A stretch of DNA of 64,000 nucleotides from an uncultured Pelagibacteraceae bacterium (lineage in GTDB: Bacteria > Pseudomonadota > Alphaproteobacteria > Pelagibacterales > Pelagibacteraceae), in NCBI GenBank assembly GCA_902626575.1, contig CACOFY010000003.1, positions 1 to 64,000 of the forward strand, read 5' to 3'. The translations under genes were made by a program, and so were the position numbers. Below are positions 1-64,000 of the stretch, one piece after another (position 1 is the first letter of the stretch; each line of letters starts with the position of its first letter). Under the pieces are notes generated by a model. That model was not told the origin of the DNA and did no database searches. It saw nothing but the letters and a program-made list of their open reading frames with translations.

Positions 1-97
1 AATAAAAAAAAACGACAGATCTAAGGGAAAATTTAAAAGAAAAAAATTCTATAAAAAAAAATTCTATAAAAAAAAAATTAAATCAAACCTGTCTTAG
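1..97 (+). other. Possible 3' end of a lysine-rich gene entering from the left edge
   Basis: Reading from base 2 there is an open frame to a TAG at 95-97. It encodes a very basic tail in which the block KKFYKKKFYKKK comes from a near-exact repeat of ATTCTATAAAAAAAA. It would overlap the 3' end of thiG convergently by about 20 bases, which is normal in this compact genome. Frame 1 closes earlier (TAA at 22-24) and is the alternative. Such Lys-rich tails occur on RNA-binding proteins such as DEAD-box helicases, but too little is visible to name a family. Confidence 0.25.
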
Positions 98-848
98 GAC
101 TTGAAGCTTTTCCATAAATAGTTTTTTTTATTCTTCCAGACAAAAATGATTTTCTACCTGCCTGAACAGCAAACTTCATTGCTTCGGCCATTTGAATTGG
201 ATTTCTTGCCATTGCTATAGCTGTATTTATTAGAACACCATCACAACCTAACTCCATCGCACGAGAAGCGTCTGAAGCTTGCCCAATTCCTGCATCAATT
301 ATTAGAGGTAATTTTGTTCTTGATCTAATAATTTTTATATTTACTTCGTTTAATATTCCAAGACCTGATCCAATTGGTGCAGCAAGTGGCATAATTGCTA
401 CTGCTCCTGCATTTTCTAATCTTTTTGCCATTAATGGATCATCTGAGCAATAAACCATTACTTTAAAACCTTCTTTAGTTAAAACTTCTGTTGATTTTAA
501 TGTTTCTATCATATCAGGAAATAAAGTTTTTTTATCTCCCAAAACTTCTAATTTAACTAATTTCCATCCTCCAATCTCTCTTGCCAGTCTTAAGGTTCTG
601 AGAGCTTCAGATGATGTAAAACACCCAGCAGTATTTGGTAAATAAGTTATTTTTTTTGGATCTATATAGTCCATTAATAAAGGTTTTTTTTTATCAAATA
701 TATTTACTCTTCTTACTGCTACAGTTACTATTTGAGCGCCCGATGCCTTAATAGCCTCAGAACATTCTTTAAAATTTTTGTACTTTCCTGTACCAACTAT
801 CAATCTAGATTTAAAATTTTTATTTGAAATATTTAAGTAATCATCCAT
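78..848 (-). CDS. thiG: Thiazole synthase ThiG
   Basis: Makes the thiazole phosphate half of thiamine from 1-deoxy-xylulose 5-phosphate, dehydroglycine and the ThiS thiocarboxylate, in the cytoplasm. The 256-residue length is normal. The TIM-barrel pattern is complete: the Schiff-base lysine is K99 in VKLEVLGD, and the phosphate-binding loops are APIGSGLG (about 158-165) and [10 protein letters not shown] (about 185-194). It lies 2 bases after thiS, so the two are co-transcribed. SAR11 is known to lack the ThiC pyrimidine branch while keeping the thiazole branch, and this pair fits that; thiC itself cannot be judged from this window. Confidence 0.96.
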
Positions 849-850
849 TC

Positions 851-1069
851 CTAACCACCTCCAATAAAATGAACTATTTCTATTTTATCTCCATTTTTAA
901 TTTTTATTTTGTTAATCATTTTCTTATTTATAATCTTTTTATTCAATTCTATAGCAACCTTCTTTAATGAGATTTTATTAGCACTTAAAAGGGATTTTAA
1001 ACTAATTTTACTGCTAATTGACCTTTTTCTTCCATTAATCTTTATTTTTACTTTGTTTATTTTTTTCAT
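851..1069 (-). CDS. thiS: Sulfur carrier protein ThiS
   Basis: Small ubiquitin-like sulfur carrier of 72 residues ending in the required Gly-Gly (VHFIGGG). The C-terminus is adenylated and thiocarboxylated, then donates sulfur to ThiG. The protein is very lysine- and isoleucine-rich, and identification rests on size, the GG terminus and its place directly before thiG. Its start codon is only 16 bases from the divergent aroQ start, so any promoter must be tiny or lie inside aroQ. Confidence 0.93.
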
Positions 1070-1085
1070 ATTATATAAATATTTT

Positions 1086-1532
1086 ATGACAGCTAAAATT
1101 TTAATTATTAACGGTCCAAATCTTAATCTATTAGGTGAAAGAGAACAATCACAATATGGAACTAAAAATTTTGAGGAATTAAAAAATGAGTGTAAAAAAA
1201 AAGCAGATGAATTGAATATAAAAATTGATATTGTTCAATCAAATATTGAGGGAGAAATTGTCAGTTTTATTCAAGATGCTAGAAATAAATATAACGGCAT
1301 CATTATAAATGCTGCAGGTTTCACCCATACATCAGTTGCTATTAGGGATGCTTTAGAAATATTTAAAAAACCGAGTATAGAATTGCATATATCAAATATT
1401 TATAAAAGAGAGGAATTTAGACAAAAATCCTTAATAAGTGGAGTTGTAAATGGTGGTATTTTTGGTTTAGGTACTGAGGGATATATTTTGGCCATAATTG
1501 CAATACATAAAATTTTAGCACATGAAAATTGA
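1086..1532 (+). CDS. aroQ: Type II 3-dehydroquinate dehydratase AroQ
   Basis: Third step of the shikimate pathway: dehydration of 3-dehydroquinate. The 148-residue form begins MTAKILIINGPNLNLLGERE, the typical AroQ N-terminus, and carries the NAAGFTHTSVA segment and the ELHISN catalytic-histidine motif. The frame is open upstream to 909, but that extension is hydrophobic antisense of thiS, so I place the start at 1086. It overlaps accB by 11 bases, so aroQ-accB-accC form one operon, a common alphaproteobacterial arrangement. Confidence 0.96.
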   Translation: MTAKILIINGPNLNLLGEREQSQYGTKNFEELKNECKKKADELNIKIDIVQSNIEGEIVSFIQDARNKYNGIIINAAGFTHTSVAIRDALEIFKKPSIELHISNIYKREEFRQKSLISGVVNGGIFGLGTEGYILAIIAIHKILAHEN

Positions 1533-1944
1533 TAAAAAATTAATTAAGGAGTTAACAGGTTATCTTAACGAATTTAATTTAACCGAGTTAGAGTATGCTG
1601 ATAATGATACAAAAATTAAAGTCTCAAAAGCTCAGAATATAAATGCACCATTAAATGATAATCAGAATATTCAAGTAAAAAATGATACTACCACTAATAA
1701 AAAAACATCTGGCAACCAAGTAAAATCTCCAATTATTGGAACAGCATATTTAGCGCCTGAACCAGGAGGTAAAAAGTTTACAGAGGTTGGAAAAAAAATT
1801 AAAAAGGGTGATACTGTTATGATAGTTGAAGCCATGAAAACTATGAACCACGTTCCGTCACCTTTTGACGGTGTTGTAAAAGAAATTTGTGTTGAAGATG
1901 GTTCGCCAGTTGAATTTGATCAAATTATTGCAATAGTTTCTTAA
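1522..1944 (+). CDS. accB: Biotin carboxyl carrier protein of acetyl-CoA carboxylase
   Basis: Carries the biotin that shuttles CO2 in the first committed step of fatty acid synthesis. It has 140 residues: a short N-terminal helix region, a flexible Asn/Thr/Lys linker (about 38-66), and a C-terminal biotinyl domain with the EAMKTMNH motif. K106 is the biotinylated lysine; the usual EAMKLMN has Thr in place of Leu here. The stop codon shares one base with the accC start (TAATG), implying translational coupling. Confidence 0.96.
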   Translation: MKIDKKLIKELTGYLNEFNLTELEYADNDTKIKVSKAQNINAPLNDNQNIQVKNDTTTNKKTSGNQVKSPIIGTAYLAPEPGGKKFTEVGKKIKKGDTVMIVEAMKTMNHVPSPFDGVVKEICVEDGSPVEFDQIIAIVS

Positions 1945-3281
1945 TGTTTAAAAAAATTTTGATAGCCAATAGAGGTGAAATTGCTGTCCGAATTATAAGA
2001 GCATGTAAAGAGTGGGGAATTTCAACCGTAGCAGTCCATTCTGATGTTGATAGAGAGAGCATGCATGTAAGATTAGCTGATGAAAGTATATGCATAGGTT
2101 CTCACCAGCCAGTAAATAGCTATTTAAATATTCCAGCTATAATGTCTGCAATAGAATTAACAAATTCTGAAGCTGTTCACCCAGGATATGGTTTCTTATC
2201 TGAAAATTCAAATTTTGCAAAGATATTAGAGGACAATAAAATTAAATTTATAGGACCATCATCTAAATTGATAAAAATGATGGGTGATAAAATACAAGCA
2301 AAAAAAATTGCTAAAGAGCATGGATTACCTGTAATTGAAGGGTCGGATGGAGGCGTTTCAGATATTAATAATGCGAAAGAAATTTGTAAAAAAATTGGTT
2401 TTCCAGTTTTAATTAAAGCTGCAGGTGGTGGTGGTGGAAAAGGCATGAAAATTGTTTTTGAAGAGAAAGATTTTGAAAATTTATTTCTTACTGCAAAATC
2501 AGAGGCAAAAAAATATTTTGGAAATGATGAGGTTTATATTGAAAAATTTTTTCAAAATCCAAGACATATAGAAGTTCAAGTTTTATCAGGAAAAAATGGA
2601 ACTGTTCACCTTCATGAGAGAGATTGTTCTGTACAAAGAAGACATCAAAAGTTAATTGAGGAAACTCCCAGCCCAGTTTTAAATGATGATTTAAGAAAAG
2701 ATCTTTTTTCAAAAACTGTAAATATGGTTGAAAAAATTGGTTATGAGGGAGCCGGTACAGTTGAATTTATTTTTGAAAATGGAAAATTCTATTTTCTAGA
2801 AATGAATACAAGGGTACAAGTTGAACATCCGGTCACTGAAATGGTTACTGGTATAGATATTATAAAGGAGCAGATTTGGATTGCTTTTTCTGGTGAAACC
2901 GCGCTTAAACAAAAAGATATTAATCCAAGAGGTCATGCAATTGAATGTAGAATAAATGCCGAGGATGCGAGTAAAAATTTTCAACCCTCTCCGGGTGTTA
3001 TCGGAATGTGTCATCAACCTTCTGGATTTAGAACCAGGGTGGATGGTGCAATCTACCAAGGGTGTAAAGTAACACCATTTTATGACAGTATGATTTGTAA
3101 ATTGATTTGTCATGGTAGAAATAGAACTGAGGCTATTCAAAGGATATTACGATCTCTAGATGAGTTTGTAATAGAAGGTATAACAACTACTATTGATTTA
3201 CACAAAAAATTACTTACACATAAAAAATTTATAGAATCTGACTTTAATGTTTCTTGGTTAGATAAAGATAAAATAATTTAA
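1944..3281 (+). CDS. accC: Biotin carboxylase subunit of acetyl-CoA carboxylase
   Basis: ATP-dependent carboxylation of the biotin on AccB. The 445 residues give the full three-domain enzyme: an N-terminal domain with ANRGEIAVRI, HPGYGFLSEN at 79-88, the ATP-grasp glycine-rich loop GGGGGKGMKI at 161-170, and EMNTRVQVEHPVTE in the catalytic core. It ends convergently with the DUF2155 gene, overlapping by 4 bases. In many alphaproteobacteria aat follows accC; it is not present here. Confidence 0.98.
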   Translation: MFKKILIANRGEIAVRIIRACKEWGISTVAVHSDVDRESMHVRLADESICIGSHQPVNSYLNIPAIMSAIELTNSEAVHPGYGFLSENSNFAKILEDNKIKFIGPSSKLIKMMGDKIQAKKIAKEHGLPVIEGSDGGVSDINNAKEICKKIGFPVLIKAAGGGGGKGMKIVFEEKDFENLFLTAKSEAKKYFGNDEVYIEKFFQNPRHIEVQVLSGKNGTVHLHERDCSVQRRHQKLIEETPSPVLNDDLRKDLFSKTVNMVEKIGYEGAGTVEFIFENGKFYFLEMNTRVQVEHPVTEMVTGIDIIKEQIWIAFSGETALKQKDINPRGHAIECRINAEDASKNFQPSPGVIGMCHQPSGFRTRVDGAIYQGCKVTPFYDSMICKLICHGRNRTEAIQRILRSLDEFVIEGITTTIDLHKKLLTHKKFIESDFNVSWLDKDKII

Positions 3282-3682
3282 TAACATTTAGTTATCCAAA
3301 TATCATAAACTGGGTGATCAAAAGGTCTTAGAGTTGGACTAGATGAGAATGTCCAGCCATTAAATACAAAAACCTCGTCATTATCATCGCTTTTAAGATC
3401 TTTAACTTGTAAATATGCAGTTATTTCAGGATTATCATCAAATTCTGAATTTTTACATTTTAAGGCTTTGATCGAGATGTTTTTGAAAAATTTTTCTTCT
3501 AAAATTTTTACCCTCAGTTCGTAGCTTTTAGAGCTAACTTTATCTAAAACTTTAATCTCTAAATAATTACCCTCCAAAACTGAGTTTTGCGAGTTTGAAG
3601 TAATTGTGTAAAGCAGAAAAATAATAAAAAATAAAAAAAAGCTAATTTTTCCAACTAGTGTATTTTTTTTTAATTTGATCAT
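3278..3682 (-). CDS. DUF2155 domain protein, exported or membrane-anchored
   Basis: A 134-residue protein with a basic N-terminus and a hydrophobic segment at about 13-30 (signal peptide or anchor). The conserved DUF2155 core follows: a YLEIKVLDK start, then FNGWTFSSSPTL and PFDHPVYDIWI near the C-terminus. Its biochemical function is unknown; members are periplasmic in alphaproteobacteria and usually lie beside an NDUFA12 homologue, as here. Its start sits 41 bases inside the 3' end of that upstream gene in another frame. No internal start codon rescues a shorter form without losing the signal segment. Confidence 0.85.
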   Translation of the reverse strand: MIKLKKNTLVGKISFFLFFIIFLLYTITSNSQNSVLEGNYLEIKVLDKVSSKSYELRVKILEEKFFKNISIKALKCKNSEFDDNPEITAYLQVKDLKSDDNDEVFVFNGWTFSSSPTLRPFDHPVYDIWITKCY

Positions 3683-4004
3683 TTTTTTTATTTGGATGGT
3701 ATGCCTTCTCAGTACCAGTTAAATTAGGTGAATGAGGTTTTTGCCATTTATATTTTTTTGTATCATGTTTGTATTCAATTTTATTTTTCATGAAATGGAT
3801 CCAGGAAAACCAATCGTTTGGAATTTTTGACGCATCTATTTCGTCTTTATAAATAATCCATCTTTTTGTTTTTTTTTTGTTTTCATAATATTTATTATCA
3901 AACTCATCTTTTCCCACGAATTTTCCAAAAAAAAACGTATATAATTTTGTTCCTAGAGTTTCTTGATTCCACCAAACAAAAATTTTTTTTATAAATGTCA
4001 ACAT
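3642..4004 (-). CDS. NDUFA12 / complex I 17.2 kDa subunit family protein
   Basis: Accessory protein of NADH:ubiquinone oxidoreductase shared by alphaproteobacteria and mitochondria. It is 120 residues long. Family hallmarks visible are GTKLYTFFFGKFVGKDEFDNKYY near the N-terminus, RWIIYKDEIDASKIPNDWFSWIH in the middle, and the C-terminal HSPNLTGTEKAY followed by an aromatic tail. It is away from any nuo genes in this window but next to DUF2155, which is usual for alphaproteobacteria. The downstream gene starts within its last 41 bases, across a run of nine A. Confidence 0.9.
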   Translation of the reverse strand: MLTFIKKIFVWWNQETLGTKLYTFFFGKFVGKDEFDNKYYENKKKTKRWIIYKDEIDASKIPNDWFSWIHFMKNKIEYKHDTKKYKWQKPHSPNLTGTEKAYHPNKKNDQIKKKYTSWKN

Positions 4005-4111
4005 AAAAATTTAACTTATTTTCAATTTAAAATTGCAAAGAATAAATTAGACTAAATTTTTAATTTGTATATACATTATTTAAATAAAGACTCAAAAAAA
4101 ATAAATTTTTT

Positions 4112-4936
4112 ATGGCAAAATATTTAGTTGAAACTTATTACAATTGTAGCTTCAAAGTAAGTCATTATTTAGACAAAGTAGACGAGAAAGAGTTGTCTAA
4201 TCTTGAAAATAGAGATGATGGGAAGTTTGAAATACTTGATATCAAATTAGATACAAGAAAAACTAAAAGTTTAGAGAAGAACCAAAAATTTTCAGAGAAG
4301 AATACAATAGAAACAAAAACTGAGAGTATTAAAAAACAAATAATAAAAGAAAATAACTCGCCCTTAATCAACAAATTAACTGACAGTGTGGGTAGAAGAT
4401 TTAGTATGCCAGATCGAAGAAAAGGTTATATTCAAAAAGTTACTATTGGAGATCATAAAGTATATTTACATACAGGAGAATATGAGGATGGAAAAATTGG
4501 AGAAATTTTCATTGATACCAGTAAAGAAGGTGAATTAGTAAAAGCTTTGATGAATAATTTTGCAATAGCAATATCCCTTGGACTACAATACGGCGTTCCT
4601 CTTGATGAGTTTGTTAATGCATACGTAGATACAAAGTTTGAACCATCTGGAAAAGTATATGGTAACGATAGAATTTTAAGTGCTTCATCGATTTTAGATT
4701 ATATTTTCAGAGAACTTGCAATATCTTATCTAAATAGAGAGGATCTTGCACACACACCGTCAATTGGAAATGGTGTAGAAAAATCAAAAGATGATGAGAC
4801 GAGTGATAATGAAGATCAAAACCAATTTTTAAAACTTGTAAAAGATATTACTAGTAAAGGGTTTGTAAGAAACAACTATAAAAAAAAACTTGTAGATTTG
4901 TCAGACATAAGAATAAATCTCAAAGGAAAAAAATAG
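4112..4936 (+). CDS. Orphan TSCPD-type protein resembling the C-terminal part of B12-dependent ribonucleotide reductase
   Basis: A 274-residue protein whose middle (about 96-210) closely resembles the C-terminal region of class II NrdJ. The shared blocks are [53 protein letters not shown] and [17 protein letters not shown]. The N-terminal 60 residues ([12 protein letters not shown]...) are a separate piece, joined by a charged linker at about 60-85; the C-terminus is acidic, then basic. There is no catalytic reductase barrel and only one cysteine, so it cannot be a reductase alone. It may be a subunit, a nucleotide-sensing protein or a surviving domain; function is inferred only from similarity. 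Confidence 0.7.
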
Positions 4937-6718
4937 CTATTTTTTTTTAATTTGTAATCCAAGCTCTTTTAATTGTTTCTCATCAACTTCTGATGGAGCG
5001 TCCATCATCAAATCTTGAGCATTTTGATTCATTGGAAATAAAGTAACTTCTCTAATATTTTTTTCATTTGCTAATAACATTACAATTCTATCTAACCCAG
5101 GTGCAATGCCTCCATGTGGTGGAGCACCATAATTTAATGCATTTATAATTCCTTTGAATTTTTTTTGTACCTCTGATTTTGAATATCCAACGACTGAAAA
5201 TAATTTATACATCAAGTCTGGTTTATGATTTCTTATAGCGCCGGAAGAAAGTTCTATTCCATTACAAACAATATCATATTGATAAGCTTTTATTTCTAAT
5301 GGTTTTGAAAAGTTTATCTTTGATAAATCTCCTTGTGGCATTGAAAAAGGATTGTGGCTGAATTGGATTTTTTTTGTATTTTCATCGATTTCGAACATGG
5401 GATAGTCAACAATCCAACAAAAAGCAAAGCTATTCTCATTAATTAACTTTAGTTCTTGTGCAATTTTATCTCTTGCTGATGAAATTAACTTTAACACCTC
5501 TTTCTCTTTATTGCATGAAAAGAAAATACTATCTCCAATATTTGCTTTCATGATTTTCATAATTTCTTTAATAGAATTCGCTGAAAAAAACTTTCCTACA
5601 GGACCTTTGGCTGAAATCTCCTTATCATTTTCAATGGTAAAATAAGCCATGCCTGAAGCGCCTTGATCTTTTGCCCACTTATCAATTCCATCAAAAAAAC
5701 TTCTAGGTTTATCTTTTGTGTTTGTAGTTTTTATTGCTCTTACTATTGATCCAGATTTTACTAACTTTTTAAAAATTTCAAATTTTACATCTTCTCTTGT
5801 GAATATTGATGTTAGATCACATATTTCTAATGGATTTCTCAAATCTGGTTTATCAGATCCATATTTTAGTATAGCATCCTTGTATGTTATTCTTGGAAAT
5901 TTTTCAAATAACATTTTTTTTGTGGAAAATTTTTTAAATAGAAGCAACATTAGTTTCTCTACAACAAAAAAAACATCTTCCTGTTCAACAAAAGACATTT
6001 CAATATCAAGCTGATAAAATTCTCCTGGACTTCTATCTGCTCTTGCGTCTTCATCCCTAAAGCATGGTGCAATCTGAAAATATTTATCAAAGCCTGATAT
6101 CATAATTAATTGTTTGAACTGTTGCGGTGCCTGGGGTAATGCATAAAATTTTCCTGGATTTAATCTACTTGGAACTAAAAAGTCTCTTGCTCCCTCTGGG
6201 CTTGACGATGTAAGAATGGGTGTCTGAAATTCTAAAAATCCAAGTTTTGTCATTTCATCTCTAATAAAAGATATAATTTTGGACCTAAGAGAAATATTTT
6301 CATGAACTTTTTTTCTTCTTAAGTCTAAAAACCTGTATTTTAATCTTATATCCTCTGCATATTCTTGATCTGAAAAAACTGGCATTGGAAGCTCTTCACA
6401 AGCTCCCAAAACTTCATAAGATTTGATTTTTATCTCTATTTCTCCTGTTTTAATATCTTTGTTGATTGTATCAGGACTTCTTTCAACAACCTCACCGACA
6501 ATTTTTATGACTGTTTCTAGTTGAATTTTTTCTAGATTTTTAAAAAATTTATTTTCTTTATCAATTATACATTGTGTAATTCCATAATTATCTCTTAAAT
6601 CTAAAAATAATAAATTTCCATGATCTCTCTTTTTATTAATCCAGCCTGATAAAACTACTTCAGAACCTTTGTTTTTTTTTGTCAATTCTCCGCAGGTATT
6701 AGATCTGTATTTATTCAA
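4937..6718 (-). CDS. aspS: Aspartyl-tRNA synthetase
   Basis: Charges tRNA with aspartate. The 593 residues follow the bacterial AspRS plan: an N-terminal OB-fold anticodon-binding domain (VVLSGWINKKRDHGN, 22-36), a class II catalytic core split by a GAD-type insertion, and class II motif 3 in GIAPGLDRIVMLL near the C-terminus. Motif 2 is visible as FRDEDARADRSPGEF. Its start overlaps the hdaA stop by 4 bases. Whether it also charges tRNA-Asn cannot be told here without the gatCAB and asnS context. Confidence 0.97.
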   Translation of the reverse strand: MNKYRSNTCGELTKKNKGSEVVLSGWINKKRDHGNLLFLDLRDNYGITQCIIDKENKFFKNLEKIQLETVIKIVGEVVERSPDTINKDIKTGEIEIKIKSYEVLGACEELPMPVFSDQEYAEDIRLKYRFLDLRRKKVHENISLRSKIISFIRDEMTKLGFLEFQTPILTSSSPEGARDFLVPSRLNPGKFYALPQAPQQFKQLIMISGFDKYFQIAPCFRDEDARADRSPGEFYQLDIEMSFVEQEDVFFVVEKLMLLLFKKFSTKKMLFEKFPRITYKDAILKYGSDKPDLRNPLEICDLTSIFTREDVKFEIFKKLVKSGSIVRAIKTTNTKDKPRSFFDGIDKWAKDQGASGMAYFTIENDKEISAKGPVGKFFSANSIKEIMKIMKANIGDSIFFSCNKEKEVLKLISSARDKIAQELKLINENSFAFCWIVDYPMFEIDENTKKIQFSHNPFSMPQGDLSKINFSKPLEIKAYQYDIVCNGIELSSGAIRNHKPDLMYKLFSVVGYSKSEVQKKFKGIINALNYGAPPHGGIAPGLDRIVMLLANEKNIREVTLFPMNQNAQDLMMDAPSEVDEKQLKELGLQIKKK

Positions 6719-7383
6719 TTTAAAACTCCTAGTACTTCCTTAATAGTTTTAAGATTTATAGATTTTTTCATTTTTAAACTCATTTCATCAATCTTATATA
6801 TAAATTCAAATATTTTGCCATAAGACCTTGTAATTCTTTTTGTTGTATAATCGATTAGTTTTTTATCAATTAATACTTGCCTATCTGACAAGTATTTCGA
6901 AATTAATACCTTGATTAGTTTATCATCAGGTTTTTCAATTTTTGCAACTAAGCAATTTTTTGATCTTGATTTCAAATCTTTTAAACTAAATTCAATTTCA
7001 TTTATAGGCAACAAAGAATTAATTAGTAAGTACTTATTAGTATGATCTACAAAGTTAATTAGAGAAAATAAGGACTTCTCATCAATTTTTTTCTCAAAAT
7101 TGTCTAATATTATAATTTCATAAAACCTGAACTTATTTATATCATTAAATTTGAAATCTTTTGTATTTAAGATTATTGATTTACTTTTTTTTGAAAAAAT
7201 CTTTGATAAGTGTGATTTTCCAGAATATTTTTCTCCACAAACATTTACAATATTTTTTTCCCATTTTGGCCAAGACTCTAATAAATTAAACGCAAAAAAA
7301 TTACATTCTGAAACAAAAAAATCTTCTTTTGAATGGCTGTTGTTATAAATAAAATCTAAAAGCAATTGTTTATTTTCTCTCAT
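6715..7383 (-). CDS. hdaA: HdaA-like DnaA-family regulator of replication initiation
   Basis: A DnaA-related AAA+ protein of about 222 residues without the DNA-binding domain, as in Hda/HdaA, which promotes ATP hydrolysis by DnaA to prevent re-initiation. Visible are a Walker A (GEKYSGKS), a Walker B (IIILDNFE), and an N-terminal MRENKQLLLDF that fits the clamp-binding QL-rich motif. I chose this start rather than one 15 bases upstream because it makes a TAATG stop-start junction with the preceding DUF2066 gene and gives the canonical Hda N-terminus. The order DUF2066-hda next to divergent purM is conserved in Proteobacteria. Confidence 0.85.
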   Translation of the reverse strand: MRENKQLLLDFIYNNSHSKEDFFVSECNFFAFNLLESWPKWEKNIVNVCGEKYSGKSHLSKIFSKKSKSIILNTKDFKFNDINKFRFYEIIILDNFEKKIDEKSLFSLINFVDHTNKYLLINSLLPINEIEFSLKDLKSRSKNCLVAKIEKPDDKLIKVLISKYLSDRQVLIDKKLIDYTTKRITRSYGKIFEFIYKIDEMSLKMKKSINLKTIKEVLGVLN

Positions 7384-8459
7384 TAATTTAGCTGCCAAAT
7401 TTGATTAGTTGTATCAATTAAAATATTGTTTTTATTACATAAATCTAAAAATCTACTAGGTGATCCGTTAAATATAATCCTATAATTAATTTTTTTATTA
7501 TTAAAATCTTTTATAAAAAAATTTGAGACAAATTCTGTATTAGTTAGAAACTCTTTAAATGAGTTGTTTTTTTGGTAATCATTTGCATCAACACTAATAT
7601 TTAAGGGTAATTTAACCGAACGATTTATTAGATTTATTTTTTTCCAGTTATCCTCATAATTATTCTTTATAGAAATGATTAAATTTGTTAATTCATTTTC
7701 ATTATCTAAATTAATGTTATTATAAATATTATTTAGTATTTTTTCGTTATTATTAATAGTTATTTTAGATAAAACTCTTATTTTATAATTATCTTGGAAT
7801 ATCAAACAAATAATAGAATCTTTTGCATTGTATTTATTAATGATGCTTGAGTAATTATAAATTTCTAAACTTTCAATGTTCTGATTTAAAGTTTTTATTA
7901 TATCAATATCTTCGGTGGGTAAAATATAATCTAACAAAAAATGTTTACTTGTTGCATCAAACCAATTAATAAAAAATGGATTTTGATTGAAAAGATTTAC
8001 AGTGGCGTTATTTGAGTCAATTAAAATCGGTAGTATAAAGATATTTTTTTTTTTAGGTAGAGAAGGAAAAATATTTTTTTTTTCAAAAAAAAGTAATGTA
8101 TTTTGTTTGTTGAAATTTACATCAAATTTGGCAGAATAATAATTTTTAATAAATCGTTCATCTTTAATTTTGAATGAATCAATCAAATTTTTGATCTCGG
8201 TATTTTTAATTCTGCTTAGTTTTATTTCCTCGCTCGATATAACTGTCATTTTCATGAGTCTTTTAAAAGCTTCAATAAATGCTTTATCCACAACTTTTTC
8301 TTTTTTAAAATTTAGTTCAAAAGGTTCAATTATTTCAATGTCATTAACACTAAATATTGATGATTTTAACTCTGTGCTAGATAAATTAAAAAATAGAACT
8401 GCGCTAAAAAAAATTATATAAGCTCTTTTCAGGCTCAAAAAACAAATATTTAAATGCAT
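7383..8459 (-). CDS. DUF2066 domain protein, probably exported
   Basis: A 358-residue protein with an N-terminal hydrophobic segment (about 8-28) resembling a signal peptide. Its pattern matches DUF2066: an early AFIEAFKRLMKMTV block, then LPILIDSNNATVNLFNQNPFF and later LPLNISVDANDY. Function is unknown in the family. The placement between hda and divergently transcribed purM is the strongest support, since this neighbourhood is widely conserved. The start is 11 bases from the purM start. Asparagine and isoleucine content is very high, as expected for the local base composition. Confidence 0.75.
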   Translation of the reverse strand: MHLNICFLSLKRAYIIFFSAVLFFNLSSTELKSSIFSVNDIEIIEPFELNFKKEKVVDKAFIEAFKRLMKMTVISSEEIKLSRIKNTEIKNLIDSFKIKDERFIKNYYSAKFDVNFNKQNTLLFFEKKNIFPSLPKKKNIFILPILIDSNNATVNLFNQNPFFINWFDATSKHFLLDYILPTEDIDIIKTLNQNIESLEIYNYSSIINKYNAKDSIICLIFQDNYKIRVLSKITINNNEKILNNIYNNINLDNENELTNLIISIKNNYEDNWKKINLINRSVKLPLNISVDANDYQKNNSFKEFLTNTEFVSNFFIKDFNNKKINYRIIFNGSPSRFLDLCNKNNILIDTTNQIWQLN

Positions 8460-8470
8460 AATTTATTTTA

Positions 8471-9499
8471 ATGAATAATAAAAAATTTACATATGAAAAA
8501 AGTGGCGTAAATATAACAGCAGCTGATAAATTTGTAGAATTTCTCTCAAAAAAAGCAAAACAAAGAAGAAATAAATCAAAATATAAAAATATTGGTGGTT
8601 TTGGTTCGATATCAGAAATACCAAAGAAATTTAAAAACCCAAAAATAGTTGCCTCTACTGACGGAGTTGGTACAAAAATTGAAATTGCAAATGAACTAAA
8701 TAAGTTTGATACAATAGGAATTGATTTAGTTGCAATGTGTGTAAATGATCTTATTGTTCAAGGTGCAAAACCTTTAATCTTTTTAGATTATATTTCAATA
8801 AATAAAATTGAATTAAAAAAACTTAAATCCATAGTCAAGGGCATTATCACTGGATGTAAAATTTCTGATTGCGAGCTCGTAGGAGGAGAAACGGCAGAAA
8901 TGCCGGGAACATATGGGAAAAAAAAATTTGATATCGCCGGGTTTTCTGTTGGTGTTGTAGATGATAAAAGTTTGATTGATAAAAATAAAATTAAAAAAGA
9001 TAATTTAATACTAGCAATTCCATCAAATGGTATACACTCTAACGGATATTCATTAATAAGATATATTCTAAAAAAAAAAAAAATTAATTTTAAAAAAAAT
9101 AGTTTTTTAAAAAAAGAATTTATTAAGCCAACAAAAATTTATACAAAAGAGATACTATTGCTTAATGAAAAAAATTTAATTAATGGTTGTGCAAATATAA
9201 CAGGTGGTGGAATAATTGATAACATTAAAAGAGTGATACCAAAAGGATTATGTGCAAGTATTGATCTTTCGAAAATAAAAGTTCCAAAGATTTTTAAATG
9301 GTTAAAAAAACAAAACGTTAATGAAATGGAAATGTTAAAAACTTTTAATTGTGGTGTGGGGTTTTGTTTAATTATTGAAAAAAAAAATTTAAATAAAATA
9401 AAAAAATTTTTTTCGAAAGAGTATAAACCATATCAAATTGGCAAGATAACTAAAGGGAAAATTAAAACTCTTTTTTATGATAAAGTCATTTGGCAATAA
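8471..9499 (+). CDS. purM: Phosphoribosylformylglycinamidine cyclo-ligase
   Basis: Fifth step of purine synthesis: ATP-dependent closure of the imidazole ring to AIR. The 342 residues include GVNITAADKFVEFL, the STDGVGTKI loop (62-70) and GGETAEMPGTY. An unusually long homopolymer of 14 A at 9070-9083 encodes four lysines inside the gene. It is coupled to purN, which starts 23 bases before the purM stop. The upstream gap to the divergent DUF2066 gene is only 11 bases, so the promoter is either inside that gene or immediately at the start codon. Confidence 0.96.
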   Translation: MNNKKFTYEKSGVNITAADKFVEFLSKKAKQRRNKSKYKNIGGFGSISEIPKKFKNPKIVASTDGVGTKIEIANELNKFDTIGIDLVAMCVNDLIVQGAKPLIFLDYISINKIELKKLKSIVKGIITGCKISDCELVGGETAEMPGTYGKKKFDIAGFSVGVVDDKSLIDKNKIKKDNLILAIPSNGIHSNGYSLIRYILKKKKINFKKNSFLKKEFIKPTKIYTKEILLLNEKNLINGCANITGGGIIDNIKRVIPKGLCASIDLSKIKVPKIFKWLKKQNVNEMEMLKTFNCGVGFCLIIEKKNLNKIKKFFSKEYKPYQIGKITKGKIKTLFYDKVIWQ

Positions 9500-10052
9500 A
9501 ATAAAAGTTGCTGTATTTATTTCTGGAAGAGGAACAAATTTAAAAAATTTGTTCTATTTTTCAAAAAAAAAAAATTCTAAGATACAGATTTGCATTGTGA
9601 TTTCTAATAAAAAGTATGCAAAAGGATTATCTTTTGCAAAAAAAAATAATATTAATTTTGAAATTTATACTTTTAAAGATCAATTAAAAGATGAATTAAA
9701 AGTTTTACAAATTTTAAAAAGAAAAAATATTAAAATTATTTGTCTTGCAGGTTTTATGAAAATTTTATCAAGAGAATTTATTAAAAGATTTAAAGGAAAA
9801 ATCATAAATATTCATCCCTCTTTATTACCAAAATATAAAGGTCTTAATACACATGATAGAGTTATTAAAAATAAGGAAAAATATTCTGGTTGTACTGTAC
9901 ATTATGTAACCTCAAAATTAGACTCGGGAAAAATAATATTACAAAAAAAAGTAAAAATTTTTAAAAATGATAGTGCTAAAAGCTTACAAAAAAGAGTATT
10001 AGAGCAGGAACATAAAATTTATCCAAAGGCTTTAAAAATGATTATAAATTAA
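9477..10052 (+). CDS. purN: Phosphoribosylglycinamide formyltransferase
   Basis: Third step of purine synthesis, formylating GAR with 10-formyl-THF. It has 191 residues. The N-terminal Rossmann-like start is KVAVFISGRGTNLKNL. The catalytic motif NIHPSLLPKYKG supplies the histidine, and GCTVHYVTSKLDSGKII contains the conserved aspartate. The 23-base overlap with purM is long but no internal start preserves the first beta strand. Its end overlaps the convergent ndk stop by 4 bases. Confidence 0.95.
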   Translation: MIKSFGNKIKVAVFISGRGTNLKNLFYFSKKKNSKIQICIVISNKKYAKGLSFAKKNNINFEIYTFKDQLKDELKVLQILKRKNIKIICLAGFMKILSREFIKRFKGKIINIHPSLLPKYKGLNTHDRVIKNKEKYSGCTVHYVTSKLDSGKIILQKKVKIFKNDSAKSLQKRVLEQEHKIYPKALKMIIN

Positions 10053-10459
10053 TTGGCGAAAAAAAAATTTATTTCAAGTTTTGCATTATCTATGCTATCT
10101 GAACCATGGACTGAATTTTTATCTATAGATAAACCAAACTCTTTTCTTATTGTTCCATCTTCTGCATTTTTTGGGTCAGTAGCACCCATAAGTCTTCTAT
10201 TATCCAATACTGCTCCAATTTTTTCTAGTATCATTACAATTATTGGTCCTGAGGATAAATATTCACATAAATCATTATAAAATGGCTTCGTTTCATGTAT
10301 TTTATAAAATTTTTCTGCGTCTGTTTTTTCAAGCTTAATTTTTTTTTCCTTCACAATTTTAAAACCTTCATTTATGAACATTTTTTTAATTTTATCTTCT
10401 AATTTTCTCTCTACTGCATCTGGTTTAATAATTGATAAAGTTTGTTCCAAATTACTCAT
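10049..10459 (-). CDS. ndk: Nucleoside diphosphate kinase
   Basis: Balances NTP and dNTP pools by phosphate transfer through a phospho-histidine. The 136 residues match the family size. ERTLSIIKPDAV-type N-terminus is present (QTLSIIKPDAVER), and the active-site histidine is H118 in NSVHGSDSIDNA. RRLMGATDP and GTIRKEFG nucleotide-binding segments are also intact. Its start overlaps the end of pepA by 8 bases, so the two are likely one transcript. Confidence 0.97.
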   Translation of the reverse strand: MSNLEQTLSIIKPDAVERKLEDKIKKMFINEGFKIVKEKKIKLEKTDAEKFYKIHETKPFYNDLCEYLSSGPIIVMILEKIGAVLDNRRLMGATDPKNAEDGTIRKEFGLSIDKNSVHGSDSIDNAKLEINFFFAN

Positions 10460-11921
10460 AATTATCTTCGACTAATTTGTTTAGTAATCTTACTCCGTAA
10501 CCTGTGGCACCGCTTGAGTTTAATGCTCCACCATATTTTGAGAAAGCCATACCAGCTATATCAAGATGGGCCCAAGGTGTTTTATTTAAAATAAATCTTT
10601 GTAGAAATTGCGCTGCTGTTGTAGAGCCTGCACCACCTACATAATTAATGTTTTGCATATCTGCATTATTAGAGTCCATCAGTTTATCAAAGTTTTTATG
10701 TAGAGGCATTCTCCATAATTTTTCATCAGTTTTTTCACCAGCATCAATTAATTCTTTGGATAGCTTATCGTTATTAGAAAACAGTCCCCCATATTCTGAC
10801 CCCAAAGAAACTATTATTGCCCCAGTCAATGTTGCTAAATCAATTATAAATTTAGGTTTAAATTTCTTTTCAGTAAAAGTAAGTGCATCAGCTAAAACCA
10901 ATCTTCCTTCAGCATCTGTATTTAATACTTCGATTGTTTTTCCACTATAAGATTTTACAATGTCTCCAGGTCTTTGGGCATTACCACTTACCATATTTTC
11001 TACTAAGCCTACCACGCCTACTGCATTAACTGTTGCTTTTCTGAGAGCTAAAGTTTTCATTAACCCTACTACAGCAGCCGAGCCCGCCATGTCATATGTC
11101 ATATCTTCCATAAATCTTGCTGGTTTAAGTGAATAACCACCAGTATCAAAACATACACCCTTACCAACAAATGCTAAAGGCTTGCTTTTTGACCTGTTAC
11201 CATTCCATTCAATTGTAACTAGGTATGACCCTCTTACGCTTCCTTGCCCAACTCCTAAAAGAGCACCCATTCCTAATTTTTTAAGTTCTTTTTGATTGTA
11301 TGCCTTTACTTTCAACCCGATTTTTTTTAGTTTAAGTAATCTTTTTGCGTATTCATCTGGATGAAGAATATTTCCAGGTTCTGACACAAGGTCTTTTGTA
11401 TAATTTGTCCCCTCTAAAATAGAGGAAAATCTATCAAATTTTTTTTTATTTTTTATTTTTTTTGAGTTTAAAATATTTACTTCTATATTTTTTACCTCTT
11501 GTTTTGTTTTATATTTGTTAAAACTATAGGATTTTAGTTGCATACCATGCAAAAACTCATCAATAAATGTATTATTTTTAATTTGGGTAGCGTTGGTATT
11601 TTTGCTTAAAAAAGTAACATCAAAAATTAGATTTGATTTAAGATAATTATAAAAATTTGCTCCCATTTTTTCATTTTCGGTTGCTGAAAGTTTATTTTTG
11701 ATTTTTATTAGAATTATTTTTTGATTTGGATTGAGATTAAATGAAATAAAGTCTTTTTTTTTTGATTTATTTGAGATTATTGTTTTACTAATTTGAGTAG
11801 AGTTTTTGCTAATGTTTAGTTTATTTAAGCCATTTATCTTAAATTCTTCATCGGAAAACAAAACATAATTTTTAATGCTTTTCTCGTTAGATCCTGTTTT
11901 AAAGCTTATTTTTATTGACAT
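10452..11921 (-). CDS. pepA: Cytosol (leucyl) aminopeptidase, M17 family
   Basis: Two-metal exopeptidase that removes N-terminal residues; in some bacteria it also binds DNA. The 489 residues show a variable, Asn/Lys-rich N-terminal domain and a well-conserved C-terminal catalytic domain. In the latter, VGKGVCFDTGG (252-262) and the signature NTDAEGRL (334-341) hold the metal ligands and the catalytic arginine. It overlaps ndk downstream. The divergent region before lptF is about 80 bases long and probably carries both promoters. Confidence 0.95.
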   Translation of the reverse strand: MSIKISFKTGSNEKSIKNYVLFSDEEFKINGLNKLNISKNSTQISKTIISNKSKKKDFISFNLNPNQKIILIKIKNKLSATENEKMGANFYNYLKSNLIFDVTFLSKNTNATQIKNNTFIDEFLHGMQLKSYSFNKYKTKQEVKNIEVNILNSKKIKNKKKFDRFSSILEGTNYTKDLVSEPGNILHPDEYAKRLLKLKKIGLKVKAYNQKELKKLGMGALLGVGQGSVRGSYLVTIEWNGNRSKSKPLAFVGKGVCFDTGGYSLKPARFMEDMTYDMAGSAAVVGLMKTLALRKATVNAVGVVGLVENMVSGNAQRPGDIVKSYSGKTIEVLNTDAEGRLVLADALTFTEKKFKPKFIIDLATLTGAIIVSLGSEYGGLFSNNDKLSKELIDAGEKTDEKLWRMPLHKNFDKLMDSNNADMQNINYVGGAGSTTAAQFLQRFILNKTPWAHLDIAGMAFSKYGGALNSSGATGYGVRLLNKLVEDNYE

Positions 11922-12002
11922 TTTTATTAAATATGTACTTTAGGTTGTATTTAAATTATAAACTAAAGTTGAATTTATATAAAGATTATCGGGTAAATTT
12001 CA

Positions 12003-13121
12003 ATGAAAAAAATTATTTATAATCAACTTTTAAAAGATATTACTAAGTTTTTTTTATTATCCAGTCTTAGTTTGTCGCTAATTATATGGGTAATTCAAGC
12101 TGTAAATTTTTTAGATTATATATCTGAAGATGGTCATGGAATTCTTACCTATTTTTATATTACAATATTAAATTTTCCTAAAATTTTTAGTAGAATTTTG
12201 CCGTTTTGCATTTTTATAAGTATTTTTTATACTCTAAATAGATATGAAAATAAAAATGAATTGTTAATTTTTTGGAATATAGGTATTAACAAAATTAAAT
12301 TTGTAAATGTACTTATTATTTTCTCTTTGTTATTTTTATTTTTGCAAATATTTTTAAATGCATTAATCGTTCCAAAAACATTAGATTCAGCAAGGGAATA
12401 TATAAGAAACTCAAATGTTGATTTTTTTCCTAATTTGATAAAGGAAAAAAAATTTATTGATGTTGTTGAAAACTTAACAATTTTTGTAGAGTCTAAAAAT
12501 AAAAATGGAGATTTAAAGAACATTTACCTAAAAGACTTGGTAAAAGAAAATCAATCTCAAATTATTTATGCTGAAAGTGGGAAAATAGTTTCTGAGAACG
12601 GCACAAATTTTTTAGTTTTAAATAACGGTAGTTTTATTGATATTAATAATAATAATTTAACAAGATTTGCATTTAAAAGAACTGATATTAATTTAGCTAA
12701 ATATTCAACGAAGAGTACTAAAACACCTAAATTTCAAGAACTATCTACAATCAATCTCATCTCATGCTTATATAAACTTAATTATAACATTCTTCTATAT
12801 AAAATACCTGATTACTTCCAATGTGAAAATAAAGCTGAGAATGACATCGATGAAGAGTTATTTAAAAGAATTATAAAACCTTTTTTTATTCCAAGTATTG
12901 TTTTGATAGCATGCCTTATTATTTTATCTAATAAAGATTCTTATAAATATAGTAGGTTACAATATATTTTATTTAGTTTTGGATTTTTTTTAATTGTAAT
13001 ATCTGAAATAACTGCGAGATACGTAGGTAATAGTAAAATCGAATTTTTTATAATTCTACCATTGATTACATTTTTAATTAGTTATTTATTTTTAATGTTT
13101 AAGCTCAGAGTGAACAGATGA
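12003..13121 (+). CDS. lptF: LPS export ABC transporter permease LptF
   Basis: Inner-membrane permease that, with LptG and LptB, extracts lipopolysaccharide and pushes it across the periplasm. The 372 residues have the YjgP/YjgQ layout: three N-terminal membrane helices (about 13-125), a periplasmic jellyroll-like domain (about 130-280), and three C-terminal helices. It overlaps lptG by 4 bases. The operon continues with lptD and surA, so the window carries the inner permease pair and outer-membrane translocon together. lptB, lptC and lptA are not in this window. Confidence 0.93.
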   Translation: MKKIIYNQLLKDITKFFLLSSLSLSLIIWVIQAVNFLDYISEDGHGILTYFYITILNFPKIFSRILPFCIFISIFYTLNRYENKNELLIFWNIGINKIKFVNVLIIFSLLFLFLQIFLNALIVPKTLDSAREYIRNSNVDFFPNLIKEKKFIDVVENLTIFVESKNKNGDLKNIYLKDLVKENQSQIIYAESGKIVSENGTNFLVLNNGSFIDINNNNLTRFAFKRTDINLAKYSTKSTKTPKFQELSTINLISCLYKLNYNILLYKIPDYFQCENKAENDIDEELFKRIIKPFFIPSIVLIACLIILSNKDSYKYSRLQYILFSFGFFLIVISEITARYVGNSKIEFFIILPLITFLISYLFLMFKLRVNR

Positions 13122-14197
13122 TTAAAGTATATCAAAAATACCTAATTTTATCTTTTTTGAAAATTCTATTAGTTGTATTTTCAATTTTCTTTTCTCTTGT
13201 TATCATTCTTAATGTTTTTGAGGAAGTATCCTACTTAAGAGACACTGATACAAATTTATTATTTCCTCTCTTTTTGACATTTCTTACTTCGCCTTCAATT
13301 GTATACGAGACTTTTCCATTTATTTTTTTCATATCAACACAATTTTTATTTATTAAATTACTTGATAAGGAGGAACTGGATATTTTCAAAAAAGTAAGTT
13401 TGAGTAATTTTAAAATCATTTGTATTTTGTCTAGCTTTGCATTTCTAATCTCTATATTTATTTTAATAATTTTCTATAATCTTTCATCAAATCTAAAATT
13501 TGTTTATTTAGATCTTAAAAATAAATACTCTAAGGATAATAAATACCTTGCAGTAGTAACTGAAAATGGTCTGTGGATTAAAGATGAAATAAATAATTAT
13601 ATAAATATTATAAATGCTGAGAGAATTTCAGAAGGTATTCTGTATGATGTGACTATTAATCAATTTACCAAGGGATATGAAAATATAAATAATATTTTAG
13701 TTGATGAAATTAATATTAAATCAAAAAAATGGATTTTGAAGAATGCAAATTACTCTAGCGGAAGTTCTAGCACTAAAAAAAGTGAAAATACAGTTTTTGA
13801 GAGTAACTTTGATGCAGAACAAATAAGTCAGCTTTTTTCAGATTTATCTTCGTTAAACTTTATAGAGCTAAATAAGCTCAAAAGTGAGTATCAAAGTGTG
13901 GGATATTCAATAACCAATTTAAACATCCATTTTCACAAACTTGCATCTTATCCAATCAACCTGACAATAATGACTATATTTGGATGTATTGTAATGCTTA
14001 ATATAAAAAGGAACAGTTCGAAAATTTTTCATCTCATTTTGGGAACACTTTGCTCAGTTGTAATTTATTACATAAATTATTTCTCAAGCTTGCTTGGTGA
14101 AAATGAACAATTACCAGAGTATTTATCAATATGGTTACCTTTGTTAATAATATCCTTATTTTGTAGTATTGGATTAGTGAGAATTAATGAGAAATAG
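13118..14197 (+). CDS. lptG: LPS export ABC transporter permease LptG
   Basis: Second half of the LptFG permease heterodimer. The 359 residues show the same 3 + domain + 3 helix arrangement: hydrophobic segments near 10-30, 48-75 and 95-122, a soluble Asn/Ser-rich periplasmic part, and helices from about 270 onward (LTIMTIFGCIVML). Assignment as LptG rather than a second LptF is by order and the C-terminal GLVRINEK segment. It abuts lptD with no spacer. Confidence 0.92.
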   Translation: MIKVYQKYLILSFLKILLVVFSIFFSLVIILNVFEEVSYLRDTDTNLLFPLFLTFLTSPSIVYETFPFIFFISTQFLFIKLLDKEELDIFKKVSLSNFKIICILSSFAFLISIFILIIFYNLSSNLKFVYLDLKNKYSKDNKYLAVVTENGLWIKDEINNYINIINAERISEGILYDVTINQFTKGYENINNILVDEINIKSKKWILKNANYSSGSSSTKKSENTVFESNFDAEQISQLFSDLSSLNFIELNKLKSEYQSVGYSITNLNIHFHKLASYPINLTIMTIFGCIVMLNIKRNSSKIFHLILGTLCSVVIYYINYFSSLLGENEQLPEYLSIWLPLLIISLFCSIGLVRINEK

Positions 14198-16594
14198 ATG
14201 AAAAAAAATAATATTTTAATATACTTTTTAATAATTTTTTTAATTTTGGCTAATAAATCATTAGCAGAGGATTTTTTTTTTGAAGGTGAGGAAATACAAG
14301 TTATAAATAATGGGGAAATTCTTAAATCAAATAAAGGAATTAAAATTTCTTCGACAAGTGGTGTCGTTATAACTGCTCAAGAATTTGAGTATAATAAGAA
14401 AAATTCTGAACTTATAGTAAATAATAATGTAATCGTAGAAGATAAAACCAATTATACAGTCATAAAAACAAATAAAATAAGATATTTAAGAAATATAGAG
14501 AGGATTGAGACATTTGATGACACTGAAATTGAAATAGAAAAAAAAATTTTTGTTAAAACAAAAAATTTAATTTATTTAAGAAATTCAAGTGTGATTAAAT
14601 CTAAATATAAAACGATAGTAATAGATAAATATCAAAACAGCTTCGATACAGAAGATTTTTTATTAAATATTTCTAACAAAATTCTCAAAGGACAAAATGT
14701 AACTATAAAAGATAAAGATGACAATATTTCTTTTTTTAAAAGTTTTTTTAGCAATATAGATAAAAGTGAATTTTATGGAAAAGATATAAAAATAAATTTT
14801 TCAAATAAATCTTTTGGAAACCCTTTAAATGAACCTAGACTATATGGAAATACTTTAGAGACTAAAAACAATAGCACAACTGTGTCAAAAGGAATTTTTA
14901 CAACTTGTAAAAAAAGAGATGGATGCCCTCCTTGGACACTTAAAGCTAATAAAATAATTCATGATAAAAGAAAAAAAACTATTAATTATTTAAATGCCTG
15001 GCTAGAAGTTTATGATAAACCAGTTTTATATTTTCCAAGATTTTTTCACCCTGACCCAACTGTAAAAAGGCAATCAGGTTTTTTAATACCACAGTTAAAT
15101 GATTCAGGAAATACTGGTACATCTATTCAGGTGCCGTATTATAAAGTTATTGCTGATAATGAGGATATGACAATTCAACCTAGATTCTTCTCAAATAAAG
15201 ATATTATTTTGCAAAATGAATACAGAAAAATTGAAAAAAATTACGATCATATAAGTGATTTTAGTTTTTATACTTCTGCATTCGGTAATGAAAATCAAAC
15301 ATCTAAATCGCATTTTTTCTCTAATACAAAATTTAAATTTGAAGATGGAATCTTTGAAGAATACAGCCTTGAACTAAATTTAGAACAGGTAACTAATGAC
15401 ACTTATCTGAAAAAATATAAAATCAATTCACCTTTGATAAAAAGTGAGACGTTAATGCATTCATTTTTAGAATTTAACGGATATAATGATGATAGTTCCA
15501 TTGTTTTAAGCACAGAAGTGTATGAAGATCTCACAAAAAAGACATCGGATAGGTACGAAATTATTATACCTAGTCTTAATTACGCAAAAGATTTAAAAAA
15601 AATTTTTGATTTAAAGGGATCTTTAAGTTTTCAGTCAGATTTTTTTCAAAAACAATACGAGACAAACAGATATGATCAAATCTTAAATAATTCAATACTT
15701 TATTCTTCCCCAAAAAAATTTGAAAATAGTGGTTTAGTTAAAAATTTTAAGCTTAGTTTTTTAAATCCAAATAAAAGCACTAAAACTGGATCAAATAATG
15801 AAAGTAAGTCAAAAAACCAACTACTTTCTCAATTTATGTACAATTTAAGCTACCCTCTTTCAAAACAATCTGAATATTATAATAGTTTTATAACACCAAA
15901 TTTAACTTACAGGTTTAGTCCAAATAAGACAAAAAATATGTCAGGCAAGGACCGAAGGTTGGATATTTCGAATATAAACTCATTTAGTAGACTTTCTGAA
16001 AATGATGCCGTAGAGGGGGGGCATTCAATAACAGCAGGTTTGGGTTATAAAAAAAATGATAAATTCGGGGATGAAAAAATATCTCTAGAAATTGCACAAG
16101 TCATTAGCGATACTGCCAATAAAGATTTACCCATTAAAAGTTCTTTAAATAAAAAGTATTCCGATTTAATTGGAAATTTAAATTTTAAAGTTTCGGATAT
16201 ATTAAAATTAGATTACGATTTTATGTTAGATGATGGACTTTCTTCATCAAATTATAGCTCATTAAAAACAACTTTTTCAGTAAATAATCTTATTACGACA
16301 TTTGAATATTTGGAGGAAAGTGATATTATTGGATCTAGTCACTTCATCGGAAATGAAACAACTTTAAAATTAAATAATTCAAATAGTTTAGCTTTCAAAA
16401 CTAGATCAAATAGAGAAATTGATATGACTGAATTTTACAATTTAATGTATCAATATGAGAATGATTGTTTAAGAGCAGCTCTAGAATATAATAAAACTTT
16501 CTATAATGATAGCGATATTAAGCCTGAGGAGGAATTGCTATTTTCTTTGACTATAATGCCTTTTTCAAAAATTAGCTCAACAAATCTAAAATGA
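14198..16594 (+). CDS. lptD: LPS assembly outer-membrane protein LptD
   Basis: Outer-membrane beta-barrel that places LPS in the outer leaflet. It is 798 residues with a signal peptide (1-23, ending SLA) and an N-terminal OstA-like beta-jellyroll (about 28-200). The conserved cysteine motif CKKRDGCPPW lies at 237-246, followed by YFPRFFHPDPTVKRQSGFLIP, a strongly conserved LptD entry to the barrel. The rest alternates polar and hydrophobic residues as in outer-membrane strands. It sits between lptG and surA, and SurA is its known chaperone. Confidence 0.94.
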   Translation: MKKNNILIYFLIIFLILANKSLAEDFFFEGEEIQVINNGEILKSNKGIKISSTSGVVITAQEFEYNKKNSELIVNNNVIVEDKTNYTVIKTNKIRYLRNIERIETFDDTEIEIEKKIFVKTKNLIYLRNSSVIKSKYKTIVIDKYQNSFDTEDFLLNISNKILKGQNVTIKDKDDNISFFKSFFSNIDKSEFYGKDIKINFSNKSFGNPLNEPRLYGNTLETKNNSTTVSKGIFTTCKKRDGCPPWTLKANKIIHDKRKKTINYLNAWLEVYDKPVLYFPRFFHPDPTVKRQSGFLIPQLNDSGNTGTSIQVPYYKVIADNEDMTIQPRFFSNKDIILQNEYRKIEKNYDHISDFSFYTSAFGNENQTSKSHFFSNTKFKFEDGIFEEYSLELNLEQVTNDTYLKKYKINSPLIKSETLMHSFLEFNGYNDDSSIVLSTEVYEDLTKKTSDRYEIIIPSLNYAKDLKKIFDLKGSLSFQSDFFQKQYETNRYDQILNNSILYSSPKKFENSGLVKNFKLSFLNPNKSTKTGSNNESKSKNQLLSQFMYNLSYPLSKQSEYYNSFITPNLTYRFSPNKTKNMSGKDRRLDISNINSFSRLSENDAVEGGHSITAGLGYKKNDKFGDEKISLEIAQVISDTANKDLPIKSSLNKKYSDLIGNLNFKVSDILKLDYDFMLDDGLSSSNYSSLKTTFSVNNLITTFEYLEESDIIGSSHFIGNETTLKLNNSNSLAFKTRSNREIDMTEFYNLMYQYENDCLRAALEYNKTFYNDSDIKPEEELLFSLTIMPFSKISSTNLK

Positions 16595-16600
16595 TTTAAT

Positions 16601-17539
16601 ATGAAAAAAATAAAAATTTTTACATTTTTGGTTTTAATGTTTAGTTTTTTTACAATTGATAATCTTTATGCAAAAAAACTTGAAATTTTATATAAAGTTG
16701 AGAACTATCCGATTACAAATAAAGATGTTGCAAAAGAGATTAATTATCTAATAATGCTTAATGACAACCTCAAAACAATTGATGAAAAAGAACTTATTCA
16801 GTATGCAACAAAATCTATTATTAAAGAAAAAGTAAAAAAAAATGAAATTCTTAAAAATTTTAAATTTGGTGGAAATGAAAAATTAGTAAAGGGTCAAATA
16901 GAATTTTTAAGAAATAATTTAAACTTAAATCAATCCGAGTTTGAAATCTTATTAAGCTCTCTAGATATATCTGAAAATTATTTAATTGAGAAAATTGAAA
17001 TTGAATTAATGTGGAATAAGCTAATATATACAATTTACAAAGACAAATTAGTTATTAATGAAACTGAAATAAGAAAAAAATTAAAGGAGGACTTGGAAAA
17101 TCCATCTAACTTTCTTGATGAATATTTGTTACATGAAATTCTATTTACACCTTCACAAATATCAGATTTAGAAACCAATCAATTAAAAATTGAAAAAAGC
17201 ATAAAAGAGATTGGATTTGAAAATACAGCAAATGTTCTTAGTGAGGCACCATCTTCAAAACTAGGCGGTAAAATTGGTTGGATTAAAGAAAATCAACTAT
17301 CTAAAGAAGTTTTAAATAATGTCAAAAAATTAGAGGTTGGGGACCATACAAGTCCTATAAATGTTCCTGGGGGCCAACTTTTTTTATTTTTAAAAGATAA
17401 AAGAAAATCTAAATTAGAGTTAAGTTTTGATGAAGAATATAAAAAAATCCTATCAGCTGAACAAAATCGCCAACTAGATCAATATTCGTCAATATATTAT
17501 AAAAAAACTGAGCTTAATACTAAAATCTATGATAACTAA
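16601..17539 (+). CDS. surA: SurA-like periplasmic peptidyl-prolyl isomerase/chaperone
   Basis: Periplasmic chaperone for outer-membrane proteins. The 312 residues contain a signal peptide (1-24, cleavage after LYA), a SurA N-terminal helical chaperone domain (about 27-160), and a single parvulin domain (about 175-266) recognised by LHEILF and SKLGGKIGWIKENQLS. E. coli SurA has two parvulin domains; one is common in alphaproteobacteria. It overlaps pdxA by 11 bases. The lptD-surA-pdxA-rsmA order matches that of many Proteobacteria. Confidence 0.9.
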   Translation: MKKIKIFTFLVLMFSFFTIDNLYAKKLEILYKVENYPITNKDVAKEINYLIMLNDNLKTIDEKELIQYATKSIIKEKVKKNEILKNFKFGGNEKLVKGQIEFLRNNLNLNQSEFEILLSSLDISENYLIEKIEIELMWNKLIYTIYKDKLVINETEIRKKLKEDLENPSNFLDEYLLHEILFTPSQISDLETNQLKIEKSIKEIGFENTANVLSEAPSSKLGGKIGWIKENQLSKEVLNNVKKLEVGDHTSPINVPGGQLFLFLKDKRKSKLELSFDEEYKKILSAEQNRQLDQYSSIYYKKTELNTKIYDN

Positions 17540-18509
17540 ACCTATTCTAATAGTTGCAGGTGAACCATATAGTGTTTTTCTTGAAATATACTTTAAATCA
17601 CTTAAAGAAAAAAAAATAAAAAATTTAAAAAATCCAATTATTTTAATTTGTTCAAAAGATCTATTAGTTAAACAAATGAAAAAATTAAAATATAAATATA
17701 AAATAACGGATTTAAGTAAATCTAATTTAAATTTAAAAAATCTTACCAATAAAAAAATAAATTTAATCAATGTTAATTTTAGATTTAAAAAAGCATTTGA
17801 TAAAATTTCAAGCAAATCTAAACCATATATTGAGGATTGTCTAAATGTTGCTTTATCTCTTATTAAAAGGAAAAATATTAAAATATTGATTAATGGACCG
17901 ATATCAAAAAAACATTTTTTACAAAAGAAATTTCTTGGAATGACTGAATATTTTGCTCAAAAGACTAATTCTAAAGGTAAAGAAGTAATGTTAATTTTTA
18001 ATAAAGATCTTGCTGTATGCCCATTAACAACACATTTACCATTAAAAAAAATATTTAAAAAAATAACCAAAGATAAAATTTTTAAACATATTTATACAAT
18101 TAATAAATTTTATAAATATTATTTTAAGAAAAAGGTCAAAATTGGTATGACGGGTTTAAACCCACATTGCGAGACAACTGATAAGTTTTCTGAGGATGAA
18201 AAGATTTTAAGGCCTGTAGTCAAAAAGTTAAGAATTAAAGGTATTAATATACAAGGTCCTTATGCTGCTGATACAATTTTTTTAAAAAATAATTTAAAAA
18301 GATTTGACGTAATCTTTGGCATGTATCATGACCAAGTACTCACACCTATGAAAACTTTATATGGTTTTAATGCAATAAATGTAACATTGGGACTCCCTTT
18401 TTTAAGGATTACTCCTGATCATGGGACAAATAACTTAATGATCGGAAAGAACTTATCTAATCCAATTAGCTTAATAGAGGCAATTAATTTTGCAAAAAAA
18501 ACTAGTTAA
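17529..18509 (+). CDS. pdxA: 4-hydroxythreonine-4-phosphate dehydrogenase PdxA
   Basis: Oxidises 4-phosphohydroxy-threonine in vitamin B6 synthesis. The 326 residues include TTHLPLKKIF with the first metal histidine, GLNPHCETTDKFSEDE, FGMYHDQVLTPMK, and the end motif TPDHGT. The N-terminus is unusual: the usual GDPAGIGPE is replaced by GEPYSVFLE, and the region 30-100 is lysine-rich and poorly conserved. Catalytic metal ligands appear intact. Start is inside the last 11 bases of surA; the rsmA start lies inside its own end. Confidence 0.9.
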   Translation: MITKPILIVAGEPYSVFLEIYFKSLKEKKIKNLKNPIILICSKDLLVKQMKKLKYKYKITDLSKSNLNLKNLTNKKINLINVNFRFKKAFDKISSKSKPYIEDCLNVALSLIKRKNIKILINGPISKKHFLQKKFLGMTEYFAQKTNSKGKEVMLIFNKDLAVCPLTTHLPLKKIFKKITKDKIFKHIYTINKFYKYYFKKKVKIGMTGLNPHCETTDKFSEDEKILRPVVKKLRIKGINIQGPYAADTIFLKNNLKRFDVIFGMYHDQVLTPMKTLYGFNAINVTLGLPFLRITPDHGTNNLMIGKNLSNPISLIEAINFAKKTS

Positions 18510-19284
18510 AACAAAATCCAAAAAAAGTCTTGGTCAAAACTTTTTAGTAGATAAAAATATATTAAAAAAAATAATTGAAATTAATATAATTAATAGTGAG
18601 TCCGAAATAATTGAAATTGGACCTGGTACAGGAAATCTTACAGATTATTTAATCAAGAAAAATCCTAAAAAAATTGTTACCATTGAAAAAGATAAAGAAC
18701 TATCAAAAGATTTATCAAATAAGTTTTTTGGTAAAGCTGAGGTTATAAACAAGGATATTCTAAAGTTTTTTAATTATGAAATTTTCAATAAGAATACAAT
18801 TATAATTGGTAATTTACCTTATAATATTTCTTCACAAATTTTAGTAAAATTTATACTAGATAATAAGTTTAAGTTTAGAGCTCTAATATTTATGTTTCAA
18901 AAAGAAATGGCAAATCGAATTTTAGCACATGTAAATTCAAAAGATTATGGTCGTTTATCAATATTATCTAACTGGAAATTTGAAATAAAAAAGCTTTTCG
19001 ATATTAAACCAAGTTCTTTTTCTCCAAGACCAAAGGTTGATAGTTCATTATTAATATTTAAAGAGAAGATTGAAAAATTTCCTCTTAAAGACCCCAAAAA
19101 TTTGGAAAAAATTACTAGAATATTATTTAATCAAAGAAGAAAGAAAATTAGGAAATCAATTTATTATATTTTTAAAAATAATAAAAATATTATTAGTCAA
19201 CTTAATCTTAATCTAGATCTACGTCCTCAAAATCTTGATAGTGAAGTATACTATAGTTTAGCCGCAAAATATGAAAAGCTTTAG
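18490..19284 (+). CDS. rsmA: 16S rRNA (adenine1518/1519-N6)-dimethyltransferase RsmA (KsgA)
   Basis: Dimethylates two adjacent adenines near the 3' end of 16S rRNA during small-subunit maturation. The 264 residues have KKSLGQNFLVDKN at the start, the SAM-binding EIGPGTGNLT, and the catalytic NLPYNISS. The frame begins with TTG at 18490, overlapping pdxA by 20 bases; no ATG occurs before the conserved GQNFL block, so TTG is the best start. One base separates its end from the convergent gmk end. Confidence 0.95.
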   Translation: MQKKLVKTKSKKSLGQNFLVDKNILKKIIEINIINSESEIIEIGPGTGNLTDYLIKKNPKKIVTIEKDKELSKDLSNKFFGKAEVINKDILKFFNYEIFNKNTIIIGNLPYNISSQILVKFILDNKFKFRALIFMFQKEMANRILAHVNSKDYGRLSILSNWKFEIKKLFDIKPSSFSPRPKVDSSLLIFKEKIEKFPLKDPKNLEKITRILFNQRRKKIRKSIYYIFKNNKNIISQLNLNLDLRPQNLDSEVYYSLAAKYEKL

Positions 19285-19285
19285 A

Positions 19286-19921
19286 CTAATTGACTAATTT
19301 TTTTATATGATCTGAAATTTTTTTTTTATTATAATTTATTTGTTTCTTATTATTTAAGAATAAATCAATTAACTGACTAATTTCATTATAACATTCATTT
19401 AAATCATCGTTTATAACAACAAAATCATAATCTATCCAATGTTTAACATCTTTGTAAAAGTCTTTCATTCTTTCAGATGCGATTAGTTTATCTTTCATGT
19501 CTCTATTACTAAGTCTTTCAAAAAGAACTTGCTTACTTGGTGGCAGTACAAAAAATGTAATAATTTTATATTGAATATTTTGAGATTTTATTTGTCTTGT
19601 ACCTTGCCAATCAATATCAAATATCACGTTTTTACCTAAACTCAGAAGATCAATAACTGGTTTTTTTGAAGTTCCATAAAAATTATTAAAAACTTTAGCA
19701 TATTCTAAAAATTTATTGTTTTTGATTAGATCCTCAAAAACTGCTTTATTTACAAAAAAATAATCTTTACCATTAATTTCATTGCTTCTTGGCTTTCTAG
19801 TGGTGTGAGAAACAGAAATGTTAAAATTTTTTTTTTTTGAGAGTAAATTTACTAATGTGGTTTTTCCGGCACCAGATGGCGAGGACAATATAACTATTAT
19901 ACCATCATTTTGTGATGACAT
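19286..19921 (-). CDS. gmk: Guanylate kinase
   Basis: Phosphorylates GMP to GDP. The 211 residues include the P-loop [11 protein letters not shown] near the N-terminus, [22 protein letters not shown] (GMP-binding block) and the lid region SNRDMKDK. Length is normal for the family. Lies downstream of acpP on the same strand with 14 bases between them. It complements the guaA and guaB genes at the other end of the window in the guanine nucleotide pathway. Confidence 0.96.
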
Positions 19922-19935
19922 TCGTTTTTTAAATA

Positions 19936-20175
19936 TTAGTTACTTTTACTCTCGATAAATTTAATTGCGTCTCCAACTGTAAGTATCTTTTCGGCTTCGC
20001 TATCTGAGATTTCTGAACCAAATTCCTCCTCGAAAGCCATTACTAATTCAACAGTATCTAAACTATCAGCACCTAAATCATCTATAAAGCTAGCTTCTTC
20101 TGTGACCTTAGCTTCCTCGATGCCCAAGTGGTCTGCAACAATCTTTTTTACTTTGCTTGAAATATCTTCAGACAT
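19936..20175 (-). CDS. acpP: Acyl carrier protein
   Basis: Carries growing acyl chains on phosphopantetheine. The 79-residue acidic protein has the canonical [14 protein letters not shown], with S38 as the attachment serine. It is one of the few acidic, less AT-skewed genes in the window. It follows fabG in the fabD-fabG-acpP cluster after a gap of 51 bases, the largest spacer in the cluster, which may hold a separate promoter for this highly expressed gene. fabF is not next to it; gmk follows. Confidence 0.98.
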
Positions 20176-20226
20176 ATAAATCCTTTTTTGTTATATTTTT
20201 TGTTATTAGATTATTACTCAACTTTG

Positions 20227-20961
20227 TCAAGCCATATACATGCCCCCATTAACATGAATAGTTTCACCAGTAATATAGGATGCTGTATCTGAGGCTAAAA
20301 AGGCAACAGAATTAGATACATCTTCACCATTTCCCAATTTATTCATTGGGATTCTTGACATAAGACTATTTTTTACTTCTTCGTTTATTTTATCAGTCAT
20401 ATTTGTTTGAATAAATCCTGGTGATACACAATTTATTGTAATATTTTTTTTTGCATATTCTATTGCAAGGCTTTTTGACATTGCAATGATACCAGCTTTG
20501 GACGCTGTATAATTAGCTTGTCCAATGTTTCCAGTGTGCCCCACTACAGATGTTATATTGACAATTCTTCCAAATTTATTTTTAAGCATTTTTTTAAGAG
20601 CATATTTACAAGCATAAAATGTGGATGATAAATTTATGTCTATAACTTTTTGCCAATCTTCACTTTTCATTCTTAAAGATAAATTGTCCAATGTGATGCC
20701 TGCATTATTTATCAAAATATCCAACCCCCTAAGCTTTGAGTGAGCTTCTTCAATAAAACTTTCAATTTCGGAATGTTTTGAAATGTCAAATTTTATAATT
20801 TCTACTGTTGGGTAATTTTTTTTTAATTTTTTTAATTTTTCCTCGTTTGTTCCTGTCGCTAAAACTTCGCCTTTCAAAGAAACAAATTTTTTTACTAGTT
20901 CATATCCAATACCACCAGTAGCTCCAGTTATTATAATTTTTTTTTTACTGAAATTTATCAT
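20227..20961 (-). CDS. fabG: 3-oxoacyl-[acyl-carrier-protein] reductase
   Basis: NADPH-dependent reduction of beta-ketoacyl-ACP in fatty acid elongation. The 244 residues are a classical SDR: the TGATGGIG cofactor loop, NNAG at about 86-89, the catalytic Ser in TSVVGHTGN, the YTASKAG Tyr-Lys pair, and the C-terminal ITGETIHVNGGMYMA typical for FabG. It overlaps fabD by 17 bases, placing both in one operon. Confidence 0.96.
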   Translation of the reverse strand: MINFSKKKIIITGATGGIGYELVKKFVSLKGEVLATGTNEEKLKKLKKNYPTVEIIKFDISKHSEIESFIEEAHSKLRGLDILINNAGITLDNLSLRMKSEDWQKVIDINLSSTFYACKYALKKMLKNKFGRIVNITSVVGHTGNIGQANYTASKAGIIAMSKSLAIEYAKKNITINCVSPGFIQTNMTDKINEEVKNSLMSRIPMNKLGNGEDVSNSVAFLASDTASYITGETIHVNGGMYMA

Positions 20962-21880
20962 TTTTCTTTATATTGTTTATATCCTCCTCATTATTAATTG
21001 CATCAACTATTACTGTTTTATCAATTCTCTTAATCATACCGGAAAGCACTTTTCCTGGTCCTATTTCTACAAAGTGATTTACCCCATTTTTTATCATATA
21101 AAAAATGCTTTCTCTCCACCTTACCCGACTCTCAATTTGTTTAATAAGCAGATTCTTTATTTCCTTAGTACTTTGCATTTCATTCGCAGTCACATTTGAA
21201 ATAAAAATATTTTCATTAGTATTAAATTCTAGCTTATTTATTTGAGACTCCATAATTATCGTTGCTTTATTCATTAATTCACAATGAAAAGGTCCACTAA
21301 CAGGTAAGGTAATATTTTTAATACGTAAGTTTTTTAAATCATTAATTAATTTATTTAACTCATCAAGTCTACCGCTAATTACTAGCTGTCCATTTGAATT
21401 ATCATTTGCAATAAAACATTTGTAATGGTTTTCCTTAATTAAATTTTCAATTTTAAGTAAATCTGAACCAAGAATTGCGACCATCCCTCCTTCTCCTTTC
21501 GGTATTGCTGATTGCATTGCATTTCCACGAAGTTTCAACAACTTAATTGTATCTTCAAACTTAATAACCCCAGCTGATGCTAATGCTGTATATTCACCTA
21601 CCGAATGTCCTGCAAAAAATTTTGCTTTATTTAAATCACAACCAAACTCGTTTTTAGTCAAATGAAAAATGGAGTATCCTACTAAAAAAATCGCCGGCTG
21701 TGTATTTTCTGTAAGATCAAGTTTTTCTTTTGGTCCCTCCAAAATTATCTTGGATATTGGAAAATTTAGTACCTCATCTGCATGTTTGAAAAATTTTTTT
21801 ACTAAATCAAATTTTGAGTATAGTTCACTAGCCATACCCACAACTTGGGATCCTTGGCCTGGAAAAATAACAGAAAACAT
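20945..21880 (-). CDS. fabD: Malonyl-CoA:ACP transacylase
   Basis: Loads malonyl groups onto ACP. It has 311 residues with GQGSQ at 8-12, the nucleophile S93 in GHSVGEYTAL, and the histidine of GPFHCELM near 200. The C-terminal FVEIGPGKVLSGMIKRI is also typical. First gene of fabD-fabG-acpP-gmk on the minus strand, divergent from rpsF across 88 bases. Confidence 0.97.
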   Translation of the reverse strand: MFSVIFPGQGSQVVGMASELYSKFDLVKKFFKHADEVLNFPISKIILEGPKEKLDLTENTQPAIFLVGYSIFHLTKNEFGCDLNKAKFFAGHSVGEYTALASAGVIKFEDTIKLLKLRGNAMQSAIPKGEGGMVAILGSDLLKIENLIKENHYKCFIANDNSNGQLVISGRLDELNKLINDLKNLRIKNITLPVSGPFHCELMNKATIIMESQINKLEFNTNENIFISNVTANEMQSTKEIKNLLIKQIESRVRWRESIFYMIKNGVNHFVEIGPGKVLSGMIKRIDKTVIVDAINNEEDINNIKKNDKFQ

Positions 21881-21928
21881 ATATATTTATCTCTTTTTAA
21901 TTATTGTTTTAAGTATTGTAATTGTAGA

Positions 21929-21934
21929 ATTATA
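21929..21934 (+). promoter_or_regulatory. Possible -10 element for the rpsF-rpsR-rplI operon
   Basis: A perfect TATAAT lies 35 bases before the rpsF start, in the 88-base divergent spacer with fabD. A TTGTTT at 21902-21907 could serve as -35 but the 21-base spacing is longer than ideal, so the assignment rests mainly on the -10 match and position. In an AT-rich genome such hexamers arise by chance. Confidence 0.3.
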
Positions 21935-21968
21935 ATAGTATATCCTCATTTTTATTAAACTTAAAATT

Positions 21969-22334
21969 ATGAACTTATACGAACATACTATAGTGGCAAG
22001 ACAAGATGTTAGTCCATCACAAATTAAACAACTAACAGAGAAGTATACTAAAATTGTTGAAAAAAATGATGGCAAAGTAGTTCAAACTCAGAATTGGGGA
22101 CTAATAAATTTATCTTATATAATCAAAAAGAATAAAAAAGGTAATTACATCCATTTTAAATTTGAAGGTCCAGCAAAAATTGTAAGCAACTTAGAGAAAA
22201 ATGAAAGTATGGATAAAAATCTTTTAAGATATTTAACTGTTAAAGTCAAAAAATTTGACCTGGAAACAAACTATTTTTCAAAAAAAGATATTGACGAAAA
22301 GAAAAACTCAACAAAAGCAGAGGTTAATTTATAG
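21969..22334 (+). CDS. rpsF: 30S ribosomal protein S6
   Basis: Binds 16S rRNA with S18 in the platform. The 121 residues begin [18 protein letters not shown] and have the conserved [25 protein letters not shown] and LLRYLTVKV segments. First gene of rpsF-rpsR-rplI. The TAG stop shares its last base with the GTG start of rpsR. Confidence 0.97.
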
Positions 22335-22606
22335 TGCAAAAAAAAAAATCAGGAAATAAAAAAAAATCTCAAAGTAACTTTGCAAAATTAAGTATTTTTC
22401 AGCCAAATAAGTATAAATTTAAAAAATCATGCCCACTTTCAGTAAAAGGTGCACCAACTATAGATTATAAAAATATAAAGTTGTTAAAAAAATACATTTC
22501 TGAAAATGGAAAAATACTTCCCTCAAGGATAACAAACATAAGTCAAAAAAAACAAAGAGAATTGTCATTATCAATAAAAAGAGCTCGAAACTTAGCGTTA
22601 ATATAA
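22334..22606 (+). CDS. rpsR: 30S ribosomal protein S18
   Basis: Small basic partner of S6, 90 residues. The family core is visible as [25 protein letters not shown] and the C-terminal [16 protein letters not shown]. It starts with GTG overlapping the rpsF stop by one base, and its stop overlaps the rplI ATG by one base, so expression is tightly coupled. The N-terminal 25 residues are lysine-rich. Confidence 0.97.
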
Positions 22607-23064
22607 TGAAAGTAATTTTACTTGAAAATATTAGAAAAATTGGATCGATTGGCGAAGTAATAGATGTAAAAAGAGGCTTCGCAAGAAACTATCTTATTGC
22701 GAATAAAAAAGCTTTGTATGCGTCTAAAGAAAACATTAAAGAAGTTGAAAAAATAAAAAGTGATTTGAACAAGAAAGATCTAGAAAAAAAGAAATCAGCA
22801 AAAGAAATATTTGATAAAATAAAATCTAAAGAATATACAATTAAAAAATTAAGTACTGAAAATAAAGAGCTTTATGGTTCAGTAAAACCAACAGAAATTT
22901 CTAAAATTATAAATGAAAAAGATGGAATTGAGATCCAGCCATCAATGATACAACTAATGGATGATATAAAATCGTTAGGTGATTTTAAGGTAAATATAAA
23001 TTTACATTCTGAAGTACAAGCGCAAATAAAGATTAAAGTAATTCCCGCTGAAGTAATTCAATAA
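22606..23064 (+). CDS. rplI: 50S ribosomal protein L9
   Basis: The 152-residue two-domain ribosomal protein: N-terminal rRNA-binding domain with [21 protein letters not shown] and GFARNYLIANKKAL, a long connecting helix (about 48-75), and a C-terminal domain ending VNINLHSEVQAQIKIKVIPAE. Ends 70 bases before dnaB, in a T-rich spacer with no convincing hairpin. Confidence 0.97.
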   Translation: MKVILLENIRKIGSIGEVIDVKRGFARNYLIANKKALYASKENIKEVEKIKSDLNKKDLEKKKSAKEIFDKIKSKEYTIKKLSTENKELYGSVKPTEISKIINEKDGIEIQPSMIQLMDDIKSLGDFKVNINLHSEVQAQIKIKVIPAEVIQ

Positions 23065-23134
23065 TTATACACTATTATCCCCATAACCTTTTTTTTATTC
23101 AATTTTTATTTTAATTCTATAAGATGTTTTTTTT

Positions 23135-24550
23135 ATGGAAAATAATTTAAGTGTTGTTACGAATAATTTTAAAGAATTACCAAACAATATCGAAGCAGAA
23201 CAATCAGTTCTAGGTTCAATCTTACTTAGCAATGAAATTTTTGATGATGTTAGCGCCATTGTTAAAAGTATAAATTTTTACGATCCAATGCATCAAAAAA
23301 TTTTCGCAGCGATAGAAAAATTAATTTTTAAAGGGATGCTAGCAAACCCTATAACATTAAAAAATTATTTTGAGAATGAAAAGGATGAAATTAATGTTCC
23401 AGATTATCTTGTAAAAGTAACGAAATTTTCTACATCATTAAGACAAGCAATTGAGTATTCAAAAATTATTTATGACATGTTTGTGAGAAGGGAATTAATA
23501 AAGATTTCTGAGAATACAATAGAAAATGCAAAATTAAATGATTTAAATATAAATGGTCAAAATATAATCGAAAATTCAGAAAAATTTTTGTACGATTTGG
23601 CAGAAAGAGGATCTTTTAATTCCTCTTTAATTAAATTTGATGAAGCTATGAAAATGACAATTGAAATGGCTTCTAATGCCTACAAAAATGAAGAGGGTAT
23701 TGTTGGTGTTCCAACAGGTTTAAGAGATTTAGATGATAGACTGGGTGGTCTTCACAAGTCAGATCTTGTTATAATTGCAGGAAGGCCCTCAATGGGTAAA
23801 ACTGCACTTGCTACAAACATAGCTTTCAATGCTGCACAAAAACTTCAAGAGACTGGAAAGAAATCATCTGTTGCTTTTTTTTCACTTGAAATGTCTTCAG
23901 AACAGCTTTCTACGAGAATACTTGCAGAGCAATCTAGAATTAAATCAAACGATATAAGAAGAGGGAGAATTTCTGAGGAGCAATTTGATAAATTTATCGA
24001 AACATCTAAAAATATATCAGAATTACCTCTATTTATAGATGAAACACCTGCAATAAGTATTGCCGCTTTAAGTAATAGAGCAAGAAGAATCAAAAGAAAA
24101 CACAACCTAGATCTTATTGTAATTGATTATATTCAATTAATGAGAGCAGTAAATACAAAGGATGGACGTGTTCAAGAAATTTCGGAGATTACTCAAGGTT
24201 TAAAAGCACTTGCAAAAGAGTTGTCTGTCCCTGTATTAGCTTTATCACAACTCTCAAGAGCTGTTGAACAAAGAGATGATAAAAAGCCTCAACTATCAGA
24301 TCTAAGGGAGTCTGGCTCAATAGAGCAAGATGCAGATGTAGTTATGTTTGTTTATAGAGAAGCATATTATTTAGAGAGAAAACAACCAAGACCTGCAACT
24401 GTTGAGCATGCTGAATGGCAAGCAAAAATGAACGAAGTCTCCAATCTAGCTGAAATTATAATAGGTAAGCAAAGACATGGACCTACCGGAAATATTATGT
24501 TGGAATTTGAGGCAATGTTTACCAAATTTAAAGATACTCAAATTAGTTAA
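23135..24550 (+). CDS. dnaB: Replicative DNA helicase DnaB
   Basis: Hexameric 5'-3' helicase at the replication fork. The 471 residues have an N-terminal DnaB domain (PNNIEAEQSVLGSIL), and a RecA-like C-terminal domain with Walker A GRPSMGKT (216-223), Walker B LDLIVIDYIQLM, and the DLRESGSIEQDADVVMFVYRE arginine-finger region. No intein is present. In many alphaproteobacteria alr and radA follow; here an exporter gene follows instead. Confidence 0.98.
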   Translation: MENNLSVVTNNFKELPNNIEAEQSVLGSILLSNEIFDDVSAIVKSINFYDPMHQKIFAAIEKLIFKGMLANPITLKNYFENEKDEINVPDYLVKVTKFSTSLRQAIEYSKIIYDMFVRRELIKISENTIENAKLNDLNINGQNIIENSEKFLYDLAERGSFNSSLIKFDEAMKMTIEMASNAYKNEEGIVGVPTGLRDLDDRLGGLHKSDLVIIAGRPSMGKTALATNIAFNAAQKLQETGKKSSVAFFSLEMSSEQLSTRILAEQSRIKSNDIRRGRISEEQFDKFIETSKNISELPLFIDETPAISIAALSNRARRIKRKHNLDLIVIDYIQLMRAVNTKDGRVQEISEITQGLKALAKELSVPVLALSQLSRAVEQRDDKKPQLSDLRESGSIEQDADVVMFVYREAYYLERKQPRPATVEHAEWQAKMNEVSNLAEIIIGKQRHGPTGNIMLEFEAMFTKFKDTQIS

Positions 24551-24573
24551 TTTAAAATATAAATGACTAATAA

Positions 24574-26976
24574 ATGTTCGCCGATTTTTACAATAATATT
24601 ATTCTTAAAAAACCTAAATTTGTATTTTTAAGCTTAATTATATTGCTAGCTTTTTTTGGATATTCTTCAAAAGATTTTAGGTTGGATGCTTCATCAGATA
24701 CATTATTAATCGAAGGTGATCCAGATTTAGAATATTTAAGAGAGATTAATGAAAGATATGGCGCAAAAGAGTTTCTTATACTAACCTATGCTCCTAAAGA
24801 ACCAATCACTTCTCAAACTACCATTAATAATCTTTTAAGCCTAAAATATAAAATTCAAAGCTTAGATTGGGTACACAATGTTGTGACTATTCTTGATATA
24901 CCTTTACTAAACAACTCTGAGGCCCCCCTTCAAGAAAGGCTTAAAAACTTTGTAACTTTGAAGGATGAGAAAGTAGATAAAGACAGAGGATTTAATGAAA
25001 TCATAAATAGCCCAGTTTTTAGAAACTTTGTAATTAGTGAGGATGGTACGACCACAGGAATAATTGTTTATTTAAAAAAAGATAATCAACTCCAAAATTT
25101 AGTAAATTCAAGTCAAAAGGAAATTGAAGAATACAAAGATTATTTAAAAAAAAAAAATCATGAAAATATAATAGAAATTAGGGATGTCATTAAAACTTAC
25201 AGCAAAGATGCTAAAATATTTTTAGGTGGTATACCTATGATAGCAGATGACATGATGTCATTTATAAAAAGTGATATTATTGTATTTGGACTAGGAGTTT
25301 TTTTATTTATTATTGCAACTTTATGGTTTGTATTTAGAAAATTAATTTGGGTTTTAGTGCCAATAAGCAGCTGCGTGTTCTCCGTAATTATTATGACAGG
25401 GTTGTTAGGTTTATTGGGTTGGAAAGTAACAGTGATATCCTCAAATTTTATTGCATTAATGTTAATTCTTACAATGGCAATGAATATACACATGAGTACC
25501 CGTTTTATTCAATTAAAAAAAAATAATTTAAATTTAAGCAACTTTGAGATTTTATCAAAAACAACTCATAAAATGTTTTGGCCAATTCTTTATACTGTTT
25601 TAACAACAGTGTGTGCTTTTTTATCGTTAATATTTAGTGAAATTAAACCAATTATCGATTTTGGATGGATGATGACTTTAGGGTTAATGACTTCGTTCTT
25701 AATAACTTTCACACTGCTTCCTACTTTGTTAAGTTTTGCACCTATAAATAACATTAACTTGGAAGAAATAAATAATTATAAAATTATAAATTTTTTTTCA
25801 AAAATATCTATAAATAATAAAAATTTGATTTTTTTAACTACAATATTAATAATAATTTTAAGTATCTTTGGTATCAAACGTTTAGAGGTTGAAAACAGTT
25901 TCATAAACTACTTTGACAAAAAAACAGAAATTTATAGAGGAATGAAATTGATTGATGAAAAATTAGGTGGAACAACTCCTCTTGAGATAATTATTAAATT
26001 TGGTGAAATTTCTGATGAAGATGCTGCAAACTCTGAAAAAGATGAGTTTGACGATTGGGAAAATGATGGAGATACAAACGATGAAAAATATTGGTTTACA
26101 AAAGATAAAATTGATAAAATAGATAAAGTACATAATTATTTGAATGGTTTACCGGCGATTGGTAAAGTTTTATCTTTTTCTTCAATTATAGATGTTGCAA
26201 CAAGTTTAAATAATAATAAAGAACTTGGTACTCTAGAAATGGGTGTGCTTTACTCAAAAATACCGGAGACAATAAAAAAGGAAATTATAGATCCCTATAT
26301 ATCAATTAAAGATAATGAGGCTAGAATAAGTCTACGAATTAAAGACTCTCTTGAAGATTTAAGACGTAATGATTTAATAAACCAAATTAATTATGATTTA
26401 GAAAATAAATTAAACTTAAAGAAGGATGAATTTAAACTTGCTGGCGTCTTAATTTTATTTAATAATTTATTACAAAGTTTATTTAAGTCGCAAATTTTAA
26501 CTCTCGGCTTTGTAATGATTGGTATATTTGTAATGTTTTTTATTTTATTTAAGAATATTAAATTATCAATAATAGGAATTGTTCCTAATTTTCTTGCTGC
26601 TTTTTTTATTTTAGGATTAATTGGTATAATGGGAATTCCTTTAGATATGATGACAATTACCATAGCTGCAATTACAATTGGAATAGCTGTGGATAATAGT
26701 ATTCACTATATATACAGATTCAGAGAGGAATTTTCAGATATTAAAGATTATAACAAGACTATAGAGCGTTGCCACTCTACTGTTGGTGTTGCAATAATTA
26801 ATACCTCAATAACTATAGTATTTGGTTTTTCAATACTGGTATTATCTAATTTCATCCCTACTATTTATTTTGGTGTTTTTACTGGAATTGCAATGCTGTT
26901 GGCCATGATTTCTGTATTAACACTTCTGCCATCATTGATAATTATTTCAAAACCCTTTGAATATTTAAAAAATTAA
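24574..26976 (+). CDS. RND/MMPL superfamily exporter
   Basis: An 800-residue inner-membrane protein with the RND repeat plan: a first helix at about 17-35, a large periplasmic loop (36-225), helices to about 390, one helix near 415-435, a second periplasmic loop, and helices from about 625 to the end. The second loop carries a strongly acidic stretch (about 480-505, rich in Asp and Glu). The helix AAITIGIAVDNSIHYIYRFRE matches the MMPL/RND family. Substrate is unknown; lipids or hydrophobic compounds are typical. It is tightly followed by cvpA with no spacer. Confidence 0.85.
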   Translation: MFADFYNNIILKKPKFVFLSLIILLAFFGYSSKDFRLDASSDTLLIEGDPDLEYLREINERYGAKEFLILTYAPKEPITSQTTINNLLSLKYKIQSLDWVHNVVTILDIPLLNNSEAPLQERLKNFVTLKDEKVDKDRGFNEIINSPVFRNFVISEDGTTTGIIVYLKKDNQLQNLVNSSQKEIEEYKDYLKKKNHENIIEIRDVIKTYSKDAKIFLGGIPMIADDMMSFIKSDIIVFGLGVFLFIIATLWFVFRKLIWVLVPISSCVFSVIIMTGLLGLLGWKVTVISSNFIALMLILTMAMNIHMSTRFIQLKKNNLNLSNFEILSKTTHKMFWPILYTVLTTVCAFLSLIFSEIKPIIDFGWMMTLGLMTSFLITFTLLPTLLSFAPINNINLEEINNYKIINFFSKISINNKNLIFLTTILIIILSIFGIKRLEVENSFINYFDKKTEIYRGMKLIDEKLGGTTPLEIIIKFGEISDEDAANSEKDEFDDWENDGDTNDEKYWFTKDKIDKIDKVHNYLNGLPAIGKVLSFSSIIDVATSLNNNKELGTLEMGVLYSKIPETIKKEIIDPYISIKDNEARISLRIKDSLEDLRRNDLINQINYDLENKLNLKKDEFKLAGVLILFNNLLQSLFKSQILTLGFVMIGIFVMFFILFKNIKLSIIGIVPNFLAAFFILGLIGIMGIPLDMMTITIAAITIGIAVDNSIHYIYRFREEFSDIKDYNKTIERCHSTVGVAIINTSITIVFGFSILVLSNFIPTIYFGVFTGIAMLLAMISVLTLLPSLIIISKPFEYLKN

Positions 26977-27519
26977 ATGGAGTTTGTTAAGGAAATTAAA
27001 GATTTTTTTTCCTATTTTGATCTTGCTTATATTGTAATTACTCTTCTATCACTATTTAAATGCACCAAAAAAGGTTTCGTCTTGAGTATTTTGTCTCTAT
27101 CTAAATGGTTATTGGCTTATATTATAACTTTAATTTTATTTCCTAAAACAAAACCATATGTGAAAGGCATAATTGATAATGAATATATTCTTGATATTGT
27201 TTTGGGTATTTCGATCTTTGTAATAATAATTTTCTTAGTGCTATTAATTAGCAAAGGAATTAGTAGGACAGTAAAATATTCAGGCCTAGGTAAACTAGAT
27301 ACTTTATTTGGTTTTCTATTTGGATTCGTAAGATCTTATATTATTTGTGTATGCCTGTTTTCAGCAGTTGATATAGTTTATAATTCAAAAAAATGGCCTG
27401 TGGATGCTAAGAAATCATTTACCTTTTCATATGTTGAAAAAGGTAGTAATTACATAATAAAAGAGTTTCCTAATGAAAAAAACTATGAAGATGCCAAAGA
27501 CAAAGTTCAAGAACTTTAG
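26977..27519 (+). CDS. cvpA: CvpA family membrane protein
   Basis: A 180-residue protein with four predicted membrane segments (about 17-35, 42-60, 70-95, 108-130), matching CvpA, named for colicin V production in E. coli but of broader unclear role. The motif KKGFVLSILSLSKWLLAY and GKLDTLFGFLFGFVRSYI are typical. Immediately upstream of and overlapping purF by up to 47 bases, an association conserved from gamma- to alphaproteobacteria. Confidence 0.88.
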   Translation: MEFVKEIKDFFSYFDLAYIVITLLSLFKCTKKGFVLSILSLSKWLLAYIITLILFPKTKPYVKGIIDNEYILDIVLGISIFVIIIFLVLLISKGISRTVKYSGLGKLDTLFGFLFGFVRSYIICVCLFSAVDIVYNSKKWPVDAKKSFTFSYVEKGSNYIIKEFPNEKNYEDAKDKVQEL

Positions 27520-28954
27520 GCCTAAGATTAATGAAGAGTGTGGAGTTTTCGGAATAAGTAATAATAAAGATGCCTCTACCTTAACAGCTTTGGGTTTACA
27601 TGCCTTACAACATAGAGGTCAAGAAGGTTGTGGTATTGTATCTTATGATGGTAAAAAATATCACTCTGAAAAAAGATTTGGATTAGTAGGTGATAATTTT
27701 AATAAAGAAAAAGTTTTAAGAAATTTACCAGGAAATTATGCAATTGGTCATAATCGATATAGCACTACCGGCGGAACAACATTAAGGAATATTCAACCTT
27801 TTTTTGCAGATACTAATACGGGTGGTATAGGTGTTTCGCATAATGGAAATTTAACAAATGCTATTACCTTAAGAAAAAAATTGGTTGATGAAGGAGCAAT
27901 TTTTTACACCACATCAGATACTGAAACTATTGTACAATTAATCGCAAAATCAAAACGTTCAAAAACGATAGATAAAGTTGTGGATGCATTATTCCAAATT
28001 CAAGGTGGTTATGCGTTAGTTATGCTTACTCAAAATACATTAATTGGAGTTAGAGACCCTTTTGGAATAAGGCCTTTGGTAATTGGTAAAATAAATGACT
28101 CTTATGTTTTTGCCTCCGAAACCTGCGCCTTAGACATAATTGGTGCCAAATTTATAAGGGATGTTGATAATGGTGAGATTGTTTATATTGAGAATGGAAA
28201 ATTAAATAGTATCAAACCTTTCCCTCCAAAAAAAATAAGGCCTTGTGTTTTTGAGTATATTTATTTTTCTAGACCGGATAGTATTCTTAATGGTGAGTGT
28301 GCATACGAATATAGAAAAAGGTTAGGCGCTGAGCTAGCCAAAGAAACCAAAATTGATGCAGACTTAGTTGTGCCAGTTCCAGACTCTGGGAATGCTGCAG
28401 CAATAGGATTTTCAAAACACACAGGTAAAAATTTTGATTTAGGCTTAATAAGAAATCATTATGTTGGGAGAACCTTTATTGAGCCAGCACAAAAAATTAG
28501 AAGTTTGGGTGTTAAATTAAAATTAAATGCTAACAAATCCTCAATAAAAAATAAAAAAATTGTCTTGATTGATGACTCTTTGGTTAGAGGTACAACCTCT
28601 CATAAAATTGTAAAAATGCTTTACGATGCAGGTGCCAAAGAAGTTCATATGGGGATAGCTTGTCCACAAATAAAGTTTCCTGATTTTTACGGTGTTGATA
28701 TGCCAACAAAAAAAGAATTGCTTGCTGCAAATAAAACTGATGATGAAATATGTAAGTATATTAATGCAAAGACTTTAAATTTTTTATCTATTAAGGGTCT
28801 TTATAGGGCTATTGGATTTGAAAATAGAAATATTTCATACCCTCAATTAACAGATCATTATTTTACGGGAGAATACCCTGTTAAGCCAATAGATGAACTG
28901 GGAGATAATAAAGTTACTCAATTGTCATTATTGAGTACTGCATCAAATAATTGA
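27473..28954 (+). CDS. purF: Amidophosphoribosyltransferase
   Basis: First committed step of purine synthesis. The 493 residues include a short propeptide and then the N-terminal nucleophile cysteine (C23 in EECGVFGI), the glutaminase domain, and the PRPP-binding motif VLIDDSLVRGTTS. The C-terminal cysteine pair that binds an Fe-S cluster in the Bacillus enzyme is absent, so this is probably a cluster-free form. Starts at the fifth or seventh residue are also possible; all lie within the cvpA 3' end. Confidence 0.96.
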   Translation: MKKTMKMPKTKFKNFRPKINEECGVFGISNNKDASTLTALGLHALQHRGQEGCGIVSYDGKKYHSEKRFGLVGDNFNKEKVLRNLPGNYAIGHNRYSTTGGTTLRNIQPFFADTNTGGIGVSHNGNLTNAITLRKKLVDEGAIFYTTSDTETIVQLIAKSKRSKTIDKVVDALFQIQGGYALVMLTQNTLIGVRDPFGIRPLVIGKINDSYVFASETCALDIIGAKFIRDVDNGEIVYIENGKLNSIKPFPPKKIRPCVFEYIYFSRPDSILNGECAYEYRKRLGAELAKETKIDADLVVPVPDSGNAAAIGFSKHTGKNFDLGLIRNHYVGRTFIEPAQKIRSLGVKLKLNANKSSIKNKKIVLIDDSLVRGTTSHKIVKMLYDAGAKEVHMGIACPQIKFPDFYGVDMPTKKELLAANKTDDEICKYINAKTLNFLSIKGLYRAIGFENRNISYPQLTDHYFTGEYPVKPIDELGDNKVTQLSLLSTASNN

Positions 28955-28955
28955 T

Positions 28956-29510
28956 ATGAAAAAAGTTAGTTTTACAGAAATGAAAAAAGGTACAAAAGAT
29001 GATTATCTTTTGTTGGATAAGAATGAAAAAGACTTTGCTAAAAAAACAGCTGATAGAATTCTTAAATTTTTATCTTCTTTAACTGAAACATTAGAAGGCT
29101 ATCAAGTTAGTAGACTGGAACATTCATTGCAAAGCGCAACTAGGGCATTGAAGGCTGGTGAAAATGAAGAAATGATAGTTGCAGCGCTTTTACATGATAT
29201 TGGCGATGAATTGGCGCCAATGAACCACTCAGAATATGCTGCAGCAATTTTAAAACCTTACGTTTCTGAAAAAACTCATTGGATAGTAGAAAAACATGGA
29301 GAATTTCAAGCTTTTTATTACGCACATCATTTAGGTGGAAATAGAAATAAAAGAGACAAGTATAAAGGTCACAAATATTTTGATGCATGCGTAAATTTTT
29401 GCGAAAAGTACGATCAATGTTCATTTGATCCAAATTACGAGTCTTATCCTCTTGAAAGGTTTGAACCGATGGTAAGAAGGATTTTCGCAAGAAAACCTTA
29501 CTCTTCATAA
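28956..29510 (+). CDS. HD-domain protein, candidate mixed-valent diiron oxygenase (PhnZ/MIOX-like)
   Basis: A 184-residue HD-domain protein. The metal-ligand series H56, H80-D81, H91, H114 and D153 follows the H...HD...H...H...D pattern of the HD superfamily that includes myo-inositol oxygenase and the phosphonate oxygenases PhnZ and TmpB. Other visible blocks are AALLHDIGDELAPMNHSE, FYYAHHLGGNRNKRD and YDQCSFDPNYESYPLERFEPMVRRIF. It starts one base after purF, but no phosphonate gene is nearby, so the substrate is unknown. A plain phosphohydrolase is the alternative. Confidence 0.65.
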   Translation: MKKVSFTEMKKGTKDDYLLLDKNEKDFAKKTADRILKFLSSLTETLEGYQVSRLEHSLQSATRALKAGENEEMIVAALLHDIGDELAPMNHSEYAAAILKPYVSEKTHWIVEKHGEFQAFYYAHHLGGNRNKRDKYKGHKYFDACVNFCEKYDQCSFDPNYESYPLERFEPMVRRIFARKPYSS

Positions 29511-29521
29511 ATTCTTAAATA

Positions 29522-30382
29522 ATGGTTAATCTATCTAATCAGCAAAAAGGTTCGCTGTTAGCTTTTGTTGGGGTAATGTTTATTACTCCAGATTCTTTAT
29601 TTATTAGACTTTCGAGTATAGATACATGGGAGCTTTTGTTTTATAGAGGCGCAATACCTTCAGTAGTAATTCTTATTGCACTTATTCTTTTTTATAAGTC
29701 GAATTTAATTAAAATTACTATAGCAATGGGACTCGCTGGGTTATTCTATGCACTTACTTTCTCCATCACCAATATTACTTTCATTGTCTCTATACAAAAT
29801 ACAAATGTTGCAAATACTCTTGTTATGATTGCAACTGCACCAATGCTATCTGCTATATTAGCTGCAATATTTCTCAAAGAAAATCCTGACAAGAACACAT
29901 GGATAGCAATCTTAATTACTTTTTTAGCTGTGGTTTATATTTTTTTTGACTCTTTTAAATTAGGAAACTTTTATGGAGATATTTTTGGTCTAATAACTGC
30001 ATTAGGATTAGCTGTCGGTGCAAATATTATTAGATCTGTAAAAAATAAAGATTTAGTCCCTGCTGCAGTAATTGGAAAATTTCTGGTTGCTATATTTGCT
30101 TTATTTTTTGTTGATAATTTACTTCTTCAAGGAAGAGATACTATAATTGTTCCTTTAATGTGTATTATGTGTGTAGGTATACCATTTGTTTTAGTAACAA
30201 TTGCGCCTAGATTTATAACTGCAGCTGAGGTAAATCTTTTTTTTCTTTTAGAGACAATAATTGGGCCAATATGGGTTTGGCTTATAATTAAGGAACAACC
30301 TAGTATAGAGACTATTTATGGGGGTATATTAATAATAATAACCATTGCTGTGCACTCTTTTTATAAACTAAAAAAAGTTTAA
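29522..30382 (+). CDS. EamA/DMT family transporter
   Basis: A 286-residue integral membrane protein of about ten helices with two EamA repeats: the first around 10-140, the second around 150-283 (IFGLITALGLAVGANIIR...). Features such as ETIIGPIWVWLIIKEQPS near the C-terminus are typical of drug/metabolite transporters. One of three EamA proteins in this window (see 33986 and 50487). Substrate unknown. It lies 11 bases after the HD-domain gene and may share its transcript. Confidence 0.85.
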   Translation: MVNLSNQQKGSLLAFVGVMFITPDSLFIRLSSIDTWELLFYRGAIPSVVILIALILFYKSNLIKITIAMGLAGLFYALTFSITNITFIVSIQNTNVANTLVMIATAPMLSAILAAIFLKENPDKNTWIAILITFLAVVYIFFDSFKLGNFYGDIFGLITALGLAVGANIIRSVKNKDLVPAAVIGKFLVAIFALFFVDNLLLQGRDTIIVPLMCIMCVGIPFVLVTIAPRFITAAEVNLFFLLETIIGPIWVWLIIKEQPSIETIYGGILIIITIAVHSFYKLKKV

Positions 30383-30439
30383 ACTTGTCACAATTAAGTC
30401 TTTATTTGAGAATAGATGACGCCTTAATAAAAAAGATTA

Positions 30440-31786
30440 ATGAATAAAATTTTAAAAAATTCCTGGGCTCTTTTTACTGGTATGGGTTTGATTATGTTAG
30501 CCCATGGATATCAAGGATCATTACTTGGAGTAAGAGCAGTTGCTGAAGAGTTTAGTCTTACCGCAACTGGATTTATGTTATCTGGATACTATATTGGTTA
30601 CTTTATAGGAGCAAAAACTATACCAACTTTTATTTTACGAGTTGGACATATAAGAGTTTTTGCTGCTTTTGCTTCAATTGCATCTATTGTTATTTTGGTT
30701 CACTCAATATTAATTAATCCATTTAGCTGGTTTTTATTAAGAATAGTTACAGGTGTAAGTATGGTTTCTTTATATACAATTGCTGAAAGTTGGCTCAATG
30801 ATAGATCAAGTAACAAAAATAGAGGTAGTGTTCTATCAATTTATATGGTCGTGCAATTTGGCTCAATGGCAATAGGTATGTTTTTTTTAAATTTTAGTTC
30901 ACCTTTAAACTTTCAACCATTTATTTTAGTTTCTTTATTTATGTCTTTATCACTAATACCGATATTATTAACAAAACGTAAGGCTCCTAATTTTAAAAAA
31001 ATTACTGGAATGAGTTTAAAAGAATTATACAAAATATCTCCTTTAGGTATGGTTGGTTCATTAATTTATGGAACTACGCAATCAGCTTTATTTTCTCTTC
31101 TTGCTGTATATGCTGCTTCAATGAATTTCTCAATTTTTGAAATATCTGTCGTGACCTTTTTATTGGCAATTTCAGGAGCTGTAGCACAATGGCCAATTGG
31201 AAAGTTATCAGATTCTTTCGATAGACGTTTAGTAATTATTTATACGACTTTTGGTGCTTCCTTTTTTGCATTTTGCTCGATTCTCGCTGGAGGTCAAATG
31301 TATATGCCTGGTGATCTTGCAACAACTAAGTACTGGTTTTATCTGTGTGTTGTTTTGTTTTCTTTTTGTAGTCTTCCTATGTTTGCAATTATATTTGCAC
31401 ATACAAATGACTTTATTCCTAAAGAAAAATTTGTTGCTGCTGGAGCTGGATTACAATTTGCCTTTGGATTGGGTGCAATTAGTGGTCCTTTTCTATGTTC
31501 ACTATTAATGGATATTATTGGAGCAAATGGTTATTTTATATTTTTAATGTTTTTCCATGCATTAATAGGTTTTTTTGCAATACACAGGATGAGGGTAAGA
31601 GATGTAAAAGAAAATCCAGATTCACAATTTACAGCCATGCCACAATCAATCACGCCGCTAGGAATGGAATTAAATCCAATAACAGAGCATATAGATGAGC
31701 CATATTCTGAAAAAGTTCAGAAAATGTTAATAAGAAAAGGTGTTTCTTTCAAAAAAGACGAAAAAAAAGTTGAGAAAGATATATAA
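30440..31786 (+). CDS. MFS transporter, YcaD-like
   Basis: A 448-residue major facilitator with about twelve membrane helices to residue 392 and a soluble C-terminal tail of about 55 residues. The pattern GYQGSLLGVRAVAEEFSLT near the start, SLYTIAESWLNDRSSNKNRG at the end of helix 4, and QWPIGKLSDSFDRR in the central loop are characteristic of the YcaD-type branch. Substrate cannot be told. Gap to the DMT gene is 57 bases. Confidence 0.82.
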   Translation: MNKILKNSWALFTGMGLIMLAHGYQGSLLGVRAVAEEFSLTATGFMLSGYYIGYFIGAKTIPTFILRVGHIRVFAAFASIASIVILVHSILINPFSWFLLRIVTGVSMVSLYTIAESWLNDRSSNKNRGSVLSIYMVVQFGSMAIGMFFLNFSSPLNFQPFILVSLFMSLSLIPILLTKRKAPNFKKITGMSLKELYKISPLGMVGSLIYGTTQSALFSLLAVYAASMNFSIFEISVVTFLLAISGAVAQWPIGKLSDSFDRRLVIIYTTFGASFFAFCSILAGGQMYMPGDLATTKYWFYLCVVLFSFCSLPMFAIIFAHTNDFIPKEKFVAAGAGLQFAFGLGAISGPFLCSLLMDIIGANGYFIFLMFFHALIGFFAIHRMRVRDVKENPDSQFTAMPQSITPLGMELNPITEHIDEPYSEKVQKMLIRKGVSFKKDEKKVEKDI

Positions 31787-31895
31787 AATTTTCATTATCT
31801 TTAATTAAAATCTACCAAAAGTTGTATCAATTATTTTAAACAATTTCTTACTTGTGCCAACGATAAAATTTTGTTGAAATAAGTTTTTACAAATT

Positions 31896-32627
31896 ATGCC
31901 TAGAAAAAAATCAGTTCGAAGAAAAAATACAAGTGGTATTGCTAAAATAGCATCTTTTACAGCCAGCTCAATTTCAAATGCTTATAGCACTTATAAGAAG
32001 AAACAAGATCAAAGGAAAGTTGAGGAAATAAAATTAAAAAAACTTGCAGAGAATAATAAAGTTGTTCAGGAAAGAAAAGAATTACGTTTAAAAGAGGATC
32101 AACTAAAAAAAGATCAAGATAAATTATATTTAAGAGAAGAGACCATTAAAAATAAAGAAAAAGAATTAAAACTTAAAGAGGAAAAAATTAAGATTGATAA
32201 TGATAAACTAATTAGAAAAGAGGAAGAGTTATCATCAATATCAAAAGATTTAAGAACAAAAGAAAAAGAGCTTAAATTTAGAGAAGAAGAGCAAAATAGA
32301 AAAGATATAGATCTTAAAGTTAGAGAAGAGGAACAAAGGAATAAAGATCTTAAAGAGCAAAGACGAAGAAGGAGAGAGCAAAAACTTAGAGAGATGAAAG
32401 AACTAGAGGCACAACGTATAGAAAATCAAAAACTAAGAGAGTGGGAAGAAAAGTTTGATTTGGAACAAAAACAAAAAGAAGAGGAGGAAAGATTAAGAGA
32501 TGAAAAACTTCTTAGAAGAGATCGTGAACGTGCTTCGAGATTTCAAAATAAAGAAAATAACGAATTGGATGACAAAATATCTAAAAGACTAGAGAATTTT
32601 GAAATTAAACAAACTAGAAAAAACTAA
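31896..32627 (+). CDS. Highly charged coiled-coil or single-helix protein of unknown function
   Basis: 243 residues, dominated by Lys, Glu and Arg. The N-terminal 30 residues are basic with a serine/alanine patch (MPRKKSVRRKNTSGIAKIAS). From about 35 to 220 there is an uninterrupted helix-forming region built of imperfect repeats of the type K-E-x-E-L-K-x-R/K-E-E-E, with no proline or glycine. The pattern could be a coiled coil or a stable single alpha-helix. No family recognised. Forms a possible two-gene unit with the 75-residue gene 11 bases downstream. The 109 bases upstream may hold its promoter. Confidence 0.75.
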   Translation: MPRKKSVRRKNTSGIAKIASFTASSISNAYSTYKKKQDQRKVEEIKLKKLAENNKVVQERKELRLKEDQLKKDQDKLYLREETIKNKEKELKLKEEKIKIDNDKLIRKEEELSSISKDLRTKEKELKFREEEQNRKDIDLKVREEEQRNKDLKEQRRRRREQKLREMKELEAQRIENQKLREWEEKFDLEQKQKEEEERLRDEKLLRRDRERASRFQNKENNELDDKISKRLENFEIKQTRKN

Positions 32628-32638
32628 AGTTTCTTTAA

Positions 32639-32866
32639 GTGTCTCCAATCAACTCCAAAAAACTATGGAAGATGATTCAAGAAGCTGGTGATTATCTCAA
32701 AGGTCAGTTACCTGACCATCCTAATCATCCTAAAGGTAGAAATCCTTACGCTCATGTAGCATTATGTATTAAAAAAAAGTTTAGTTATAGCTACAAAGAT
32801 ATAAAAGATGAAAAGTTTGAGGAAGTTGTAAGTTTTATTAATTTTTTAAAAGAAAATCCAAGTTGA
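32639..32866 (+). CDS. Small conserved-looking protein of unknown function
   Basis: 75 residues starting with GTG (MSPINSKKLWKMIQEAGDYL). The segment LPDHPNHPKGRNPYAHVALCIKKKF is unusually rich in Pro, His and Gly compared with local genes, which suggests real selection rather than chance. It is predicted soluble: a helix, a His/Pro loop and a second helix pair. It follows the coiled-coil gene by 11 bases on the same strand and abuts the end of the convergent amidinotransferase gene. I do not recognise a family. Confidence 0.65.
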   Translation: MSPINSKKLWKMIQEAGDYLKGQLPDHPNHPKGRNPYAHVALCIKKKFSYSYKDIKDEKFEEVVSFINFLKENPS

Positions 32867-33982
32867 TTATTGTTTAGGAAAGTAATCTTTTAAATCTCCC
32901 TCTCTGTAAACATCGGCAGTACAGCAATGAAGACCACCACCAAATGCATAAGCATCACGAAGCTCGACTGGTAAAACTTCCATTCCAAGCTTGTCTAATT
33001 GTTCAGCTTGATATACCTCACTTTTCTCTACACAAACTGTTTTAGGATCCAAAACTAAAACATTCATTGATAACCAAACTGAGGAATAGCATAATGGCGG
33101 AGGACTGTTATGTGCAGGTTGTGCTGAGTCAATAATTTTCCAACCATTGTTCTCAAATAGCTTTCTTTGTTCCTTCGGCAACCTTCTTTGAGGATTATTA
33201 ATTATTAGACCTTCCTTTATTGGAGTAAACGTTGCATCAATATGTATTGGATATGGGTCGCCAGGGAAATTTACAGCATGTACCCTATGATCTTTGAAAT
33301 GTCTTCTTAACCAATCTATACCTTTTAAATTTGTTGTAAAACCGTGCTGGACTACTAAGTCTTTACCAAATCTTAAAATATCTGCAGCATCAAACAAGGG
33401 CTCCTCTTCTGTAGTTACAAAAAACTTATCTTCTGTCCACTTGAGTCTTTTTTGAACACCAATTTTTTCTGATAAATAATCTTTTCTGTAATCTGCATCT
33501 GTTAATCTCGGTTTTGGCGCAATTTCATGTCGCATGTTTGGATCTTGATCAAAATAATTTTGCAGTAGTGGTCTATAATTAAGATATTCAAACCATCTAC
33601 ATCTATAACTCATTGTTGCTTCTAACATTTCATTGCCAACTGTTAAAATTATATCTCTTGCTGGCATACATCCAAACATACTCTCAACTTCCCAATCTGG
33701 TGTAGAAATTTTTTGATTATGTTTTAATGGTGTTGGTCTATCAACTTTGATGCCCCTTTTTTCAAGCAAAGAAACAAAATTATTTAGTAATTCATTTGCC
33801 TTATCGATTGTATCTTTTGTTCTTTGTCCATGATGACCTTTCATATCAGAATCCTCTGGCACTTTCGCATCAAGCGCTGGTTCAGGAGCAGGAATACAAC
33901 AACCATCTGCTCTTCCAACAATGACATGTTTTAATGGGTCCCATTCATTCCAACTATTAACAATTGTTTTGGAGGAGCTCAT
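32867..33982 (-). CDS. Glycine/serine amidinotransferase-like protein (AGAT family)
   Basis: A 371-residue member of the guanidino-group-modifying superfamily. Alignment by eye to L-arginine:glycine amidinotransferase gives the catalytic triad D198 (in FDAADILRFG), H247 (in PIHIDATF) and C353 (in GGGLHCCTADV), with the same spacing between Asp and His as in the human enzyme. It would transfer the amidino group from arginine to an amine acceptor such as glycine; the acceptor is not evident. The upstream EamA transporter ends 3 bases before its start, suggesting a linked transport function. Confidence 0.85.
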   Translation of the reverse strand: MSSSKTIVNSWNEWDPLKHVIVGRADGCCIPAPEPALDAKVPEDSDMKGHHGQRTKDTIDKANELLNNFVSLLEKRGIKVDRPTPLKHNQKISTPDWEVESMFGCMPARDIILTVGNEMLEATMSYRCRWFEYLNYRPLLQNYFDQDPNMRHEIAPKPRLTDADYRKDYLSEKIGVQKRLKWTEDKFFVTTEEEPLFDAADILRFGKDLVVQHGFTTNLKGIDWLRRHFKDHRVHAVNFPGDPYPIHIDATFTPIKEGLIINNPQRRLPKEQRKLFENNGWKIIDSAQPAHNSPPPLCYSSVWLSMNVLVLDPKTVCVEKSEVYQAEQLDKLGMEVLPVELRDAYAFGGGLHCCTADVYREGDLKDYFPKQ

Positions 33983-33985
33983 AAA

Positions 33986-34891
33986 TCAATTTAAAGCAAT
34001 AAATCTTCTGTTATGTTTTATTATCAAGCTATAATAAATGATAGACAAGAATATTAAAAAACCGCCAATAACAGTAGTATTTGATGGAACTTCGTTAATG
34101 CCAAGTATAGGTAGCCAAACCCAAAATATGCCGCCTATTACCTCGGTCAAGGACAATAAAGTTAGTTCAGCTGCTGGAATTGCTTTTGATCCTATTGAAT
34201 ATAAAATCAAACCTAAACATACTAATGTACCATGAACTGCAAATAGAGATTGATTTCTGCTATTTGAAATTAAAGCGCTATCAGTGTTGATCAAAATAAA
34301 TAATGAAACAATTGCACAAAAAAAGCCTGCAAATGCAACAGTTGTAAATTTAGGAGTTTCTTTTCTCCATCTTAAAGTTACTGAAAAAATAGAAAAACCT
34401 AATGCTGATATAAGACCAAAGGCAAGCCCAAATAATGAACCGGTCTCAAAATTTCCAAGGGCCATAATAATTATACCAACCGCGGCAGTAAATATCGCTA
34501 CCCAAACATTTAAAGATATTACCTCTTTTAAAAATAAAAAGCCTAATAATGCTGTCATAAAAGGCATCGCTGCAAGACAAAGTAAAGTAATTGCTGCACT
34601 TGTATGAGTAATCGACCATATAAAAGAAATCATAGCTATACCAAGTCCTGCACCTCCAATTAAACCTGATATACCAATCCTTTTATAATTATTTAAAAAA
34701 TCTAAGCCTTCTTCAAAAAATAAATAAACATTTAAAAGAATAAATATAGTTATTCCCCTTGCAAACAAATATTGCCAAGGTACTAGCTCAGGCTGATCCA
34801 TGTATCGAACAACTAAGGGACCAAAAGACCAAAGTATTCCTGCAATTAAAACAACTGGAATAGCAACATTTTCATTTTTAAGTTTAAACAT
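33986..34891 (-). CDS. EamA/DMT family transporter
   Basis: 301 residues, about ten membrane helices in two EamA repeats (roughly 10-140 and 155-292). Contains AITLLCLAAMPFMTALLGFLFLKE at the end of the first repeat and LTEVIGGIFWVWLPILGINE in the second. Co-directional with and just upstream of the amidinotransferase-like gene, so it may move its substrate or product; that is inference from position. Its own start faces the divergent Fe-S scaffold-like gene across 111 bases. Confidence 0.85.
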   Translation of the reverse strand: MFKLKNENVAIPVVLIAGILWSFGPLVVRYMDQPELVPWQYLFARGITIFILLNVYLFFEEGLDFLNNYKRIGISGLIGGAGLGIAMISFIWSITHTSAAITLLCLAAMPFMTALLGFLFLKEVISLNVWVAIFTAAVGIIIMALGNFETGSLFGLAFGLISALGFSIFSVTLRWRKETPKFTTVAFAGFFCAIVSLFILINTDSALISNSRNQSLFAVHGTLVCLGLILYSIGSKAIPAAELTLLSLTEVIGGIFWVWLPILGINEVPSNTTVIGGFLIFLSIIYYSLIIKHNRRFIALN

Positions 34892-34974
34892 TGAGTGTTT
34901 TTATTAATAAATTTGACTTACTACAATAAAAAATTAAATTGTTATTGATATTTGAATAAAATTAAATTTTGCCT

Positions 34975-34999
34975 CAACTTAAAGTTGTTAAGTACTTAA
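34975..34999. promoter_or_regulatory. Two adjacent palindromes, possible operator
   Basis: In the divergent spacer between the DMT gene and the Fe-S scaffold-like gene there are two abutting perfect palindromes. CAACTTAAAGTTG at 34975-34987 has a one-base centre, and TTAAGTACTTAA is at 34988-34999, ending 3 bases before the downstream ATG. This position would suit a repressor site for the plus-strand gene. AT-rich palindromes are frequent by chance, so the evidence is modest. Confidence 0.3.
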
Positions 35000-35002
35000 T
35001 TA

Positions 35003-35404
35003 ATGGATTTAAAATTTTTTAAATTAGCAGCAAATATAAAAAATCATAAATTATTAAAAGATTATGATTATGTTTTAAGGCAAAAAAATACTTTTTGTGG
35101 AGATGAAATTACAATATCAATTAAAGCTAAAAGTAAAAAAGTTTATAAAATTGGTTATAAATGTAAATCATGTATTTATACCCAAGCCTCAGCAAGTCTG
35201 CTTTCAGAATTTTTTAAAAATAAATCATTCAAGGAAATAGATGATATAATTTTAGAGCTGAACAAATTTTGTAAAAAACAAACAACTAAACTCCCAAAAA
35301 AACTATCAGTTCTAAATAAGATAATTAATGAAAAAAATCTTGCAAGAAAAGATTGTTTAATGCTTCCATTTATCACTGTCAAAAAAATATTAAAAAATCT
35401 ATAG
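35003..35404 (+). CDS. NifU/IscU-like Fe-S cluster scaffold protein
   Basis: 133 residues with the three-cysteine scaffold pattern: C32 in FCGDEI (with the adjacent Asp), C57 within CKSCIYTQASAS, and C118 in ARKDCLMLPF. The order matches IscU/NifU N-terminal domains (CGD, C..S.AS, R..C..LP), so cluster binding is plausible. Alphaproteobacteria commonly carry such a stand-alone homologue of uncertain role besides the SUF system. It is lysine-rich. It ends 7 bases before the HPP gene. Confidence 0.78.
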   Translation: MDLKFFKLAANIKNHKLLKDYDYVLRQKNTFCGDEITISIKAKSKKVYKIGYKCKSCIYTQASASLLSEFFKNKSFKEIDDIILELNKFCKKQTTKLPKKLSVLNKIINEKNLARKDCLMLPFITVKKILKNL

Positions 35405-35411
35405 TATTGTC

Positions 35412-35882
35412 ATGAACAAAGAAAATATTCTAAAATCCTCTTTAGCCGCATTATTCTCTTTTTTAACTATAGGTGCATTAACTTTACTAACTTATAAGAC
35501 TGAATATGGTATTTTTTTAATTGCATCATTTGGATCTTCAATGGTGTTGCTTTATGGATATCCTGAAAGTCCTTTTGCCCAACCAAAAAACGTTTTTTTT
35601 GGTCATTTAGTTACCTCAATAGTGGGTTTGGTTTTTTTACACTTTGTTCCTTTGCCAATCTTTTTAACTATCCCATTAGCTGTAGGATTTGGAGTTGGAT
35701 TAATGATAGTATTAAACGTTACTCATCCACCTGCAGGAGGAAATCCAATAATAGTAATTATTGGTAGTGTCTCTTTTGATTACTTGCTAAGTCCTGTAAT
35801 AACAGGTTCAGTTATAATTATTATTTTTGCAATAATTGTTAACAAATTTATTTTGAAAAAGTCTTATCCAAGCAAAAAATAA
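35412..35882 (+). CDS. HPP family membrane protein
   Basis: 156 residues, four or five hydrophobic helices, with the family signature HPPAGGNPIIVI near 105-116 and the N-terminal FGSSMVLLYGYPESPFAQPKN block. HPP proteins are integral membrane proteins; a plant and cyanobacterial branch has been linked to nitrite transport, but the role of this one is unknown. It may be co-transcribed with the Fe-S scaffold-like gene. Confidence 0.85.
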   Translation: MNKENILKSSLAALFSFLTIGALTLLTYKTEYGIFLIASFGSSMVLLYGYPESPFAQPKNVFFGHLVTSIVGLVFLHFVPLPIFLTIPLAVGFGVGLMIVLNVTHPPAGGNPIIVIIGSVSFDYLLSPVITGSVIIIIFAIIVNKFILKKSYPSKK

Positions 35883-35886
35883 TTTT

Positions 35887-35970
35887 TTATGAAATAATAA
35901 AATTATTTTCAATTAGCAAACCTATTAATACTCCTATAATTAATGCAAATATTAATTTCTTCTTATTCAC
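35887..35970 (-). CDS. Small single-helix membrane peptide coupled to livM
   Basis: A 27-codon frame, MNKKKLIFALIIGVLIGLLI plus ENNFIIS, starts with GTG inside the GTGA that contains the livM stop codon. That is a classic 4-base translational coupling overlap. The peptide has a positively charged N-terminus and one hydrophobic helix of about 15-17 residues. No homologue is known to me. It could be a small accessory subunit of the transporter or chance coding; the exact overlap and the membrane pattern favour a real gene. Confidence 0.45.
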   Translation of the reverse strand: MNKKKLIFALIIGVLIGLLIENNFIIS

Positions 35971-37034
35971 TTTTTTACTGCCGAAGATTTTAGATTTTTA
36001 ATCCTAGATGAAGATAATTTTGATCTCATACTTTGTTTAAGATTTTCCCAAAGCTTAGCCATCCCTAAAGGTTCGTATATCATAAATATTATCATCAACA
36101 GACCAAATATTACCTGTTCAATTGACGAAATAATTGTAGCATCAATAGCCCCATGAAATACATTGTTTCCTATAGCATTTAAAAGAACTGGAAAAAGCAA
36201 AATAAATGCTGCCCCTATAAAAGCACCATTAATAGTTCCAAGTCCCCCAAGAATGCACATGAATAAGATTTTAAAAGATAATTTAATATCAAAAGCAACT
36301 GGCTCTAGAGATTTAAGATAACAAAATGCAAAAAGAGCACCAGCTACACCACAATAAAATGCACTAATCGCAAATGCTTGAACTTTAGTTCTTAATAATG
36401 AAACTCCCATGGACTCAGCAGCAATGTCCATATCTCTAACTGCCATCCAATTTCTACCAGTGCTTCCCCTAGCCATATTCATAGCTAATAAGGTTAAAAT
36501 CGTAGTAACAGCTAAACACACAAAATACATAGCTAATGGTGTAGTGAATGGTTTTCCTAAGATTACTATGTCTTGTGCAGTTATGATTCCTGATGAGTCA
36601 TAGTTTTTAAACCATCCAAATTTGTCAATCATCCATATGATAAAGAACTGTGAAGCTAGAGTTGCTACCATAAGATAAATTCCTCTTACCTTTAAGCTTG
36701 GCAAACCAAACAAAATTCCAAAAGCTGCAGCAATTAAACCTGATACTATTAATGAACCTACAAAACCAAGATCAGGCACTCGTAAAATAAGGTTGAACAT
36801 CGCAAAGGCTCCCGCAGCCATAAATCCAGCGGCACCCAAAGCTAATTGACCTGTATAACCCATTACAATTTGTTGTCCTATAGTAGCTAAAGCCAAGCAA
36901 AGCCAAGGAATTAATATAGAGGTGTACCAATATTCTGTTTTAATAAATGTCGGTATTATTAATACACTTAAAACCATACAAACAGCTAAGTTGATCAAGT
37001 CTTTTTTTGTGTAAGTCATAAAAATCGGTTTCAT
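35967..37034 (-). CDS. livM: Branched-chain amino acid ABC transporter permease LivM
   Basis: 355 residues, about nine to ten helices, with LAVCMVLSVLIIPTF near the start and the permease loop (STGRNWMAVRDMDIAAESMG) that contacts the ATPases. The C-terminal basic tail (about 325-355) is cytoplasmic. Last large gene of the operon running binding protein-livF-livG-livH-livM. The start has a good AGGAGAG ribosome site about 8 bases upstream; an ATG ten codons in (MTYTKKD region) is a weaker alternative. Confidence 0.93.
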   Translation of the reverse strand: MKPIFMTYTKKDLINLAVCMVLSVLIIPTFIKTEYWYTSILIPWLCLALATIGQQIVMGYTGQLALGAAGFMAAGAFAMFNLILRVPDLGFVGSLIVSGLIAAAFGILFGLPSLKVRGIYLMVATLASQFFIIWMIDKFGWFKNYDSSGIITAQDIVILGKPFTTPLAMYFVCLAVTTILTLLAMNMARGSTGRNWMAVRDMDIAAESMGVSLLRTKVQAFAISAFYCGVAGALFAFCYLKSLEPVAFDIKLSFKILFMCILGGLGTINGAFIGAAFILLFPVLLNAIGNNVFHGAIDATIISSIEQVIFGLLMIIFMIYEPLGMAKLWENLKQSMRSKLSSSRIKNLKSSAVKK

Positions 37035-37037
37035 AAA

Positions 37038-37946
37038 TTAAACTCTCCTAATAATTTTTTCTCCAAATAAACCCTCTGGTCTATATAATAAAAAGAATAT
37101 TGCTAATACATATGGAGCCCATCCTTCAATAGCCCCTCCAAAAAACGGTCCGATATAAACTTCTAATATTTTTTCTACTGCTCCAATAATTAAACCACCT
37201 ATAATTGCTCCTGGAATAGATGAGAAACCACCTATAATTAAGACTGGCAAAGCTTTTAATGCAAGATCAACAAGAGCAAATTGAACACCAGCTCTAGCTC
37301 CCCACATACATCCTGCTACTAAAGCTACTACACCTGCAGCAGACCAAACTAATAACATTATATGTTTTAAGGGTATTCCTATAGAACTCGCAGCACCAGC
37401 ATCATCTGCAACAGCTCTCAAACCTAATCCAATTTTAGTATATTTAAACAATAAAAACAGACCAATAATCATTATAGCTGCAACTAGCCCAGCTGTGATA
37501 TCAAGTGCACTAATAAATAATTTTAAATTATCTGCAATCCATGGCACAGGGAAATCTCCTATGCCTAAATCTAATCTTCTTACCTCTACTCCCCATGCTG
37601 CTTGAGCAAGTCCCTCTAAAACATATCCTAAACCAATTGTGGCCATTAACACTGTGTCTTCGCTGGCATTCATTAAAGGTCTCAAAACCAATCTCTCAGT
37701 ACATAAACCAACCACCACCATCAAAAGAGCTGCCAAAATAAACGCGAGCACAAAGGGTATATTGAAATCTTGCATGAAGCCACAGAAAGCAAGAACTGAG
37801 AAAAAAACCATAGCTCCTTGTGAAAAGTTAAATGTTGCTGAGGCTTTAAAAATAAGAACAAATCCTAGAGCGACTAAAGAATACATTGTACCAGCAAGTA
37901 AACCACCTACGAGAACTTCCATAAAAAATAATAATTCGTTCGCCAT
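37038..37946 (-). CDS. livH: Branched-chain amino acid ABC transporter permease LivH
   Basis: 302 residues, about eight helices, starting MANELLFFMEVLVGGLLAGT, a typical LivH opening. The EAA-type loop LGLRAVADDAGAASSIGIPL is present before the later helices, and GGFSSIPGAIIGGLIIGAVE is a strongly conserved block. It lies 3 bases before livM and 9 bases after livG. Confidence 0.94.
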   Translation of the reverse strand: MANELLFFMEVLVGGLLAGTMYSLVALGFVLIFKASATFNFSQGAMVFFSVLAFCGFMQDFNIPFVLAFILAALLMVVVGLCTERLVLRPLMNASEDTVLMATIGLGYVLEGLAQAAWGVEVRRLDLGIGDFPVPWIADNLKLFISALDITAGLVAAIMIIGLFLLFKYTKIGLGLRAVADDAGAASSIGIPLKHIMLLVWSAAGVVALVAGCMWGARAGVQFALVDLALKALPVLIIGGFSSIPGAIIGGLIIGAVEKILEVYIGPFFGGAIEGWAPYVLAIFFLLYRPEGLFGEKIIRRV

Positions 37947-37955
37947 ATTATAATC

Positions 37956-38750
37956 CTAGTGTTCCACTCCTAAGTAAGCATCTATTACTTTTTGGTTTGC
38001 CATTATTTCATCTGGTGTTCCATCACCAATAACCTTTCCGTAATCAAGCACGACAACTCTATCAGATATATCCATTACCACTCCCATATCATGCTCGATT
38101 AAAACCATTGTTGTACCAATTTCATCATTTACCTTTAAAATAAATCTGCACATATCTCTTTTTTCTTCGACATTCATTCCAGCCATGGGTTCGTCCAATA
38201 GAATTATTGACGAGTCAGTCGCAAGAGCTCTGCCTAACTCAACTTTTTTTTGTAATCCATAAGGAAGTTTTCCAACTGGAGTATCTTTAATATCTTCTAT
38301 CTCTAAAAAACTTATTATTTCCTCAGATCTATCTCTATTTAATTTTTCCTCTTTTTTTACTTTAGGAAGTTGTAAAGCAACCTCAAGGAAATTTGTTTTT
38401 GTATGAAGTTTTCTACCTACTAAAATATTGTCTAATACTGACATTCTTTTAAAAAGAGCTAAATTTTGAAATGTTCTTGATAGACCCATTTGAGCCATAA
38501 TATTTGGGGTTATGTTAGGTATCACTTTTCCTCTAAAAGAAACACTTCCTTTTTGAGGCTTATAAATCCCATTTATACAATTTAACATTGAGCTTTTTCC
38601 AGCACCATTAGGACCAATTATTGCTCTAACCTCATGCTCAAGAACATTAAATGAAGTATCAGTGATGGCCTTAACACCTCCAAAAGCGAGTGAAATATTA
38701 TTCACCTCCAAAATTGGTTTACCTATTTTAAATTTTCTTTCGTATGTCAT
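37956..38750 (-). CDS. livG: Branched-chain amino acid ABC transporter ATPase LivG
   Basis: 264 residues. Walker A GPNGAGKSSM, the characteristic LivG segment LSRTFQNLALFKRMSVLDNILVG, an ABC signature changed to LPYGLQKKVELGRALA, and Walker B SIILLDEPMAGMN followed by EHDMGVVMDISDRVVVLDYG. The LPYG in place of LSGG is normal for LivG. It lies 2 bases after livF. Confidence 0.95.
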   Translation of the reverse strand: MTYERKFKIGKPILEVNNISLAFGGVKAITDTSFNVLEHEVRAIIGPNGAGKSSMLNCINGIYKPQKGSVSFRGKVIPNITPNIMAQMGLSRTFQNLALFKRMSVLDNILVGRKLHTKTNFLEVALQLPKVKKEEKLNRDRSEEIISFLEIEDIKDTPVGKLPYGLQKKVELGRALATDSSIILLDEPMAGMNVEEKRDMCRFILKVNDEIGTTMVLIEHDMGVVMDISDRVVVLDYGKVIGDGTPDEIMANQKVIDAYLGVEH

Positions 38751-38752
38751 CC

Positions 38753-39568
38753 TTAATTACTTTTTTTCTTTAAACTTTCTTCTTTAAGAACGTCTCTAAA
38801 ATTTTTTCTACCTTTTTTTGATATACCTAAGTATAATTCTTTTACTTTATCGTTATTTAATAAATTTTGGGCAGTACCCTCTAGCATGACTTTCCCAGTT
38901 TCAATGATATAACCATAATCAGAGTTTTTTAATGCAATATTAGTATTCTGTTCAGCAAGTAAAATACTAACTCCTTCTTTTTGATTTAATTCTTTTATGA
39001 TATTAAAAATCTCAGCAACTAATTGAGGTGCTAGACCCATTGTTGGCTCGTCTAGTAACAACATTTTAGGTTTTGCCATCATTGCTCTTGCAACTGCTAT
39101 CATCTGTTGTTCTCCACCTGATGTAAATGCTGCTTGACTTTTTCTTCTTTCTTTTAATCTTAAAAAATAACCGTAAATTTTCTCTAATTCTTGATCAATA
39201 TCACCTTTAGATAATTTTCTTGAATAAGCTCCCGATATAATATTTTCCTCAACAGTTAAATGACCAAAACATCTTCTGCCCTCTAATACTTGAACCATTC
39301 CAAGTCCAACCATTTGAGATGGATTTTGTTTTTCTATTGAATTTCCGTCATAATCGATTGATCCTTTTGTCACTTTACCTCTCTCGGAAGCTAACATAGT
39401 TGAGATGGCTTTTAAGGTTGTACTTTTACCTGCTCCATTTGCGCCCAGTAAAGCAACTACTTTTCCTTTGGGAACTTTTAAAGAAACATCGTGTAAGCCT
39501 AAAATAACGTTGTCATACATTACCTCAATATTTCTAATATCAAGAATGTTTGTAGAATTATTACTCAT
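38753..39568 (-). CDS. livF: Branched-chain amino acid ABC transporter ATPase LivF
   Basis: 271 residues. Walker A GANGAGKST, Q-loop region VQVLEGRRCFGHLTVEENI, signature SGGEQQMIAVARAMM and Walker B PKMLLLDEPTMGLAP. The C-terminus has a basic lysine-rich tail of about 20 residues beyond the usual LivF end. It follows the binding-protein gene after a 98-base spacer containing a strong hairpin. Confidence 0.95.
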   Translation of the reverse strand: MSNNSTNILDIRNIEVMYDNVILGLHDVSLKVPKGKVVALLGANGAGKSTTLKAISTMLASERGKVTKGSIDYDGNSIEKQNPSQMVGLGMVQVLEGRRCFGHLTVEENIISGAYSRKLSKGDIDQELEKIYGYFLRLKERRKSQAAFTSGGEQQMIAVARAMMAKPKMLLLDEPTMGLAPQLVAEIFNIIKELNQKEGVSILLAEQNTNIALKNSDYGYIIETGKVMLEGTAQNLLNNDKVKELYLGISKKGRKNFRDVLKEESLKKKSN

Positions 39569-39596
39569 TAATTATTATTTACTTTAATTTTATTTA

Positions 39597-39639
39597 AATG
39601 GGAAGTTTGAAACAATTAATATTGTTTAAACTTCCCATT
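39597..39639 (-). promoter_or_regulatory. Hairpin between the binding-protein gene and livF
   Basis: An inverted repeat with arms AATGGGAAGTTT and AAACTTCCCATT (12 of 12) continues inward as AAACAAT/ATTGTTT with one bulged G and a TAAT loop, for about 19 paired bases. It sits between the periplasmic binding protein and the rest of its operon. There is no U-run after it on the minus strand, so it looks like an mRNA-stabilising or partly terminating element. Such an element lets the binding protein be made in excess of the membrane subunits, as in other ABC operons. Confidence 0.7.
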
Positions 39640-39666
39640 CTTGTGAACATTAATTAATTAAATTAA

Positions 39667-41007
39667 TTATCCACATTTTTTTGGTGTAATGTTGTTTTCT
39701 TTGGCAAATTTTGCTGCAGAGTCTTCAACTAAACCCCTAATAAATTTAGGGTCTAATGGAGCTTCCCAACCAGTTACCTGATTGAATTTTTTTCCATCCC
39801 ACTGCATTACAGCAAATTTACCGGCACCTTCATGGTTTGCACATGAAATAGCAAATGGAGCTAACATTCCTCCAACTCCAAGTTCTTTAAGTCTAGCTTC
39901 AGTCATATTTAAAGCTTCATAACCATCTCTAAACTCAGCACCAGTTACTGCTTTACCAACTTTGTTATGCATCTTTTGAGCATTTTTTAAAGCCTCAATC
40001 CACATAACTGCAGCACCTAGTCCTCTATTCCAGTAAACTGAACCAATTCTATTTGGATCAGCTAAGTTACCTTTTCCAGAACCATATACTTTGTCTTTGA
40101 TTTCTTTAACTAAAGGATATTCGCCTGGCAAAGCGTTAGCAACTGCATAAGTTCCTATTGCAGCATCGCCTGCTGGATACATATCCTCTTCAGCAGCGCC
40201 GAATGTTACATACATCATTCTGTCTCTTGGGAAATTAATTCTAGCAGCATTAGTCATTGCTGTTGAATTCATCCCAGAACCTGCCCCCCAAAAAGTAACC
40301 CAATCAGGATTTTCTCGTCTAATTTGTAGCCACTGAGATTGTTGTTCTAGACCTGGCGGTGGAATTGAAATTTCAACTAATTCCATTCCCCAGTCAGAAG
40401 TTATTTTTCTCATTGCCGGTAATGGCTCTCTTCCGTAAGCAGAGTCAATGTGTAAGTGAACGATTTTTTTACCTTTCATCTTATCAATTCCGCCCTCGAT
40501 CTCAGCCATAAATTTTAATTTAACAGCTATTTGTGACCAGTAGTGACTTGCAGCATTGAATACCCAAGGCCATACTCTTCCATCAGCACCGTCAGTTCTT
40601 CCATAACCATATTGAGCTAAAACAACATTGTCTTTTGCCATACGGTTGATAACTGCATATGCTCCTGGTGTTCCTAATGTATCAAACACAACTATTCTTT
40701 GACCATCTTTCTCAAGTAGTCTTTGGTAGCACTCAACTGTTTTTACAGCGTTGTACTCAGTTTCACATTCTTGCCATGTAAGCATGACTCCGTTCACTCC
40801 GCCTGTCATATTGACATAATTCATGTAGTCAATCTGAGCCCCATAGTAACCAGTTCCCATTGCTGAATAAGGTCCAACACGGCTGCTAGCTACAGGAAAG
40901 TATTGAGTTTCCGCTCCAAATACTTTTTGAGGTAAAGCGAGTGAAGAAAATACAGCTACAACTACTGTTAAAGTAGATGCAACCCTTTTTAACATTTTTT
41001 TTAACAT
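39667..41007 (-). CDS. ABC transporter periplasmic substrate-binding protein (branched-chain/amide type)
   Basis: 446 residues with a clear signal peptide (1-32, cleavage near VFGA). It is a type I periplasmic binding protein of the Leu/Ile/Val-amide family, longer than LivK (about 370), with conserved blocks YGAQIDYMNYVNMTGGVNG and ALPGEYPLVKEIKDKVYG. Codon and amino acid use are less AT-driven than neighbours (many Gly, Ala, Trp), as expected of a highly expressed SAR11 binding protein. First gene of the operon, with an excellent AGAGGGG ribosome site. The ligand could be branched-chain amino acids or amides. Confidence 0.92.
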   Translation of the reverse strand: MLKKMLKRVASTLTVVVAVFSSLALPQKVFGAETQYFPVASSRVGPYSAMGTGYYGAQIDYMNYVNMTGGVNGVMLTWQECETEYNAVKTVECYQRLLEKDGQRIVVFDTLGTPGAYAVINRMAKDNVVLAQYGYGRTDGADGRVWPWVFNAASHYWSQIAVKLKFMAEIEGGIDKMKGKKIVHLHIDSAYGREPLPAMRKITSDWGMELVEISIPPPGLEQQSQWLQIRRENPDWVTFWGAGSGMNSTAMTNAARINFPRDRMMYVTFGAAEEDMYPAGDAAIGTYAVANALPGEYPLVKEIKDKVYGSGKGNLADPNRIGSVYWNRGLGAAVMWIEALKNAQKMHNKVGKAVTGAEFRDGYEALNMTEARLKELGVGGMLAPFAISCANHEGAGKFAVMQWDGKKFNQVTGWEAPLDPKFIRGLVEDSAAKFAKENNITPKKCG

Positions 41008-41012
41008 TTCTA

Positions 41013-41019
41013 CCCCTCT
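41013..41019 (-). promoter_or_regulatory. Strong ribosome binding site of the binding-protein gene
   Basis: AGAGGGG on the minus strand, 5 bases before the ATG. Most genes in this window lack a purine box this strong, so it marks the gene for high translation and fixes its start at 41007. Confidence 0.75.
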
Positions 41020-41458
41020 TAATTAAGTTTAATTAATTTAACCATATGCTGAAAGTTTGTGCAAATTTTAATCATTCTATCTCGCAAATGATTTATTCAC
41101 CTTGAACTTTTGATATCTTTTTTTACAACTTTTAGATGAAATTAAACTTCAGATTGAAAAAATTAATCTTCTCAATTTTATTTTCTTTTTATTATTTAAG
41201 CATTCCTAATATCTATTTTTCTAAGGTAAGCTTAATGATTTAATTAGACGTAATTTACTCTCTAGCAAGAAATAACTCTATGTTACTATAATTAAAAGAG
41301 CGTGTATCCATTGATTACTCGACAAATCATTAAAATTATTATTTTCAGAAGGATTATTTATTAATTTATTTTTTTAAAGGTCTTGCCCAGGTCAAAAATA
41401 ATTGATTGCTTGAGATCCTAAAATAATGTTAGATGCCTTAAAAAAATATAAAAATATA

Positions 41459-41464
41459 GAGGAG
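41459..41464 (+). promoter_or_regulatory. Strong ribosome binding site of fdh
   Basis: GAGGAG lies 5 bases before the ATG at 41470, again among the strongest in the window. It fixes the fdh start and suggests high expression. Confidence 0.75.
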
Positions 41465-41469
41465 AATAA

Positions 41470-42669
41470 ATGAAAATATTATGCGTATTATATGATGATC
41501 CAAAAGGTGGAATGCCAAAATCATATGCACTTTCAGAATTACCCAAGATAGAGAAATATCCTGATGGAATGACTTTACCTTCACCAAAAGGAAGAGATTA
41601 TACACCAGGACAATTATTAGGATGTGTATCTGGTGAACTTGGATTAAGAAAATTTTTAGAAAGCAATGGTCATGAGTTGGTAGTGACTAATAGTAAAGAT
41701 GGAGATGGATGTGAAGCTGATAAACATATTGTTGATGCTGATATAGTAATCTCCCAGCCTTTCTTTCCATATTATTTAACTAAAGAGAGAATTGCTAAAG
41801 CTAAAAATTTAAAAATGGCAATCACAGCAGGAATTGGTTCAGACCATGTTGATTTACAAGCTGCGATGGATAATAAAATTGACGTTGTAGAAGTTACATA
41901 TTGTAATTCAAGATCTGTAGCTGAACATATTGTTATGATGATTGTGTCAATGGTAAGAGATTATCATAATCAACATAGAATTGTGAATGAGGGTGGTTGG
42001 AATATTGCTGACGCTGTTCAAAGATCATATGATGTTGAAGGTATGCATATTGGAACAGTTGCTGCTGGACGTATTGGTTTGGATGCACTAAGAAAAATGA
42101 AACCATTTGATGTTCATTTACACTACTTTGATAGACATAAACTGCCTGATTCGGTCGAAAAAGAACTGAATTTAACATTTCATGAATCTGTAGAATCGAT
42201 GGTTAAAGTTTGTGATGTAGTGACAATTAATTGTCCTCTTCACCCTGAAACTGAAAACTTATTTGATGATGCAATGATAAGTAAAATGAAAAAAGGTGCT
42301 TACATTGTAAATACTGCAAGAGGTAAAATTTGTAATAGAGATGCTATTGCAAAAGCATTAAAGAGTGGTCAATTAAGTGGTTACGCTGGAGATGTGTGGT
42401 TTCCACAACCAGCACCGAATGATCACGTATGGAGAAGTATGCCACATCATGGTATGACTCCACACACTTCTGGAACATCTTTAACTGCACAATCAAGATA
42501 TGCAGACGGAGTAAGAGAAATACTTGAATGTTTCTTTGATAAAAAACAAATAAGAGATCAATATTTAATAGTTAAAGACGGTCAGCTTGCTGGTATGGGT
42601 GCTCACTCTTACAGCAAAGGATCTGCAACAAGTGGGTCTGAGGAAGCTGCAAAATATAAAAAAAAATAA
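41470..42669 (+). CDS. fdh: NAD-dependent formate dehydrogenase
   Basis: Metal-free D-2-hydroxyacid dehydrogenase-type enzyme that oxidises formate to CO2 with NAD. The 399 residues keep the numbering of the Pseudomonas sp. 101 enzyme, with the catalytic set N146, R284, Q313 and H332. The cofactor loop AAGRIG lies at 198-203 and the NAD-selective D221-R222. The C-terminus GAHSYSKGSATSGSEEA is also diagnostic. It is a single-gene unit with a long upstream region, a strong ribosome site and a downstream hairpin. It fits C1 oxidation of methyl groups, known in SAR11. Confidence 0.97.
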   Translation: MKILCVLYDDPKGGMPKSYALSELPKIEKYPDGMTLPSPKGRDYTPGQLLGCVSGELGLRKFLESNGHELVVTNSKDGDGCEADKHIVDADIVISQPFFPYYLTKERIAKAKNLKMAITAGIGSDHVDLQAAMDNKIDVVEVTYCNSRSVAEHIVMMIVSMVRDYHNQHRIVNEGGWNIADAVQRSYDVEGMHIGTVAAGRIGLDALRKMKPFDVHLHYFDRHKLPDSVEKELNLTFHESVESMVKVCDVVTINCPLHPETENLFDDAMISKMKKGAYIVNTARGKICNRDAIAKALKSGQLSGYAGDVWFPQPAPNDHVWRSMPHHGMTPHTSGTSLTAQSRYADGVREILECFFDKKQIRDQYLIVKDGQLAGMGAHSYSKGSATSGSEEAAKYKKK

Positions 42670-42690
42670 ATTCTTAATTTTTAGTAACAA

Positions 42691-42725
42691 ACTCAAGTTT
42701 ATATCACCTTGATATAAACTTGAGT
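42691..42725 (+). terminator. Perfect 15-bp hairpin after fdh
   Basis: The arms ACTCAAGTTTATATC and GATATAAACTTGAGT are perfectly complementary over 15 bases around the loop ACCTT. It starts 22 bases after the fdh stop and ends 18 bases before the chosen selO ATG. No U-run follows, so it may act as a processing or stabilising 3' structure or a weak terminator. Confidence 0.6.
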
Positions 42726-42743
42726 ATTACCTATATCTATTTA

Positions 42744-44204
42744 ATGGCAGTTGATAATAAAATTGAATGGAATTTCAATAATACATATTTGAGTCTTCCA
42801 AAGATAATGTTATCTGAACAAAAACCAGATATAGTTGAGAAACCAGAAGTTGTTATAATTAATCATGCTTTATCAAAAGAACTTGGTTTAAATTTATTGA
42901 ATTTAGATGATGAGTATCTAGCTTCAGTTTTCTCCGGAAATTCATTACCTGATGGATCCAAGACTTATTCAATGGCTTATGCTGGTCATCAATTTGGACA
43001 TTTTACTATTTTAGGTGATGGTAGAGCAATAACAATCGGTGAACATGTAACTCAAAATAATCAAGGATTTGAAATTCAATTTAAAGGTTCAGGTAAAACT
43101 AAATTTTCTAGAGATGGTGATGGTAAAGCTGCATTAGGTCCTATGTTAAGAGAGTATATTATTAGTGAGGCAATGCATTATTTGAATATACCCACAACAA
43201 GAAGTTTAGCTGTAATAAAAACTGGTGAAAAAGTTATTAGGGAGACAGAATTAAAAGGAGCAATTCTCACTAGAGTAGCTACTAGTCATCTTCGTGTAGG
43301 CACATTTCAATACTTTGCATATAAAAAAGACGATTCAAATTTAAAAACTCTAATTAATTTTACAATAAATAAACATTACCCATCTTTAAAAAATAAAGAA
43401 AATTTATATTTAAATTTGATTGATAGATTGATGGAAAAACAGATTAATTTAATTGTGAATTGGATGAGAGTAGGATTTATTCATGGAGTAATGAATACAG
43501 ATAATATGGCTTTATCAGGTGAAACTATAGATTATGGTCCATGTGCTTTTATGGATCAGTATGATCCAAAGAGTGTATTCAGCTCAATAGACCATTTTGG
43601 TCGTTACGCATATTACAACCAACCTACAATAGCAAAATGGAACCTTGCAAGATTTGCCGAGTGTTTAATTCCTTTACTTGATTCAAATAAAGATAAAGCA
43701 ATAAAGTTAGCTACAGATAAGATAAATGAATTTGATAGTAATTACGAAAAAAAATGGCTTGGAATGATGAGAGATAAACTTGGGATGATAGGCAATCAAA
43801 AAGAAGATGAGGTATTAATCTTGGACTTGTTACAATGGATGCATATAAACAAAGCTGATTATACTAATACATTTTGTAATTTAACTTATGAAAATATGAT
43901 TAACGATAAAATCTTTCATAAAGATGACTTTTTAAAATGGAAGGAAAGATGGAAAATTCGTCTAACAGTAAATAATAATGACAAAACTTCAGAAAAGACT
44001 ATGAAAAAATCAAACCCTGTAGTGATACCACGAAATCATTTGGTTGAAGATGCTTTGAAAACTGCAGAGACAGGTGATTTGAAAAAAACAAATAGATTAC
44101 TGAAAGTTTTAAGTGAACCTTACAAAATACAATCCTCAATTCAAGATTTACAGATATCTCCTAAGCCTAGCAAAATTCCGTATAAAACTTTTTGCGGCAC
44201 ATAA
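42744..44204 (+). CDS. selO: Protein adenylyltransferase SelO (YdiU) family
   Basis: Pseudokinase-fold enzyme that AMPylates proteins, linked to redox stress in bacteria and mitochondria. The 486 residues keep the family blocks YAGHQFGHFTILGDGRA, QFKGSGKTKFSRDGDGKAAL, HGVMNTDNMALSGETIDYGPC (with the metal-binding Asn/Asp) and a C-terminal cysteine in TFCGT, where other members have Cys or selenocysteine three from the end. The open frame extends to a TTG at 42720, but that codon lies inside the preceding hairpin. I take the ATG at 42744, giving MAVDNKIEWNF. Confidence 0.93.
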   Translation: MAVDNKIEWNFNNTYLSLPKIMLSEQKPDIVEKPEVVIINHALSKELGLNLLNLDDEYLASVFSGNSLPDGSKTYSMAYAGHQFGHFTILGDGRAITIGEHVTQNNQGFEIQFKGSGKTKFSRDGDGKAALGPMLREYIISEAMHYLNIPTTRSLAVIKTGEKVIRETELKGAILTRVATSHLRVGTFQYFAYKKDDSNLKTLINFTINKHYPSLKNKENLYLNLIDRLMEKQINLIVNWMRVGFIHGVMNTDNMALSGETIDYGPCAFMDQYDPKSVFSSIDHFGRYAYYNQPTIAKWNLARFAECLIPLLDSNKDKAIKLATDKINEFDSNYEKKWLGMMRDKLGMIGNQKEDEVLILDLLQWMHINKADYTNTFCNLTYENMINDKIFHKDDFLKWKERWKIRLTVNNNDKTSEKTMKKSNPVVIPRNHLVEDALKTAETGDLKKTNRLLKVLSEPYKIQSSIQDLQISPKPSKIPYKTFCGT

Positions 44205-44216
44205 TCTTGAATTTAC

Positions 44217-44390
44217 ATGTACGAGAAATTAAAGAAATTTTATAAACCATTTTTGATTACTTATATTTTGTTTTCGGTGGCAATCGGATTTTATCCTTCT
44301 TTTGAATTTTACTCGTTAAAAGGACAATCTGTTATTATTTTTGTGTCTTTTTTTAATGGGTTGCTTGGAATTTATTTAAAAAAAAATTAA
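44217..44390 (+). CDS. Small two-helix membrane protein
   Basis: 57 codons starting MYEKLKKFYKPFLITYILFS and ending GLLGIYLKKN. Two hydrophobic helices (about 12-27 and 38-54) are separated by a short polar turn, with positive charges at both ends. It lies 12 bases after selO on the same strand, and its stop overlaps the convergent oxidoreductase stop by 4 bases. No family recognised. The clean fit between two genes supports it as real. Confidence 0.5.
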   Translation: MYEKLKKFYKPFLITYILFSVAIGFYPSFEFYSLKGQSVIIFVSFFNGLLGIYLKKN

Positions 44391-45490
44391 AGTACATAAG
44401 GCTCGGGCCTTGCATTCTTATCTAAAACTCTCTCGACTGCAAATTCACTTATATCAATAGTTTGATATGAGCCTGTTGTAATAAGTTCAGTCAATGCTCT
44501 ACCAATTCCAGGTGCTTGCATTAATCCTCTACCGGTAAAACCTGAGGCCAAATATACATTCTCGTATTTAGGATGTTTTCCTACTACGGCGTTATTATCT
44601 AATTTATTGCAATCATAATAACCTGCCCAGCCTCCTGTAAGCTTCAATTCCTCAAATGCAGGTATTCTTTTTGCTAAAGCAGGCCAAACCAATTCTTCAA
44701 AATCATTCCAAGCTGGCTCAAGATCGTCAGCATCAAAAACAGATATTGGGGAGCCTGCTAAATATTCTTTTCCTTCTGGTCTCCAATAAACTCCTGTAGT
44801 TAAATCACCAGTTAGAGGCATATCAGCGTAATGTTTTGGGCACTTAACCCTAAACACAGTATGTTTTTGTGGAACAACAGGAATATCATCCAAAAGTTTT
44901 TTTGTCCAACACCCAGCGGCAGATACAATTGTATGAGCCTTAACTTCAGAAATCTTATTTATCTCACCTTTAATGAACTCAGCGCCAAGTTCTAAAGCTT
45001 TACTTTTTAATGCTCCATGAAACATAAAAGGATCAATCCATCCCTCAGTTTTATTATCTGTATATGTTGCAGTTTCGATACCCTCATTGTTAATATAAGG
45101 AAAAACCTTTGACAATTCTGAGCCTTTAATATTTTTAGTACCAGCATCACAAGCTTTATGATTTTCAAGCGCTCTATACTGTTCCTCTGCATGCTCAGGT
45201 CCAAACATCAATAGATATCCGTTGGCTACCATACTAGCAGTTGGATTGGGATTTTTTTCTGTTTTTAAAACATTAGGTAAATCAAAAATAAATTCTTTTG
45301 CAAATTTTCCAAGAAGTATATTTTCTTTTTGAAAAAATTGTCTTCTAAATCCTCCAAGCGATAGTGGGAAAGATGCTTGTTTATAAGTTGGGTCTCTCTC
45401 AATTACTTTAACTTTTCTTCCTTCTTTTGATAAAAAATAAGCAGTAGCAGTTCCAATGATACCCCCACCAATAATTACTACATCATCCAT
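44387..45490 (-). CDS. FAD-dependent amino-acid-type oxidoreductase (DadA/sarcosine oxidase family)
   Basis: 367 residues of the DAO superfamily: the dinucleotide-binding motif VIIGGGIIGTATAYFL at 5-20, GGFRRQFF after the FAD loop, VSAAGCWTKKLL in the middle, and the C-terminal YLASGFTGRGLMQAPGIGRALTELI that closes the FAD site. Likely oxidises an N-methylated or small amine/amino acid such as sarcosine or glycine; the substrate is not set by the sequence. No glycine-cleavage or sarcosine oxidase subunits are adjacent. TspO begins one base upstream. Confidence 0.85.
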   Translation of the reverse strand: MDDVVIIGGGIIGTATAYFLSKEGRKVKVIERDPTYKQASFPLSLGGFRRQFFQKENILLGKFAKEFIFDLPNVLKTEKNPNPTASMVANGYLLMFGPEHAEEQYRALENHKACDAGTKNIKGSELSKVFPYINNEGIETATYTDNKTEGWIDPFMFHGALKSKALELGAEFIKGEINKISEVKAHTIVSAAGCWTKKLLDDIPVVPQKHTVFRVKCPKHYADMPLTGDLTTGVYWRPEGKEYLAGSPISVFDADDLEPAWNDFEELVWPALAKRIPAFEELKLTGGWAGYYDCNKLDNNAVVGKHPKYENVYLASGFTGRGLMQAPGIGRALTELITTGSYQTIDISEFAVERVLDKNARPEPYVL

Positions 45491-45491
45491 A

Positions 45492-45974
45492 TTAATTTAA
45501 ATATAATAAAGTTGCATTTAGTATTAACGCATAAGAACTCCATAACAAATATGGAATCATTAAATAATAACTCATAATACTTATTTGTTTAAATTTTACA
45601 GTAAGAATTACAATTAATAAAATCAGCACAATTAAATTTACTAATGCTAAAGAAATATTATGGAAAACAAAAAAAACTATACTCCAAGTTGTATTAAATA
45701 ATAAGTGAATAAAGTAAATTAAAACGATATTTAAATTTTTATAATTTTTGTGCCATGCTAACCATATAGCAATAGTCATAAACAAATAAAGTGTTGTCCA
45801 AACAGGTGCAAAAATCCAGTCAGGTGGGGTTAAAAACGATTTATTCAAGCTTGAATACCAGGGCTCTTTTGAATTGATAGTTGAAATACCCCCAATAAAT
45901 GACGCGGAATAAGTCGCAATTGCGAAAAGCATAAACGATATAAATTTATTTTTTAACATATAAGTATTATACAT
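45492..45974 (-). CDS. tspO: TspO/MBR family tryptophan-rich sensory protein
   Basis: Five-helix outer/inner membrane protein that binds porphyrins and, in Rhodobacter, modulates photosynthesis gene expression with oxygen. 160 residues with PEPWYSSL-type motif (KEPWYSSLNKSFLTPPDWIFAPVWTTLY) and the Trp-rich helices. A second ATG five codons in (MLKNKF) is equally possible. Its start faces the SDR gene start across 9 (or 24) bases. Confidence 0.92.
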   Translation of the reverse strand: MYNTYMLKNKFISFMLFAIATYSASFIGGISTINSKEPWYSSLNKSFLTPPDWIFAPVWTTLYLFMTIAIWLAWHKNYKNLNIVLIYFIHLLFNTTWSIVFFVFHNISLALVNLIVLILLIVILTVKFKQISIMSYYLMIPYLLWSSYALILNATLLYLN

Positions 45975-45983
45975 CAGTATAGG

Positions 45984-46745
45984 ATGAATAAAAAAACTAT
46001 TTGGATAACGGGTGGCAGTACGGGAATTGGAAAAGCTCTAGCTATTAAATTTGCAAACATGGGATGGAATGTTGCTATTTCTGCTAGAAGAGAGGGTCTT
46101 CTTAAAGAAATATCAGAAAATAATAAAAATATTTTTTCTTACCCTCTAGATGTAACAGACAAGTCGAAATGTTTGGAAGTTTTCAACGAAATTCAAAAAA
46201 AATTTGAAAATGTAGAAATATGTTTTTTTTCAACAGGGACATGGAATCCTAAAAAAGAAAAGGATATTGATGTGGAGCAAATTGAAGAGGTATTTAAAGT
46301 AAATTTTTTTGGAACATTAAACTGTATCAAAGCTGTTGAAAAATATTTTAAAGAGAAAAAAGGTGGTATAATAACAATTGTATCCTCTATCGCAGGATAC
46401 AGAGGATTACCAAACTCAACTGGTTATGGTCCATCTAAATCAGCTTTAAATAACCTTGCAGAAAGTTTATTTTTTGATTTTAAAAGATCTAATGTTCGTG
46501 TCAGTTTAGTATCACCAGGTTTTATAAAAACGCCAATGACAGATAAAAATGATTTTAAAATGCCTTTTTTAAAAACTACCGATTATGCTGCTGAGAAAAT
46601 ATATGATGGGCTTGTAAATAAAAATAATTTTGAGATTCATTTTCCAAAATCCCTCACAATAATTCTGAAAATACTAAGTTTTTTACCTAGTAAAATTTAT
46701 TTTAGTCTTGTAGGAAAAATGACAAAGCATCAAAAAAAAAATTAA
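45984..46745 (+). CDS. Short-chain dehydrogenase/reductase
   Basis: 253 residues of the classical SDR fold: TGGSTGIGKALA cofactor loop, catalytic Ser in SSIAGYRG and the Y-x-x-x-K pair in GYGPSKSALNNLAES. A hydrophobic C-terminal segment (ILKILSFLPSKIYFSLVGKM) suggests membrane association. In other Proteobacteria an SDR of this type lies with DUF3833, Cfa-like, DUF1365 and flavin amine oxidase genes, as here, though in this window it is on the opposite strand. Ends overlapping DUF3833 by 4 bases. Confidence 0.85.
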   Translation: MNKKTIWITGGSTGIGKALAIKFANMGWNVAISARREGLLKEISENNKNIFSYPLDVTDKSKCLEVFNEIQKKFENVEICFFSTGTWNPKKEKDIDVEQIEEVFKVNFFGTLNCIKAVEKYFKEKKGGIITIVSSIAGYRGLPNSTGYGPSKSALNNLAESLFFDFKRSNVRVSLVSPGFIKTPMTDKNDFKMPFLKTTDYAAEKIYDGLVNKNNFEIHFPKSLTIILKILSFLPSKIYFSLVGKMTKHQKKN

Positions 46746-47290
46746 TCTTTTACAAAAACAACTGTCAGCTCTGCAACTTTAAATCCAAATTTTGTCATTG
46801 TTGCTCTATTAATAGCTACACGTTCATCTTGTTTAAATATCCAGTCGTCAAAAGTAATTTTCATTTCTTTTCCTTTAACAGGGACTAAAAGAACATATTC
46901 AAATTTAAAAGCTGGCCCATATGAATAACCTTTGGCCTTTCCCACCACATCTCCTGCTGTTCCCTCATAATTATTTTCATCAATTTTTGTAATTTGCCAT
47001 TGTCTTTTTTGAACCTCTCCATCATCCCAATTAAATAGCTCATCAAGGATAAGTTGCTTACCGTCCCATTTACCATTTAAATCTGCAGAAAATTGTCTTG
47101 TGACTTTTCCAGATCTGTTTTGCAGAACTCCCCAAGCCTTGATATTCCCAGACAAATAATTCTCAATAACAAGTCTAGGTTCTTTATTTTTAAAATCTTC
47201 AGGTTTCATATTGTTAGTACTGCAGCTTGTATTAAATGAAAATATAATAATCAACAAAAAAGGAAGTATTATTTGTTTTATATTTTTCAT
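46742..47290 (-). CDS. DUF3833 lipoprotein
   Basis: 182 residues with a signal peptide ending in a lipobox-like NTSC (C23), so it is probably a lipoprotein. The DUF3833 core is visible as FKNKEPRLVIENYLSGNIKAWGV, LDELFNWDDGEVQKRQW and FDDWIFKQDERVAINRATMTKFG. Function of the family is unknown; a lipocalin-like fold has been suggested by its beta-rich pattern, which is inference. It is the 3'-most gene of the Cfa-like cluster on the minus strand. Confidence 0.88.
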   Translation of the reverse strand: MKNIKQIILPFLLIIIFSFNTSCSTNNMKPEDFKNKEPRLVIENYLSGNIKAWGVLQNRSGKVTRQFSADLNGKWDGKQLILDELFNWDDGEVQKRQWQITKIDENNYEGTAGDVVGKAKGYSYGPAFKFEYVLLVPVKGKEMKITFDDWIFKQDERVAINRATMTKFGFKVAELTVVFVKD

Positions 47291-47294
47291 AATT

Positions 47295-48467
47295 TTATTT
47301 ATTTTGAAGTGAAAATTGTATTAGATCAATATTTTTAGATTTAAAACCGGCCTCACAATAAGACAAATAAAAATTCCACATTCTTTTAAATGTAACATCA
47401 AACCCTTGTTTTGAGATTTCATTCCATTTTTTTTGAAATTCATCCCTCCATACCATCAAAGTATCTGAATAATGTTTGCCGTATGAATAACACTGATTAA
47501 AATTTAAATTGTTTTCATTTGCGAGTTCAATGATATTTTTTTTACAAGGCAAAAAACCACCAGGAAAAATATACTTCTGAATAAAATCTTGCTTAGATTT
47601 GTACCTATTATATAAATTATCATCAATAGTGATTGCTTGTATTGCTGCTGTTCCCCCAGATTTTAGGTTTTCTTTTATTGTTTTAAAATAACCTTTTAAA
47701 TATTTTTGTCCAACTGCTTCTATCATTTCAATAGATGCAATTGAATTATACTTTGATTTTACATCTCTATAATCCATCATTTTAATATTTACTTTTTCAC
47801 TAAGACCTTTTTTAAAAATTCTTTCTTTTGCATAATCAAATTGTTTTTTTGATATAGTTATACAATCGATTTTAACGTCATAATTTTTTCCTACATACTC
47901 TGCATATCCACCCCATCCACATCCGATTTCAAGCATTTTATCTCCAACATTTGGTTTAATTAAATTAGAAAGTTTTTTATATTTATTTATCTGTGCATCT
48001 TCTAAATTATTCTTTCCATTTTCAAAAATAGCACTTGAGTATGTTAAGGTTTTGTCAAGCCATGTAGAAAAAAATTCATTTCCTAAATCATAGTGTTTTG
48101 CAATATTTTCCTTGCTTCTTTCCTTGGTATTTTTTATAAAAAAATTTTTAACATAGTTCAATATTGGTAAGTCAAATGCACCTGAGAATTTATGTACAGT
48201 TTTAATATTTATAGCTAAGATTTCTATTAAATTTGTTAAATTGTTTGTTTCAATTTCATCTCTCATATAGGACTCGGCAAGTCCAATACTTCCTTTATTT
48301 ATAATTTCTAAAAAAAAACCTGGCTTTTTAATTATTAGGTCAGCTTCCAAGTCGGAGCTCTTATCACCAATGATAAACTGTTTTCCATCAAAGTTTTTAA
48401 GATTTATTTTTCCATGCTTAATTTTGGATAAGAGACTAAGTGCAATTTTATCTGCTATTTTGTTCAT
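47295..48467 (-). CDS. cfa: Cyclopropane-fatty-acid-synthase-like SAM methyltransferase
   Basis: 390 residues. The SAM motif LEIGCGWGG (179-187), KHYDLGNEFFSTWLD and QKYIFPGGFLPC are diagnostic for the Cfa family, acting on unsaturated acyl chains of membrane lipids. Compared with E. coli Cfa, bicarbonate-site residues change: Cys139 corresponds to S145, His266 to Q277, while Glu239 (E250) and Tyr317 (Y333) remain. The product may therefore be a methylated rather than cyclopropane chain. It lies between DUF3833 and DUF1365 in a likely four-gene operon. Confidence 0.88.
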   Translation of the reverse strand: MNKIADKIALSLLSKIKHGKINLKNFDGKQFIIGDKSSDLEADLIIKKPGFFLEIINKGSIGLAESYMRDEIETNNLTNLIEILAINIKTVHKFSGAFDLPILNYVKNFFIKNTKERSKENIAKHYDLGNEFFSTWLDKTLTYSSAIFENGKNNLEDAQINKYKKLSNLIKPNVGDKMLEIGCGWGGYAEYVGKNYDVKIDCITISKKQFDYAKERIFKKGLSEKVNIKMMDYRDVKSKYNSIASIEMIEAVGQKYLKGYFKTIKENLKSGGTAAIQAITIDDNLYNRYKSKQDFIQKYIFPGGFLPCKKNIIELANENNLNFNQCYSYGKHYSDTLMVWRDEFQKKWNEISKQGFDVTFKRMWNFYLSYCEAGFKSKNIDLIQFSLQNK

Positions 48468-48469
48468 AA

Positions 48470-49237
48470 TTACTTTTCAAAAGATATATTATTTTTAATA
48501 TTAACTTTTTTTTTAACTAATTTAATTCCTTTAAGCCATAATCTTAATGCCTCAAAATGTATCGCTGATATTATTTTAAAGGTCATTAGTGGGTGTTTAA
48601 GATAAGAAAATATAAGGTTTTTAGAGTTTAAATTTGATCTTACACCATCTTGAGATGCAAATAACAATTTCCCATGTTTATCCCTTTGATCAATTATTAT
48701 TGATAGATTTTTATCTGGATTTAGGACTTTAAAATAATACACAGATTCTAAATCCATAAAAGGTGAAACAAAAAATTTTTTTTCACAATTGTTTTTAAGT
48801 AATTCTGATTTTTCATCTACTTTAAATACATATGTATGTTGTTCCCCAAATGTATTTTTTACCTCATACAAAATAGATATTAATTTTGATTCAGAATTAT
48901 AAACAAAAAAAATACTTAAAGGATTAAATACATATCCTAGTATTCTTGGATAACACAATATTTTAATTTTAATCTCATTACTGTTTATGCCAGCTGATTT
49001 TAAATTTGATTTTACCCAGTCAGTAAGGGAGGATCCATCTCTTGGGCCATGATCTTTATCATAAAAACTCATAAGATTAAATTTATTATGAGAGAAAAAA
49101 TTTATATTTTTATTAATAAATTTAATTTCATTTAAATCTAATAAAATTGAAAAAACTTTATACTTAAAAAAATGTTCTTTTGGTTTAAATCTTTTGTGAA
49201 CTACTTTTCCAGTATAAATACAAGACTCTTTAATCAT
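48470..49237 (-). CDS. DUF1365 domain protein
   Basis: 255 residues. Family hallmarks: an N-terminal IYTGKVVHKRFKPKEHFFKYKVF, then NPLSIFFVYN and FYDKDHGPRDG, and PFMDLESVYYFKV in the middle. DUF1365 proteins nearly always sit beside Cfa-like and flavin amine oxidase genes and are thought to act in lipid modification; no biochemical role is known to me with certainty. It overlaps the upstream flavoprotein gene by 8 bases. Confidence 0.9.
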   Translation of the reverse strand: MIKESCIYTGKVVHKRFKPKEHFFKYKVFSILLDLNEIKFINKNINFFSHNKFNLMSFYDKDHGPRDGSSLTDWVKSNLKSAGINSNEIKIKILCYPRILGYVFNPLSIFFVYNSESKLISILYEVKNTFGEQHTYVFKVDEKSELLKNNCEKKFFVSPFMDLESVYYFKVLNPDKNLSIIIDQRDKHGKLLFASQDGVRSNLNSKNLIFSYLKHPLMTFKIISAIHFEALRLWLKGIKLVKKKVNIKNNISFEK

Positions 49238-50477
49238 CTAAAAATTTTATCATTTCTAAAGATGATTTTATCCCATCTTCATGAAAACCATATCCAAAAT
49301 AACTACCAGAAAACAAGAGATTATTCTTATTTTGTATTTCTTTTAAATTTATTTGGTTCTCAAGAGCATCCATATCATAGTAAGGATGCGTAAAATCTAC
49401 TTTTTTCAAAATTTTTTCATCATCTAATTTCATAATTGGATTAAGTGTTAAAAAAATATTTTTTTTTATTTTTAAATTTTGAAGTTGATTTAACCAATAT
49501 GTTATACAAGTATTATTTAAGTTTTTACTGTCAATGCAAGAGTTCCAGGCGGACCATGCTTTAAAGTTTTTTGGCATAAATTTACTATCTGTATGAATAT
49601 ATGCTGTATTTTTTTTATATTTGAATTTTGAAAGTATTTGTTTTTCTTTATCAGTAGGATTATCTATTAATTTTATTGTATCATTTGCATGTGTTGCCAA
49701 GACCACTTTGTCATAATCAAAAAACTCGTTATCTTCGCCATAAAAAACTCTTACTCCATAACTATTTCTTTTAACTTTTTTAATTTCATAGTTTTTATAA
49801 TGTTCACCACTAATATTTTTTAAAACTTCATCAACATATGATTTACTTCTATTTTTTACTGTATACCATTGTGGTCTATTTCTAATTTTAAATAATCCAT
49901 GATTTTGAAAAAATTTTAAAAAAAAAGTAAATGGCATTTGCCTTGCTTCATACGGAGGCATTGACCATATAGCTGATACCATTGGAATTATATGATAGTT
50001 GATAAAATAATTTGAAAGTTTCTCTTTTTCTAAATATTGCCCCAATGTTAGTTTATTATCTTTTAAATTTAAATTTGAGCTTCTCTTATAAAATTTAATT
50101 ATTTCTAAAAACATCTTCAAAAACTTTAAATTAAATAAATTTTTTCTACTTGAAAACATTCCGTTAAGACCTTTTCCACAATACTCAACTTCATTTGAAT
50201 GTGTTGTTACGGAAAAACTCATGTCACTTTTTTCTATTTCAACCTTATTTTGTTTAAAAAATTCTATTAAATTTGGATAAGTGTAATGATTAAAAACAAT
50301 AAAACCGATATCAACTGGTATAAACTGTTTATCATTATTATCTATACTTAGATCAATAGTGTATGCATGACCTCCAAAATGATCTCCTTTTTCAAAAAGA
50401 TCTACCTTGTGTTTTTTTGATAAATAATATGCAGCACTTAACCCAGAGATTCCTGATCCAACTATAGCAATTTTCAT
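49230..50477 (-). CDS. Flavin-containing amine-oxidase-type protein of the Cfa cluster
   Basis: 415 residues with the N-terminal FAD motif IAIVGSGISGLSAAYYLS and the following DLFEKGDHFGGHAYTI typical of amine-oxidase/desaturase-like flavoproteins. It also has VVLATHANDTIKLI and the C-terminal FSGSYFGYGFHEDGIKSSLEM. Homologues precede DUF1365 and Cfa genes in many Proteobacteria; in Rhodobacter sphaeroides similar genes are linked to singlet-oxygen response and unusual fatty acids (recalled, not verified here). First gene of the operon, separated by 9 bases from the DMT gene. Confidence 0.87.
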   Translation of the reverse strand: MKIAIVGSGISGLSAAYYLSKKHKVDLFEKGDHFGGHAYTIDLSIDNNDKQFIPVDIGFIVFNHYTYPNLIEFFKQNKVEIEKSDMSFSVTTHSNEVEYCGKGLNGMFSSRKNLFNLKFLKMFLEIIKFYKRSSNLNLKDNKLTLGQYLEKEKLSNYFINYHIIPMVSAIWSMPPYEARQMPFTFFLKFFQNHGLFKIRNRPQWYTVKNRSKSYVDEVLKNISGEHYKNYEIKKVKRNSYGVRVFYGEDNEFFDYDKVVLATHANDTIKLIDNPTDKEKQILSKFKYKKNTAYIHTDSKFMPKNFKAWSAWNSCIDSKNLNNTCITYWLNQLQNLKIKKNIFLTLNPIMKLDDEKILKKVDFTHPYYDMDALENQINLKEIQNKNNLLFSGSYFGYGFHEDGIKSSLEMIKFLDD

Positions 50478-50486
50478 TTTAAATAA

Positions 50487-51368
50487 TTATTTGTTTAGAA
50501 TAGTTTGATTTTCATTCTTAATTGAAGTGTAAAATTGAAGCAAAACAGCAATTATAACAATTGTCCCTCCAATCAAAACCATAAAAGATGAATTTTCGTT
50601 GATAAATAGCCATGCCCAAAATGGTCCTAAAACTGCTTCAGTTAACATTATAATTCCAACCATCGCTGAAGGAGTTGATCTAGCACCAATGGTAATTAAA
50701 ATAAATCCAAAACCTAATTGAAAAAATCCTGCTAAAAATCCTAAAAAAATATCGTGAGCGGATATATTTATTTTTCCAGCTATAATATATCCTATTATCA
50801 TAGCAGTAATTCCAGCATAGAGCTGTAATGGAACCATATCTACATTTGGATACTTTCTAATTATTAAAATCAGAATTGCAAAAGATACGGGCATAATAAA
50901 TGCGGCTAGGTTTCCTGACATTTGCCCAGGCTCTAAATCAGATCCAACCATTAATATAATGCCAGAAATTGCCAGAAATATTGAGACAAGAGTTATTTTA
51001 GATATTTTTTCTTTTAAAAAAAAATATCCAAAGATTGCTAAAAAAATTGTTTGAGTTTGAATTATGAAATTAGTATTTGCAACTGTGGTGTTATACATCG
51101 CAAAAACATATCCACAAAAACCTGATGATAAAATTATACCTCCAAATATTCCGGGAATTCCAGAATTATAAAAAGCTTTAAAAATTTTCTTTTTATAAGA
51201 AATTAAAAGGAAAATAAGTACAACCATAATGAAAAATAAAGATCTCCAAAACAGTATTTGCCACAAGGTTGCTCCTTCAAAAGACTTAACAATTAAACCA
51301 CCAAAGCTCAAACTACATGCTCCAAAAAACACTAGTAATGGTCCAGGTATTTTAAATATTAAATTCAT
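50487..51368 (-). CDS. EamA/DMT family transporter
   Basis: 293 residues, about ten helices in two EamA repeats; opens LIFKIPGPLLVFFGACSLSFGG and has TEAVLGPFWAWLFINENSS in the second repeat. It overlaps the pxpC stop region by 4 bases and is co-directional with pxpC-pxpB, so it may import or export an oxoproline-related compound. That link is inference from context only. Confidence 0.85.
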   Translation of the reverse strand: MNLIFKIPGPLLVFFGACSLSFGGLIVKSFEGATLWQILFWRSLFFIMVVLIFLLISYKKKIFKAFYNSGIPGIFGGIILSSGFCGYVFAMYNTTVANTNFIIQTQTIFLAIFGYFFLKEKISKITLVSIFLAISGIILMVGSDLEPGQMSGNLAAFIMPVSFAILILIIRKYPNVDMVPLQLYAGITAMIIGYIIAGKINISAHDIFLGFLAGFFQLGFGFILITIGARSTPSAMVGIIMLTEAVLGPFWAWLFINENSSFMVLIGGTIVIIAVLLQFYTSIKNENQTILNK

Positions 51369-52312
51369 TTTATTTGGTTTATTAAATTATCAGTTTCTAA
51401 TCTATATATTTCATAAATTTTTTCTGCTTCTGGAAGATTGACTAACTTAAATTTTATTTTTGTATTTGGTACAAGTTGAACAAGTTTATCATAATCTGCG
51501 CTGATAACTACTCCAATTTTTGGGTATCCTCCTATTGTCCCGTGATCCGAAAGCATAATTATTGGGTCACCATCTGGAGGTATTTGTATCGTGCCTTTAA
51601 CTATACCTTCTGATCTAATATTTTTTTCCTTTATATTTTCAATAATTGGTCCTTTAATTCTCATTCCCATTCTATCTGTAAGTTTTGTGACAATGAATTC
51701 TTTATTTAAAAAATTTTCGACCGCTTTTTTTGAAAAAAAATCAAAATTTGTCGCTTTAATTATTCTAATATATTCTATTTTTGTATTAACATATTTAATT
51801 TTTTTTTGTGTTTTAAAATCAGATGTTTTATTAATCAATATTTTTTGATTTACAAATAATTTTTCTCCTTTGAATGGTCCAATTTTTGCTCTTGAAAATG
51901 TTGAATAACTGTTCAAAATTTTTTCTAATACAAAGCCACCTGATACTGATAAATAACCATATACAGATTTATTTGTTGAAATAATATCTAACTCATCTTC
52001 ATTTTCTAAAACGTAATTTTTGTAACATTCGCCATTAATTAATTTTTTATTTTTTTTTGTAATACTAAAATTAACATCTCCTGTAACAGCAATTACTGTT
52101 GATTTACCGTAATATTTTAATAGCGGTCCTTGATAAGCAAATTCAATTGCGGCCTCATATTTGTTATTTACTAAAGTATTGGATAGTAAATAATTTCTAT
52201 TATCCATTGCTCCACTAAACGGTAATCCAATGTGATAAAAATTTTCTCTTCCAAGGTCTTGGAAAGTTGAATTAATTCCTGGTCTTAAAACCTCAAAAAA
52301 ATTACTTTTCAT
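51365..52312 (-). CDS. pxpC: 5-oxoprolinase subunit C (biotin-dependent carboxyltransferase-like)
   Basis: 315 residues of the KipA/PxpC type: FFEVLRPGINSTFQDLGRENF start, GLPFSGAMDNRNYLLSNTLV, VTKLTDRMGMRIKGP and PDGDPIIMLSDHGTIGGYPKIGVV. With PxpA and PxpB it forms the ATP-dependent prokaryotic 5-oxoprolinase that converts pyroglutamate, a spontaneous damage product of glutamine, to glutamate. It overlaps pxpB by 11 bases. Confidence 0.93.
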   Translation of the reverse strand: MKSNFFEVLRPGINSTFQDLGRENFYHIGLPFSGAMDNRNYLLSNTLVNNKYEAAIEFAYQGPLLKYYGKSTVIAVTGDVNFSITKKNKKLINGECYKNYVLENEDELDIISTNKSVYGYLSVSGGFVLEKILNSYSTFSRAKIGPFKGEKLFVNQKILINKTSDFKTQKKIKYVNTKIEYIRIIKATNFDFFSKKAVENFLNKEFIVTKLTDRMGMRIKGPIIENIKEKNIRSEGIVKGTIQIPPDGDPIIMLSDHGTIGGYPKIGVVISADYDKLVQLVPNTKIKFKLVNLPEAEKIYEIYRLETDNLINQIK

Positions 52313-52979
52313 CTAATTTTAAAAATTCATTTTTTGATATTGGAAAAAAATGAACATTATCTCCTGGATTAATTAGAACTGGATTTGCTTTATTATTTGA
52401 ATTAAAAATTTTGTAGGGTGTTTTTCCGATAATATTCCACCCACCTGGACTTTCAAAAGTATATATATTTGAGAACTGTTCAGTTATTCCAACAGAGCCC
52501 TTTGGTACTTTTAACCTAGGTGTTTTTAATCTATCTGTTCTTAATTCTTTAGAAATATCACCCAAAAATGGCATACCAGCTACAAAACCTGTCATATAAC
52601 AAAAATAACTTTTATTAAGATATTTTTCTAATATTTCCTCAGCGCTTAATTTAAGTTTTTTAATTAATCTTTCTTTGTCAAGAAAAAATTCTTCATCAAA
52701 ACAAATTGGTATTTCAATTTTTTTATTTTTTTGCTCATCAATATTAGATGTTTTTATATCTTTAATTTTTTTTTTTAATTCAATAAAATTTGTTTTTTTT
52801 AAATCAAAAGAAACTATTAATTTGTTGTAAGAAGGAGTTAAATTTATAATTTCCTCTAAATTTGCTTTCTTTAGGCTGTTAAAGAAAGAAATTACTTTTT
52901 TGTTAGTTTCTTTATTTATTTGTTCGCCAAAATCATAATAAATTGATGAGTCGCCAAGATTTAATATATTTTTGATCAT
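52302..52979 (-). CDS. pxpB: 5-oxoprolinase subunit B
   Basis: 225 residues of the KipI/PxpB (carboxyltransferase-like) family: NLGDSSIYYDFGEQI near the start, FVAGMPFLGDISKEL, RLKTPRLKVPKGSVGI and ESPGGWNIIGKTP, all standard. Partner of PxpC. Its start lies 19 to 28 bases from the divergent pxpA start depending on which pxpA start is used. The N-terminal LGD motif argues that its own M1 is correct. Confidence 0.93.
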   Translation of the reverse strand: MIKNILNLGDSSIYYDFGEQINKETNKKVISFFNSLKKANLEEIINLTPSYNKLIVSFDLKKTNFIELKKKIKDIKTSNIDEQKNKKIEIPICFDEEFFLDKERLIKKLKLSAEEILEKYLNKSYFCYMTGFVAGMPFLGDISKELRTDRLKTPRLKVPKGSVGITEQFSNIYTFESPGGWNIIGKTPYKIFNSNNKANPVLINPGDNVHFFPISKNEFLKLDEK

Positions 52980-52998
52980 CCCATGTTATACTTTATCA

Positions 52999-53781
52999 AT
53001 GAAAGGTATGGAAATTAATATTAATTGTGATTTAGGTGAAAAATCTGAATTACATTCTATAGAAAATGATCCTGAATTACTTAAAATTGTCAATTCAGCA
53101 AGTATAGCTTGTGGTTATCATGCTGGAGATGAAGAAACAATGCACTCTACAATAAAAATTTCAAAACAAAATGGTGTAAGCATAGGAGCTCATCCATCTT
53201 TTAAAGATCTTGAAAATTTTGGGAGAAGAAGAATAAACTTATCTGAAAAAGAAATAATCAATTTAATAATAGATCAGTATAATATACTTCAAAACATAGC
53301 TAGTCAGCATGATGAAAGAGTTTCTCATATTAAACCACATGGGGCGCTAAATAATATGGCATGTGAAGATATTGAGCTTTCAGAAATACTTGCTAAAACA
53401 ATAAAAAGCATCAGTAAAGATTTGATCTATTTAGTACCTACTGGTTCAAAAATGGAAATTGCTGCAAAAAAGTTTGATATGAAAATAGCTTGTGAAATAT
53501 TTGCAGATAGAAATTATGAGGATGATGGAAATTTAGTTTCTAGATCAAAAAAAGAAGCTTTGATAACTAACCCTGAAATAGCTAAAAAACATGTTTTAGA
53601 AATGGTAAAAAATCAGGCGATAAATTGTCTCTCCGGTAAAAAAATACCTTGCGAAATAGACTCGGTCTGTATACATGGAGACAATCAAAATTCATTAAAA
53701 ACTGCTAAAGTTATTAAGCAAAATTTAATGAATAATGATTTAATGTTAAAACCATTAAACAAACTAGGAAAATTTAATTAA
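52999..53781 (+). CDS. pxpA: 5-oxoprolinase subunit A (LamB/YcsF family)
   Basis: About 260 residues. Begins near MEININCDLGEKSE, followed by SIACGYHAGDEETMHST, GAHPSFKDLENFGRR, VSHIKPHGALNNMA and CIHGDNQNSLKTA, the full LamB/YcsF set. Two starts fit, 52999 (MKGMEI) and 53008 (MEI). The frame extends to an ATA at 52972, but that would run into pxpB. A TATACT at 52987-52992 is just before the ATG and could be a -10 for a leaderless message. Pathway: opening of 5-oxoproline with PxpB and PxpC. Confidence 0.93.
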   Translation: MKGMEININCDLGEKSELHSIENDPELLKIVNSASIACGYHAGDEETMHSTIKISKQNGVSIGAHPSFKDLENFGRRRINLSEKEIINLIIDQYNILQNIASQHDERVSHIKPHGALNNMACEDIELSEILAKTIKSISKDLIYLVPTGSKMEIAAKKFDMKIACEIFADRNYEDDGNLVSRSKKEALITNPEIAKKHVLEMVKNQAINCLSGKKIPCEIDSVCIHGDNQNSLKTAKVIKQNLMNNDLMLKPLNKLGKFN

Positions 53782-54272
53782 TGAAAAAACTTTTTATAAT
53801 TTTAATAATATTTTTTTTAAGCACTAATCTATATGCTGCTGGTGGGAGTTCTGGAGGAGATGGACAAGAAAGCAAACAATCCAATTATAAATCTGCAGTA
53901 AACTATGTTAAAGCTGGAAAAAAACTTGAAAAAAAAGGCAAGATTGAAAAAGCAAAAGTGAAATATGAAAAAGCTTTTAAAAGATTGCTAAAAGCAAATG
54001 ATAAAGATCCCTATAATCCTGATGTTTTAAATTATCTTGGTTTTACTTCTAGAAAACTTGGGGATTTTAAAAGTGCAGAGGATTACTACCTCTCAGGTTT
54101 AAAAATAAATCCTAATCATAATGGAATAAATGAGTATTTAGGTGAATTATATTTATCCACTAATAGACCAGAGAAAGCAAAAGAAAGATTGGCGGTACTC
54201 CAAAATTGTAATTGTGAGGAGTATGAAGAGTTAAAAGCTATAATAGATGGAACAAAACAATCTAAGTATTAA
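53781..54272 (+). CDS. Exported tetratricopeptide-repeat protein
   Basis: 163 residues with a signal peptide (1-19, ending LYA) and a Gly/Ser-rich stretch (AGGSSGGDGQ). Two to three TPR units follow (about 40-75, 77-110 and 111-140; PYNPDVLNYLGFTSRKLGDF and PNHNGINEYLGELYLSTNRPEKA). A C-terminal paired-cysteine segment (NCNCEEYEELKAI) is typical of small alphaproteobacterial TPR proteins. It overlaps pxpA by one base. Function: likely a periplasmic scaffold; partner unknown. Confidence 0.82.
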   Translation: MKKLFIILIIFFLSTNLYAAGGSSGGDGQESKQSNYKSAVNYVKAGKKLEKKGKIEKAKVKYEKAFKRLLKANDKDPYNPDVLNYLGFTSRKLGDFKSAEDYYLSGLKINPNHNGINEYLGELYLSTNRPEKAKERLAVLQNCNCEEYEELKAIIDGTKQSKY

Positions 54273-54325
54273 ATTTTTCCTTTCTCAACATTGAAATATA
54301 AAAAAATTTAATTAATATAGATTTA

Positions 54326-54937
54326 TTGATTGAAGAACTAATTATACTCACACAAATTATATTCATAGATATAATACTAGCGGCTGATAATGCAATTATT
54401 ATTGGATTAATCGCTGCTAACTTTGTTCCTAAAAATAGGAGAAAAATTATACTATGGGGTGTTGCAGGCGCATTAATTTTTAAAGTCATATTTGCATTAT
54501 TTGCAACCTACTTATTTAAATTTTATTTTATAAAAATAATTGGTGGTTTACTATTAATTTGGATTGTAAACGATTTAAGAAAAGATCTTTTTGAAATTAA
54601 AAAAGTAAAATCTCCCACAAAAAAATCTAAAGAGCCGTCATATATTCAAAGTATTTATAAAGTTTTATTTGCCGATATAACAATTAGTTTTGATAATGTA
54701 ATTGGTGTCGTGGGTGCTTCCAAAGGTCATTTTGGATTTATGATTTTTGGATTAGTCCTATCGGTAATTTTAACTGGTGCTATGGCAACTTATTTAGCTA
54801 ATTATATTCAAAAACATTTATGGATTGCGTATGTAGGACTAGGTTTTATCTTAATTGTAGCTCTACAGTTAGTAATTGGAGGATTGGTAGATTTGGAAGT
54901 TTTATCAATTAACGAAAATTTCAAAAAATATTTTTAG
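54326..54937 (+). CDS. TerC-family integral membrane protein (YjbE-like)
   Basis: 203 residues with about six to seven helices. The two conserved acidic motifs of the family are IILAADNAIIIGL and ITISFDNVIGVVGA, in helices 1 and 4, which line the ion path in related manganese exporters. It starts with TTG (no ATG fits before the first helix). Probably exports a divalent metal such as Mn; that is by family. Ends 4 bases into the convergent panB stop. Confidence 0.85.
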   Translation: MIEELIILTQIIFIDIILAADNAIIIGLIAANFVPKNRRKIILWGVAGALIFKVIFALFATYLFKFYFIKIIGGLLLIWIVNDLRKDLFEIKKVKSPTKKSKEPSYIQSIYKVLFADITISFDNVIGVVGASKGHFGFMIFGLVLSVILTGAMATYLANYIQKHLWIAYVGLGFILIVALQLVIGGLVDLEVLSINENFKKYF

Positions 54938-55710
54938 TAAGAATATTTTTTTGTCGGATATTTCTTAGATTTTACCTCTTGTTTAAATTTAAGTACCGCT
55001 GAATTTATTATTTTTTTTATATCAACGTATTTTTTAACAAATTTAATTTTAGCATCAGTTAAACCAATAATATCATCTGTAACTAAAACTTGACCATCAC
55101 AATAAACAGAAGCTCCAATTCCAATCGTAGGTATTTTAATAAGATTAGAAATTTTTTTTGAAATATCACTATAAGTGCACTCTAAAACTATTCCAAAAGC
55201 ACCATTTTTTTCTAGAGCTTTTGCATCTCTTATTAATTTATTTTTTTCTTTTTGTGATTTACCTACTGATTTAAATTTTCCTTTTACAGTCTGTGGTGTT
55301 AAACCTATATGGCCTAGAACTGGTATTTTGTTTTTGACTAAATGACTCACTATATGTTGCACCCTTTCTCCACCTTCCACTTTTACTGCATCACACTTAG
55401 TTTCTTTAATAGCAACTTTTGAATTCTTTAAAGCCTCAGATTTATTTCTATATGTATTATAAGGTAAATCAATTACGAGAAGGCTTTTTTTAACACCCAT
55501 TCTAACACTTTTAGTGTGTTCAATCATCATTTTGAGATTAACTTTTCTTGTTGTTTTGTAATTATAAAGTACTGAACCCAAAGAATCACCAACCAATACT
55601 ATATCAGCATGATTATCAACTATCTCAGCAATATTTTTTGAGTATGCTGTTAAACATACAATTTTAGATTTGTTTTTTTTATCAATTATTTTTCTAATTT
55701 TTTTATTCAT
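54934..55710 (-). CDS. panB: 3-methyl-2-oxobutanoate hydroxymethyltransferase
   Basis: First step of pantothenate synthesis, using methylene-THF. 258 residues with LTAYSKNIAEIVDNHADIVLVGDSLGSVLYN, TRKVNLKMMIEHTKSVRMG, VKVEGGE, GHIGLTPQTV and PTIGIGASVYCDGQVLVTDDIIGLT. These supply the metal and substrate residues. It shares one base with guaA; panC is not in the window. Confidence 0.96.
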   Translation of the reverse strand: MNKKIRKIIDKKNKSKIVCLTAYSKNIAEIVDNHADIVLVGDSLGSVLYNYKTTRKVNLKMMIEHTKSVRMGVKKSLLVIDLPYNTYRNKSEALKNSKVAIKETKCDAVKVEGGERVQHIVSHLVKNKIPVLGHIGLTPQTVKGKFKSVGKSQKEKNKLIRDAKALEKNGAFGIVLECTYSDISKKISNLIKIPTIGIGASVYCDGQVLVTDDIIGLTDAKIKFVKKYVDIKKIINSAVLKFKQEVKSKKYPTKKYSY

Positions 55711-57272
55711 TATTCTAATTCAATCGTGCTAGGTGGTTTTGATGTAATGTCGTAAACCACTCTATTTATTCCTTTAATATTATTTATTATCTTATTTGAA
55801 ACAATTTGCATAAATTCTTTTTTAAAATAAAAAGTATCTGCTGTCATTCCATCCTCTGATGTAATTGCTCTTAGTAAGCACATATATTCATATGTTCTGT
55901 TGTCACCCATTACTCCTACAGTTTTAACTGGAAGTAAAGCTGCATAAGCTTGCCATATTTTATTATATAAACTGTGATCCTTTAATTCTTTTATAAATAT
56001 ATCATCAGCTTCCTTTAAAATATTAACCTTTTCTTTAGTTATTTCCCCTGGCATTCTTATGGCCAACCCTGGGCCTGGAAATGGATGTCTCAAAACAATT
56101 TCTTTCGACAATTTAAGCTCTAAACCTAGTTTTCTCACCTCATCTTTAAATAATAATCTCAACGGTTCAACCAATTTTAACTTCATTTTTTTTGGTAAGC
56201 CTCCTACATTATGATGTGACTTAATTTTTGATGTTTGGCTTCCTGTAACTGACTTACTCTCAATTAAATCAGGATACAGAGTACCTTGTGCTAAATATTT
56301 TACATTTTTTATTTTTTTAGCATGCTTTTCAAAAATTTTAATGAATAGGTTACCAATTATTTTCCTTTTTTTTTCAGGGTCGGATATTTTTTTTAATCTA
56401 TTAAAAAAAAGGGTTTTGGCATCAACGTAAACAAGATTTATTTTAAATTTTTTTTTAAAAGTATTTAAAACTTGATACTCTTCTTTTTTTCTTAGTAAGC
56501 CAGTATTTACAAAAATACATATAAGTTGCTTTCCTATTGCCTTGTGGATCAGTTTTGCAACTACACTACTGTCTACACCACCTGATAAAGCGCATATAAC
56601 TTTAGATTTTCTTACATTGTCTTTAATTTCTTGAATTAACATTTTTTTTTGATTTTTTGAGGACCAATTTTTTTTTATCATACAAATTGAAAAGATGAAG
56701 TTTCTCAAAATTGTTTTTCCATTTTCTGTGTGCGTTACCTCAGGGTGAAATTGTATTCCATAAAGTTTTTTTTTTGGATTTTCTATAATGGAGAATTTTG
56801 AGGTCTCAGTTTTTGCAACAACTTTAAATCCTTTTGGTAATTTTGTCACTTCGTCAGCATGACTCATCCATACATTATTAGATTCTTTTTTATTAAAAAA
56901 ATTACTTATGAGTTTACTTGGATTTAATTTTTTTAATTTAGCCAATCCAAATTCTCTATGTTTGGCTTTTTTAACTCTACCACCTAGTTCTTTCGAGATT
57001 ATTTGGTGACCAAAACATATTCCTAAAATTGGAACATTTAGTGAGAAAAGTTTTTTATTGAATCTAACTTTTTTTGATTGATAAACATTTAATGGTCCAC
57101 CTGATAAAATAATTCCCTTTATTCGTTTTTTTTCTAATTTTAGATTTAATTTTTTATGGCTGATAATTTCAGAGTAAACACCTAACTCCCTTACTCTTCT
57201 TGCTATAAGCTGGGTAAATTGAGAACCAAAATCAATAATTAAAATTTTATTTAAATTATTGTTTGGTATCAT
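55710..57272 (-). CDS. guaA: GMP synthase (glutamine-hydrolysing)
   Basis: Converts XMP to GMP. 520 residues: N-terminal class I glutaminase ([18 protein letters not shown], nucleophile Cys in [24 protein letters not shown]), the ATP-pyrophosphatase P-loop [12 protein letters not shown], and the C-terminal dimer domain ending [15 protein letters not shown] 17-base overlap with the upstream TPR gene and the nearby guaB complete a guanine nucleotide cluster. Confidence 0.97.
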
Positions 57273-57696
57273 TTTGTGGTTCTATATCTTTTAAAGACTC
57301 TTCTATATTTTTTTTTTCTTTACAAAGATTAGTACATATCATGGAGAAACTATCTTTTAACTCCTTTACTCTATTATAATTTGATTTTTTAAGTTCATAT
57401 TTAATTAAAATAAACATTGCTTCCTCATTATTGGGTTCAAGAAGAAGTGTTGTATTTATATTTTTAATTTGCTCTCCCTCATTTTCTTCATTTTCAAAAA
57501 TTTTAGCCAAATATAAATATGACTTTGCATCCTTCGGATTAAAAACGATATTTCTTTGGAATAAAAATTTTGACTCCTCATAATTTTTTTCCTCATATTT
57601 TTTTTTTGCTTCTTCAAAAAAATTTTGGGCATTTGAGGAATTAGCAAATAAAATGATGCTAATAAAAGTAATGTATAAAAATTTAATACTTTTCAT
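57256..57696 (-). CDS. Exported TPR-like protein between guaB and guaA
   Basis: About 146 residues: a signal peptide ([23 protein letters not shown]) and then TPR-like helices with [24 protein letters not shown] and [21 protein letters not shown] use the second ATG (57696) because it starts directly before the signal peptide; the first ATG is 15 bases upstream, inside guaB. It overlaps both neighbours, so it belongs to the guaB-guaA transcript, although its periplasmic role has no evident tie to purines. Confidence 0.75.
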
Positions 57697-58759
57697 CTTT
57701 TTTAATTTCATCTATGTTATGCACCATACTCTCGTAAAAACCAGCTTTTGTAATCTTAACAAATTTTGGTTTTTTTCTTAAATAAATAATTTTTCTTGAT
57801 CCAAGATATCCCATCGAAGACTTAAGACCACCTATAAGTTTAAAAATAATTTTTTCAACCGAGCCTTTGTATTTCACATATCCCTCTACTCCCTCGGGAA
57901 CATATTTGGATTTATCTTTTTGTTTTTTTTGAAAATATCTGTCTGCCGATCCCTTGTTCATCGCGCCTATTGAGCCCATTCCTCTGAAATTTTTGAATAG
58001 TTTACCATTTTTTTTTACTATTTTTCCTGGAGACTCGTCTGTACCAGCAAATAGGGAGCCTATCATAACCGCATCGGCTCCTGCTGATAAAGCTTTTGCT
58101 ATGTCGCCTGAAAATTTAATTCCTCCATCTGCAATAATTTTTATATTTTTATTTTTTAAACCTTTTTTTACATCTAAAATTGCACTCAGTTGAGGTACTC
58201 CAATGCCTGCAACCAATCTTGTTGTACAAATTGAGCCAGGTCCAATTCCTACTTTTATAATATCAACACCTAATTTTGCTAAAAAATTTGCTGCGTTTGC
58301 AGTCGCAATATTTCCTGCGCATAGTAAAGTATTTTGATTTTTAATTTTTTTAATTTTTTTTATTATGTCTGCTACTTTTTTAGTATGACCATGAGCAGTA
58401 TCTACTACTATTAAATTTACTTTTTCATTTATTATAGCTTTGGCCCTTTCAAATTCTAGTGGACCAGCTCCGACCGCTGCACCAACTAAAAGATTTTGTT
58501 TTTTAACTTTTTTAATCTCTAATATCTGTTTTTTTATATCTAGGTTTCTGTGAATTACTCCAATGCCTCCAGCTTTAGCAATTGCTATCGCCATTTTAGA
58601 TTCTGTGACTGTGTCCATCGCAGACGATATAAGAGGAATTTTAAGTTTAAATTTTTTTGATAAGAATGTTGTGGTATTTACCTCAGAGGGTAATATTTCA
58701 GAATAATTTGGTGCAAGTGTTACGTCGTCAAATGTAAGTGCTTCTTTTATAGGACCCAT
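57683..58759 (-). CDS. guaB: IMP dehydrogenase lacking the CBS (Bateman) module
   Basis: 358 residues instead of about 485-500. Barrel start [18 protein letters not shown], then at about 70-95 [20 protein letters not shown] runs straight into [10 protein letters not shown]. The two CBS domains normally between those points are missing. The catalytic loop [11 protein letters not shown] carries C178. DGGIKFSGD, the MGSIGAM block, R274-Y275 and the flap KYVPEGVEG are all intact. The loop and flap distinguish it from GMP reductase. It oxidises IMP to XMP for the adjacent guaA, presumably without adenine/guanine nucleotide control through a Bateman domain. Confidence 0.93.
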
Positions 58760-58796
58760 AATCTTATATATACGATTCTTTTAAAATATAAAGGGT

Positions 58797-59408
58797 CTAT
58801 CTTAAAAATTTACAAATTATAAAGCTTTCTTTCGAATCTTTTCTACTTGATAAAGGCTTAAAAATATTAACTTCTCTAAATTTTTTTTTTGCGTCTGCGA
58901 CAATTTCATTAAAACTTGATCCCATAAAAATTTTTGAAATAAATTTACCTTTTTTATCTAACATTTCTAAGGCAAACTCCATAGCCTCAATACACAATTC
59001 TCCAGTGACAATAGCATCTAAATTTTTATTTCCTGTGGTGTTTACTGCCATATCGGAAATAACGACATCTACTTTTTTATTGAAAAAGTTTTTAATTTTT
59101 TCTTTATTTTCTGATTTTGTAAAATCTCCGACTATTTTATTAACCTTATCAATATGCTCAAAATCTAATAAATCAATTGCTAAGACTAGACTTTTTTTGT
59201 ATTGCCTTATGATGTATTGAGACCAACTTCCTGGAGCAGCACCAAGGTCAATTATTGAAGATGTATTTTTAAATATTTTAAATTTTTCATCTATTTCTTT
59301 TAATTTGTAAATAGCTCTTGATCTATAACCCTCAATTTTAGACTGTCTTACAAAGATATCCCTCTTCTGTCTAACAATCCAATTTTTTGAGATTTTATTC
59401 TTTTTCAA
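58797..59408 (-). CDS. rlmE: 23S rRNA (uridine2552-2'-O)-methyltransferase RlmE
   Basis: 203 residues of the FtsJ/RrmJ family. SAM motif DLGAAPGSWSQYI, preceded by YRSRAIYKLKEIDEKF (a catalytic lysine), then VISDMAVNTTGN (catalytic Asp) and FISKIFMG with the second Lys. It methylates U2552 in the large-subunit A-loop. Adjacent to the glycosyltransferase-like gene with no gap. Confidence 0.95.
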   Translation of the reverse strand: MKKNKISKNWIVRQKRDIFVRQSKIEGYRSRAIYKLKEIDEKFKIFKNTSSIIDLGAAPGSWSQYIIRQYKKSLVLAIDLLDFEHIDKVNKIVGDFTKSENKEKIKNFFNKKVDVVISDMAVNTTGNKNLDAIVTGELCIEAMEFALEMLDKKGKFISKIFMGSSFNEIVADAKKKFREVNIFKPLSSRKDSKESFIICKFLR

Positions 59409-60320
59409 TTAAAGGCCAAACCGCAAACTTTTATTTATGATATTATTGTCTAAAGTTTTAATTTCAATTGTAATACTTTTGTCAATTCTCATATCTTTAT
59501 TATCTTTCCAAATTCCAGCTGCGAGATGCATTATTCCAATTTTGTTATTAGGTAAATAAGGTTCTACAAATGTATTATTGTGGTTATCGTACTTTGGTAA
59601 CAAATTACTTGCTATCCAATTGCAATATAAGGGTAAAAATTCTGTATTTACATTATCAATATATACACTCATATTAATCGCTAGTCCTTCGGAACCAAAT
59701 ATTTTTCCAGATTTTAGAGTTTTCTTTAAATTATTTTGCCAAATACTCCAACAATTTGAATTTTTTTCTAAAGAAAAAACTCCAATATTTATATGAGGTG
59801 CAAATGCCAACTTTCTTGCTTTATCGATACCAATTTTTGAGCTAATTGCATGTTTAAAGTTTTGAGATTTTATAATCGCTAATTTTCCAAGTAACCAACT
59901 AACTTTTGACATAATTTTATAACCAGGGCCCATTGTTTGAGTAATTCCTAATTTTCCATCATCACAAGCCCTAAAATATAGTTCAATTGTAGACCAGTCG
60001 TTTACCCAGGCATCACAATCAATCCAGAGATATTTTTCGTAATTAGGAAAATAGTTTGTTAAAAATGCTCTCGATACTTGACTCTTCAGCCACTCCTTAC
60101 CCTTAATTTTATATTCTGATACTGCAATATCCCATTCTGCTTTTTTAATCTCATCAACTTTAGAAGTTAATATTTTAAGCTGGTCTTCATTAAGGCCAGC
60201 ATCTAAAACACAAAACGCAACCTTATCACTTTCTTTGAAACGTTTTATAGAGTCTATTAATTCATTTAATAAATCAAAATATTTTGAATCGGCTAATGAA
60301 ATTATTACATTTTTTTTCAT
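59409..60320 (-). CDS. Glycosyltransferase-like protein (GT8/GT-A fold type)
   Basis: 303 residues. The segment YLWIDCDAWV (about 97-106) resembles the D-x-D region of GT-A glycosyltransferases, and the order VIISLADSKYFDLLNELIDSI, TNYFPNYEKYLWIDCDAW, SEGLAINM and GIMHLAAGIWKD follows the GT8-like pattern. No signal peptide. Donor and acceptor are unknown; a role in surface polysaccharide or LPS sugar addition is inference. Shares one base with pssA. Confidence 0.6.
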   Translation of the reverse strand: MKKNVIISLADSKYFDLLNELIDSIKRFKESDKVAFCVLDAGLNEDQLKILTSKVDEIKKAEWDIAVSEYKIKGKEWLKSQVSRAFLTNYFPNYEKYLWIDCDAWVNDWSTIELYFRACDDGKLGITQTMGPGYKIMSKVSWLLGKLAIIKSQNFKHAISSKIGIDKARKLAFAPHINIGVFSLEKNSNCWSIWQNNLKKTLKSGKIFGSEGLAINMSVYIDNVNTEFLPLYCNWIASNLLPKYDNHNNTFVEPYLPNNKIGIMHLAAGIWKDNKDMRIDKSITIEIKTLDNNIINKSLRFGL

Positions 60321-61120
60321 TATAAAACATCTTCTAGTTCATCGTCCTCATTACTAGATGTTAAAGAATATTTTTTTTTAAGTTTCATATAGTGATAAAT
60401 ACTTATTGGAATTGATAGTATGTATACCATACAGCTAATTACTATTACCTCAAAAGTGAATACTAATAATAAACCAAATAATAAAACAATGCCAAAAAGT
60501 AAAAATACAGTCGTGCTTCTTGGCACAACAATCTTTTTCATTGAGTAAGTAGGAACTTTACTGATCAATAAAATCGAGACTAAAATAAATATATATGGAG
60601 TAAATATTTCAAAATTTATATTAAATAAATTTACACCACTTAAATCCAAAACTAATGGCGTCAATACCAATATACCTCCAGCAGGTGATGGTACTCCTTG
60701 AAAAAAATTATCTTTCCAAGATACCTCTCCTCCAGAACTTATATTAAATCTAGCTAATCTAAGTGCAACGCATACAACGTAAATTAAAGACAACAACCAT
60801 CCAATTTTTCCAAGTGTATTAAGTGTCCAGAAATACATAATAAAAGCAGGGGCTACTCCAAAACTAATTACATCTGTAAGAGAGTCTAATTCTTTTCCAA
60901 CTTTTGAAGTACCTCTTATAAGTCTTGCAATTCTTCCATCAAGTCCATCTATGATAGCAGCAAATAAAATTGCAATTATTGCTATTTCATATCTTTGATT
61001 TAATGCAAAATTTATTGAACTTAAACCCACACAAACTCCAATCAATGTTAGAGTATTTGGTAGTATCATTCTTGCTTGTGTATCTGTTACTAATTTAAAT
61101 TTTTTCTTTGGGTCGTTCAT
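60320..61120 (-). CDS. pssA: CDP-diacylglycerol-serine O-phosphatidyltransferase
   Basis: 266 residues, about seven to eight helices. The CDP-alcohol phosphotransferase motif is complete: DGLDGRIARLIRG, followed by SKVGKELDSLTDVISFG. It makes phosphatidylserine, which the adjacent psd decarboxylates to phosphatidylethanolamine. It is one base away from psd, and both are on one transcript. Confidence 0.95.
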   Translation of the reverse strand: MNDPKKKFKLVTDTQARMILPNTLTLIGVCVGLSSINFALNQRYEIAIIAILFAAIIDGLDGRIARLIRGTSKVGKELDSLTDVISFGVAPAFIMYFWTLNTLGKIGWLLSLIYVVCVALRLARFNISSGGEVSWKDNFFQGVPSPAGGILVLTPLVLDLSGVNLFNINFEIFTPYIFILVSILLISKVPTYSMKKIVVPRSTTVFLLFGIVLLFGLLLVFTFEVIVISCMVYILSIPISIYHYMKLKKKYSLTSSNEDDELEDVL

Positions 61121-61121
61121 A

Positions 61122-61772
61122 TTATATTTTTCTTGCTATTAATGTTTCACCCGCTACTGCCCTTTGTTCTAATTTAATCAGTGGTTTATAATTTTCAAAA
61201 TAAAGATCTGCCCTACTTCCAAATCTAATCATTCCTATTCTATCACCTTGATTTAAATCATCATTCTCTTGAGTTTCACATACTATTCTTCGTGCGATAA
61301 GACCTGCTATTTGAACAACTATTATATCTTCACCACTTTTGTTAGTAATTTTATAATAATTTCTCTCATTGTCCTCGCTTGCTTTATCAAGTGAAGCATT
61401 AACAAACTTGCCTGGTTTGTAAAGAATCTGTGAAACTTTTCCTGCACATGGAGTTCGATTGACATGGCAATCAAATACATTCATAAAAATACTTACCTTT
61501 GTAAATTTCTTTTCACTTAAATTAAGTTCTTTTGGACCAGTTGACTCCTCAACTTTTATAATTAACCCATCTGCAGGACTAACTAAATAATTATCATCAT
61601 TAATTGATATTCTTTCCGGATCTCTGAAAAAATAGTAACACCAAACTGTTAAAACTAAACCTATTAAACCAAGGAATGTACTCAGCAGATATAAAATTAT
61701 AGTAATAAAACCAAATATTACTAAAAACTTATAACCTTCGCTGTGAATTTTAGGAAATACTTTGTCTATCAT
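61122..61772 (-). CDS. psd: Phosphatidylserine decarboxylase proenzyme
   Basis: 216 residues of the short alphaproteobacterial type. N-terminal membrane helices (about 15-50), VSPADGLIIKVEE, NVFDCHVNRTP and the self-cleavage motif RFGSRADLYF, where the serine becomes the pyruvoyl group. The start sits in a perfect tandem copy of GTCTATCATA (61764-61783), so a duplicate out-of-frame ATG lies ten bases upstream. It starts the psd-pssA-GT-rlmE operon. Confidence 0.94.
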   Translation of the reverse strand: MIDKVFPKIHSEGYKFLVIFGFITIILYLLSTFLGLIGLVLTVWCYYFFRDPERISINDDNYLVSPADGLIIKVEESTGPKELNLSEKKFTKVSIFMNVFDCHVNRTPCAGKVSQILYKPGKFVNASLDKASEDNERNYYKITNKSGEDIIVVQIAGLIARRIVCETQENDDLNQGDRIGMIRFGSRADLYFENYKPLIKLEQRAVAGETLIARKI

Positions 61773-61856
61773 AGTCTATCATAATCGCTAATTGATAATT
61801 TTTAATTAATATGTATATAAACTGTTTAAATTCAATTATTAAGATAGCAACAAAAA

Positions 61857-63071
61857 ATGAGCAAAATTAAGGTAAAAAACCCAATTGTCGAGTTAGATGG
61901 TGATGAAATGACTAGAATTATATGGGATTTCATTAAAAAAAAACTAATTTTACCTTATTTAGACTTAGGGATTGAATATTACGATTTAGGAATGAAAAGT
62001 AGAGACAACTCCAATGATCAAATTACAATTGATTGTGCAAATGCAATAAAAAAAAATGGGGTAGGTATAAAATGTGCAACAATTACTCCTGACGAAGCTA
62101 GAGTAAAAGAATTTAACTTAAAAAAAATGTGGCGATCTCCAAATGGTACAATAAGAAATATTATTGGTGGAACTGTTTTCAGGGAGCCAATAATTTGTAA
62201 AAATATTCCAAAACTTGTGCCATCCTGGACCGATCCTGTTATTATAGGTCGTCATGCGTTTGGAGATCAATATAGAGCTACAGATTTTCAAGTTCCTGGT
62301 AAAGGTAAGTTAGAAGTTAAATGGACATCAGAGAATGGTAAAGATGAGAAGAAGTATGAAGTCTTCAATTTTCCTGGTCCTGGTGTTGCTTTATCGATGT
62401 ATAATCTTGACAGATCGATAGAGGATTTTGCCAGGTCCTGTTTCAACTACGGTCTAATTAAAAAATGGCCTGTTTATCTATCTACAAAAAATACAATTTT
62501 AAAAACCTATGATGGAAGATTTAAAGATATTTTTCAAAAAGTTTTTAATGAAGAATTCAAAAAAGATTTTGATAAAAATAATATTACATATGAGCACAGA
62601 TTAATTGATGATATGGTTGCATGTGCTATGAAGTGGAGTGGTAAATATATTTGGGCTTGTAAAAATTATGATGGAGACGTTCAATCTGATACAGTTGCTC
62701 AAGGATATGGGTCTTTAGGATTAATGACAAGTGTATTGCTTGCTCCAGATGGAAAAACTATGGAAGCAGAGGCAGCACATGGCACTGTGACTAGACATTA
62801 TAGAATGCATCAAGAAGGTAAAGAAACTTCAACAAATCCAATCGCATCAATATTTGCTTGGTCAAGAGGGTTAGCACACAGAGGTAAATTAGATGATAAC
62901 CAAGACTTAATTAAATTTTCAAATACATTAGAACAAATTTGTGTTGGCTGTGTGGAAACTGGATCAATGACAAAAGACTTAGCAATATTAGTGGGATCTT
63001 CACAAAAATATTTGACTACTAATCAATTTTTAGATGAAATTGACGGAAATTTAAAAATGAAACTAAATTAA
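61857..63071 (+). CDS. icd: NADP-dependent isocitrate dehydrogenase
   Basis: 404 residues of the dimeric eukaryote-like (type II) [16 protein letters not shown] near the start, [24 protein letters not shown] (substrate contact), the long [20 protein letters not shown] block and [24 protein letters not shown]. It makes 2-oxoglutarate in the TCA cycle and NADPH. The 84-base divergent spacer with psd is the likely promoter region. Its end overlaps the convergent alaS end by 9 bases. Confidence 0.97.
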
Positions 63072-64000
63072 TTTTTTAAGACTTTCTATAGCATCCTCTA
63101 TTTTATCTATATGCTGTCCGCCTGCCTGAGCAAAATCTTTACGACCACCTCCACCTTTTCCTCCTAAAATTTCAGAACCTACTTTTGCAAATTTAACTGC
63201 ATCAAAGCTTTCTGTAAGTTTTTCAGTAATACCTACCGCAAGACCAACTTTTTCATCTTTGCTTGCAAAAACAATTATAATTCCTTCTTTAAGTTCTTTC
63301 TTTCCATTATCTACTAATTTTCTTAATTCTTTCGGTGATAAATCAAAAATTTTTTGAAATCTTACTTTAATATTTTTTATATTTTCATCTTTAATTATGT
63401 TCTTATTTTTATCAGATAAAATTGATTTAACACTTATCTGATCTAATTGCTTTGATAAATCTTTAATTAACTGTTTTTTGTCATCTACATTTTTTATTGG
63501 TTTTCCACCTAATGAAATAATTTCTTTAGATATTTCATCAATTATCTGATCGTTTTTTTGTTCTGATATACCTATTTGCTTTTCTTTATTTTTAAGAAAT
63601 TCCTCTAATTGTTTATCTCTCAAAGCCTCTACTCTTCTTACACCAGAGGCGATCGCTGACTGACTTATAATTTTAAATTTGCCTACGTCACCAGTATTTC
63701 TTACATGTGTTCCACCACATAATTCAGTAGAAAAGTACTTATTTCCCTCATCACCCATAAATACTACTCTAACCTCATCACCATATTTCTCACCAAAAAG
63801 AGCTAAAGCACCATGCTCAATCCCTTCTTTTGGAGTCATTATTCTTGTTATAACCTCAGATTTTTTCTGAACCACTTCATTTACAGAATTATCAATTTTT
63901 TCAAGTTCATCTGAGGATATTGGCTTCATGTGGCTGAAATCAAATCTTAGTCTATCTTGTGCTACTAATGAACCTTTTTGAGTTACATGTGTTCCAAGAA
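63063..64000 (-). CDS. alaS: Alanyl-tRNA synthetase, C-terminal part (runs off the window)
   Basis: Only the C-terminal ~312 codons are in the window; the gene continues to the right edge. Visible are [20 protein letters not shown] at the start of the editing domain, then FSHMK, the [13 protein letters not shown] motif of the SAD editing domain (zinc-type histidine and cysteine), and the DHHA1 C-terminal glycine-rich motif ([16 protein letters not shown]). The apparent ATG at 63929 is internal, not a real start. It charges tRNA with alanine and clears mischarged Ser and Gly. Confidence 0.95.

Follow-up and report, generated by a model that had tools for sequence, protein, structure and literature searches.

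A stand-alone NrdJ tail protein at the nrdJ locus of Pelagibacteraceae and decay of nrdJ with the tail kept in other Alphaproteobacteria

An IscU-like domain has been described in the C-termini of class II (B12-dependent) ribonucleotide reductases, most examples of which lack cluster-ligand cysteines, and the relevant passages of that source report no role for the domain (PMC9669993). Cysteine arrays of the tails of these enzymes (NrdJ) pass electrons (PMC5704485, PMC4520616), and in Stackebrandtia the NrdJ tail region is needed for effector-induced oligomers, a result obtained with the whole cysteine-rich region and not with this domain alone (PMC5704485). Class II reductases split into NrdJa and NrdJb have also been described (PMC9669993), NrdJb of Pseudomonas aeruginosa being a protein of 229 aa (PMC4520616). 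A search of titles and the beginnings of abstracts in the open-access literature found none that describes, for SAR11 or any other alphaproteobacterium, an NrdJ tail that stands alone or has decayed; the SAR11 passages of PMC10547690 concern viral class II enzymes.

The window analyzed here is a stretch of 64,000 nucleotides from an uncultured member of the Pelagibacteraceae, and it contains a gene for such a stand-alone tail (Table 1). With alphaproteobacterial NrdJ of the PRK07562 type, the encoded protein has the core, the S.GFxR block, and the chromosomal position in common, but it lacks the barrel, the class II N-domain, the NPCSE/redox motif, and the zinc-ribbon tail and carries an extra N-terminus. 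Like NrdJb, it places a tail with an IscU-like domain on its own polypeptide (PMC4520616, PMC9669993), whereas NrdJb has a zinc-finger/cysteine array and a partner, NrdJa, in the same operon, and the protein studied here has no such array and no linkage to nrdA, and no NrdJa was found for it. IscU and SufU have cluster-ligand cysteines, of which the core has none. Stand-alone TSCPD proteins of phages (phrog_23565; BFVD A0A6J5L9T7 and A0A6J5KVY3; and the viral frames of Table 1) likewise consist of the tail domain alone but are shorter and divergent, have no SAR11 N-terminus, and lie in a mobile context. NrdR and other ATP-cone regulators are alike in proposed role only (dNTP supply), as the SAR11 protein has neither an ATP-cone nor detected homology to them.

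Table 1. Coordinates of the gene, its zones, its neighbors (positions in the window), and viral relatives (positions in the named contigs)
Feature	Position	Strand	Basis
Whole gene, stand-alone NrdJ-tail protein	4112..4936	+	ORF, Pfam, NCBIfam
N-terminal piece, residues 1-52	4112..4267	+	Invariant columns, pN/pS 0.043, model
Variable linker, residues 53-95	4268..4396	+	pN/pS 0.23; pLDDT <50 in residues 38-94
Core, residues 96-216, TSCPD/IscU-like domain of NrdJ	4397..4759	+	Pfam, NCBIfam, pN/pS 0.008
Variable acidic linker, residues 217-238	4760..4825	+	pN/pS 0.20
Conserved tail, residues 239-274	4826..4933	+	pN/pS 0.015; NrdJ alignment
NDUFA12-like upstream neighbor, anchor of nrdJ locus	3642..4004	-	Position; name presumptive
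aspS downstream neighbor, convergent, abutting, second anchor	4937..6718	-	Position; name presumptive
Viral tail-only frames	L092:895-1392; L094:3839-4369; L095:3845-4297; L096:234-599; L097:3797-4228		

A reductase tail on its own polypeptide

The gene is a single open frame with an ATG start, encoding 274 aa. A first-pass annotation made from the sequence alone had described a core of about 115 residues like the NrdJ C-terminal region, with no catalytic reductase domain attached, and profile searches bore out both statements. The Pfam model TSCPD (PF12637), of a family named after the motif T-S-C-P-D, matched at E 9.5e-12 and 45.5 bits (curated cut-off, 22.8). NCBIfam PRK07562 (B12-dependent reductase) matched at E 3.5e-66 and 223.6 bits, with residues 59 to 262 aligned to model positions 934 to 1132 of 1222, a similarity well away from chance. 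The conserved core covers about residues 96 to 216. The PRK07562 score is far under the full-length cut-off of 1737 because the tail alone is present. Neither the barrel domain (PF02867) nor the class II N-domain (PF08471) was found in the 274-aa protein by Pfam scan, and both are present in two NrdJ proteins of the sister family; the scan also found no ATP-cone (PF03477). The motifs NPCSE, HACF, and PTGTI, which we take to be the catalytic, redox, and loop motifs of class II NrdJ, were absent from 10 of 10 frames of the SAR11 protein and present in all 24 intact NrdJ sequences.

Past the variable stretch, a further block of 13 residues in the first part of the conserved tail (..ITSKGFVR) can also be aligned to NrdJ, where it falls immediately behind the core, and zinc-ribbon cysteines are absent from residues 239 to 274. 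The core contains no cysteine. The only one in the whole protein is C12 of the N-terminal piece, which, together with H18, is among 14 residues of that piece invariant in 20 aligned rows. A structural model of the full protein was confident in the core only (pLDDT of 78 to 93 in ten-residue blocks between residues 101 and 210), and the N-terminus modeled alone formed a strand-helix-strand with mean pLDDT of 89 and 86 in two models and 55 to 57 in the other three. Comparison with PDB structures put IscU/SufU weakly on top (Z 5.5, rmsd 6.5, 112 residues aligned; Z 4.9, rmsd 2.7, 83 aligned), with unrelated entries such as NADH peroxidase tied at 4.8, and a sequence search of solved structures returned nothing credible (best E 0.064, unrelated). 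The core very likely corresponds to the IscU-like domain described in the C-termini of class II reductases.

Purifying selection was estimated from 75 sequences (the window and 74 of 80 loci) as the mean pN/pS of 246 pairs with dS between 0.05 and 0.9, leaving out five partial matches (L108, L111, L115, L167, and L174) and L159. Overall pN/pS was 0.065, with the strong contrast between zones given in Table 1. Neighboring genes, computed whole and with a slightly different pair filter, gave 0.039 (accC), 0.081 (aspS), 0.198 (Hda), 0.317 (accB and NDUFA12), and 0.483 (DUF2155). The core is thus at about a tenth of aspS, part of this contrast arising because the conserved zone of one gene is set against neighbors taken whole; compared whole with whole, the gene falls between accC and aspS. 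Selection on the core is very strong, which lends firm support to the first-pass argument from conservation to a live function. Within this run of highly constrained genes, the neighbor at window positions 3278 to 3682 (- strand), presumably of DUF2155 type, evolves very fast (pN/pS 0.48).

Reduction of NrdJ in place

An order-level search covered 197 genomes in two families, the window's own (f1, 144 genomes) and its sister (f2, 53 genomes); 80 named f1 relatives are titled Pelagibacteraceae, Pelagibacter, or Pelagibacterales. The tail protein was present in 138 of the 144 f1 genomes, each match listed being one open frame of 269 to 307 aa without internal stops. Of the six remaining genomes, five gave no match to aspS at E<=1e-50. 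In the sixth (G060:C17, L185) aspS is cut: it breaks off after residue 270 and continues as a purN-like fragment, apparently through chimeric assembly. Because this neighboring gene is absent or cut in each, the absence is likely due to missing sequence. In the sister family the same query matched 48 of 53 genomes, and the frames among the matches listed (1200 to 1216 aa) are intact NrdJ. Residues 290 to 363 of two of these (L051 and L052) also gave a sub-cut-off match to the TACO1_YebC N-terminal domain (E 3.5e-5 and 2.4e-6).

The sister family shows where the gene came from. With neighbor names that are presumptive, NDUFA12 and aspS included, the f2 gene run is aroQ-accB-accC-(DUF2155)-NDUFA12-nrdJ-aspS (L051, L052, L053, and L055), with NDUFA12 divergent on one side of nrdJ and aspS convergent on the other. 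In f1 the tail gene fills the corresponding space between NDUFA12 and aspS and has the same orientation (L042, L044, and the window). Because of this shared position and direction, the f1 gene is, with near certainty, an nrdJ that was cut down to its tail where it stood; retention of a domain once NrdJ had been lost was one of the origins proposed at first pass. The gene has lost its catalytic barrel and terminal zinc ribbon, retains the IscU-like/TSCPD core along with the ITSKGFVR block, and has gained a 52-residue N-terminus that is found in the window's family only. Nor is the gene a frameshifted fragment beside nrdJ remnants, the outcome against which the first-pass annotation had cautioned: the f1 matches listed are open, and the gap to the upstream NDUFA12 is 107 bases, therefore too short to conceal such remnants.

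In a tree of core sequences, the f1 proteins formed one clade (99/92) among unresolved alphaproteobacterial cores, with no specific tie to f2 NrdJ, so that descent from NrdJ rests on position together with general NrdJ likeness. Their branch is long (0.32), and their cores are 66 to 75% identical to alphaproteobacterial NrdJ (71%), compared to 79% for f2 NrdJ against intact NrdJ; this greater distance fits partial re-adaptation of the core.

The new N-terminus has no evident source. Among 385 genomes of the class it matched f1 genomes (5) plus one chance match (E 0.0035), among 299 genomes of the phylum its six matches were all weak (E 0.0035 at best, across 32 residues), and in 15 sister-family genomes the best match had E 0.048. 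Profile comparison with NrdJ gave no match, Pfam nothing under E 0.04, viral contigs none, and PDB folds nothing under E 1. Fusion of this piece after the loss of NrdJ in f1 could have created a new, lineage-specific function for the tail, an explanation in keeping with the conservation of the N-terminus (pN/pS 0.043, with its 14 invariant residues), its lack of a credible relative elsewhere, and the long core branch. However, decayed NrdJs of other families (described below) keep the tail, and none of those read has the SAR11 N-terminus, making retention of the tail independent of it. We regard such an origin of the function as improbable.

Relatives on mobile elements were also considered. 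Tail-only TSCPD open frames of 122 to 177 aa occur in five viral contigs, one of them (in L097) lying just upstream of a gene that by eye resembles a DNA methyltransferase; plasmid matches were to genes annotated as B12-dependent reductase or to unannotated stretches. A viral origin was rejected, the viral and phage relatives being either tails of NrdJ or tail-only frames that are short and divergent. Such tail-only phage proteins do lend something to the idea that an independent, for example phage-borne, TSCPD gene was inserted at the locus, but the position is exactly that of intact nrdJ, and the window protein is only 28 to 50% identical to the viral tail-only frames, compared to the much higher identity of SAR11 cores to NrdJ given above. 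Equally, a core pN/pS of 0.008 speaks against a non-functional relic, and we consider an inserted gene or a relic extremely unlikely. The label of orphan applied at first pass needs qualifying: it holds within the window's family, but a less advanced form of the same barrel decay with the tail kept is found in 14 other alphaproteobacterial genomes, and the viral frames limit it further.

Decayed nrdJ genes in other families

A profile built from the orphan found the core in 248 of 385 alphaproteobacterial genomes, most frames listed being 1000 to 1400 aa. The other 137, of which 107 are among 314 good assemblies, gave no core match at E<=1e-6, and the function of the tail is therefore dispensable in many lineages. 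At least 14 genomes carry a decayed nrdJ in which the tail is kept behind a decayed or unrecognizable barrel; 12 of these frames were read whole (L196 to L205, L214, and L215), the other two genomes being G353 and G527. Because the same kinds of genome recur among them (five of family f65, three of f28, and two of f147), these are not 14 events.

Eight decayed frames were scanned with profiles. The barrel was not matched in L197, L201, or L214, reached E 0.18 in L205, fell below the cut-off in L202, and gave partial matches of 36 to 68 bits in L196, L200, and L215, compared to 417 and 430 bits in two intact NrdJs; TSCPD was above its cut-off in all eight. HACF, NPCSE, and PTGTI were missing from 12 of 12 decayed frames. 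A CxxC..CxxC pattern persists behind the core in nine of the 12, and in these the tail could have a role in redox chemistry or zinc binding. NDUFA12 adjoins 11 of the 12 (the exception is L200), with aspS also near five in the stretch fetched, which indicates in-place decay of nrdJ for nearly all of them; at intact loci, NDUFA12 lay within the stretch fetched in three of eight.

Mean core and upstream identities were 0.92 and 0.41 within f65, 0.92 and 0.27 for f147 against f181, 0.66 and 0.48 within f28, and 1.00 and 0.93 for two close f147 genomes, compared to 0.82 and 0.64 (upstream including the catalytic barrel) for eight intact NrdJ loci (L206 to L213). Intact NrdJ, too, is better conserved in the tail core than in the sequence before it. 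Decayed cores of f65, f147, and f181 are 80% identical to intact NrdJ, level with the 79% of intact f2 NrdJ, and their sequences give no sign of core retooling after barrel loss. Decayed cores of f28 and f101 have drifted (43 to 58% to intact NrdJ). The core tree joined f65, f147, and f181 (90/91), left f152 and f162 unresolved, and placed f28 and f101 on long branches. By host kinship, independence can be claimed only for the decay in f1, since its sister family has intact NrdJ.

There are further candidates. In G515, a genome of about 1.4 Mb in family f10, the core was matched at E 3.6e-60, and the sole barrel protein found there is a 620-aa NrdA; with G204 and G435, also of f10 and core matching, it may represent another lineage in which nrdJ has decayed or only the tail is left. 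The barrel profile partially matched a 1229-aa frame of G236 (E 9.1e-32). Core matches in G294, G508, G574, and G395 lie in frames of 852, 448, 558, and 325 aa, which may be cut by contig ends (that of G395 begins at one), and three further short frames occur in G652 (110 aa), G720 (184 aa), and G698 (137 aa).

All 14 genomes with a decayed nrdJ encode NrdA (a frame of 633 to 739 aa) and no intact NrdJ, and four of them (G378, G472, G809, and G841) encode a further barrel protein of 582 to 779 aa whose class was not assigned. This comparison drew on a non-random set of 49 genomes, the other 35 having a weaker or unlisted core match; nine of the 35 have an NrdA of the same type plus an intact NrdJ. 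An NrdA beside a decayed NrdJ is expected in any case, because every cell needs some reductase. None of 10 NrdAs scanned (from nine of the decayed genomes and G515) has an ATP-cone. Unexpectedly, then, barrel decay with the tail kept recurs across alphaproteobacterial families.

Resident reductase and candidate roles of the tail

Which class of reductase accompanies the tail protein in SAR11 had been left as a question at first pass, and the answer is class I. PF02867 was found in 126 of 144 f1 genomes (frames of 534 to 669 aa among the matches listed) and in 45 of 53 f2 genomes (810 to 1218 aa, again among those listed), and the orphan and a PF02867 reductase occur together in all 11 single-contig f1 genomes. 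The reductase of the window's genome is a 647-aa NrdA with NrdB adjoining. No NrdJa-type partner was found among the f1 matches listed, and the three PF02867 loci read are NrdA beside NrdB. The orphan is not linked to nrdA (312 kb separate them in the single-contig genome G001). Two SAR11 NrdA/NrdB pairs scanned have no ATP-cone; of 30 genomes drawn from both families, 29 had one ATP-cone match each, in a frame of 153 to 167 aa (NrdR size), the exception being the incomplete window genome.

A separate tail protein with a plan similar to that of NrdJb (PMC4520616) could be a redox subunit that re-reduces class I NrdA as NrdJb does NrdJa. This reading comes close to being refuted by the sequences: the protein has no cysteine other than C12 of its N-terminus, none of 10 orphan frames scanned shows the zinc-ribbon pattern, and the three SAR11 NrdAs read, that of the window's genome included, each end in a CxxC of their own (..YEECLSCQ). 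A link to NstA, the Caulobacter topoisomerase IV inhibitor, was also considered and dropped, the parts of its literature consulted naming no reductase likeness.

That the tail stays while the barrel decays in several families, and is nearly frozen when alone, makes a role independent of NrdJ catalysis very probable. With a single cysteine, and that outside the core, electron passing in the manner of a cysteine-array tail is excluded, which leaves binding. The tail domain may already have had a binding role inside NrdJ, independent of the chemistry of the enzyme, and the retained tail would then work in trans as a non-catalytic interaction module. A live, non-catalytic, trans-acting binding protein is what the orphan probably is. 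The role seems to predate barrel decay, as the f65, f147, and f181 cores are as close to intact NrdJ as intact f2 NrdJ is, and we lean toward the view that it existed before the barrel was lost.

As to the partner, the leading candidate function is dNTP supply, in which the tail protein might bind the resident class I reductase or sense dNTPs for it and so stand in for the ATP-cone that NrdAB lacks. NrdAB is nonetheless a tentative candidate, as is the first-pass proposal that the protein could regulate or assist another reductase. About as likely is a role apart from reductases, in which the NrdJ tail would for long have served another partner, unconnected with nucleotide reduction (replication, translation, or redox control, for instance), and was retained for that function alone. 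Consistent with such a partner, core divergence does not rise upon barrel decay in f65, f147, and f181, and 51 of the roughly 119 core positions do not vary across 32 rows (10 orphans, four f2 NrdJs, eight other intact NrdJs, and 10 decayed NrdJs, with the drifted f28 and f101 left out); tail-only frames in viral contigs, including the L097 frame beside the methyltransferase-like gene, point the same way. Yet neighboring genes hint at no partner, NDUFA12 and aspS being positional anchors only, and class II reductases and proteins so annotated are the only known carriers of the region in the families searched. Taken as a whole, the somewhat favored explanation is that the tail was kept for an older, barrel-independent binding role, exercised in trans, perhaps on NrdAB. 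More speculative, and on balance doubtful, is a general version in which the IscU-like tail is a dual-use regulatory module, so that after a swap to an ATP-cone-less class I enzyme a decayed NrdJ or bare tail would control the new reductase in trans.

Nature has freed this tail from catalysis, fully in SAR11 and half-way in other Alphaproteobacteria, and because of that separation the function of the IscU-like domain can be tested free of interference from the enzyme. Because tail-only genes score against models of B12-dependent reductases, the B12 need of SAR11 may be overestimated where it is counted from gene names or partial profile matches. SAR11 cells rank with the most abundant in the ocean, and if the regulatory reading is true, they would control their dNTP supply with the fossil of a former enzyme.
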